41,521 nt of DNA from Nitriliruptorales bacterium (GTDB lineage: Bacteria > Actinomycetota > Nitriliruptoria > Euzebyales > Egibacteraceae): assembly GCA_009379795.1 (NCBI GenBank), contig WHTC01000005.1:1-41521 (forward strand), in the 5' to 3' direction. Shown one piece after another: positions 1 through 41,521 of this stretch. Every line of letters begins with the position of its first letter. The first letter of the stretch is position 1. The position numbers and the translations under genes are program-made. Under the pieces are notes generated by a model. It made no database searches. It had not been told where the DNA came from and was given only the letters and a program-made list of their open reading frames with translations.

Positions 1-154
1 AGCGGCCCAGCCCGAGGAAGCGGCCCAGCCCGAGGAAGCGGCCCAGCCCGAGGAAGCGGCCCAGCCCGAGGAAGCGGCCCAGCCCGAGGAAGCGGCCCAG
101 CCCGAGGAAGCGGCCCAGCCCGAGGAAGCGGCCCAGGCCGAGCCCAACAATTGA
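1..154 (+). CDS. 3' end of a CDS (starts before the window), acidic AAQPEE-repeat C-terminal tail; probably 30S ribosomal protein S1 by position upstream of coaE
   Basis: Frame starting at base 2 reads (AAQPEE)n then AAQAEPNN-stop, TGA at 152-154. The rpsA assignment rests only on the usual actinobacterial rpsA-coaE order. Confidence 0.6.
   Translation, partial: AAQPEEAAQPEEAAQPEEAAQPEEAAQPEEAAQPEEAAQPEEAAQAEPNN
2..127 (+). repeat. 18-bp perfect tandem repeat (GCGGCCCAGCCCGAGGAA) x7, then a diverged eighth unit; continues past the left edge
   Basis: Direct reading: seven identical units in the coding frame (Ala-Ala-Gln-Pro-Glu-Glu). Confidence 0.97.
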
Positions 155-164
155 GCCGGATTCA

Positions 165-803
165 GTGTTCCTGGTCGGACTGACCGGCGGTATCGCTTCC
201 GGCAAGTCCGCTGTGGCAGGCCGTCTGGTGCAGCACGGTGCCGAGTTGGTGGACGCCGACACGATCGCGCGTGGGGTCGTCATGCCGGACACGCCGACCT
301 GGCACAAGATCGTTCAGCACTTCGGCAGTGAGGTGCTTGACCAGTCCGGCTTCATCGACCGGCCGCGCCTGGGGGCTGTGGTGTTCGGGGACCCGTCCAA
401 GCGGGCGCTGCTCAATCAGCTGACCCACCCGCCGATCGTCGATGAGATCGCCAGCCGGTTGGAACTGCTGACCGCCTACGACGGGGTGGTCGTGCTGGAC
501 GTGCCGCTGCTTGTCGAGGCAGGTGTGGACCGCGGCTACGACGCCGTGCTGGTCGTGGCGACCAAGCCGGAGGCTCAGTTACGGCGGTTACGGTCCGAAC
601 GGGCGATGAGCGAGGCGGACGCTCGCGCGCGAATCGCCGCCCAGGCACCGCTCGAGGAGAAGCTCGCGCGCGCGACCCACGTTATCTGGAACGAGGGGTC
701 GCTGGAGGAGTTGGAGCGGCGCACCGACGAGGTCGCCGGGGAGCTGACGGCCCTGGCCCGTGAGAAGGCCGCCCGCGAGGCCTCGGGTCTGCCTGACGAC
801 TGA
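165..803 (+). CDS. coaE: Dephospho-CoA kinase
   Basis: N-terminus MFLVGLTGGIASGKSAVAGRL with P-loop, DADTIAR and 'VVVLDVPLLVEAG' motifs; GTG start. Confidence 0.95.
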   Translation: MFLVGLTGGIASGKSAVAGRLVQHGAELVDADTIARGVVMPDTPTWHKIVQHFGSEVLDQSGFIDRPRLGAVVFGDPSKRALLNQLTHPPIVDEIASRLELLTAYDGVVVLDVPLLVEAGVDRGYDAVLVVATKPEAQLRRLRSERAMSEADARARIAAQAPLEEKLARATHVIWNEGSLEELERRTDEVAGELTALAREKAAREASGLPDD

Positions 804-817
804 CTCCCTTGGAAGGG

Positions 818-3166
818 TCACACACGGGAGGGTTTCGTGGAGGCGAGGTAGCGGCCCGCCGCGCTGAGCGGCAGCGGCTTGGCGAACAGGAACCCCTGCC
901 CGGCCTCGCAGCCCAAGCGCTTCAGCACGGCGCACTGCGCGCCATTGTCCACGCCCTTGGCGACGACCGTCACCCCCAGGTCGCGGCCGATCTGGATCAT
1001 GCCGCCGAGGTGAGCGCCGTCGCGGTCGTGGCGTTCCAGGCTCAGCACCAGCGAACGGGCGATCTTCACCAGGTCCAGGGGGAACTCCCGCAGCCGCGCC
1101 AGCAGCGCGGTGCCGGCGCCGAAGTCGTCCGCGGCCAGCCTGACGCCCAGTCGCTTGAGCTCCCCCAGCCGTTGGCGGCTGGCCTCCGGGGTGCGCATGA
1201 TCACCGTCTCAGCGACCTCGAGGATAAGGTTCGCGGGGGTCAGCCCCGTCTCCCATAGGGTGCGAGCCACCTCCTCGCGCAGCCCCGGATCCTGGAACTG
1301 CCGCGCGGACAGGTTCACCATCACCGGCACCGACTGGCGCTCCTGCGCCTGCCAGTGCAGAGCCTGGCGGCAGGCCTCGCGCAGCACCCAGCGGTCCAGT
1401 TCCTGGATCAGATCGCTCTCCTCCACCACGGGCAGGAACTGGGCGGGCATGAGCAGCCCCCGCTGCGGGTGCCGCCAGCGCACCAACCCTTCCATGCCGA
1501 TCAGCGCCCGGGTGTCCAGGCACGCCGCGGGCTGGTACCAGACCTCCAGCTCGCCGCGCTGGCGGGCGCCGCGCAGGTCCTGCTCGAGTTGCAGCTCCTC
1601 CAGGAGTCGCTCGTCGGACTCCGGGGAGTGCAGCTCATAGCGGTTGCGCCCATGATCCTTGGCCCGATACATCGTGGCGTCGGCGTGGCGCATCAGCGTG
1701 GCCCCGTCCAGCCCGTCCTGCGGGTAGAGGCACACGCCCACGCTCATCGTCAGGTAAAGGTTGCCCTGGCCGACCCGGAGGGGGACGTTCAGGGCCTGCA
1801 CGAGCAGGTGTGCGACCAGTTCGGCGTCGGCGCTGCGCTCGACCTCGGGGAGAAGGATCACGAATTCGTCGCCGCCGAGCCGAGCGATGGTGTCCTCCTC
1901 ACGCAGGACATCCTTGAGCCGGCCGGCGATCTGGCACAGCGCCTGGTCACCGATGTCGTGGCCCAGCGTGTCGTTGACCCGCTTGAAGCGGTCGACGTCG
2001 CAGAACAACAGGGCCAGGGGGCGCAGCCGCCGGCGGGCCCGGCTCAGCGCTTCCTCAAGCCGGTCGCTGAACAGCTGGCGGTTGGGCATGCCGGTGAGGG
2101 TGTCGTAGTGCGCGAGCCTCGACAGGCGCTGCTCGCTGAGCTTGCGTTCGGTCACGTCACGCAGCACCAGCAGGTGCCCGGCGGGCCGGCCGTGGGGATC
2201 GTTGATGGTGGTCAGCGCGACGTCGTAGTCGCGGGGCGGCCCTGACCGCGTGACCCGCAGTTCGGTCTGGGCGTCGCCCATCGATCCGTGACGGTTCAGC
2301 AGGTCGGCGCACCGTGGCAGCAGGTGGCCCGCGGGCCGGCCAACCGCCGTGGCGGCGCCGCAGCCCAGCAGGTGTTCGGCAGCCGGGTTGAGGTCGACGA
2401 TCCGCCGGTGAACGTCCAGCACGATCACGCTGTCGCTCATCCGCTCGATGATCGTGTCGCGCGCGATCGGCACCAGTTCCAGCATCCCGAACCGCAGCAG
2501 TCCCCAGATCAGGACGCCGCCGCACACCAGGAAGGCGAAGGGGGTCGGGTCGAAGTGCTTGAAGGGGTCGACACGCAGGTTGTAGAGCAGGTTGCCCGCC
2601 AGCGGAAGCGTTGCGGCCAGCAGCAGCACGATGCTCTGGCTCCGGTAGAAGCGTGACAGGCGCAGGAACGTGAGGGCCAGCAGGATGGTGCCGCCCACCA
2701 GCAGGGCGTAGCTGTAGACCAGGTGCACCCAGAACAGCGGCCCGACGTGAGCGGAGGGCAGTTCCTGGCCGGGATCGAGCGGCAGGTAGAAGCGGATCAG
2801 GTCGTGGGTCGTGCTGTTGGCCAGCAGCGCGAGGGTCAGCACCGGCATCACCGCGAGACCGGCCAGCAGCCACGGGGTGATCATCCGCTGCCGGTCGGTG
2901 TACTGCAGGGTGAAGATGGCCCAGGAGGGCGCCAGCAGGACGATGCCCACGTACTTTGCGTCGCCCCAGAACTGGATCGTCTGGAGGTCGGCGCCGCTCA
3001 GTTCCAGCGAGTAGGCCAGGCTCCACCATCCGGCGGCCAGCATGGCGATGGTGAGACTGAGTGATGCGGGGGTGCGGCTGCGCCTCCAGACGTACCATCC
3101 GAAGGCGCAGAACAACGCCGAGGCAACGGCGATCAGGGCACCTGCGGGGGACCAGTACCAGCGCAT
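818..3166 (-). CDS. 7TM (histidine-kinase-N-like) - PAS - GGDEF - EAL protein; GGDEF intact, EAL degenerate
   Basis: Multiple N-terminal TM segments; ARLGGDEFVILL preceded by REED (I-site); EAL-domain landmarks MEGLVRW, NLSARQF, LEVAET, ADDFG, VKIARS, VVAKGVDN. Start moved to ATG at 3166 because the longer ORF overlaps moaA. Confidence 0.9.
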   Translation of the reverse strand: MRWYWSPAGALIAVASALFCAFGWYVWRRSRTPASLSLTIAMLAAGWWSLAYSLELSGADLQTIQFWGDAKYVGIVLLAPSWAIFTLQYTDRQRMITPWLLAGLAVMPVLTLALLANSTTHDLIRFYLPLDPGQELPSAHVGPLFWVHLVYSYALLVGGTILLALTFLRLSRFYRSQSIVLLLAATLPLAGNLLYNLRVDPFKHFDPTPFAFLVCGGVLIWGLLRFGMLELVPIARDTIIERMSDSVIVLDVHRRIVDLNPAAEHLLGCGAATAVGRPAGHLLPRCADLLNRHGSMGDAQTELRVTRSGPPRDYDVALTTINDPHGRPAGHLLVLRDVTERKLSEQRLSRLAHYDTLTGMPNRQLFSDRLEEALSRARRRLRPLALLFCDVDRFKRVNDTLGHDIGDQALCQIAGRLKDVLREEDTIARLGGDEFVILLPEVERSADAELVAHLLVQALNVPLRVGQGNLYLTMSVGVCLYPQDGLDGATLMRHADATMYRAKDHGRNRYELHSPESDERLLEELQLEQDLRGARQRGELEVWYQPAACLDTRALIGMEGLVRWRHPQRGLLMPAQFLPVVEESDLIQELDRWVLREACRQALHWQAQERQSVPVMVNLSARQFQDPGLREEVARTLWETGLTPANLILEVAETVIMRTPEASRQRLGELKRLGVRLAADDFGAGTALLARLREFPLDLVKIARSLVLSLERHDRDGAHLGGMIQIGRDLGVTVVAKGVDNGAQCAVLKRLGCEAGQGFLFAKPLPLSAAGRYLASTKPSRV

Positions 3167-3356
3167 GGGCTGCCGCTCCACCTCCAGAGCCCGGGCCCCC
3201 TCCGGACCATCCGTGTCGACAGACCGATACGCTAGCGTCACCGTGGGCCACAAGGTGGGGAAATCGTGAAGAAACTTCGCGGCCTTTCCTGTTCGCCTCC
3301 CAACGCGTGCCCCGCCGGACCGTCCTCGTTGGGCTCGAACGCATAGTCTCGAGGGC

Positions 3357-4370
3357 ATGGGTACCGACTCGCAGGATCGGTTCGGCCGGTCGCTCCGGGA
3401 TCTCCGCGTCTCGATCACGGATCGCTGCAATTTCCGCTGCCGCTACTGCATGCCGCGGGAGGTCTTCGGGCCGGACTTCACTTTCCTGGAGCGCTCGGAG
3501 CTGCTGAGTTTCGAGGAGATCGCGCGCGCCGTGCGCGCCTTCGTCCGCTGCGGCGTGCGCAAGGTGCGCCTCACCGGCGGTGAGCCGCTGCTGCGCCGCG
3601 ACGTCGAGGAACTCGTGGCCATGCTGGCGGCGATCGACGGCGTGGACGACCTGGCGATGACCACCAACGCGTCGCTGCTGGCGGCCAAGGCCGGGGCGCT
3701 GCGGCGCGCCGGGCTGGGGCGCGTGACGGTCAGCCTGGACTCGCTGGACGACGCCGTCTTCCGTGCGATGAGCGACGTGCACCTGCCCGTCGGCCGTGTG
3801 CTGGAAGGCATCGCGGCGGCGCGCGAGGCCGGCTTCGACGAGATCAAGCTCAATACGGTCGTCAAGCGCGGCGTGAACGAGGACGGCGTGCTGGATCTCG
3901 CCCGCTACGCGGGGGAGCACGGCTACATCATCCGCTTCATCGAGTACATGGACGTCGGCACGACCAACGGGTGGCGGTTGGACGACGTGGTGCCGGGGGA
4001 GGAGATCGTCCGGCGGATCGGGGAGCACCTGCCACTGGAGCCGATCCCGCCGAAGTACGCCGGGGAGGTGGCGACGCGCTATCGCTTCCGCGACGGCGCG
4101 GGTGAGATCGGCGTGATCACCTCAGTGACCCGGCCGTTCTGCTCCACCTGTACCCGGGCGCGCCTGTCCGCGATCGGTGAGATCTACACCTGTCTGTTCG
4201 CCGGCGGTGGGGGGGATCTGCGCGCCCTGCTGCGCGGTGGAGCGGACGACACCGAGTTGGAGGCGATGATCCGCGGCACGTGGGCGGCCCGCGACGACCG
4301 TTACTCCGAACTGCGGTCGCGCGCGACCCGCGACCTGCCCAAAGTCGAGATGAGCTACATCGGCGGCTGA
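3357..4370 (+). CDS. moaA: GTP 3',8-cyclase MoaA (radical SAM)
   Basis: SITDRCNFRCRYCMP cluster motif, LTGGEPLLR, FCSTCTRARLSAIGEIYTCLF second cluster, C-terminal GG. Confidence 0.96.
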   Translation: MGTDSQDRFGRSLRDLRVSITDRCNFRCRYCMPREVFGPDFTFLERSELLSFEEIARAVRAFVRCGVRKVRLTGGEPLLRRDVEELVAMLAAIDGVDDLAMTTNASLLAAKAGALRRAGLGRVTVSLDSLDDAVFRAMSDVHLPVGRVLEGIAAAREAGFDEIKLNTVVKRGVNEDGVLDLARYAGEHGYIIRFIEYMDVGTTNGWRLDDVVPGEEIVRRIGEHLPLEPIPPKYAGEVATRYRFRDGAGEIGVITSVTRPFCSTCTRARLSAIGEIYTCLFAGGGGDLRALLRGGADDTELEAMIRGTWAARDDRYSELRSRATRDLPKVEMSYIGG

Positions 4371-5332
4371 GCGGCGCGGCCTGGCGCATCCAGTTGCCTG
4401 GCGATGTCGGGCAGGTCTTCGGGGGCGGAGATCTCCCGTGCGGCGTGGGCCACGCTCAGCAGGGGTCTGGTCGGGAACCGCTGGGCGAGCTCAGCCATCC
4501 GCTCGCGTTGCTGGACCAGGCGCGCGCGCAGGAAGGCCCCTTCACCCTCGTCGGGCAGCACGCGGTTGACGATCAGCCCGCTGACGGTCAGGTCGTGGTC
4601 CTCCAGTGTCCGCAGGGCGCGGGCGGTTTCTTCGATCGCCAGTCGTTCGGGGATCAGCACCAGCCAGAAGGCCGCGTCGGCCAGCAGCCGCGCGCGGGTC
4701 GCGCGCAGCCGGTCGCGGCGTTCCCGCAGGCGGGCGACGACGGGGTCGGCGGTGGCCTCCTCCCGCCCGGCGAGGTTGCGCAGCATGCGGTCCATCCCGC
4801 GTACCCGCTCGCGTTGCCGCACCATGCCTTCGACCCAGGTGGTCAGCAGCCCGGGCAGCGCCAGCAGGCGCAACGTATGCCCGGTGGGTGCGGTGTCGAA
4901 GACGATCCGGTCCCACGCGTCGCCCGCGGTCTCCGCTCCCGATCCCCAGCCGATCAGGCCGGCGAAACGGTCCAGCATTGCCGACTCCACGGTGCCGGGG
5001 CTGTGGCGGGCGAGGTCCAGGTGACGGCGTAGGGTCGGCAGGACCTCCGGGCTGACGCTGTGCTCCGCGTCACGGGCGATGCGCCGCACATGGGCCTCGG
5101 CGTCGGCCTCGGCGTCGATCTCCAGGGCCCAGAGGCTCTCGCGTACCCTGCGCGGGGCGTTGCCCAGCGGCATGCCCAGCAGGTCGGCGGTGGAGTGTGC
5201 CGGGTCGGTGGACACCAGCAGTGTACGGAGCCCTTGGTCGGCGAACAGTCCAGCGCAGGCGGCGGCCATGGTGGTCTTGCCCACCCCGCCCTTGCCGCCG
5301 AACAGGATCAGGCGCCGGTCGCTCAGCAGCAC
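4355..5332 (-). CDS. ArsA/Get3-like P-loop ATPase
   Basis: LILFGGKGGVGKTTMAAACAG deviant Walker A, LLVSTDPAHSTADLLG, FDTAPTGHTLRLLALP. GTG start proposed at 5332, overlapping the upstream gene stop. Confidence 0.88.
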   Translation of the reverse strand: MLLSDRRLILFGGKGGVGKTTMAAACAGLFADQGLRTLLVSTDPAHSTADLLGMPLGNAPRRVRESLWALEIDAEADAEAHVRRIARDAEHSVSPEVLPTLRRHLDLARHSPGTVESAMLDRFAGLIGWGSGAETAGDAWDRIVFDTAPTGHTLRLLALPGLLTTWVEGMVRQRERVRGMDRMLRNLAGREEATADPVVARLRERRDRLRATRARLLADAAFWLVLIPERLAIEETARALRTLEDHDLTVSGLIVNRVLPDEGEGAFLRARLVQQRERMAELAQRFPTRPLLSVAHAAREISAPEDLPDIARQLDAPGRAAQPPM

Positions 5333-5589
5333 ACGCCAGGCTCCGGAAATTGTCGTAGCCCCATGCGCTGGTGCCACTGGTGGAACGATTCCAGCACCTC
5401 GGGGTACAACTCCAGCGTGTACCAGCTCGCGGGGCTCTCGACGCCCAGCGCTTCCAGGAACACCCATGCCAGGAAGGCGTCCTCCTGGCGGTTCGCCTCC
5501 CGCTGCAGACCGGCCTGCCACCTGCTGACGAAGAATTCGCGGTGCAACGCCTCCAGGCGCTGATAGATGGCCCGGGCGCGTTCCCTCAT
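5323..5589 (-). CDS. 88-aa protein ending in Cys-Cys-stop; resembles the 'cory-CC-star' type small proteins
   Basis: C-terminus ...FPEPGVCC*; overlaps the upstream ORF by ATGA and the downstream ArsA start; coding continuity in a tight minus-strand cluster. Confidence 0.75.
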   Translation of the reverse strand: MRERARAIYQRLEALHREFFVSRWQAGLQREANRQEDAFLAWVFLEALGVESPASWYTLELYPEVLESFHQWHQRMGLRQFPEPGVCC

Positions 5590-6035
5590 GCGGCGTCCCC
5601 AGGATCGTCGGCGGCTGCGACGGCGGCCGTGCTCGCGGCCAGTTCGGCCAGCACGGCGTCGACCGCCTGCTGTGGCTCGGGGACGTGACCGGCGAACAGC
5701 GTGCGGCCATCGACGATCACCGCGTTGTAGCTGACGCCGCGTCGCACCTCACGCCAGATCCGGCTGGTGTCGAACCCCCGGGCGCGCCCATCGCGCCAGA
5801 CGGCCGGCACCAGCCAGATCATGTTGCGCGGGTCGACCACGGTGATCTCCGCCGCGTCGCCCAGTTCTTCGCGCAGGGCCCGGTACACCGCGCCCATGCG
5901 CTCCATCTCGACGCGGTTGTGGCGGTACGTCTCCGCGTCGCCGACGTCGCAGTTGACGCCACCCAGGCGGCCGCAGCAACCCGAGCCCGAGGTCTGGGAG
6001 TCCCACTCCCGGACCAGCAGCACCCGGTGTCGCAT
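5586..6035 (-). CDS. Small protein with N-terminal SGSGCCGRLGGVNCD cysteine motif; possibly thioredoxin-fold
   Basis: 149-aa ORF, N-terminal CCG and downstream Cys; ATGA overlap with the next gene; directly downstream of cstA. Confidence 0.75.
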   Translation of the reverse strand: MRHRVLLVREWDSQTSGSGCCGRLGGVNCDVGDAETYRHNRVEMERMGAVYRALREELGDAAEITVVDPRNMIWLVPAVWRDGRARGFDTSRIWREVRRGVSYNAVIVDGRTLFAGHVPEPQQAVDAVLAELAASTAAVAAADDPGDAA

Positions 6036-6054
6036 GCGGCCTCCCTCGTGATCG

Positions 6055-7770
6055 CTACGGGGCGGCGGGCTCGTCCTGCGGCAGCTCCGCGGGCACGCGG
6101 CGCACCTTGCCGAAGACTATGACCGATTCGACGATCAGCCACACCGCCAGGGCCAGAATAACCAGGTCCAGCGGCAGGAGCAGCCAGTCGCCGGCCTGCC
6201 AGAAATCACGCAGGTTGAGGATCAGCGCCCAGGTGGTCATGAACAGCAGGAACACCAGCGGCACGAGTTGCGCCAGCGCGTTGCGCCCGCTCCGGGTCAC
6301 CCACACGGCGATCACCGCCAGGGCCAGGCCAGCCGTCAACTGGTTGGTGGTGCCGAACAGCGTCCACAGCCGGCCGAAGGCGAACGTCTCGCCTTCCGGG
6401 CCGGGAGCCAACGCCAGAGCGAGCGGCAGGATCACGGCCAGCAGCGTCGGCAGGGTCAGGCCGCGCTTGAACACGCTCGTGCCGGCGATCTCGCCGATCT
6501 CCTCGATGATGTAACGCTGCAGCCGGACGCCGGTGTCCATCGTGGTGGCCGCGAACGAGATCACCACGACCGCGGCGAAGATCGTCCCGAGCGCTATCGG
6601 CACGCCGAGATGGCTGGCGAACCCGGCGATGCCCTGGACGAAGTTGCCCACCGCACCCGTGGAGGCGGTGCCGAAGTCGGTGTACTGCTCACCCCAGTTG
6701 AGGCCGACTGCCGTGATCCCCGCGGTCGTCGCCAGGATCGCGCCCAGCGCCAGCGACCCCTCGCCGAGGGCGCCCAGGTAGCCGACGTGGCGGGCGTCAG
6801 TCTCCTTGTCGAGTTGCTTGGAGGTTGTGCCCGATGACACCAGGCTGTGGAACCCGGAGATCGCGCCGCAGGCGATGGTCACGAACAGGAACGGGAACCA
6901 GTTGGGGGAGCCCGCGGGGAGGTCGGTGTTCACCGCCGGGGCCACGATACGGTCCAGACCGACGGCCAGTCCGAGGAAGACGATGCCCAGCGCGATGAAC
7001 AACTGGTGCGAGTTGACGTAGTCGCGCGGCTGCAGCAGCACCCAGACCGGGATACGCGAGGAGATGAACGCGTAGGCGAACAGGATCACGATCCACAGCG
7101 TCCGCGGGCCCATGCCGAGTGCGGCGGCGACGCCATCGATCTCGATCGGGAAGGCGCTGCCGACCGGGATCATCACGTACAGCAGGGCCACTGCGGCGAG
7201 CGAGGGCACCAGCGCGCCGGTGCGCTTGCGGTAGATGTACTGGCCGAGCCCGATGGCCAGCGGGATCTCGAAGAAGATCGGGATGACTGCGCCGGGGTTG
7301 GCCACGAACAGGTTGGCGATCACGATGGCGAACACCGCGTTCACCAGGGTCAGCAGGAAGAAGATGATCAGCAGGAACAGCGTCCGCGAGCGGGCGTTGA
7401 TCACGGTGCTGGCCAGCGTGCCGATGTTCTGCGCCCGGTTGCGGACCGACACGATGATCGCACCGAAGTCGTGGACACCCGCCGCGAACACGGTTCCCAA
7501 CGTCACCCAGACCAACGCCGGCAGCCAGCCCCAGAACACGGCGATCGCCGGACCCACGATCGGTGCGGCGCCCGCCACCGACGTGAAGTGGTGCCCGAAC
7601 AGCACGTGCTTGTTGGTGGGCACGTAGTCCACGCCGTCGGCGAACTCGTGCGCCGGGGTCACAAAGTCGGGGTCGAGCCCGTAGACCCGGTTGGCAAGAT
7701 AGCTGGAGTAGTAGCGATAACCGAGTGCGAAGATTCCCATCACCGCGGCGGCGATGACGATGGCTGGCAT
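6055..7770 (-). CDS. cstA: Carbon starvation protein CstA family transporter
   Basis: Polytopic protein with YYSSYLANRVYGLD, FGHHFTSVAGAAPIVGPAIAVFWGWLPALVWV, FHSLVSSGTTSKQL; ATG at 7770 with GAGGGAG upstream. Confidence 0.93.
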   Translation of the reverse strand: MPAIVIAAAVMGIFALGYRYYSSYLANRVYGLDPDFVTPAHEFADGVDYVPTNKHVLFGHHFTSVAGAAPIVGPAIAVFWGWLPALVWVTLGTVFAAGVHDFGAIIVSVRNRAQNIGTLASTVINARSRTLFLLIIFFLLTLVNAVFAIVIANLFVANPGAVIPIFFEIPLAIGLGQYIYRKRTGALVPSLAAVALLYVMIPVGSAFPIEIDGVAAALGMGPRTLWIVILFAYAFISSRIPVWVLLQPRDYVNSHQLFIALGIVFLGLAVGLDRIVAPAVNTDLPAGSPNWFPFLFVTIACGAISGFHSLVSSGTTSKQLDKETDARHVGYLGALGEGSLALGAILATTAGITAVGLNWGEQYTDFGTASTGAVGNFVQGIAGFASHLGVPIALGTIFAAVVVISFAATTMDTGVRLQRYIIEEIGEIAGTSVFKRGLTLPTLLAVILPLALALAPGPEGETFAFGRLWTLFGTTNQLTAGLALAVIAVWVTRSGRNALAQLVPLVFLLFMTTWALILNLRDFWQAGDWLLLPLDLVILALAVWLIVESVIVFGKVRRVPAELPQDEPAAP

Positions 7771-7815
7771 GGCGGCTCCCTCGTGCGGTGGTCTCCCTCG
7801 GCGCGGAAATCCCGG

Positions 7816-7836
7816 TGCGCGCAACGCATGCGCGCA
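7816..7836. promoter_or_regulatory. Twin 8-bp palindromes TGCGCGCA-N5-TGCGCGCA in the divergent cstA / 7870 ORF intergenic region
   Basis: TGCGCGCA at 7816-7823 and 7829-7836; each is self-complementary. Confidence 0.4.
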
Positions 7837-7869
7837 TCTCGTACGCCGCTAGGCTCACCTTGACGGAGG

Positions 7870-8718
7870 GTGACGCCAGTGTCAACAAGTCCATCGCAGC
7901 ATCAGGAGCGTATGCAGGCACTCTTGGGCGCGGCGCGTCACGGTCTGATTGCACTCAGCGTGCTCAAGACCACTGACGGTGGTTTCACGGTCTACCCGCT
8001 GCTGCCACTGGTCGATGGGGAGCGCGTCGTGTTCGCCCTGCCCTACGCGGAGGCGCTCACCGCGCGGGACCTCGCGCGAGCTTCGGGTGGCGTGGTGCTG
8101 GTGTTCGCCGATGGTCGGTTGGCGGGGCGCGCTTGGTCCCCTGTGGCGGCCGCTGGCCGGGTGACGCTTGACGAGGATCCACGCGGCGACCGGTTCCAGC
8201 GCTCGCTGCTCACTCAGGAGTTGTACAAGCACCCGCCGTCCCGGGCGCTGATCGACTCGCCGATGCTGCGCCGGGAGCACTGGTGGTACGTCCCTCGCCT
8301 GCTGGTGACCTTTGAGCCAGAGCGCATCTGGCCGGTCGAGCCGCTGGACTCCGAACGCGGGGTACTGGCGTGGATGGGAGAGGAGCGCGTCGACGCCGCC
8401 ACAACCGTGGTGGAGGGTGGGGCCGGCGGCTGGGAGCACGACGTCGTCGTGCTCCAGGCGCGGCCGGCGGGGTGCGGCGGCCGGGTCCTGCTCTGCCGGC
8501 ATGACTTCTCGCTGCCCGATCGCGAGGTCAGCAGCACGCTGGTGGTGCAGGGGATGGTGGACGGCCGGCGCGTGCGCGCGGAGGAGCGCCGGGGTGCGGC
8601 CGCCCTGCCACCCGCGCCCGGCCTGCTCCGCCGCATGAGGCGACAGCGGGCACTGGAACGCGGGTGCCGCGCCGGCCTCGCCGCGGCCGGCAGCCAAGGG
8701 CGTGGGAGGGTTCCTTGA
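7870..8718 (+). CDS. Hypothetical protein, possibly pyridoxamine-5'-phosphate-oxidase-like split barrel
   Basis: 282-aa ORF with coding-like composition divergent from cstA; fold guess from sequence character only. Confidence 0.55.
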   Translation: MTPVSTSPSQHQERMQALLGAARHGLIALSVLKTTDGGFTVYPLLPLVDGERVVFALPYAEALTARDLARASGGVVLVFADGRLAGRAWSPVAAAGRVTLDEDPRGDRFQRSLLTQELYKHPPSRALIDSPMLRREHWWYVPRLLVTFEPERIWPVEPLDSERGVLAWMGEERVDAATTVVEGGAGGWEHDVVVLQARPAGCGGRVLLCRHDFSLPDREVSSTLVVQGMVDGRRVRAEERRGAAALPPAPGLLRRMRRQRALERGCRAGLAAAGSQGRGRVP

Positions 8719-8918
8719 GAGATCCACCAAGAGATCCCCCACCTGCCCCTTTCCAAGCGCCGGCCGGCGCTCTATGGTCCGCATCGGAGGAGTCCCTGAC
8801 CGATGGTGAGAAGGGTGAGCCGGCTGCATTCCCCGGGTAGTGCGGCGTCCTCCCCGTCCTCTCCGTCGCCGGATCGGACCCTCGGCCACGCGAAGGTCCC
8901 CGCACGGAGGAGGACGGC

Positions 8919-9398
8919 ATGCCCAGTATTTCCGTCACCATCAACGGCACCACATACACGGACGACGTCGAACCCCGGCTCCTGTTCGTGCACTACCTGC
9001 GAGATCGACTGGGCCTGACCGGCACGAACATCGGGTGCGACACCTCCAACTGCGGGGCGTGCACGGTGATGGTGGACGGCTCCAGCGTGAAAAGCTGCAC
9101 CATGTTGGCCGTGCAGGCCGACGGCACGGAGGTGACAACCATCCAGGGGCTGGCCGACGGTGAGTGGCACCCGCTGCAGAAGGCGTTCAACACCGAACAC
9201 GCCCTGCAGTGCGGGTATTGCACGCCGGGGATGATCATGGCGTCCGTCGACCTGCTGGAGCGCAACCCGGATCCGAGCGAGGAGGAGGTTCGCGACGGCC
9301 TGGAAGGGAATCTCTGCCGCTGCACCGGTTATCAGAACATCGTCAAGGCTGTGCGTTCCGCCGCCGCCGAGATGCGCCAGCAGGAGGTGGGGGCATGA
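8919..9398 (+). CDS. coxS: Molybdenum hydroxylase small [2Fe-2S] subunit (CoxS-like)
   Basis: [16 protein letters not shown] and [10 protein letters not shown] ... [12 protein letters not shown], the two [2Fe-2S] motifs. Confidence 0.95.
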
Positions 9399-11872
9399 GC
9401 GAGATCGATGCTGACCTCGTCGGCCAGGAGATTCGCGAGCAAGAGGCGGTCAGCCCTCCCGACACCGACGCCCACGTCGGCCGGTCGCTGCTGCGCAAGG
9501 AGGACGCGCGGCTGGTCACCGGTCAGGCCAACTGGACCGACAACATCCAGTTGCCCGGGATGCTGCATATGGCTGTCCTGCGAAGTCCGATGGCCCACGC
9601 GCGCATCACCCACATCGACGTGTCGGGCGCGTTGGAGCAGCCCAACGTCATCGCCGCCTTCTCCGGCGCCGACCTGGCTGAGGACTGGGCGTCCGCCCTG
9701 CCCTGCGCCTGGCCGGTGACCGAGGACATCGTGATTCCCGACCACTGGCCGCTGGCCACCGACGAGGTGCGCTACGCCGGTGACGGCGTCGCGGTGGTGA
9801 TCGCACGGGATCGCTACTCGGCCGCGGACGCGCTGGAGACCATCGAGGTCGAGTACGACCCGTTGCCGGTCGTGACCGGCATGGAGGAGGCGCTGAAGGA
9901 TGAGGTGCTCGTCCACAGCGACAAGGGCACCAATAGGTCCTACCGCTTCGCCATGGAGAGCGGAGACCTCGACGGCGACTTCGCCGGCGAGGACCTGGTC
10001 GTCCTCAAGCGTCGCTTCATCCAGCAGCGGCTCATCCCGAACGCCATCGAGCCCCGCGCCGTGGTGGTCGCACCGATCGCCGCGGCCGGCGAGTACACGC
10101 TGTATTCGGCGACGCAGATCCCGCACATCCTGCGGGTGATGCTGTCGCTGGTCAACGGCATCCCCGAGCACAAGCTGCGTGTGGTCGCGCCTGATGTCGG
10201 GGGCGGCTTCGGCTCCAAGCTCAACGTGTACGCCGAGGAGGCGCTCGCGCTGGCGGTCGCCAAGCGGCTCGGCCGCCCGCTGAAGTGGACCGAGTCCCGC
10301 TCGGAGGGCTACCTGACGACGATCCACGGTCGGGACCAGATCCAGGATCTGGAGATCTCGGCCACGCGCGACGGCATCGTCAAGGGGCTCAAGGTCGATC
10401 TGAAGACCGACATGGGCGCCTACCTGCAGCTGGTGACGCCGGGCATCCCGCTCCTCGGGGCCCAGATGTTCAACGCGATCTACAAGTTCAGCTCCTACTC
10501 GTTCTCGTGCACCGGCGTGTTCACCAATAAGACGCCGACGGACGCGTATCGGGGCGCCGGGCGGCCCGAGGCCACCTTCGCCATCGAACGCCTGATGGAC
10601 GACCTGGCTGCCGAGCTGGGCATGGACCCCGTCGAACTGCGTCGCCGCAACTGGATCCAGCACGCCGAGTTTCCCTACGACACCATCTCGGGGCTGCAGT
10701 ACGACTCGGGCAACTACGAGGCGGCGACCGACCGGGCACTGGAGTTGTTCGACTACGACGGGCTGCGCGCCGAGCAGCGGCAGCGGCGCGAGTCGGGCGA
10801 TGCCGTGCAGCTCGGCATCGGCGTGTCCACCTTCACCGAGGCCTGCGGGTTGGCGCCCTCACGTGCGCTCGGCGAGGGCAACTACGGCGCCGGCGGCTGG
10901 GAGGCGGCGTCGATCCGGATGCTGCCCACCGGCGTGGCCGAGGTGGTGACCGGCAGCTCGGCCCATGGGCAGGGCCACGAGACCGCATGGAGCCAGATCG
11001 CGGCCGACGCACTCGGCGTGGGCTATGACGACATCGACGTGCTGCACGGTGACACCAAGGTGTCGCCGGTCGGCATGGACACCTACGGCTCGCGGTCTCT
11101 GGTGATCGGCGGCATCGCCGTTCAGAAGGCCGCTGAGCGCATCGTGGACAAGGCCCGCAAGATCGCGGCCCATATGCTGGAGGCCGACGAGGGCGACCTC
11201 GAGTTCGATCGCGGCAGCTTCCGGGTGAAGGGATCCCCGGAGGCGTCCACGACCATCCAGGACGTGGCGTTCGCCGCGTTCACCGCCCATGACCTGCCCG
11301 AGGGCGTGGAGCCGAACCTGTACGCGGACTGCACCTTCGATCCGATCAACCTGTCGTTCCCCCACGGCACACACCTGTGTGCGGTGGACATCGACACCGA
11401 GACGGGCTTCGCGAAGATCCGCAAGTACGTGTCCGTCGACGATGTCGGCAGCGTCGTCAACCCGCAGATCGTGGAGGGCCAGATTCACGGAGGGGTGGCC
11501 CAGGGCATCGGCCAAGCGTTGTACGAGGAGGCCATCTACGACGAGGACGGCAACCTCACCACCGGTACCCTGGTCGACTACCTGGTGCCCGCCGCGCCAG
11601 ACCTGCCCGCGTTCATCACCGACCGTACCGAGACGCCGGCGACCACCAACCCGCTGGGCGCCAAGGGCGTGGGCGAGGCTGGCACCATCGCCTCGACTCC
11701 GGCGGTGGTCAATGCCATCGTCGACGGACTGCGCCATCTCGGCGTGACCGATGTCCGCATGCCCTGCACACCCGAGCGCGTGTGGCGGGCGATCCACGAC
11801 ACCGGGACCGGGCAGACGGCCTCGGCCGCGGCCACCCGGACAGCGCAGCCTGGACAGGAGGTGTCCGCGTGA
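9395..11872 (+). CDS. coxL: Molybdenum hydroxylase large subunit (CoxL form II-like)
   Basis: [23 protein letters not shown] start, [21 protein letters not shown] active-site loop, [16 protein letters not shown] overlap with coxS. Confidence 0.95.
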
Positions 11873-12726
11873 TCCCGTTCCCCTTCGACTACGTTCGCCC
11901 TGCCTCGGTGGCCGAGGCCATCGCCGCGCTCGGTGAGCACGGTGACGAGGCCAAGATTCTGGCCGGCGGGCACAGCCTGCTGCCGTTGATGAAGCTGCGC
12001 CTGGCGGCGCCCGGGGTGATCGTCGACCTCGGGCGCGTCGGGGAACTCCGCGGCGTGCGCGACGACGGCGACATGCTCGCCATCGGTGCGATGACCACCC
12101 ATGCCGCGGTCGTCGACGACCCGCTGGTGCGGCAGCACTGCGGCATCCTGTCGCAGACCGCCGCGCTTGTGGGGGACCCGCAGGTCCGCCACCGCGGCAC
12201 CATCGGCGGTTCGCTGGCGCACGGCGACGCCGCGGGGGACCTGCCTGCGGTGGCGCTGGCCGTCGGCGCCGAGCTGGTGGCAGAGGGACCCGCCGGTCGC
12301 CGGACCATCCCGGCCTCGGATTTCTTCATCGACTACCTCAGCACCGCCCTGGGCGAGGACGAGGTGCTTGTGGAGGTGCGGATGCCCAAGCTCGGCCCGG
12401 GCTGGGGGTACCACTACGAGAAGTTCAACCGCGTCGCCCAAGCCTGGGCCGTGGTGGGCGCCTGTGCACTGGTCCGGCGCGAGAACGGCGGCATCGCCGA
12501 GGCCCGCGTCGGCCTGACCAACATGGGGACTGTCCCGGTGCGCGCCGGGACGACCGAGCAGGCGCTGGCCGGCGCCTCGGCGGATTCCGGGGCGATCGCC
12601 GAAGCCGCCGCGCACGCTGCTGAGGGCACCGACCCGCCGACCGATCTCAGCGCCCACGCGGACTACCGGCGGCACCTTGCGCAGGTCCTCACGCGCAGGG
12701 CGCTGGAGGCTGCCGCCAGCCGGTGA
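11869..12726 (+). CDS. coxM: Molybdenum hydroxylase FAD-binding subunit (CoxM-like)
   Basis: [54 protein letters not shown] overlap with coxL. Confidence 0.95.
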   Translation: MIPFPFDYVRPASVAEAIAALGEHGDEAKILAGGHSLLPLMKLRLAAPGVIVDLGRVGELRGVRDDGDMLAIGAMTTHAAVVDDPLVRQHCGILSQTAALVGDPQVRHRGTIGGSLAHGDAAGDLPAVALAVGAELVAEGPAGRRTIPASDFFIDYLSTALGEDEVLVEVRMPKLGPGWGYHYEKFNRVAQAWAVVGACALVRRENGGIAEARVGLTNMGTVPVRAGTTEQALAGASADSGAIAEAAAHAAEGTDPPTDLSAHADYRRHLAQVLTRRALEAAASR

Positions 12727-13676
12727 GCGAGGGAGCGCGGAACGCGTCAGCGACCGGGCGCGGCCTGCTGCCTGAGGGGGTCGACACCCCCTCGGTGTTG
12801 CGGGCCGCGCTCGGCCGCCACCACTACCTGGCCGACGAGGGCCTGGCCACCGCTGCCTTCCTGGCGTTGCGGCTCCACCGGCCGATGTTCCTGGAGGGTG
12901 ACGCCGGGGTCGGCAAGACGGCCGTGGGCGCCGCCCTCGCCGAGGTGCTCGGCGTGTCGCTGTTGCGCCTGCAGTGCTATGAGGGCATCGACGCTTCCCA
13001 GGCGCTGTACGACTGGGACTTCCCCCGCCAGTTGCTGCACCTGCGTGCCGCGGAGGCGGCGCACACCGTCGCAGGGGAAGTGGTCGACGCCAGCGCGTTG
13101 GAGGCCGAGTTGTACGACCGGCGGTTCCTGCTCGCCCGCCCGCTGCTCGCGGCGCTGGAGCAGTCGCCGAGCGTGCTGCTGATCGACGAGATCGACCGCG
13201 CCGACGACGAGTTCGAGGCGTTCCTGCTGGAGTTGCTGAGCGAGTTCGCCGTCAGCGTGCCGGAACTGGGCACCCTGCGTGCCGACGTCCCGCCGGCCGT
13301 CGTGCTGACCTCGAACCGCACCAGGGAAGTGTCCGACGCGCTGAAGCGGCGCTGCCTCTACCACTGGGTGGATCATCCGGACTTCGCGCGCGAGGTCGAG
13401 ATCGTGCGCACCCGCCTGCCGCACGCTGCGGCGCGCCTCACCCACCAGGTGGTCACCGCCGTGCACGTGCTGCGAGGCCAGGATCTCCTCAAGCCGCCGG
13501 GGGTAGCCGAGACACTGGACTGGACCGAGGCGCTGGTGGCGCTGGGCGCGGACTCGCTGGAGGCTGAGGTGGCCACGGTCACGCTCGGGTCGGTGCTGAA
13601 GTACCGGGAAGACCTGGAGAGGGCGCAGCGGCTGGACGTCACGGCGATGCTCCGGGAGGCGGCGGCCGGAGCATGA
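12723..13676 (+). CDS. MoxR-family AAA+ ATPase (CoxD-like)
   Basis: MFLEGDAGVGKTAVG Walker A, VLLIDEIDRADDEFEAFLLELLSE Walker B, VVLTSNRTREVSDALKRRCLYHW. Confidence 0.93.
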   Translation: MSEGARNASATGRGLLPEGVDTPSVLRAALGRHHYLADEGLATAAFLALRLHRPMFLEGDAGVGKTAVGAALAEVLGVSLLRLQCYEGIDASQALYDWDFPRQLLHLRAAEAAHTVAGEVVDASALEAELYDRRFLLARPLLAALEQSPSVLLIDEIDRADDEFEAFLLELLSEFAVSVPELGTLRADVPPAVVLTSNRTREVSDALKRRCLYHWVDHPDFAREVEIVRTRLPHAAARLTHQVVTAVHVLRGQDLLKPPGVAETLDWTEALVALGADSLEAEVATVTLGSVLKYREDLERAQRLDVTAMLREAAAGA

Positions 13677-14857
13677 GCGCCGAAGACGTGCAGGCGCTGG
13701 GCCATGACATGACAGTGAGCGCCGACGCGGTCGTCACGATCGTGGGGTTCGCCCGGACGCTGCGTGCCGCCGGGGTCGCCGCGTCGCCCGACCGGGTGCA
13801 GCGACTGGTCCAGGCGCTGCAGGCGCTCGACCCCCGTCGCCGCGAGCACGTCTATTGGGCGGGACGGCTCACCCTGTGCGGCTGTCTGGAGGACCTGGAA
13901 CGCTACGACCGCGCCTTCGACGCCTATTTCGCCGGGCAGGCGCCGCACCGCCGGCCCCGGCCCCAGCAGACTCCCGGCCACGTACCGGTGTCGCTGGATG
14001 TCAGCGCCGCCGACAGGCCGGCGGCCGGGCAGCAGGACAACGACGATGCGCTGAGTCTGGCCAGCGCAGCCAGCACCGCCGAGCGGCTCCGCCACCGGGA
14101 CTTCGCGGCGCTGAGCCGCAGCGAGCGCGACGAGATCAGTCGGCTGCTGGCTCGGCTGCGGCTCCCGGGGGAGCTGCGCCGTACCCGCCGCTTCCGCCCC
14201 GCCCACCGCGGGAGCATCGATCAGGGTGCGACCGTGCGGGAGTTGCTGCGCGCGGGCGGGGAGCCCGCCCGCCTGCGTCACCGGGCGATCCGGCGACGGC
14301 CGAGGCGGGTTGTCCTGCTCGTCGACGTCAGCGGATCGATGAGCCTGTACGCGGGTGCGCTGCTGCGCTTCGCGCACGCCACCGCGCGCCGCGCCGTGGG
14401 GCCCACCGAGGTGTTCACCATCGGCACACGGCTTACCTGGGTGACGCGCGAGTTGTCCCACCGCGACCCCGACGCCGCCATGGCGGCGGTGTCCGGCTCG
14501 GTGCCCGACTTCAGTGGCGGCACGCGCCTCGGTGGGCTCTTGAAGGAGTTCCTGGATCGCTGGGGGCAGCGGGGGATGGCCCGAGGGGCGGTGGCGGCGA
14601 TCCTGTCCGATGGCTGGGAGCGCGGTGACGCCAGGTTGTTGGCCGAGCAGATGGCCCGGCTGTCGCGGCTGGCGCACCGGGTGGTCTGGTCGAACCCGCG
14701 CAAGGCCCGCCCGGGATACGCGCCCCTGGCTGCGGGTATGGCTGCAGCACTCCCGTACGTTGACGATTTTGTGGAAGGCCACAGTCTGGCCGCGCTGGAG
14801 CACCTTGCAGCCGTGGTGGCAGGCGCGGCCGGGACGAAGGGAGACAGCGGTGCGTGA
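13673..14857 (+). CDS. VWA-domain CoxE family protein
   Basis: VVLLVDVSGSMSLYAGALLRFAHA MIDAS motif, TRLGGLLKEFL, AILSDGWERGD; follows MoxR with overlap. Confidence 0.92.
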   Translation: MSAEDVQALGHDMTVSADAVVTIVGFARTLRAAGVAASPDRVQRLVQALQALDPRRREHVYWAGRLTLCGCLEDLERYDRAFDAYFAGQAPHRRPRPQQTPGHVPVSLDVSAADRPAAGQQDNDDALSLASAASTAERLRHRDFAALSRSERDEISRLLARLRLPGELRRTRRFRPAHRGSIDQGATVRELLRAGGEPARLRHRAIRRRPRRVVLLVDVSGSMSLYAGALLRFAHATARRAVGPTEVFTIGTRLTWVTRELSHRDPDAAMAAVSGSVPDFSGGTRLGGLLKEFLDRWGQRGMARGAVAAILSDGWERGDARLLAEQMARLSRLAHRVVWSNPRKARPGYAPLAAGMAAALPYVDDFVEGHSLAALEHLAAVVAGAAGTKGDSGA

Positions 14858-15992
14858 CATCCTCAGCGACCTGCGGCGCTGGCACACCGAGGGGACTCCG
14901 GTGGGGCTCGCGACGGTCGTCGGTGTACAGCAGAGCGCGCCGCGGCAGCCCGGCGCGTCGATGGCCCTGGCCGCGGACGGGACCGTTATGGGCAGCGTGT
15001 CCGGCGGTTGCGTTGAGGGAGCGGTCGTCGAGGTCGCTCAGCAGGTGCTCGCCGACGGCGCGCCGCAACTGTCGCGCTACGGGTTCAGCGATGACGAGGC
15101 GTTCGCCGTCGGGCTGACCTGTGGCGGCCAGATCGACATCTTCGTCGAGCGCGTTGACCCCGCAGTGCTGCCGGGGTTGCCCGCGATCGCCGACGCGGTC
15201 GCCGCGGGGCGCCCGGTGGCCGTCGCCACCGTGCTGACCGTGCCCGACGCGCCCGGCCCGGCCCACGGCGTGAGGCCCGGAGCCAAACTCATCGTCTGGC
15301 CTGATTCGGTGGACGGGACGCTGGGCAACGAGGGTATCGACGCGGCCGTCACCGACGACGCGCGCGGGTTCCTGGAGCAGGGCATCACCGGGCAGCGCCG
15401 CTACGGGGCGCGCGGCGAGCGTCGCCTGGAAGATCTCACGGTTTTCGTGGAGGCGCTCGCGCCGCGACCGCGGATGCTCGTATTCGGCGCCATCGACTTC
15501 GCCTCCGCGGTCGCCCGGGTGGGCGTGCTGCTCGGCTACCACGTCACGGTGTGCGACGCGCGGGCGGTGTTCGCCACCCCGTTGCGCTTCCCGCAGGCGC
15601 ATGAGGTCGTCGTCGAGTGGCCACACCGCTACCTCGCCAGGACCCGCGTCGACTCCCGCACGGTGATCTGCGTGCTGACGCACGACCCGAAGTTCGACGT
15701 GCCCCTCCTGGAGGTCGCGTTGCGCACCGACGCGACCTACATCGGCGCGATGGGCAGCCGCCGCACCCATGAGGACCGGCTCGACCGCCTGCGCGAGCGG
15801 GGGCTCACTGACGAGGAGTTGGTGCGGCTGCACTCGCCCATCGGCCTGGACCTGGGGGCTCGTACCCCGGAGGAGACGGCCGTGTCGGTGGCCGCGGAGA
15901 TCATCGCCGAGCGCTGGGGCGGTAGCGGCCGGCCACTGTCGGAGACCGAGGGCCAGATTCATCGGCCCGGTCAGGCCCTCGTGAGCCCATGA
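14850..15992 (+). CDS. XdhC/CoxI family molybdoenzyme maturation protein
   Basis: VGVQQSAPRQPGASMALAADGTVMGSVSGGCVEGAV and IGAMGSRRTHEDRLDRLRERG ... HSPIGLDLGARTPEETAVSVAAEI; GTG start at 14850. Confidence 0.93.
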   Translation: MRDILSDLRRWHTEGTPVGLATVVGVQQSAPRQPGASMALAADGTVMGSVSGGCVEGAVVEVAQQVLADGAPQLSRYGFSDDEAFAVGLTCGGQIDIFVERVDPAVLPGLPAIADAVAAGRPVAVATVLTVPDAPGPAHGVRPGAKLIVWPDSVDGTLGNEGIDAAVTDDARGFLEQGITGQRRYGARGERRLEDLTVFVEALAPRPRMLVFGAIDFASAVARVGVLLGYHVTVCDARAVFATPLRFPQAHEVVVEWPHRYLARTRVDSRTVICVLTHDPKFDVPLLEVALRTDATYIGAMGSRRTHEDRLDRLRERGLTDEELVRLHSPIGLDLGARTPEETAVSVAAEIIAERWGGSGRPLSETEGQIHRPGQALVSP

Positions 15993-16654
15993 ACTCCAGC
16001 TGTTCCGCCGTTGCACCCCCGGGCGCGGCCCGCCTGGTGGTCGGCGGGCTGCTGCTTGCCGCCGGCGCGGGCCGCCGCATGGGCCTGCCGAAGGCGCTGG
16101 TACGCTGGGAGGGTGGGTTGCTGGTGGAGCGCGGGGTGGCACTGCTGCTCTCGGGCGGGTGCGACCCCGTCATGGTCGTCCTGGGTGCGAGGGCCGACCA
16201 GGTGCTGGCCAGTGCCCACCTCGCGCCTGCCAAGGTGATCGTCCATAACGGCTGGAACGAGGGCATGGGATCTTCGCTGCGCGCTGGGCTCAACGCCCTG
16301 GATGAAGGGAAGAGGCGGTGCGATGCGGTGGTGGTCGCGCTTGTGGATCAGCCGCTGATCACCTCCGACGCGGTGCGGCGGCTGATCGGTGTATGGTCTG
16401 CACGCTCGCCGCGTCCGGCCGCCACCGTCGCCACCTACGCGGGCCGTCCACGCAACCCGGTGCTGCTCGGCCGGGAGGCCTGGGATCCGGCCCTGGCGGC
16501 CGCCAGGGGCGACACTGGTGCCCGCTCGTTCCTTCGGGCGGGCCTGTCCGACGGGCGCGTCGTGCCTGTTCCATGCGACGATGCCGGTATGCCCGACGAC
16601 ATTGACACCCCCGAGCAGCTCGCCACCGTCCACGCAAAGGTTGAAGAGGGATAA
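15989..16654 (+). CDS. Nucleotidyltransferase (MocA/MobA-like, molybdenum cofactor cytidylyltransferase)
   Basis: LLLAAGAGRRMGLPKALVRWEG, LVDQPLITSDAVRRLI, DIDTPEQL. Confidence 0.9.
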   Translation: MNSSCSAVAPPGAARLVVGGLLLAAGAGRRMGLPKALVRWEGGLLVERGVALLLSGGCDPVMVVLGARADQVLASAHLAPAKVIVHNGWNEGMGSSLRAGLNALDEGKRRCDAVVVALVDQPLITSDAVRRLIGVWSARSPRPAATVATYAGRPRNPVLLGREAWDPALAAARGDTGARSFLRAGLSDGRVVPVPCDDAGMPDDIDTPEQLATVHAKVEEG

Positions 16655-16656
16655 TC

Positions 16657-17364
16657 GTGCAGCTCACTCACTCATTCCACGTCCCCGTCAGCGTCGACGA
16701 GGCCTGGGAGGTGCTCCGCGACGTCGAGCGCATCGCCCCCTGCATGCCGGGCGCCTCGATCGACTCGGTCGACGGTGACAGCTTCACTGGCACGGTCAAG
16801 GTGAAGGTCGGGCCGATCACGGTCGCCTACAAGGGCGAGGCTTCGTTCGTTGGCGTCGACAACGACAACCACCGTGCCTCCATCGAGGCCAAGGGCAAGG
16901 AGACCCGGGGAAGCGGTACGGCCCGTGCCACCGTGCGGGCCGAGCTGAAGGAGACGGCCGAGGGGACCCAGGTCACCATGATCACCGACCTTGCCGTCAC
17001 GGGCCGGCCCGCCCAGTTCGGTCGTGGGGTCATGGCCGACGTCGGCGGCAAACTCGTCGGCCAGTTCGCCGAGTGCCTGTCCTCCGAATTGGCTGCTCCC
17101 GAGCCCATCCCCGCGACACCCCCTGTCGGGCCTTCGGGAACGCAGCAGGCGCCGGCAGCGGAGCGCACCGGTCCCAGCGCGGCCGCTGCGAGCACGCCGC
17201 GGCCGGCAGCCCAGGGTCCGGCCGAGCGCCGCACCAGCGACACCATCGACCTGCTCGATGTCGCCGGTGCCCCTATCGCCAAGCGGCTGGGCCCGGCCCT
17301 GGCGGCCGCAGCGGCCCTGGTCCTGATCATCTGGTTGATCGCCCGCGCCCGCGGCCGCTCCTGA
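16657..17364 (+). CDS. coxG: CoxG-like SRPBCC protein with C-terminal transmembrane anchor
   Basis: FHVPVSVDEAWEVLRDVERIAPCMPGA...VKVKVGPITVAYKGEA; C-terminal LGPALAAAAALVLIIWLIARARGRS. Confidence 0.9.
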   Translation: MQLTHSFHVPVSVDEAWEVLRDVERIAPCMPGASIDSVDGDSFTGTVKVKVGPITVAYKGEASFVGVDNDNHRASIEAKGKETRGSGTARATVRAELKETAEGTQVTMITDLAVTGRPAQFGRGVMADVGGKLVGQFAECLSSELAAPEPIPATPPVGPSGTQQAPAAERTGPSAAAASTPRPAAQGPAERRTSDTIDLLDVAGAPIAKRLGPALAAAAALVLIIWLIARARGRS

Positions 17365-17619
17365 GGCCGCACCACCGGCGCCGACGCGCGCTGCAGCCAC
17401 CGTCGCGGACCAAGACGCGCTCGGCGGCGGTGCGGTCGCTCACGCGGCCGCTTCCTGGCCGCCTGTGCCCGCCTCTGCGCGGACTTCGGACTCGTCATCA
17501 GCAGTCCCTGCCTCGAGGCTTTCGGGAGGGAGCCGGGCATCCACCTCCGGGCCGGGGGTTTGGGCCGGTGCGGCGGCGACCAGGTCGGGGGTCGTGGGCG
17601 CCGCGACGAACAGCAGGAG

Positions 17620-17655
17620 CAGGCCCCCACCGCCCCGCACGCCGGTGGGGGCCTG
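17620..17655. terminator. Perfect 13-bp hairpin between convergent coxG and the XRE regulator (possible terminator, no T-tract)
   Basis: CAGGCCCCCACCG - CCCCGCACGC - CGGTGGGGGCCTG. Confidence 0.5.
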
Positions 17656-17720
17656 CCGCACAGGCGGTCTCTGCCCGGATGAGACCGCCCGCCGGGCGGG
17701 CCGTGTCCTGATCGACGCGC

Positions 17721-19055
17721 TCAGGCCGCGGCGATCAGGTCGCTGAACTCGACGACTTCCGGCAGGTCCTTCCAGGGGTCCAGGCGCTTGCGGACCCCTC
17801 GTATGCGGTGCACCCGCGTCGCCAGGCCCGCATCCACAGCGATTTCGAGCGCTTCCACAGCGGTTCGGCTGGCCTGCTCGGGCTCGCCCTTCTGAGCGTA
17901 GGCCGCGGCCAGATCGGTCAGTACCGCCGAACGGTGCTCGAACCGGCCTGCGTCAGTACCGTTCAGCGCGCGGTTCAGCACCGACTCCGCTTCCGACGCG
18001 TCGCGCAGCAGTACATGGCACAGACCCCGGTACCCGTCGAGGCGGGCGTGATCCCAATGCCGGAACCGACCGACCAGTTGTTCGGGGCGCGCTTCGTCGG
18101 TGGCGTGCTCGGCCCGCTCCAGTGAGTCCTGACACGCTTTGGCGTCACCGGCGAGCGCGTGCTCCTCCGCCTCACAGGCGGCCAGCCACGCCCTCAGCGG
18201 CGCCGGCGAAGCCGGTCCGACGTGGTTCTTGGCTTCGTCCATCAACGCAAGCGCCTGCGCCGTGTCGCCGAGGTGCCCACCAAGAGGGACCGCGGAGTGC
18301 AGTGCCCGGCGAGCGCCCAGCGCGTGGGCACGCAGCGTTCCATTGCCGGATTCCCGCCCGGCGGCCTCAGCGACCTTGAAGTGCTCGCGGGCGTCGCCAC
18401 GGTTGTCCATGTGGAAGGACAGCCAGCCGGAGATGATCGCGGTCTCACCGGCGATCTCGTACAGCTGCTTGCGCACAAAATCCGGCTGCGTCGTGCCCAG
18501 CAGTGTTGTCAGCTCTTCCAGGTGTCCACTCACAGGACCGATGAGCGCTTTAGGGGCAACCGTGTCCTGCATCTGCCCATACGAGGTGGTCAGCGCTTGC
18601 AGATCTTCCAGTTGGCGCCTGTCCAGCTTGCCGGCGTTCTTCGTCGTCCACGCCAGGCGGGCGGGGTCGTCGATGGGAAGAGCCAGAGCCGCGCCACCCA
18701 CGCCCATGAGCCGAAGAAGCTCGCGCCGTCGCATGTCGTGGCTCCAGTCCTCGAGAACCTCGCGCACCGCGGCGATGATCGTCCCGGGGGCGTCCTCGAG
18801 CGTTGTGTCCTCAGCTACAAGAGGCCTTACCAGACCGAGTTCGTACGCATCCAGGTCGAAGATCTCGCACAGGAGTTCGCGATAGAGCGGCTTTGGGACC
18901 TCGCCACCGTTCTCCCAACGGCTGATGGTCGACGGCGACACCATGCGCCCACAGTGAAAGTGGAGCTCCTGCGCCAGCCGCTCCTGCGACCAGCCCTTGC
19001 GCTGCCGTTCTGCGCGCAGCCGTGAGTTCTTGCTCCTGCGCCGCCCCGTAGCCAT
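17721..19055 (-). CDS. XRE-family HTH regulator with long C-terminal TPR-like region
   Basis: RLRAERQRKGWSQERLAQEL...VSPSTISRWENGGEVPKPLYRELLCEIF HTH; helical repeat-like C-terminal region. Start placed at ATG 19055. Confidence 0.85.
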   Translation of the reverse strand: MATGRRRSKNSRLRAERQRKGWSQERLAQELHFHCGRMVSPSTISRWENGGEVPKPLYRELLCEIFDLDAYELGLVRPLVAEDTTLEDAPGTIIAAVREVLEDWSHDMRRRELLRLMGVGGAALALPIDDPARLAWTTKNAGKLDRRQLEDLQALTTSYGQMQDTVAPKALIGPVSGHLEELTTLLGTTQPDFVRKQLYEIAGETAIISGWLSFHMDNRGDAREHFKVAEAAGRESGNGTLRAHALGARRALHSAVPLGGHLGDTAQALALMDEAKNHVGPASPAPLRAWLAACEAEEHALAGDAKACQDSLERAEHATDEARPEQLVGRFRHWDHARLDGYRGLCHVLLRDASEAESVLNRALNGTDAGRFEHRSAVLTDLAAAYAQKGEPEQASRTAVEALEIAVDAGLATRVHRIRGVRKRLDPWKDLPEVVEFSDLIAAA

Positions 19056-19298
19056 CGACAGCCACCTCTCGGTAGGACGGGACGCCCACACCCCGATCGG
19101 GTGGCTTCACGCCAGCCTCCGGACGCTCCGTGCGTCATCCGTCGCCGCGCCGGGACTCGGCTGAGCATCTCTGCCCCGGCGAACGGAGTGTAACCGATAT
19201 TGGCACTCTCACCACGCTCGTCCCTGCATTTGCCTCATATTTCGGGATGGCGCTCTCCGGAGAGCCTGTTGGCCTTCCGATTGAAGGGTGGTGCGAGG

Positions 19299-19481
19299 TC
19301 ATCGCACGGCTCTGCTCTTCACCAACAGCGCTCCTCGAATGTCTGCGACACGGGTGATCAACCGCGCCAGCTCAGTCTGGAGCGCGGGGTGGCGTGAACG
19401 ATGCTGGGCGGTCTGCAGGGCCACCACGGCGGCGGCGAGACAATCAGCGGGTGTTTCGCGGTCGACGGCGGTATAGGGCAT
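19299..19481 (-). CDS. 60-aa hypothetical protein
   Basis: ATG at 19481, 1 nt after the stop of the preceding minus-strand ORF; amphipathic helical sequence. Confidence 0.45.
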   Translation of the reverse strand: MPYTAVDRETPADCLAAAVVALQTAQHRSRHPALQTELARLITRVADIRGALLVKSRAVR

Positions 19482-19482
19482 C

Positions 19483-19734
19483 TCACCTCACCGCCACGTG
19501 CCCGCGCATGTGCGCGGCGGCCGCAAGTTCGGCCAGTTGAGCAGGCGATTCGTCCGCTCGTGATTCCGCTCGTGATGTGGGCAGGAACACCTGCCGCCAC
19601 GTGCAGAGATGGCAACGGGCCCGCAAGCCCGTCAGGTCCGCCCCCTGCACCCTCGTCGCGCGAATGTCGAACATCCGTGCGACTCTCTGCGCAGTGGCCT
19701 CCAGTGTCGCGTTTCCTGACTCAGCCAGACTCAC
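19483..19734 (-). CDS. 83-aa protein with CHLC...HMRGH zinc-finger-like pattern
   Basis: GTG at 19734 with AGGAGG 8 nt upstream (revcomp of 19743-19748); C-x2-C ... H-x3-H. Confidence 0.5.
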   Translation of the reverse strand: MSLAESGNATLEATAQRVARMFDIRATRVQGADLTGLRARCHLCTWRQVFLPTSRAESRADESPAQLAELAAAAHMRGHVAVR

Positions 19735-19957
19735 GACCACGGCCTCCTTTCCCTCAGGCAAACGAGGTCGCCCGCTCTGGCCCGACAGTGCGAGGGGGCG
19801 AGCCCCGAATACGGGCAATATAGTGACGCGAGGCGACCTTGCAGAACCATGACGGAGCTTTGCAAGAAGATGTACGGATGGCCATGTCGCCCCGGCCTTC
19901 AGCGACACTTCCCTCCCTCCCGACGCGGAACCGCTGGCGGCTCACCGCCGCCCTACC

Positions 19958-22012
19958 ATGTTCCGCATGCCCAGATTCGAGGTCGTCAGCGAGTACGCCC
20001 CGGCGGGTGACCAGTCACGGGCCATCGAGGGAGTGGCCAGAGCCGTCACCGGGGGTGAGCGAGATGTCGTCCTGCTCGGTGTCACCGGGTCCGGCAAGAC
20101 CTTCACGATGTCGAAGATCGTGGAGTCGGTGCAGAAGCCCACCCTGGTCCTGGCGCCCAACAAGACGCTGGCGGCGCAGTTGGCGAACGAGTTCCGCGAG
20201 TTCTTCCCGAACAACGCGGTCGAGTACTTCGTCAGCTACTACGACTACTACCAGCCCGAGGCCTACGTACCCACCACGGACACTTACATCGAGAAGGACT
20301 CCTCGCTGAATGAGGAGGTGGAGCGGCTGCGGCACCGGGCCACCATGGCGCTGCTGTCCCGCTCGGACGTCCTGATCGTGGCCAGCGTGTCGTGCATCTA
20401 CGGCCTTGGCTCGCCCGAGGAGTACCGCGACCACGTGCTGGTGTTCGACCGAGATGAGGAACAGGGCCTGGACCAGAGCCTGCGCCGGCTGGTCGACCTG
20501 CAGTACGAGCGCAATGACCTCAACTTCACCCGTGGCAGGTTCCGGGTGCGCGGCGACACGCTCGAGGTATTCCCCGCGGACGCCGAGTTGGCGTACCGCG
20601 TGGAGTTCTTCGGCGACACGGTGGACCGCATCACCCGCCTGGACCCGCTGACCGGAGAACTGGTCGCCGAGCTGGACCAGGCGTGGGTGTTCCCCAACTC
20701 GCACTACGTCGCCTCACCCGAGCGCATGCAGCGCGCGGTCGCCACGATCGAGGCCGAACTCACGGAGCGGTTGGAGGACCTGGAGCGCGACAACAAACTG
20801 CTGGAGGCGCAGCGCCTGCGGATGCGCACCACCTACGACCTGGAGATGATGCGCGAGATCGGGTTCTGCTCGGGCATCGAGAACTATTCGCGGCACATCG
20901 ACGGGCGCAGGGCGGGGGAGACGCCGAACACGCTGCTCGATTACTTTCCTTCCGACCTCCTGCTGCTGGTCGACGAGTCCCACGTCACGATTCCCCAGGT
21001 CGGAGGCATGTTTGAGGGCGACCGGTCGCGCAAGCAGACACTCGTCGAGCATGGGTTCCGCCTGCCCAGCGCACTGGACAACCGGCCGCTGACGTTCGAG
21101 GAGTTCCGCGCCCGGGTCCCCCAGACCGTGCACGTCTCCGCCACACCGGGGCCGTTCGAGCGCCGGGTGTCGACCACCATCGTGGAGCAGGTGATCCGCC
21201 CGACCGGGCTGGTGGACCCCGAGGTGGTCGTGCGCCCGACCAAGGGACAGATCGACGACCTGATCGGCGAGATCCGCACCCGTGCCGAACTGGACGAGCG
21301 CGTCCTGGTCACCACGCTCACCAAGAAGATGTCCGAGGACCTGACCGACTACCTGCTGGAGTCCGGGGTAAAGGTCCGCTACCTGCACTCCGAAATCGAC
21401 ACGGTGCAGCGCATCGAGATCCTGCGGGAGTTGCGGCTCGGCGAGTTCGACGTGGTCGTCGGGATCAACCTGCTGCGTGAGGGCTTGGACCTTCCCGAGG
21501 TGTCGCTGGTGGCGATCCTCGACGCGGACAAGGAGGGGTTCCTGCGCAGCGAGACCTCGTTGATCCAGACCATCGGCCGGGCGGCGCGCAACATCAACGG
21601 CCAGGTCATCATGTACGCCGACTCGCTGACGGACTCGATGCAGCGGGCGATCGATGAGACCAACCGGCGTCGCAAGCTGCAGGTTGACTACAACGCCGCC
21701 AACGGCATCGATCCGCAGACGATCCGCAAGAAGGTCGGCGACATCATCCAGATGGCGCGCGCGGCCGAGGCCGGCAGGCCGTACCAGGCGACGCCGAGCA
21801 TGAAGCGGCGCCGCGGCCGAGCCGGTGCTGCCGAGGACGGCCTTGATGTCAGCGATCTGCCGCAGGAAGACCTCGGCCGGCTGATCCAGTCGCTGACCGA
21901 CGAGATGCACGAAGCCGCCGCCGACCTGCGCTTCGAGTACGCCGCTCGCCTCCGCGACGAGATCGCCGACCTCAAACGCGAACTCCGCGGCATGAAGGAG
22001 GCGATGGGGTAG
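19958..22012 (+). CDS. uvrB: Excinuclease ABC subunit B
   Basis: [61 protein letters not shown]-terminal UVR motif. Confidence 0.98.
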
Positions 22013-22081
22013 AACATCTCGGCCCCAGCGGAGCTCGACGAGTTGTCGCTGCTGAGCCATCCCAGCGGAGGCCATCTCCTC

Positions 22082-22199
22082 CACGTGAATCTCACCGGTC
22101 AGCCCACCATCTTTCACCTTCACGTGAACGTGACCGGCACCGCATTGTGAAGCCGAGCGGCCGCCACGTGACCGGCCAGCACCACGTGAACCCGACCGG
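22082..22199 (+). repeat. Cluster of CACGTGAA-N3-SACCGG direct repeats (three good copies, one shortened, one diverged)
   Basis: CACGTGAATCTCACCGG 22082-22098; CACGTGAACGTGACCGG 22121-22137; CACGTGACCGG 22165-22175; CACGTGAACCCGACCGG 22183-22199; diverged TTGTGAAGCCGAGCGG near 22145-22160. Confidence 0.8.
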
Positions 22200-22237
22200 G
22201 CATCGCGGCGACCCGTAAGCCTGGCGCGCGCGCCGGG

Positions 22238-23647
22238 TTAGCGGAGGTCGGCCCCCTGGCGGCGCAACTCCGTCTGGACCGCGTCAATGCCGACCTGGCG
22301 GGGCGGCCGGCCGCCGTCGGCCGCGAGCGCGGCGCACACCCCGGCCGCCTGCCCGGTCGCCATCGCGGTCGGGGTGACCCGGTATGACGAGTGGGCCACG
22401 TGTGTGCCCGAGATGCAGCGCCCGGCCGTCAGCAGCCCTTCGACGTCGCGCGGCAGCAGGCACCGCAGCGGGATGTCATAGGCGTCGCCGGCGGGCACGG
22501 TGCGCAGGTCGGTGCCCTTGCCCGTGGGGTTGTGGATGTCGACCGGGTACGTGCCACGCGCGATGACGTCGTCGAACTTGCGGGCGGCGAGGACGTCCTC
22601 GCCGGTCAACTGGTAGTCGCCGAGAATTCGCCGGGTCTCGCGTACCCCGATGTTGACCCCGCTCTGCGCCACGTAGGCGTCGGAGAAGCCGGGGACGTGC
22701 TTGGTCAGGAACTTCGCGATCTGGCGCATCTGCCACCGGCTGACCTGCTCTGCCCGGGTCAGGTCGAAGGCGTCGATGCCCAGTGCCCCGGTGACCCGGG
22801 TCGAGTTGACCGAGACCTCCCCGGGATGAGGCGTGGCGAAGAACAGCAGGTCCTCGCGGGGCAGGTCGAGCTCACCCGCCGCGCTGGCCTTCTCGATGAG
22901 CTCCCACAGGCCGTGCACGCTCCGCCACTGGTCGGGACGCTCCTCGACGTAGCCGGCGAAGCCCGCGGGGTCGAAACCGACCATGCGGAACATCAGTGTC
23001 ATCGGTTGCACGAGACCGTCCTGTGCACGGCCGATCTCGAACGGCGCGCCGGCGGCGGCCGCGATGTCCCCGTCGCCCGTGCAGTCCACGATGGTGCGTG
23101 CGCGGACAACCAGCGGCCCGGACTTGCTCTCGAAGATGACCCCCTTGGGGTCGTGCGGCTCCAGGACGCCGCTGGCGAAGGCGTGGAGCAGGTAGCACAC
23201 GCCTGCCTCATCAAGCAGATCCAGCGCGACGACCTTGAAGATCTCAGGATCGAACGGGACCGTGTAGCCGGTGCCAGGGGAGGGACGCATCGCTCCCCCC
23301 TCGGCGATGAGCCGCTCGATGACGTCGATGTGCTTGCCGGCGACGACCGGCTCGCCGATGCCGTGGTCGCTGGGCATCAGGCTGGTATCGCCCAGGCGAG
23401 GGGGCTGGGGCCGGCGGGTGTGGAACGACATCCACGGCATCACCAGCGCGGCGGTGGCGTTGCCGCCCAGGAAGCCGTAGCGCTCGGCGAGTATGACCTC
23501 CGCCCCGGCGGAGGCGGCGCCGAGCGCCGCACCGATGCCCGCCGGCCCGCCGCCGACCACCAGGACGTCGGTGTCGGCGACGACGGCGCCGCTGCGAGGC
23601 GGGAGGGCGATGGACCGCGAGGTGGGGGGGCGTCGAAGGGGCGGCAA
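22238..23647 (-). CDS. FAD-dependent oxidoreductase
   Basis: TDVLVVGGGPAGIGAALGAASAGAEVILAERYGFLGGNATAALV; VDCTGDGDIAAAAGAPFEIGR; GRCISGTHVAHSSYRVTPTAMATGQAAG. Start may lie a few codons inside. Confidence 0.88.
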   Translation of the reverse strand: MPPLRRPPTSRSIALPPRSGAVVADTDVLVVGGGPAGIGAALGAASAGAEVILAERYGFLGGNATAALVMPWMSFHTRRPQPPRLGDTSLMPSDHGIGEPVVAGKHIDVIERLIAEGGAMRPSPGTGYTVPFDPEIFKVVALDLLDEAGVCYLLHAFASGVLEPHDPKGVIFESKSGPLVVRARTIVDCTGDGDIAAAAGAPFEIGRAQDGLVQPMTLMFRMVGFDPAGFAGYVEERPDQWRSVHGLWELIEKASAAGELDLPREDLLFFATPHPGEVSVNSTRVTGALGIDAFDLTRAEQVSRWQMRQIAKFLTKHVPGFSDAYVAQSGVNIGVRETRRILGDYQLTGEDVLAARKFDDVIARGTYPVDIHNPTGKGTDLRTVPAGDAYDIPLRCLLPRDVEGLLTAGRCISGTHVAHSSYRVTPTAMATGQAAGVCAALAADGGRPPRQVGIDAVQTELRRQGADLR

Positions 23648-23747
23648 TGCTCTTCCAGGGTCCTGGCGGTCAGGCGCTGGCGGCGGGCCGGTTGCGGCTA
23701 CCCGGCGCGGCTGCCGAGTGCACCGCCGGGCGCCGCCAGCAGCTGAG

Positions 23748-23787
23748 ATTGAACCCCAGGCCTCGTATGCGGTGCCGACGGTTCAAT
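23748..23787. other. 8-bp inverted repeat ATTGAACC ... GGTTCAAT between two minus-strand genes
   Basis: ATTGAACC 23748-23755 and GGTTCAAT 23780-23787. Confidence 0.5.
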
Positions 23788-23827
23788 GTTGATCTACCAG
23801 CCGCGGGCCGATCGGTGGTCCACGGGG

Positions 23828-24496
23828 TCACCAGCCACGCGCCTCCCAGTCCTGGAGGGAAGGACGCTCGGCGCCGATCGTGGTGTCGTCGCCGTGGCCG
23901 GGGTAGACCCAGGTGCCGTCGTCCAGGGCGAACAGGCGGATGCGCAGGGAGTGCATGATCGTCGGGAAGTCTCCCTGCGGAGTGGCGGTGTTGCCGGGCC
24001 CGCCGGGGAACAGGGTGTCGCCGCTGAACAGGTGCCGGTCGCCGAGCAGCACGCAGGTCGAGCCCGGCGTGTGCCCCGGCGTGTGCAGCAACTCGACCTC
24101 GGCCGCTCCGAAGCGGATGCGCCCGAGGTCGACCACCGGCACTTCGGCGCGGCGGGGGACCATCTCGGCGTCATCGGGATGCAGGTAGACGGGCGCGCCC
24201 GTCGCGTCGGCCACCGCGTCCAGCGCCTGCCAGTGATCCCCGTGGCCGTGGGTGGTCACGATCGCGGCGATGTCGCGGTCCCCGACTTCGGCCAGGATGC
24301 GGTCGGCCTCGTTGGCCGCGTCGATCAGCACCGCCGCTCCGGATCCCGTCTCGGTCAGCAGGTAGACGTTGTTGTCCATCGGCTCGACGGAGAGCTTCCG
24401 CACCTCCACCTGAACGCCTGCCATCAGCGGGACGGTGCGGGCGATCGCCGGACCGCCCGGCTGCACGTGCCCTCGGTAGTGGTCAGTGTCTGCCAT
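23828..24496 (-). CDS. Metallo-beta-lactamase fold hydrolase (glyoxalase II-like)
   Basis: TTHGHGDHWQALD, LLHTPGHTPGSTCVLLGDRHLFSGDTLF, VYPGHGDDTTIG; ATG at 24496. Confidence 0.93.
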   Translation of the reverse strand: MADTDHYRGHVQPGGPAIARTVPLMAGVQVEVRKLSVEPMDNNVYLLTETGSGAAVLIDAANEADRILAEVGDRDIAAIVTTHGHGDHWQALDAVADATGAPVYLHPDDAEMVPRRAEVPVVDLGRIRFGAAEVELLHTPGHTPGSTCVLLGDRHLFSGDTLFPGGPGNTATPQGDFPTIMHSLRIRLFALDDGTWVYPGHGDDTTIGAERPSLQDWEARGW

Positions 24497-24637
24497 GGCA
24501 GGCAGCGTAGAACGACCACAGCGATCGCGCTCCCGCGGCCGGACCTGCGTCTGGGGAGACGCGCTCCTCCAATCCGCATGACGGTATTCTCGGCAGAGAC
24601 GGATCAGAGAAGACGCTGCGGAGAGGACGGAGCGGAG

Positions 24638-25138
24638 ATGGCGGACTTCGTGGTCTGCACCATCGCTGGCCAGCGCTTCGAGTTGGCGCGGGAGCAGGTG
24701 GAGCGGGCGGTCGCCGGGACGCTGCCGGAACCGCTGCACGAGCACTTCGTGGTGATCGTGGGGCGGCGCTACCCTCCAAAGCAGGTGATCGCGCTGGTCA
24801 CCGGCCTGGATCGGGCGGACTTCGCGACCCATCAGGCGCGGCGTGTTCTGCGCCGCCTCGGGTTCCCGACGGGACGGCGACCCGCAGTCGCGGCCGAGCC
24901 CCAGGCGACCTACCAGGCCAGGGTGATGCCGCACGGGGGCAGGGAGGCCGAGGCACTTCGGCCGTATATCGGGAAGTGGGTGGCCCAGAAGGGGATTGAG
25001 GTGCTGGTCGCGGGAGACACCTTCGAAGAGGTTTATCGCTGGCTGGAGGAGCATGGCGTGGAGGCCGACGGCATGTTCCGGGTTCCGAGCAGTGAGATGG
25101 GGGCGTCCGGATGGACCAGTTGGTCGCTTGAGCCATGA
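24638..25138 (+). CDS. 166-aa protein: N-terminal YPPKQ/RRLGF domain (ScoMcrA N-head-like?) plus C-terminal DUF5678-like domain
   Basis: VGRRYPPKQVIALVTGLDRADFATHQARRVLRRLGF; RPYIGKWVAQKGIEVLVAGDTFEEVYRWLEEHGVEADGMFRVP. Confidence 0.75.
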   Translation: MADFVVCTIAGQRFELAREQVERAVAGTLPEPLHEHFVVIVGRRYPPKQVIALVTGLDRADFATHQARRVLRRLGFPTGRRPAVAAEPQATYQARVMPHGGREAEALRPYIGKWVAQKGIEVLVAGDTFEEVYRWLEEHGVEADGMFRVPSSEMGASGWTSWSLEP

Positions 25139-25527
25139 GGTTCCCCTTCAAGGAGCTTCCGGGCCACAGCGACGCGTACCTGAGGCCGGTGGTCACGGTC
25201 CGCTTGGAGGGATTGCTGCAGCCGCAGACCTGCCTGGTCGACAGCGGCGCGCTGCACAACCGATTCGGGCGGGTCCTCGCGGATGTCGCCGGCATCGATC
25301 TCAGCGATGGTGAGCGCGAGCGCTTTGGTGTCGGCGGCTTTCTCACCGAGGCCGCTACGGTGCCAGTACGGCTTCAGCTGGGGGAGGCCGTCTGGCAGGC
25401 GCCGGTCTCGTTCTGCGATCCCTGGCCGCTCGACTTCCAGATCCTCGGCCAGGAGGGCTTCCTCCGGTTCTTCCGCACAACGCTGTGCGCGGCCGAAGGT
25501 TGGGTCGAATGCACGTTCGAGAGTTGA
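25135..25527 (+). CDS. Retropepsin-like aspartyl protease family protein
   Basis: TCLVDSGALHNRFG active-site-like motif, later ILGQEGFLRFFRTTLC; ATGA overlap with the preceding gene. Confidence 0.75.
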   Translation: MRFPFKELPGHSDAYLRPVVTVRLEGLLQPQTCLVDSGALHNRFGRVLADVAGIDLSDGERERFGVGGFLTEAATVPVRLQLGEAVWQAPVSFCDPWPLDFQILGQEGFLRFFRTTLCAAEGWVECTFES

Positions 25528-25611
25528 CGCACGCGGCCAGTAGACTGCTCTACGGACTCAGCGGTCCTCCTTCCCCGCTCCGTCCCTCTGTCGTGCAGGA
25601 GCGATCAGCGC

Positions 25612-28536
25612 GTGGTGAAGTCGTCCAATAGCGAGATGCTCATCGTTCGTGGCGCTCGCGAGCACAACCTCAAAGACGTCGATCTGGAGATCCCGCGCAA
25701 CGCGCTCGTGGTCTTCACGGGCCTGTCCGGATCCGGCAAGTCCAGCCTGGCCTTCGACACGATCTACGCCGAGGGGCAGCGCCGGTACGTGGAGTCGCTG
25801 TCGGCCTACGCGCGCCAGTTCCTCGGCCAGATGGAGAAGCCCGACGTCGACGTGATCGACGGCCTGTCGCCCGCCATCTCCATCGACCAGAAGTCGACCT
25901 CCCGGAACCCGCGCTCGACGGTCGGCACGGTCACCGAGGTCTACGACTACTTGCGCCTGCTCTACGCCCGCATCGGCAAGGCGCACTGCCCGGTCTGCGG
26001 CCGCCCGATCGCGCGCCAGACCGCCGAGCAGATCATCGACCAGATCGAGCAGTTGGCGCCCGGGACGCGCTTCCAGGTGCTGGCGCCGGTGGTGCGGGGG
26101 CGGAAGGGCAACTACGAGAAGCTGCTCGCGGACCTGTCCTCGCGAGGGTACGCCCGGGCACGCATCACCTCGGGGACCAAGCCGCCCGAGATCGTCGACC
26201 TGGCCTCGCCACCGAAACTGGCGCGCTACGAGCAGCACACCATCGAGGTCGTCATCGACCGCCTGGTGGGCAAGCCGAACATCCGCCGTCGCCTGGCCGA
26301 CTCGATCGAGACTGCGCTGCAACTGGCCGAGGGACTCGCCGCGGTCGAGATCGTCAAGAGCCCGCCCGACGCTCCTGCCGGCGCCCCTGCTGAGGGCGAG
26401 GTGCTGACCTTCTCCGAGCATCTCGCCTGCCCCTACGACGGGCTGTCGTTCGAGCAGCTGGCTCCACGCAACTTCTCCTTCAACACCCCCTACGGCGCGT
26501 GCGAGACCTGTGATGGGCTGGGCACCCGGCTGGAGGTCGACCCCGAGCTCGTCGTCGGCGACCCGGACCGGTCGCTGGCGGACGGCGTCCTGATGCCGTG
26601 GGCGACGGGCGGGCAGTCCAACTACTACAGGCAACTGCTGCGCGCCGTCGCCGAGCACCTTGGCTTCGACCCGGGGACGCCCTGGCGAGAGATCGACGGC
26701 GGGGACCGGCGGGTGCTGCTGTACGGGCTTCCCGAGGGGGAGCGGGTCCAGGTCCGCTACACCAACCGCTATGGCCGCAAACGCCAGTACGCGGCGGCGT
26801 TCGAAGGGGTCGTCTCGCAACTGCTCCGCCGTCACGCCGAGACCGAGTCCCAGACCGTGCGCGAGCGGGTCGAGGAGTACATGCGCGAGGTCCCCTGCAG
26901 CGCGTGCGGCGGGGCTCGCCTGAAGCCGCTGGTCCTGGGGGTGACCGTCGGCGGCAAGTCGATCGCCGAGGCCTGCGCGCAGTCCATCGCTGAGGCCGAC
27001 CGCTTCTTCACCCGACTGGAGCTGAGCGAGCGCGAGCGCATGATCGCCGAACGGGTCCTCAAGGAGGTGCGCGAACGGCTGCGCTTCCTGCTGGACGTCG
27101 GGCTTGACTACCTGACCCTGGACCGGGCGGCCGGCACCCTCGCCGGGGGAGAGGCGCAGCGCATCCGCCTGGCCACCCAGATCGGCTCGGGGCTGGTGGG
27201 GTGCCTGTACGTGCTGGACGAGCCGTCGATCGGGCTGCACCAGCGTGACAACGAGCGGCTGATCGAGACGCTGCTCCGGCTCCGGGACCTCGGCAACACC
27301 GTGATCGTCGTCGAGCACGATCAGGCGACGATCCAGGCTGCCGATCACCTGGTCGACATCGGTCCGGGGGCGGGGGAGCACGGCGGCGAGATCGTGCACG
27401 CTGGCAGCCTGTCCCACCTCAAGCGCAACCCGAGGTCGATGACCGGGGCGTACCTGTCCGGCAAGCGGTCGATCGGGGTGCCCGCCCGGCGCCGGCAGGT
27501 GGACCTCCAGCGGACGCTGCGGGTCCGTGGGGCGCGCGAGCACAACCTGCGTGACCTGACCGTGGAGTTCCCGCTGGGGGCGTTCGTCGCGGTGACCGGG
27601 GTGTCGGGATCGGGCAAGTCCACGCTGGTCAACGACATCCTGTACCGCAGCCTGCTTCGCCATGTGTACGGCAGCCGGGTCGCGCCGGGTCTGCACCGGG
27701 GGGTCGACGGGCTGCACCGGGTGGACAAGATCGTCGGCATCGACCAGTCGCCGATCGGCCGCACTCCGCGGTCGAACCCGGCGACCTACAGCGGGGTGTT
27801 CGACCACATCCGCCGACTGTTCGCCTCCACCCAGGAGGCGAAGGTGCGCGGCTACCAGCCGGGACGTTTCAGCTTCAACGTCAAGGGCGGGCGATGCGAG
27901 GCCTGCGCGGGCGACGGGACCATCAAGATCGACATGCAGTTCCTGCCCGACATCTACGTCCCCTGCGAGGTCTGCAAGGGCCGGCGCTACAACCGCGAGA
28001 CCCTCGAGGTGCACTACAAGGGCAGGACGATCAGCGAGGTCCTCGACATGTCTGTCGAGGAGGCGCTCGGCTTCTTCTCCTCGATCCCGCCGATCCTGCG
28101 GCACATGGAGACGCTCAACGACGTGGGCCTGGGCTACGTGCGGTTGGGACAGCCGGCCACCACGCTGTCCGGCGGGGAGGCGCAGCGCGTCAAACTCGCG
28201 TCCGAACTGCGCAAGCGAGCGACCGGCCAGACCGTCTACATCCTTGACGAGCCCACCACCGGCCTGCACTTCGACGACGTGAACAAGCTGCTGGCGGTGC
28301 TGCACCGGCTGGTCGACAAGGGCAACACGGTGATCGTCATCGAGCATGACCTGGACGTGGTCAAGACCGCCGACTGGATCATCGACCTGGGTCCGGAGGG
28401 CGGGTCCGGTGGCGGTACGGTCGTCGCCGCCGGCACGCCCGAGGACGTCGCCGCAGCCCCCAACAGCTACACCGGCAAGTTCCTCATCCCGGTCCTGGCC
28501 GCCGCTGGCGGAGTCGGGTCTGGCCGCCACGGCTGA
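25612..28536 (+). CDS. uvrA: Excinuclease ABC subunit A
   Basis: [27 protein letters not shown], two ABC cassettes, CXXC zinc motifs, second [10 protein letters not shown]. Confidence 0.98.
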
Positions 28537-28589
28537 TCCGCCGACGCTCGGCCGACCCCACCAGCGGCGGGGCGTGCGACCATGGGGGT

Positions 28590-30500
28590 GTGCGCAACCC
28601 GGCTCTCGACTTCCGTCCCGAGCCCGGCTCGGTCCCTGCCGAGCCGGGCTGCTACCTGTGGCGGGATCGCCACGAGCGGGTCATCTACGTCGGCAAGGCC
28701 AAGAGCCTGCGCGCCCGGCTGGCCAGCTACTTCGGGTCCTGGTCCGGCATCCCCGGACGCACCCGGGGGATGCTCGAGTCGGCACGCGGCGTCGAGTGGA
28801 TCGTCGTCGACAACGAGGTCGCAGCCCTCCACCTCGAGTACAACCTGATCAAGAAGTACCGGCCGCGCTACAACGTCCGCTACGCCGACGACAAGAGCTA
28901 CCCCTACCTCGCCATCACAGTGCAGGACGACGTGCCGCGAGCGATGGTGCGGCGCAACCCGCGCAGGGACGGCACCCGCTACTTCGGCCCGTACGCCCAC
29001 GCCTACGCGATCCGGGAGACGCTTGACCTGCTGTTGAGGGTCTTCCCCGTGCGCACCTGCTCGAAGGGGGTCTTCGACCGCTGCCGCCGCACCGGCCGCC
29101 CCTGCCTGCTCTACCACATCGGCCGCTGCTCGGCCCCCTGCACGGGCAAGGTCACGGAGACCAGGCACCGCGCGCTGGTCGAGGAGTTGATCGCCTTCCT
29201 GGAGGGCGACACCGATGAGACCATCGAGCAGCTCACCGAGCGCATGACCGCGGAGGCCGCGAAGCTCAATTTCGAGGCGGCCGCGCGCCTTCGCGACCAG
29301 TTGGGGGCGGTGCGCCGCGCCCTCGAGAAGCAGGTGATGGTCACCGGGCGGGCGGAGAGCTTCGACCTGATCGCGCTGCACGAGGACGAGTTGGAGGCTG
29401 CCTTCCAGGCGTTCTTCGTGCGCCGTGGCCGGGTCGTCGGGCGCAAGGGGTGGACGGTCGACAAGGTCGAGGATCTCGACACCCCCGCGCTGCTGTCGCG
29501 TTTCGTGCTCGACTTCGCGATGGAGCGCGGCCCTGACCTGCCGCGCGAGATACTGGTCCCGGTGATTCCCGAGGACGCCGAGACACTTGAGCAACTGCTG
29601 ACGGAGGTGCGCGGCGCGGAGCCCGGGCCCGGGCGGAGCGGCGGTGGTGGTGGTCGGGTTCGAATCAGGGTGCCGCAGCGTGGCGAGAAGCGCGCCTTCC
29701 TGGAGACCGTGCGCGAGAACGCCGTCGAGGCCTTCCACCAGCACCGCCTGAAGCGTGCCAAGGATTTCAATGCCCGCAGCCAGGCGCTGAACGAGTTGCA
29801 GGATGCCCTGGGCTTGAGCGAGCCGCCCCTGCGCATCGAGTGCTACGACATCTCCACCCTCCAGGGCACCAACTCGGTCGCATCGATGGTCGTCATGGAG
29901 GACGCGCTGCCCCGCAAGAGCGAGTACCGGCACTTCTCGATCCGCACGCTGGACGGGCAGGACGACTTCGCCGCCATGGACGAGGTCATCTCCCGGCGCT
30001 TCAAGCGCCTGCTGGCCGAGGAGGAGAAGCCGGTCAGCGAGCGCACCTTCGCCTACCCTCCGGGCCTGGTGATCGTCGACGGAGGAAAGGGCCAGTTGAG
30101 CGCCGCCAAGCGGGCCGTGGACCGCCTCGGCATCGAGGGGGTGGAGTTGTGCGCCCTGGCCAAGCGCCTGGAGGAGGTCTTCCTGCCGGGGCGGCCGGAC
30201 CCCGTGATGCTGCCACGCGGCAGTGAGGCGCTGTTCCTGCTCCAGCGCATCCGCGACGAGGCGCACCGCTTCGCCGTCACCTACCATCGTTCCCGCCGGG
30301 GCAAGGCGATGACCGAGTCGGCCTTCGACGAGATCCCCGCGATCGGACCGGCCCGGCGCAAGGCGCTCCTCATCCACTTCGGATCGCTGCGCAAGGTGCG
30401 CCAGGCGAGCATCGACGAACTCACAGAGGTGGACGGCATCTCCCAGGGTCTGGCGACCACCATCCACGACCACCTTCACGGGCTCACGACCACGGGCTGA
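28590..30500 (+). CDS. uvrC: Excinuclease ABC subunit C
   Basis: GIY-YIG-like PGCYLWRDRHERVIYVGKAKSLRARLASYF, UVR motif, ECYDISTLQGTNSVASMVV, C-terminal HhH. Confidence 0.98.
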   Translation: MRNPALDFRPEPGSVPAEPGCYLWRDRHERVIYVGKAKSLRARLASYFGSWSGIPGRTRGMLESARGVEWIVVDNEVAALHLEYNLIKKYRPRYNVRYADDKSYPYLAITVQDDVPRAMVRRNPRRDGTRYFGPYAHAYAIRETLDLLLRVFPVRTCSKGVFDRCRRTGRPCLLYHIGRCSAPCTGKVTETRHRALVEELIAFLEGDTDETIEQLTERMTAEAAKLNFEAAARLRDQLGAVRRALEKQVMVTGRAESFDLIALHEDELEAAFQAFFVRRGRVVGRKGWTVDKVEDLDTPALLSRFVLDFAMERGPDLPREILVPVIPEDAETLEQLLTEVRGAEPGPGRSGGGGGRVRIRVPQRGEKRAFLETVRENAVEAFHQHRLKRAKDFNARSQALNELQDALGLSEPPLRIECYDISTLQGTNSVASMVVMEDALPRKSEYRHFSIRTLDGQDDFAAMDEVISRRFKRLLAEEEKPVSERTFAYPPGLVIVDGGKGQLSAAKRAVDRLGIEGVELCALAKRLEEVFLPGRPDPVMLPRGSEALFLLQRIRDEAHRFAVTYHRSRRGKAMTESAFDEIPAIGPARRKALLIHFGSLRKVRQASIDELTEVDGISQGLATTIHDHLHGLTTTG

Positions 30501-30504
30501 CGCG

Positions 30505-31365
30505 ATGCGGCCGCAGCTTGCGATCATCACCGGGCTGTCCGGCGCCGGCCGGACCACCGCGGCCAAGGTGCTGGAGGACCTCGGCTACTTCGTCATCGAC
30601 AACATGCCGCCGGCGCTGATCGAGCGGGTGGTGGACCTGGCCACCGCGAAGGGCTCGACCGTGGATCGGGTCGCGCTGGTGGTGGACGTGCGCGGACGGG
30701 CGTTCTTCGGTGACCTGCGCGCCACGCTGGCCTCGCTGGCCGAACGCAACCTTGGCCCGCGGGTGCTGTTCCTGGAGGCCGGCGACGAGGCGCTGGTGAA
30801 GCGGTACGAAGCCGCCCGCCGCGCGCACCCGCTGAGCGGGCCGGACCGCATCATCGACGGCATCGCCAGGGAGCGGGGGCTGCTGGCCGACCTGCGCGCT
30901 GAAGCGGATCTGGTGATCGACACCACCGACCTCAACGTGCACGATCTCCGCGACCGCATCACCGACGCCTTCGGCGACGAGGACCGCCGGGCGCTGGCGG
31001 TCAACGTCGTGACCTTCGGTTTCAAGAACGGCACGCCCCGGGACGCCGACATCGTCCTGGACGTGCGCTTCCTGCCCAATCCCCACTGGATCGACGAGTT
31101 GCGGTCTTTCACCGGGCTCGACGCGCCCGTCCAGGACTACGTGCTCGGTCAGCCCGAGACGGGTGTATTCCTGGAGCGGCTGTTCGCTCTGTTCGATGTG
31201 ATGGTGCCCTCCTTCCTCAAGGAGGGGAAGCACTACCTCACGATCGGGATCGGCTGCACCGGAGGCAAGCACCGCTCCGTGGTGCTCGGGGAAAAGTTGG
31301 CTCAACACATCCGAAGCCTCGGGGTCGCTGTCCAGGTGGAGCACCGCGATCACCTCAAGGAGTGA
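30505..31365 (+). CDS. rapZ: RNase adapter protein RapZ / P-loop nucleotide-binding protein
   Basis: IITGLSGAGRTTAAKVLEDLGYFVIDNMPPALI; GIGCTGGKHRSVVLGEKLAQ. Confidence 0.96.
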   Translation: MRPQLAIITGLSGAGRTTAAKVLEDLGYFVIDNMPPALIERVVDLATAKGSTVDRVALVVDVRGRAFFGDLRATLASLAERNLGPRVLFLEAGDEALVKRYEAARRAHPLSGPDRIIDGIARERGLLADLRAEADLVIDTTDLNVHDLRDRITDAFGDEDRRALAVNVVTFGFKNGTPRDADIVLDVRFLPNPHWIDELRSFTGLDAPVQDYVLGQPETGVFLERLFALFDVMVPSFLKEGKHYLTIGIGCTGGKHRSVVLGEKLAQHIRSLGVAVQVEHRDHLKE

Positions 31366-32339
31366 GCCTCGTGCGAGGAGGGGAGATGCCCGCAGTCGTC
31401 GCCCTGGGTGGCGGGCACGGGTTGGCGCGAGCGCTCGCGGCGCTTCGTAACCTGGGCGTGCGGCCCACGGCCGTGGTCACCGTCGCCGACGACGGCGGTT
31501 CCAGCGGTCGGCTGCGCCAGGATCTGAACATCATCGCGCCCGGGGACCTGCGCATGGCCCTGCTGGCCCTGGCGCGCAACCGGACGCTGGCGGGCGCCCT
31601 CACGCACCGTTTCCCAAAGGGGCAGTTGGCCGGTCACGCGCTCGGCAACCTGTTCCTGGTCGCACTGGCCGAGCGCGCGGACGGGGACTTCGTCCAGGCC
31701 CTGGACACCGCCGCGATCCTGCTGGACTGTGAGGGCCGTGTCCTGCCCGCCACCACCCTGCCCGTCTCACTGGAGGCGAAGGTCGGGGGCGAGCAGATCA
31801 ACGGTCAGGCGAGGGTCACCCGGGCCGGCGGGCGCGTCGAGCGCATCTGGCTGGAGCCGAGCGACCCACCTGCCTGCCCGGAGGCGGAGCGTGCGATCGA
31901 CGAAGCCGACGCGGTGGTGCTGGCACCCGGGAGCCTGTTCACGAGCATCGCCGCGGTCCTGCTGGTGCCGCAGTTGGCTGAGGCGCTGGCCCGGACCAGC
32001 GCCCGGGTGGTGATGGTGGCCAATGTGGCCACCCAGACCGGCGAGACCGACGGCCTGGATCTGGCCGGGCACGTGGACAACCTCCTTGCCCATGCGCCCG
32101 GCGTGACGTTGGACACCGTGATCGCGCACGACGGCCCGTGTCCCAACGGCGTCGATCCCCTGGGCACCGACCTGCGCCATCCGCGGGTGGGCGGCGTGCG
32201 CCGCGCCGATGTGATCACGCGCCGCGAGGACGGCGGCATCATCGCCGTCCACGACCCCCGGCGACTGGCCGCGGTCCTGGCGCCACTGCTGGGGGTGCCG
32301 CGGGGACGCGGAGTCCACAGCGCGGCCACTGTGTGCTGA
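31362..32339 (+). CDS. yvcK: YvcK/CofD-family gluconeogenesis factor
   Basis: VVALGGGHGLARALAALR, VTVADDGGSSGRLRQDLNIIAPGDLRM, FPKGQLAGHALGNLFLVAL; start could be ATG 31386. Confidence 0.95.
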   Translation: MSLVRGGEMPAVVALGGGHGLARALAALRNLGVRPTAVVTVADDGGSSGRLRQDLNIIAPGDLRMALLALARNRTLAGALTHRFPKGQLAGHALGNLFLVALAERADGDFVQALDTAAILLDCEGRVLPATTLPVSLEAKVGGEQINGQARVTRAGGRVERIWLEPSDPPACPEAERAIDEADAVVLAPGSLFTSIAAVLLVPQLAEALARTSARVVMVANVATQTGETDGLDLAGHVDNLLAHAPGVTLDTVIAHDGPCPNGVDPLGTDLRHPRVGGVRRADVITRREDGGIIAVHDPRRLAAVLAPLLGVPRGRGVHSAATVC

Positions 32340-32348
32340 GAGCCGCTC

Positions 32349-33317
32349 ATGAGCGTTACCGCCGCAGTCCGCGAGGAACTGGCCCACGTCGAGCAGGGCC
32401 GGGACTGCTGCGTGCGAGCGGAACTGTCCGCTCTGCTGCGACTCGGCGGCAGCGTGACCCTGTCGGAGCGAGGGATCGGCTACACGTTCGAAACCTCGAC
32501 GGGCGCGGTGGTCCGCCGCGCGCGTATCGCCCTGGACCGCATCCACGGGGTGCGCCGTGATGACCGGGTGGAGGAATGGATCGAGGTTCACGCGCCCGGC
32601 GGGCTGCACGCGGCCACCCGCTACCGGCTCCGGCTGGCCGGGGCGGTGGCGCCGGTGCTCACGGATCTGGGGTTGCTCAACCGCACCGGCCGTCCCGTCG
32701 ACGGCATCGCGCCACGACTGTCACGCCGCCGCTGCGACGCGATCGCCTCCGTGCGGGGCGCGCTGATGGCCGCGGGCAGCGTCACCGACCCTGAGGGCGC
32801 TCCGCACCTGGAGATCCGCGCCGCCGGGAAGGCCACCGCCACCACCCTGGCGCAGCTGCTGGTGCGCTGCGGCGGCGCCGGAGCCCGCGCCGCCCTGAAG
32901 GACGGGCAATGGCGCGTGGTCGTCAAGTCTGGCGAGGCTGCGGGAGCGGTGCTGGCCACGGCAGGGGCGCATACCGCGTTCCTGCGCTGGGACGCCGCCC
33001 GGTTGCGGCGCGAGCTGCGAGGGGAGGCCAACCGCGCCGCCAACGCCGACCGCGCCAATCTGGCCCGCGCCGTGAGCGCCTCGGCGCGCCAGGTCGCCGC
33101 GATCCAGCAGGCTCTGGCGACTCTCGACTGGGAGCAGTTGGCGCCCGAGATGCGCGACGCCGCGCTGGCGCGCCTTGCCAACCCGGAGGCCAGCCTGGCC
33201 GAGGTCGGCGGGCTGCTGGAGCCGCCGGTCGGCAAGGCGACCGTGCACCGGAGGCTCGCGCGCCTGGCGTCCCTGGCGGAGCAGTCCGCTCCGGCGGGCG
33301 GCAGCCGCCTCCGATGA
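32349..33317 (+). CDS. whiA: Sporulation/cell-division regulator WhiA family
   Basis: VREELAHVEQGRDCCVRAELSALLRLGGS; C-terminal ANRANLARAVSASARQVAAIQ, LANPEASLAEVGGLLEPPVGKATVHRRLARL. Confidence 0.95.
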   Translation: MSVTAAVREELAHVEQGRDCCVRAELSALLRLGGSVTLSERGIGYTFETSTGAVVRRARIALDRIHGVRRDDRVEEWIEVHAPGGLHAATRYRLRLAGAVAPVLTDLGLLNRTGRPVDGIAPRLSRRRCDAIASVRGALMAAGSVTDPEGAPHLEIRAAGKATATTLAQLLVRCGGAGARAALKDGQWRVVVKSGEAAGAVLATAGAHTAFLRWDAARLRRELRGEANRAANADRANLARAVSASARQVAAIQQALATLDWEQLAPEMRDAALARLANPEASLAEVGGLLEPPVGKATVHRRLARLASLAEQSAPAGGSRLR

Positions 33318-33490
33318 GCACCGCCGCCATTCGAACGATTAGCCCGCCCCCCAACGGGGATGGTCGCTGTGGCAGGAGCCGGAGCGGGAGAGCCCGCTAG
33401 CATCACCTCAGGTTCCGCTGCACGGTTCATGGCCTTCCCCGTCGCCAAGGCCAGAGCCCTTCGACATCGAGCAGGAATGAGGGAGCGCAC

Positions 33491-34495
33491 ATGAGTACTC
33501 GCGTGGGCATCAACGGATTCGGCCGCATCGGGCGCAACTTTCTGCGCGCGGCCTATGACCGGGACGCCGACATCGAGATCATCGGTCTGAACGACATCAC
33601 GGATAACACGACGCTGGCGCACCTGCTGCGCTACGACAGCGTCCATGGACGCTTCTCCGGCAGCATCGATCTGACGGACAACGGCATCCGGGTCAACGGC
33701 CGTGAGATCGTCATCATGTCCGAGCGCAACCCGGCGGACCTGCCGTGGAAAGACCTGGGCGTGGATGTCGTCATTGAGTCGACCGGGCTGTTCACGCAGC
33801 GCGACAAGGCCGCCGCGCACCTGGAGGCCGGCGCGCAGAAGGTGATCATCTCCGCGCCCGCCAAGAACGAGGACGTCACGGTGGTGATCGGGGTCAACGA
33901 GGGCGACTACGACCCGACCAACCACGACGTCATCTCGATGGCGAGTTGCACGACGGGCTCGGTCGTGCCGCTGGCGAAGGTCCTGGACGAGAACTTCGGC
34001 ATCGAGCAGGGCTTCATGACGACGGTGCACGCGTACACCGCCGACCAGGGGTTGCAGGACGGGCCACACAAGGACCTGCGCCGGGCGCGCGCCGCGGCCG
34101 AGTCGATCATCCCGACCACGACCGGTGCGGCGAGGGCCGCCTCGCTGGCGCTGCCCCGGCTCGAGGGCAGGATGGACGGGCTCGCGTTGCGGGTGCCGGT
34201 TCCGGACGGCTCGATCACCGACCTGGTCGTCACGGTCGGCCGTGACGTGTCGATCGAGGAGGTCAACGACGCCTACCGCGCGGCCGCCGAGGGCCCGCTG
34301 CAGGGAATCCTGGAGTACACCGAGGACCCGATCGTGTCAGCCGACATCGTCGGCAACTCCCACAGCTGCATTTTCGACAGCCTGTCAACCATGACGAACG
34401 GGTCGATGGTCAAGGTGCTGGGCTGGTATGACAACGAATGGGGTTTCTCGTGCCGCCTGGTCGATCTGGCCACCTACGTCGGCGCGCGGCTGTAG
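33491..34495 (+). CDS. gap: Type I glyceraldehyde-3-phosphate dehydrogenase
   Basis: VGINGFGRIGRNFLRA, ASCTTGSVVPLAKVL, WYDNEWGFSCRLVDLA. Confidence 0.98.
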   Translation: MSTRVGINGFGRIGRNFLRAAYDRDADIEIIGLNDITDNTTLAHLLRYDSVHGRFSGSIDLTDNGIRVNGREIVIMSERNPADLPWKDLGVDVVIESTGLFTQRDKAAAHLEAGAQKVIISAPAKNEDVTVVIGVNEGDYDPTNHDVISMASCTTGSVVPLAKVLDENFGIEQGFMTTVHAYTADQGLQDGPHKDLRRARAAAESIIPTTTGAARAASLALPRLEGRMDGLALRVPVPDGSITDLVVTVGRDVSIEEVNDAYRAAAEGPLQGILEYTEDPIVSADIVGNSHSCIFDSLSTMTNGSMVKVLGWYDNEWGFSCRLVDLATYVGARL

Positions 34496-34500
34496 AGGAC

Positions 34501-35718
34501 GTGGCTGCCAACGCGATACCTGGGCTGGACAGCCTGCGCCTCGCCGGTCGGTGCGTCCTCGTGCGCGCCGATCTCAACGTCCCCCTGACCGGCGAGGGTG
34601 GCCAGGATCCCCGCGTCGCCGACGACCTGCGGATCGAGGAGTCGCTGCCCACCTTGCGCCGGCTGCGCGGCGAGGGCGCTCGAATCGTGCTGATGAGTCA
34701 CCTGGGACGACCGGACGGCAAGGTGGTGGATGACCTCAGCCTTGCCCCGGTAGCCCGGCGTCTGTCCGAGCTGTTGGCCGCTCCGATCGGGGCCGCCGCC
34801 GACGTCGTCGGTCCCGACGCGCGGCAGCGCGTCGACAACCTCGGCGAGGGCGACGTCGTCCTGCTGGAGAACCTGCGCTTCGAACCGGGCGAGACCGCCA
34901 ACGACGACGAGTTCGCCGCGGCGCTCGCCCGTTTCGGGGACGCCTACGTCGATGATGCCTTCGGGGCCGCACACCGGGCTCATGCCAGCGTCGTGGGCGT
35001 GCCCGCCCTGCTGGACGACGTGGCCGCCGGAGTGCTCCTCGAGCGTGAGGTCGCCGTCCTGTCGCGCCTGTTGACCGACCCGCCCAGGCCCTACACGGCC
35101 GTGCTCGGCGGGGCCAAGGTGTCGGACAAGCTCGGGGTGATCGACAACCTCCTCGGCCGAGTCGACCGGCTGCTGATCGGCGGGGCGATGTGCTACACCT
35201 TCCTCGCCTCCCAGGGCTTCGACGTCGGCGCGAGCAGGATCGAGCAGGATCGCCTCGACGCTGTCCGCGACGTGATGGAGCGTGCCGACCGTGAGGGCGT
35301 CGAGCTGCTGCTGCCCAGCGACGTAGTCGCCGCGGCTGAGTTCCGCGCCGGCGCGGAGCACGAGACGGTCGCTGCCGGCGCGATCCCCTCCGGGATGATG
35401 GGGCTGGACATTGGCCCCGAGACCGTGGAGCGCTTCTCCGGGCGTATCGCCGATGCGGGTTCGGTACTGTGGAACGGCCCGATGGGCGTGTTCGAGTGGG
35501 ACGCCTTCGCCGCCGGCACCGAGGGGGTCGCACGCGCGATAGCGGCCAGCGACGGCTTCACGGTGGTCGGCGGCGGGGACAGCGCCGCGGCCATCCGCAA
35601 GCTCGGCCTGCCCAGCCAGGTGACGCACGTCTCAACCGGCGGAGGGGCGGCCCTCGAGTTTCTGGAAGGCATCGAACTACCGGGTGTCGCAGCCCTCGGG
35701 AAGGGGAGCGGGTCATGA
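34501..35718 (+). CDS. pgk: Phosphoglycerate kinase
   Basis: VLVRADLNVPL, LMSHLGRPDG, LLENLRFEPGE, VLGGAKVSDKLGVIDNLL, GGGDSAAAIRKLG, VSTGGGAALEFLEG. Confidence 0.98.
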   Translation: MAANAIPGLDSLRLAGRCVLVRADLNVPLTGEGGQDPRVADDLRIEESLPTLRRLRGEGARIVLMSHLGRPDGKVVDDLSLAPVARRLSELLAAPIGAAADVVGPDARQRVDNLGEGDVVLLENLRFEPGETANDDEFAAALARFGDAYVDDAFGAAHRAHASVVGVPALLDDVAAGVLLEREVAVLSRLLTDPPRPYTAVLGGAKVSDKLGVIDNLLGRVDRLLIGGAMCYTFLASQGFDVGASRIEQDRLDAVRDVMERADREGVELLLPSDVVAAAEFRAGAEHETVAAGAIPSGMMGLDIGPETVERFSGRIADAGSVLWNGPMGVFEWDAFAAGTEGVARAIAASDGFTVVGGGDSAAAIRKLGLPSQVTHVSTGGGAALEFLEGIELPGVAALGKGSGS

Positions 35719-36488
35719 GCCGCAGGCCGTTGATCGCCGGCAACTGGAAGATGCACAAGGATCATCTGGAGGCCATCGACCTGGTCCAGCGGTTCAATTA
35801 CCGTTTGGAGGCGGAGGACTACGACGCCGTCGACATCGCGGTCATCCCGCCGTTCACGGATCTGCGCAGCATGCAGACGTTGATCGACGCCGATCGCCTC
35901 CCGATCGCCCTGGGCGCGCAGAACTGCCACTGGGAGGACTCGGGGGCCTTCACCGGCGAGGTCAGCCCGCCGATGCTGGCGCGGTTGAATGTCAGGTACG
36001 TGATCTGTGGCCATTCCGAGCGACGCCACCTGTTCGCCGAGACCGACGAGATCGTCAACCGCAAAGTCCAGGCCGTGCTGCGCCACGCCATCACCCCGAT
36101 CCTGTGCGTGGGGGAGACGCTGGAGCAGCGTGAGGCGGGCCAGGCCAAAGACGTGGTCGTCGGCCAACTGCACGGCGCGCTCGAAGGGGTCGGCGCCGAG
36201 CAGGTTCGCACGATGGTGATCGCGTACGAACCCGTCTGGGCGATCGGCACCGGGCGTACCGCCACCCCCGATGACGCCAACGAGATGTGCGCCATGGTCC
36301 GCTCGACCGTCGCCGACCGCTACGCCGGGTCGACCGGCGAGGGCGTGCGCGTGCAGTACGGCGGCAGCGTCATGCCGGGCAACGTGGTCGCGCTGATGCG
36401 CCAGCCGGACATCGACGGCGCTCTGGTGGGAGGGGCAAGCCTGAGCGCGGACGACTTCGCGGTGATCTGCCGTTTCCCCCGCCTGTAG
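35715..36488 (+). CDS. tpiA: Triosephosphate isomerase
   Basis: RPLIAGNWKMHKDHLEA, VICGHSERR, VIAYEPVWAIGTGRTA, VQYGGSVMPGN, DGALVGGASL; ATG at 35715. Confidence 0.98.
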   Translation: MSRRPLIAGNWKMHKDHLEAIDLVQRFNYRLEAEDYDAVDIAVIPPFTDLRSMQTLIDADRLPIALGAQNCHWEDSGAFTGEVSPPMLARLNVRYVICGHSERRHLFAETDEIVNRKVQAVLRHAITPILCVGETLEQREAGQAKDVVVGQLHGALEGVGAEQVRTMVIAYEPVWAIGTGRTATPDDANEMCAMVRSTVADRYAGSTGEGVRVQYGGSVMPGNVVALMRQPDIDGALVGGASLSADDFAVICRFPRL

Positions 36489-36565
36489 GGAAACGCCGTC
36501 CGCTCCGGCGAAATCCGGTTAGCGTGAGCGCTGTCGGGGCACTCCTTCTCTGGTACGGGCTCAGG

Positions 36566-36618
36566 GACCCCCTTTCCCCGACCAATCAGCCACAACGTCG
36601 GCTGAGGAGAAGGGGGTC
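36566..36618. terminator. Nested hairpin between tpiA and the BlaI-like gene (terminator or leader structure)
   Basis: Outer GACCCCCTT (36566-36574) / AAGGGGGTC (36610-36618); inner TCAGCC (36586-36591) / GGCTGA (36600-36605). Confidence 0.55.
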
Positions 36619-36700
36619 AGTCGTACTGGCCCGCTGGGGATAGTGAGCGTAGGATCAGTGTGCCGGCGCCTCATCCGGCCAGAAGGCGAGCGAGGGGACT

Positions 36701-37108
36701 ATGGCGAAGCGGAGGAACCAGCTCGACGGGCTGCTCGGACCTCTTGAGAGCGAGGTCATGGAGACCGTCTGGCGGCTGGGTGAGACCACGGTGCGCGATG
36801 TTCATGCGGACCTTGCGCAGACCCGTGACCTCGCCTACACCACGATCATGACCACCATGGCGCGGCTGGCGGCCAAGGGCCTGCTCGAGCGGGACACCTC
36901 GGGGCTGGCGCACCGGTATCGCCCAACCGTCAGCCGGGACGAGTACGCCCGGTCCACCGTCACCTCGGTGGTGGACTGGCTGGTCGACTCGTTTCCCGAG
37001 CCTGCGATCAGCTACTTCGTGAAGGTGGTGAACGACGGCGCCGAACCCGCCGGGTCCATGGGTTCGCTCCGGGAGAAGGTCGACAAGCTGAGGGCACAGG
37101 AGGATTAG
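36701..37108 (+). CDS. BlaI/MecI/CopY-family transcriptional repressor
   Basis: LGPLESEVMETVWRLGETTVRDVHADL...LAYTTIMTTMARLAAKGLLERDTSGLAHRYRPTVSRDEY. Confidence 0.94.
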   Translation: MAKRRNQLDGLLGPLESEVMETVWRLGETTVRDVHADLAQTRDLAYTTIMTTMARLAAKGLLERDTSGLAHRYRPTVSRDEYARSTVTSVVDWLVDSFPEPAISYFVKVVNDGAEPAGSMGSLREKVDKLRAQED

Positions 37109-38569
37109 TTGCCCCAGACGGCGACGCCGGACTCGGGTGGCTTCCTGCTCCAACTGCTGACAGAGTCGTTCGCGTTCCGGGCACTGCTCGGTTCCCTGGC
37201 CGCCGCAGGCCTCACCAGCCTGGCTGTGTACGGGCATCTCGTCCACAGCACGCGAGCCCGGCGTCTTTTCGTGCTGGCGCCGGTGCTGGTGGCGGCGGCC
37301 GCCGGCATCGTCACGGCGCGCCAGGCGACCGCCGTCTACCTGCCGCAATTGTTCGTCGCGTCGGCTTCCTCCGGAGCCGCCGAACAGGTGCTCGATCTGA
37401 TCGACGAACTGCGCTGGATCAGCCTGGATCGAGAGCTCAACCTGCTGGTCGCCGCCTGGGCGACGATCGCCGCGATCCTGCTGGCGCGTCGCCTGGTCGG
37501 CATCCTGACCGTCCGCAGCGTGCTGAGTCCCGGGATGGCACCGGCCGAGGACCACCGGCGCCTGGTAATGCTCGTCGACAGCCTCGCTCCCAGGATGGGA
37601 CTGCGGAGCCCTCGTCTGCTGCTCGTCGAACGGTGCCCCGGAGGGGCCTTCGCGTCGGGCACGCTGCGACCGCTGATCGCCGTCGATCCCGAGTTCGTGC
37701 GGACACTGGACGACCGCGAGCTGGAAGGTCTCCTGGCACACGAACTCGCGCACCTGCACCGCCGCGACCCGTTGCTGTGCCTGCTCGTCGGGCTGTTCCG
37801 CGACCTGACCTTCTTCCTCCCCCCGGCATACCTGGCCGGACGTTGGCTGTGGCGCGAGCAGGAGGAGAGCGCCGACCAGGTCGCCGCGGAGGTCACCGCC
37901 CGCCCCGCGTCCCTGGCCTCCAGCATCCTCAAGGTCTGGGACCGGGCGACACTGGCGGGTCCGCCCGTAGCCTGCGCGGCCGTGCCGGCGGACGTCCTGT
38001 GGCGCTCCGGGTCCCGCGGCAGCGCCCCAGGAGCGCACGCGCTGAGCAGGGCGGCGCGGATGGTCAGCCGTCGCGTCGAGCGTCTGGTCTCAGGGGACTA
38101 TCTGGTGACGTCGCTGCGGCGGCGCATCGAGATCGCCATGGCGATCTCGATGCTGGTCGCCGCGAGCGGCACGGCCGTCGCGGTCCCGAACTGGATCGGC
38201 GACCAATACGCCAGGATCCTGATCGGATCGCTTCCGGCCCTTCCGGACACGCCGGTCGAGTCCGAGGCGTTCGCGACGTATCGGTACCTGACCCGCGACT
38301 CGGCGGCGGCCGGCGAAGTGCAGGCCGCCCGGGCCGGGAACGCGGACGCCTCTGCGGCCTGCCCCTGCGTGGAGAGCCAGACCCAGCTGCGGATGCGCAT
38401 GCCGGCTACCGCTCCCAAGATCGAACCGGGACTCCGCTGGTCGGGGACAAGCCAGCCCTTCGACCTGCGCGACCCCCGCCTGGATGACGTGCCCTCGGCG
38501 CGGTCGCTGTGGACGCTGAACGAACGACAGCCGCGCCTGGGGGTGTTCCTGGTCGACGGGTCCGGCTGA
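37109..38569 (+). CDS. M56-family membrane metallopeptidase (BlaR1-like, no penicillin-binding domain visible)
   Basis: LLAHELAHLHRRDPLLCLL HExxH, multiple TM segments, directly after the BlaI-like gene; TTG start. Confidence 0.9.
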   Translation: MPQTATPDSGGFLLQLLTESFAFRALLGSLAAAGLTSLAVYGHLVHSTRARRLFVLAPVLVAAAAGIVTARQATAVYLPQLFVASASSGAAEQVLDLIDELRWISLDRELNLLVAAWATIAAILLARRLVGILTVRSVLSPGMAPAEDHRRLVMLVDSLAPRMGLRSPRLLLVERCPGGAFASGTLRPLIAVDPEFVRTLDDRELEGLLAHELAHLHRRDPLLCLLVGLFRDLTFFLPPAYLAGRWLWREQEESADQVAAEVTARPASLASSILKVWDRATLAGPPVACAAVPADVLWRSGSRGSAPGAHALSRAARMVSRRVERLVSGDYLVTSLRRRIEIAMAISMLVAASGTAVAVPNWIGDQYARILIGSLPALPDTPVESEAFATYRYLTRDSAAAGEVQAARAGNADASAACPCVESQTQLRMRMPATAPKIEPGLRWSGTSQPFDLRDPRLDDVPSARSLWTLNERQPRLGVFLVDGSG

Positions 38570-38650
38570 CAGGGTTCCTGGGCCGATCCGCCCCGCCGGC
38601 TCTGCTACCCTGCGGGTCGCAGACTGGCCGCTTTCGGTCGCGTTCCTGAC

Positions 38651-38908
38651 ATGCTTTCGCACACCGAGGTCGTCGTGTTCCTCACCATTAGCGTTGTGGT
38701 CGTCCATGTGCTGGTCTCACTCCTGCTGATCCTGTTCATCCTGCTGAAGTCCGGCCGGGGGGGCGGCCTGTCCGACATGTTCGGCGGGGGGGCCATGAGC
38801 ACGATGAGCGGATCGACCGTGGTCGAGAAGAATCTTGACCGGATGACGGTGATCACCGCCGTGGTGTGGGCGCTCACGACCGTGATCCTGTCGCTCAGGC
38901 TCGCCTGA
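38651..38908 (+). CDS. secG: Preprotein translocase subunit SecG
   Basis: 85 aa, two TM helices flanking LLKSGRGGGLSDMFGGGAMSTMSGSTVVEKNLDRMT. Confidence 0.95.
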   Translation: MLSHTEVVVFLTISVVVVHVLVSLLLILFILLKSGRGGGLSDMFGGGAMSTMSGSTVVEKNLDRMTVITAVVWALTTVILSLRLA

Positions 38909-38928
38909 CTGACGACCGCCTGTGTGCC

Positions 38929-40650
38929 ATGTGGCTCCCGCGGCTCCTGGCCCTGGCGCTGCTGGTGGGCCTGACCGCTTCCGCCTGCACGCCGCAGAGA
39001 GTCGCAGAGCCGTTGCCGGTCACATCACCGGACCCCAGCCCCTCGGCAACCTCAGGTCCCGCACGCGACACCTTCCGCTACGCCATCCAGGAGCCGGCAT
39101 CGATCCTGCCCGGTGATGTGGCCGACGACGGTGGTCTCGCGGTCGTCGACGCGGTCTTCGACTCTCTGACCACCTGGGATCCGGAGGGCACCCTGATCCC
39201 GGCGGCCGCGGCCAGGTGGGAGTCCAACGACGAGGCCACCGTCTGGACCTTCAACCTCCGGCCGGGCGCGACCTGGCATGGCCCCGAGCGCGATCCGGTG
39301 ACCGCCGCCGACTTCGTCTATGCCTGGAATCGCGCCGTGGCGGACGGCGTCGCGGGCTACCACCTGGAGGACGTCGCCGGGTACGGCGAGGTGCGGGATG
39401 GCAGCGCGAGCAGCCTGAGCGGCGTGCGCGCCCTGGACGAGCGCACGCTGGAGGTGCGGCTGTCCGGGCCGTTCGCGGACTTTCCAGCCGTGGTCGCCCA
39501 CGCGGCCCTGGGCCCGCTGCCCCGAGAGCGCCTCGAAGCCGATCCGGAGGGCTTCGCCCTGGCGCCGATCGGCAACGGGCCCTTCGCCCTGGCCGAGCCC
39601 TGGGCCAAAGAGCAGTTCATCCGCGTAAGCCGTTACGAGCGCTGGCGCAACGGTGAACGGGCCGCCCTGGCCGAGGTCCTGTTCCAGATCCGTGATCCCG
39701 AGACCGCCTATGTCGCCTTCCAGCAGGGGCGGATGGACTTCACCACGCTGCCCCCCGCTGTCCTGGACCAGGCTCGGGAACGCTACGCGGCCTCCGAAGC
39801 GGGCCGGGATTCGCCTGACGCGCCGACCGTGCTCGACGACCGGAGCGCCGAGTTGTACTTCCTCGGTATGGACCTGGAGACGCCGCCATTCGACCGTGTC
39901 GAGGTGCGGCGTGCCCTCAGCCTGGCGATCGACCGTGAGGCCATCGCGCGCGCCGTGCGGAGTGGGAACGCGGATCCCGCCCGCGCGGCGGCGCCGGCGG
40001 CGGTGCCCGACGCCCGCCTTCGGACGTGCAACGCCTGCCGCTACGACCCGGACATCGCACGCCAGATGCTTGCCGAGGCCGACGTCACCGAACTGGAATT
40101 GTGGTTCAACCCGGGCGGCGGTCATGAACAGGTGGCGGAGTTGCTGACCGAGCAACTGGCCGATGTGGGGGTGACCCTGACGGCGCGCAAGACCGAGGAC
40201 GGCGGCGACGGCGCGTTCGCGGCTTACCTGCAGCGCCTTCGTGAGCGAGGTGCGGGGCTGTTCCGCTTCGGCTGGATCCTGGACTATCCGATCCTGGACG
40301 ATGCGCTCCGGCCGCTGCTTTCGGGTTCCCTGGCTGGGGCGGACGGGGCGGCGAACTACGGCCGCTACCGCCAGGAGGACGTGGACGAGCTGCTGGACCG
40401 GGCGCGGGCGGAACTTGACGTGGAGGAGCGGCACCGGCTGTACCTGGAGGCTGAGAGCCTCGCGCTCAACCGGGACCAGGCCCTGATCCCGGTGGTGACC
40501 TTCCGCCACAGTGCGGTGGTCAGCGAGCGCTTCGAGGGCTTCGAGCTGAGCCCGGTCGGGCTGGCGGACCTCTCCCGGGTCCGGCCCCCGCCTAAGCGAC
40601 GATCTGGTGCTCCTCGGCGAAGAGGCAGGCGCTGGGGTGCCCGTGATTGA
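38929..40650 (+). CDS. ABC transporter peptide/oligopeptide substrate-binding lipoprotein (SBP_bac_5 family)
   Basis: Lipobox [55 protein letters not shown] at 38929. Confidence 0.93.
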
Positions 40651-41521
40651 AGCGGTCGATCAGATCGGGCTCCTCCTCGGCACAGCGCTCCTGGGCCTTG
40701 AAGCAGCGGGTGCGGAAGTTGCAGCCGGAAGGCGGGTTCGCCGGGCTGGGAACGTCCCCCTCCAGCACGATCCGCTCCTTGCGGTCGCGCATCGTGGGAT
40801 CCGGGATCGGCACCGCGGACAGCAGCGCCTGGGTGTAGGGGTGCGTGGGATGCTCGTAGATCTCGGTGTGCGTGCCGATCTCCACGACCTTGCCCAGGTA
40901 CATCACCGCGACCCGGTCGGCGATGTGGCGCACCACCGACAGGTCGTGCGCGATGAAGATGTAGGACAGGCCGAGCTCGTCCTGGATCTCCTCGAGCAGG
41001 TTGAGCACCTGCGCCTGCACCGACACGTCCAGCGCGGAGACGGGCTCGTCGCAGATGATCACATCGGGGTTGAGGGCCAGCGCGCGGGCGATGCCGATGC
41101 GCTGCCGCTGGCCGCCCGAGAACTGGTGGGGGTAGCGGTTGACGTAGTCGGGGTTCAGCCCCACGTGCTCGAGCAGTTCCTGCACCTTCCGGCGCCGCTG
41201 GTCCTTGGGCACCACCGTCGAGTGGATGATGAACGGCTCGGCCACGATGTTGCCGACGGTCATGCGCGGGTTGAGTGACGCGTAGGGATCCTGCAGGACG
41301 ATCTGGATCTCCCGGCGCAGGGCACGAAGGCGCTTGGCGGACATCGCGAAGATGCCCTCGCCCTTGTAGTGGGCGCTTCCAGAGGTCGGCTCCTGGAGCC
41401 GCAGCAGCGTCCTGGCGATGGTCGACTTCCCGCACCCTGATTCACCGACCAACCCGAGGGTCTCGCCCTTGCGCAGTTCGAAGCTCACCCCGTCGACGGC
41501 CCGGACCGAGCCGATCTGCCG
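40592..41521 (-). CDS. Oligopeptide ABC transporter ATP-binding protein (OppF-like), 5' end outside the window
   Basis: [90 protein letters not shown]-terminal oligo_HPY region. Frame stays open to the window edge. Confidence 0.95.

Follow-up and report, generated by a model that had tools for sequence, protein, structure and literature searches.

A CstA operon with a CC-star protein, an ArsA/Get3-family ATPase and a predicted thioredoxin-fold protein family that appears undescribed

Introduction

Why would a CstA-family transporter be encoded together with two small cysteine-pair proteins and an ArsA-like ATPase? Such a locus lies in a 41,521-nucleotide stretch of a Nitriliruptorales genome (the window; assembly GCA_009379795.1, contig WHTC01000005.1). 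The original prediction, made from these letters alone, proposed an undescribed thiol-linked system in which the dithiols for a client of the ATPase sit on the two small proteins. Here we ask which parts of the locus are new, and whether its cysteines and its ATPase belong to one mechanism.

Results

Four genes form a tight operon

The four genes form a tight minus-strand operon. It comprises cstA (6055..7770; ATG start, 571 aa; PF02554, E 3.8e-135), encoding a CstA-family secondary transporter; a gene for a 149-residue protein, P149 (5586..6035; ATG start), preceded by the ribosome site GAGGGAGG; a gene for an 88-residue cory-CC-star protein ending GVCC* (5323..5589); and a gene for a single-domain ArsA/Get3-family ATPase (4355..5332; GTG start, 325 aa). 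The P149 and CC-star reading frames overlap in an ATGA at 5586-5589. The terminal Cys-Cys-stop of CC-star (TGC TGC TGA, 5323..5331) overlaps the ATPase start codon, whose GTG (5332) falls inside the Val-Cys-Cys-stop stretch. This packing is as originally described. The operon is flanked by a pyridoxamine-oxidase-like gene and by moaA (3357..4370, plus strand; TIGR02666), which is convergent, overlaps the ATPase stop by 16 bp at its 3' end and lies outside the system as assigned; between these flanks there is no arsR or other ars gene. The moaA neighbour is conserved in relatives.

The order CstA-(P149)-CC-star-ArsA is kept in relatives, and seen too in Proteobacteria and Bacillota records. In all relatives the ATPase adjoins CC-star, and CstA is present in all but one, at a contig end. 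The suggestion that both small proteins form one set with the ATPase and CstA is supported.

P149 has an invariant cysteine pair and a predicted thioredoxin fold

P149 has cysteines at positions 20, 21 and 29 (motif SGSGCCGRLGGVNCD). Cys20-Cys21-Gly22 is invariant across a 42-row alignment, in which the CC is the only conserved cysteine feature and REWDxQ and VDPRN are further conserved motifs. CCG is present in 70 of 74 P149 segments; of the four exceptions, one has CCS and the other three come from truncated, frameshifted or mis-picked sequences. An AlphaFold2 model (pLDDT 88.8) predicts a thioredoxin-like beta-alpha-beta-alpha-beta-beta-alpha topology with the CC in the loop after strand 1, a loop modelled at low confidence. 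The top Foldseek matches in the PDB were thioredoxin-fold entries, among them ArsD (3kgk, ranked first), a SelW-like protein (2fa8, prob 0.91) and 1ilo, all of them weak with E > 0.05 (best 0.09). We rejected identity with ArsD: none of 42 members matches PF06953, and profile alignment by hhalign gave a probability of 22 over 29 columns. P149 matches nothing in Pfam or NCBIfam; no copy was found in viral contigs, nor on plasmids with the window P149 as query. The family appears undescribed.

One homologue bears on the chemistry of this pair. In Cytobacillus spongiae an in-frame TGA stands exactly at the first cysteine of CCG (the first of the two TGC codons at 5973..5978 in the window), with conserved flanks and a strong ribosome site ahead of an ATG upstream of the TGA. 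A hairpin, a candidate SECIS element, follows directly (-13.4 kcal/mol, z -2.5). selA and selD lie on the same replicon; within the 18 kb examined around selA, tRNA-Sec was not found and selB was not annotated. Judged by these sequence features, the protein is probably a selenoprotein with UCG in place of CCG, a single case in the family. An apparent selenocysteine replacing one of the paired cysteines suggests a connection between the transporter and thiol or selenium chemistry, and makes the thiol-linked, even selenium-linked, function originally envisaged plausible. Selenocysteine at the TGA stop of CC-star was rejected, because relatives have TAA or TAG there.

CC-star, the ATPase and CstA

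CC-star scores 102 bits against NF041419 (cut-off 80). Its sole cysteines are residues 87 and 88, and every one of 29 aligned proteins keeps the terminal CC, as do all 30 from Gemmatimonadota. Neither outcome that the original prediction named as refuting it was observed: homologues of the small proteins do adjoin ArsA-like genes, and both cysteine motifs are conserved. The protein is predicted to form an extended helix that includes a short hydrophobic segment, with a polar tail carrying the CC; its model (pTM 0.44) gave no Foldseek match. From size, position and partners we infer that CC-star is the published CstX.

The ATPase has a deviant Walker A (GGKGGVGKTT) and one cysteine (Cys26). It contains no CxxC, and the absence of the ArsA cysteine triad was correctly foreseen. 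It matches TIGR00345, the Get3/TRC40/ArsA superfamily, at 226 bits against a cut-off of 135, and its closest PDB structures are ArsA1 (5zme) and archaeal 3zq6/3ug6. It is not a classical arsenite-pump ArsA (TIGR04291, 126 bits versus 650), being a single domain of 325 residues with one cysteine, whereas that pump ATPase has two ATPase domains and three arsenite-binding cysteines.

The transporter belongs to a short clade lacking profile positions ~353-405, and sequence search found no solved CstA structure. By analogy with E. coli, it probably carries pyruvate or else some other small carboxylate or a peptide. Its sole cysteine, Cys301, lies within TIACGAISGFHSLVSSGTT in a column that is invariant in CstA of both CC type (64/64) and YbdD type (10/10). 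We rejected this cysteine as the target of the CC motifs: it does not co-vary with CC-bearing partners, since it also occurs in CstA with no CC partner found alongside and beside CC-less CstX.

The cysteine pairs and the ATPase are separable

P149 and CC-star co-occur in two phyla. Among 397 Actinomycetota genomes, 16 have both, 6 only P149, 12 only CC-star and 363 neither (Fisher p 1.4e-16), and among 200 Gemmatimonadota CC-star is present in 7/8 P149 genomes versus 30/192 others (p 3e-5), statistics that partly reflect shared ancestry. P149 is unlinked in 17 genomes, 14 of which have a CstA-CC-star operon elsewhere; because seemingly solo copies are mostly in operon-bearing genomes, we rejected a free-standing P149 unrelated to CstA.

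An obligate relay from P149 to CC-star is contradicted, since each protein occurs without the other: seven Actinomycetota genomes have CC-star with its terminal CC and no P149, and several lineages have P149 without CC-star. In several lineages CC-star and ArsA are missing together and P149 still adjoins CstA. In distant CstX proteins whose genes accompany those of ArsA and CstA, the terminal CC is missing, and YbdD ends in CC with no ArsA alongside. The dithiols and the ATPase are therefore separable in both directions, and the proposal that the cysteines hold a metal(loid) client of ArsA is not supported.

Discussion

We see an even chance that CC-star couples the ATPase to CstA and that P149 is a thiol or selenol redox partner of CstA. 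The operon would then encode a CstA-type solute importer with two accessory modules. One, made up of CC-star and the ATPase, would be acquired and lost as a unit, with CC-star as a helical adaptor tying ATP hydrolysis to CstA. The other would be P149, a putative thiol oxidoreductase. Its vicinal CC, probably UC in at least one bacterium, lies in a flexible loop at the position of the active cysteines of thioredoxins, SelW-like proteins and ArsD; the protein may act on CstA or on the CC-tailed partner of CstA, setting transporter activity by redox state. A broader version, tentative and on balance doubtful, is that P149 founds a new family of thioredoxin-fold thiol/selenol oxidoreductases and that CstA clades each gained a vicinal Cys/Cys-Sec partner (YbdD/KCU-star, CC-star, P149), making transport redox-gated or thiol-coupled, with the ATPase added in the window's clade.

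In an alternative reading, an ArsAB-like primary pump (Castillo & Saier 2010), ATP hydrolysis by ArsA would drive CstA, with CC-star as linker and P149 as a non-central auxiliary. The co-occurrence of CC-star and ArsA, also with CstA, fits this, as does the co-evolution of the three trees reported in that paper (PMC2963123), but E. coli CstA functions without ArsA (PMC5847655, PMC7730263), as presumably does CstA in the CstA-P149 lineages, and the invariant CC motifs and selenocysteine form go unexplained; we consider a pump unlikely. It is still less probable that the ATPase is a Get3-like chaperone, bringing either the hydrophobic helix of CC-star or CstA itself to the membrane or assembling it there, with the cysteines as assembly or redox switches. 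Archaeal Get3-type ATPases are among its closest solved relatives, CC-star is predicted to be largely a helix with a hydrophobic segment, and CstX has been described as a single-TMS protein (PMC2963123); however, the polar CC tail leaves no clear C-terminal tail anchor, and a single cysteine cannot form a CxxC zinc site.

Least probable, in our judgement, is the original model, in which the ATPase acts on a client, whether metal(loid), selenium or redox, that is bound by the two small proteins. The vicinal cysteines and the ArsD-like fold of P149 speak for it, ArsD having a CC after strand 1 and also a terminal CC. Against it stand the weak P149-ArsD profile match, the operon's lack of ars genes, the occurrence of CC-less CstX with ArsA and of CC partners without it, and the retention of P149 where ArsA is gone. 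These findings set the ATPase module long proposed for CstA apart from its thiol module.

Comparison with known systems

The ArsD-ArsA pair likewise combines an ArsA-family ATPase with a thioredoxin-fold protein, the metallochaperone ArsD, bearing a CC after strand 1. P149, however, has neither the CCSTGVCG motif nor a Pfam ArsD match, the partner it always keeps is CstA whether or not ArsA is present, and the ATPase here is single-domain. SelW-like/Rdx and MTH895 thioredoxin-like proteins, which have a CxxC/CxxU motif, share the fold and a Cys/Sec in the loop after strand 1; P149 differs in its vicinal CC/UC, REWDxQ and VDPRN, and no such profile matches it above cut-off. P149 would add a probable selenoprotein family missed by annotation.

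The rest of the operon is not new, and the claim of an undescribed system stands only for P149: CC-star has a curated model (NF041419), and Castillo & Saier 2010 (PMC2963123) already reported operons of CstA, CstX and ArsA. As there, CstA, a ~90-aa CstX and a ~330-aa single-domain ATPase share one operon without arsR, and the missing cysteine triad of single-domain ArsA homologues was already noted. P149 does not figure in that account, in which CstY (archaea) is the sole further component named, and its accessible text makes no mention of the CC terminus.

In E. coli, pyruvate uptake by CstA requires YbdD (PMC5847655). There, as for BtsT, a CstA transporter is followed by a small CC*-ending protein (PF04328), but the transporters form a separate CstA clade (99/95), with neither ArsA nor P149. 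CC-star has no PF04328 (YbdD/YjiX) match and aligns with YbdD over 16 C-terminal columns only (hhalign probability 2.9), so we rejected homology and keep the analogy. YbdD itself matches the KCU-star selenoprotein model NF033934, below its cut-off. The window's CstA is of a different clade with invariant vicinal-cysteine partners, and selenocysteine variants seemingly on both sides point to one shared chemistry.

Results

The four tightly packed minus-strand genes of the original prediction are present, with coordinates and cysteines confirmed. CstA (6055-7770; PF02554, E 3.8e-135) has one cysteine, at position 301, and P149 (5586-6035; 149 aa) has cysteines at 20, 21 and 29, the first pair forming its CCG motif. 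CC-star (5323-5589), the cory-CC-star protein, has only cysteines 87 and 88 and passes NF041419, scoring 102 bits where 80 bits are required. The ArsA-like ATPase (4355-5332), with one cysteine, has a GTG start within the Val-Cys-Cys-stop stretch of the CC-star gene; it matches TIGR00345 (GET3/ArsA/TRC40) at 226 bits and falls far under arsenite-pump models. P149 from the window has no Pfam or NCBIfam match at E up to 1, and 42 family members gave no consistent family match (Thioredoxin_3 weakly in 6). Convergent moaA (3357-4370) adjoins the cluster and is overlapped 16 bp by the stop end of the ATPase gene; moaA also adjoins CstA-P149 pairs lacking CC-star and ATPase (loci L022, L023, L024, L021, L154 and L159), suggesting loss of those two genes from a conserved context. 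CO/xanthine dehydrogenase-type genes lie about 1-7 kb from P149 in the window (8919-11872) and at three distant loci (L055, L076, L077).

The predicted co-occurrence of the small proteins with ATPase and CstA is borne out by gene neighbourhoods. A search of 60 relatives found CC-star in 14 genomes besides the window, with the ATPase adjoining it in 14/14, CstA present in 13 (one lost to a contig end) and P149 in between in 10; 11 further Actinomycetota loci have CstA in 11/11, ATPase in 11/11 and P149 in 8/11. The C-terminal CC is unchanged in 29 aligned CC-star proteins and 30 from Gemmatimonadota. The stop codons that follow include TAG and TAA (the latter in Cytobacillus), from which we take the terminal TGA to be a genuine stop codon and reject selenocysteine there. 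The terminal CC is missing from distant Actinomycetota pairs of CstX, which from size, position and neighbours we infer to be the cory-CC-star protein; these paralogues lie beside CstA and two adjacent ArsA-like ATPases (L168, L169, L170, L171).

A scan of named genomes gave 49 P149 loci, many in the four-gene order, from Rubrobacter, Nitriliruptorales, Pseudonocardiaceae, Salinisphaera, Gemmatimonadota, KSB1, Planctomycetales and others. Many hosts are, by name, halophiles or soda-lake or marine isolates (Salinisphaera, Saccharomonospora halophila, Tamaricihabitans halophyticus). P149 lies apart from CstA in 17 genomes, 14 of which have CstA-CC-star with adjoining ATPase elsewhere; the three exceptions comprise a CstA-less MAG, a planctomycete whose CstA lacks CC-star, and one genome in which another P149 copy adjoins CstA. 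By eye, a glutaredoxin-like gene adjoins unlinked P149 in two Pseudonocardiaceae (L066, 7622-7960; L064, 8435-8971), and in Ornithinicoccus halotolerans the gene after P149 encodes a transporter similar to the oxalate/formate antiporter group (L062, 8536-10080).

Among 397 Actinomycetota, 16 have P149 and CC-star, 6 P149 only and 12 CC-star only (p 1.4e-16, ignoring shared ancestry), and CstA directly adjoins P149 in 5 of the 6. The 200 Gemmatimonadota include 8 with P149, 37 with CC-star and 7 with both, adjacent in 6 (p 3e-5, ignoring shared ancestry). P149 occurs in 7/82 KSB1 genomes, with CstA adjoining in 4 and CC-star beside it in none. The CstA tree splits YbdD-type CstA from the P149/CC-star-type clade (support 99/95), and its well-supported branches require the P149-only state to have changed at least 5 times. 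These counts and changes lead us to treat CC-star plus the ATPase as a single module and P149 as a second one, each of them tied to CstA.

The AlphaFold2 model of P149 is thioredoxin-like (pLDDT 88.8), with the CC in a low-confidence loop past strand 1. Foldseek against the PDB gave no match below E 0.001; the top match was ArsD 3kgk (E 0.09, prob 0.80), followed by SelW-like 2fa8 (prob 0.91) and thioredoxins. Because profile comparison with ArsD was weak, P149 is on this model a thioredoxin-fold protein whose identity as ArsD is unsupported. CC-star is predicted to form one long and two short helices with a free tail, a model without a match in the PDB.

In Cytobacillus spongiae (NZ_CP089998; locus L248) annotation places a hypothetical protein of 95 aa between cstA and cory-CC-star. 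The same frame runs upstream through one TGA to an ATG at 3591, preceded by AGAGGGAGGG, and reads MVEIMMIRSELEVGMG-TGA-CGGVSGDGF..., with the TGA at the aligned position of the initial CCG cysteine. Translated through the TGA, the product scores 59 bits against the P149 profile, and a hairpin lies 3' of the TGA (-13.4 kcal/mol, z -2.5), where three CCG-type genes have z 0.2 to 0.5. The record also carries selD and selA (550 bits against a cut-off of 268). The TGA may instead be a nonsense mutation, since it is a single case and neither selB nor tRNA-Sec was located in the 18 kb examined. L248 3591-3962 is probably a 123-aa P149-family selenoprotein, mis-annotated from an internal ATG.

Discussion

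Most likely, CstA would import a small organic solute as its putative substrate, CC-star would tie CstA to the ATPase, presumably coupling transport to ATP, and P149 would be a thiol/selenol redox partner of CstA that may gate it. The original prediction had suggested that the ATPase's client site might lie in the small-protein dithiols. In the other CstA clade, however, 9/10 of the Actinomycetota PF04328 proteins adjoining CstA have a terminal CC, and E. coli YbdD, which is required together with CstA for pyruvate uptake (PMC5847655), ends in GARCC. Together with the CC-less CstX beside two ATPases and CstA, these ends make ATPase and dithiol separable both ways, which argues against such a client site. 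YbdD scores 70 bits against the KCU-star selenoprotein model, below its cut-off of 85; comparison detected no homology between YbdD and CC-star, so their common CC tail may be convergent. For the proposed redox action on CstA, an obvious candidate target would be its invariant cysteine in TIACGAISGFH; it is equally invariant among CstA proteins without CC partners, and the sequence data thus give its targeting no support.

Castillo & Saier 2010 (PMC2963123) reports 26 CstA-ArsA associations, 24 with a ~90-aa CstX, with trees suggesting co-evolution; it proposes that CstX couples ArsA to CstA, and already notes single-domain ArsA homologues without the Cys triad. Its CstY is an archaeal, single-TMS protein of ~210 aa, and the text consulted describes no P149-like protein. 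NCBI annotation has the same trio, for example in Paracoccus aestuarii (carbon starvation protein A, cory-CC-star, ArsA family ATPase). The operon core is thus already known, and P149 is an apparently undescribed fourth component with a probable selenoprotein form.
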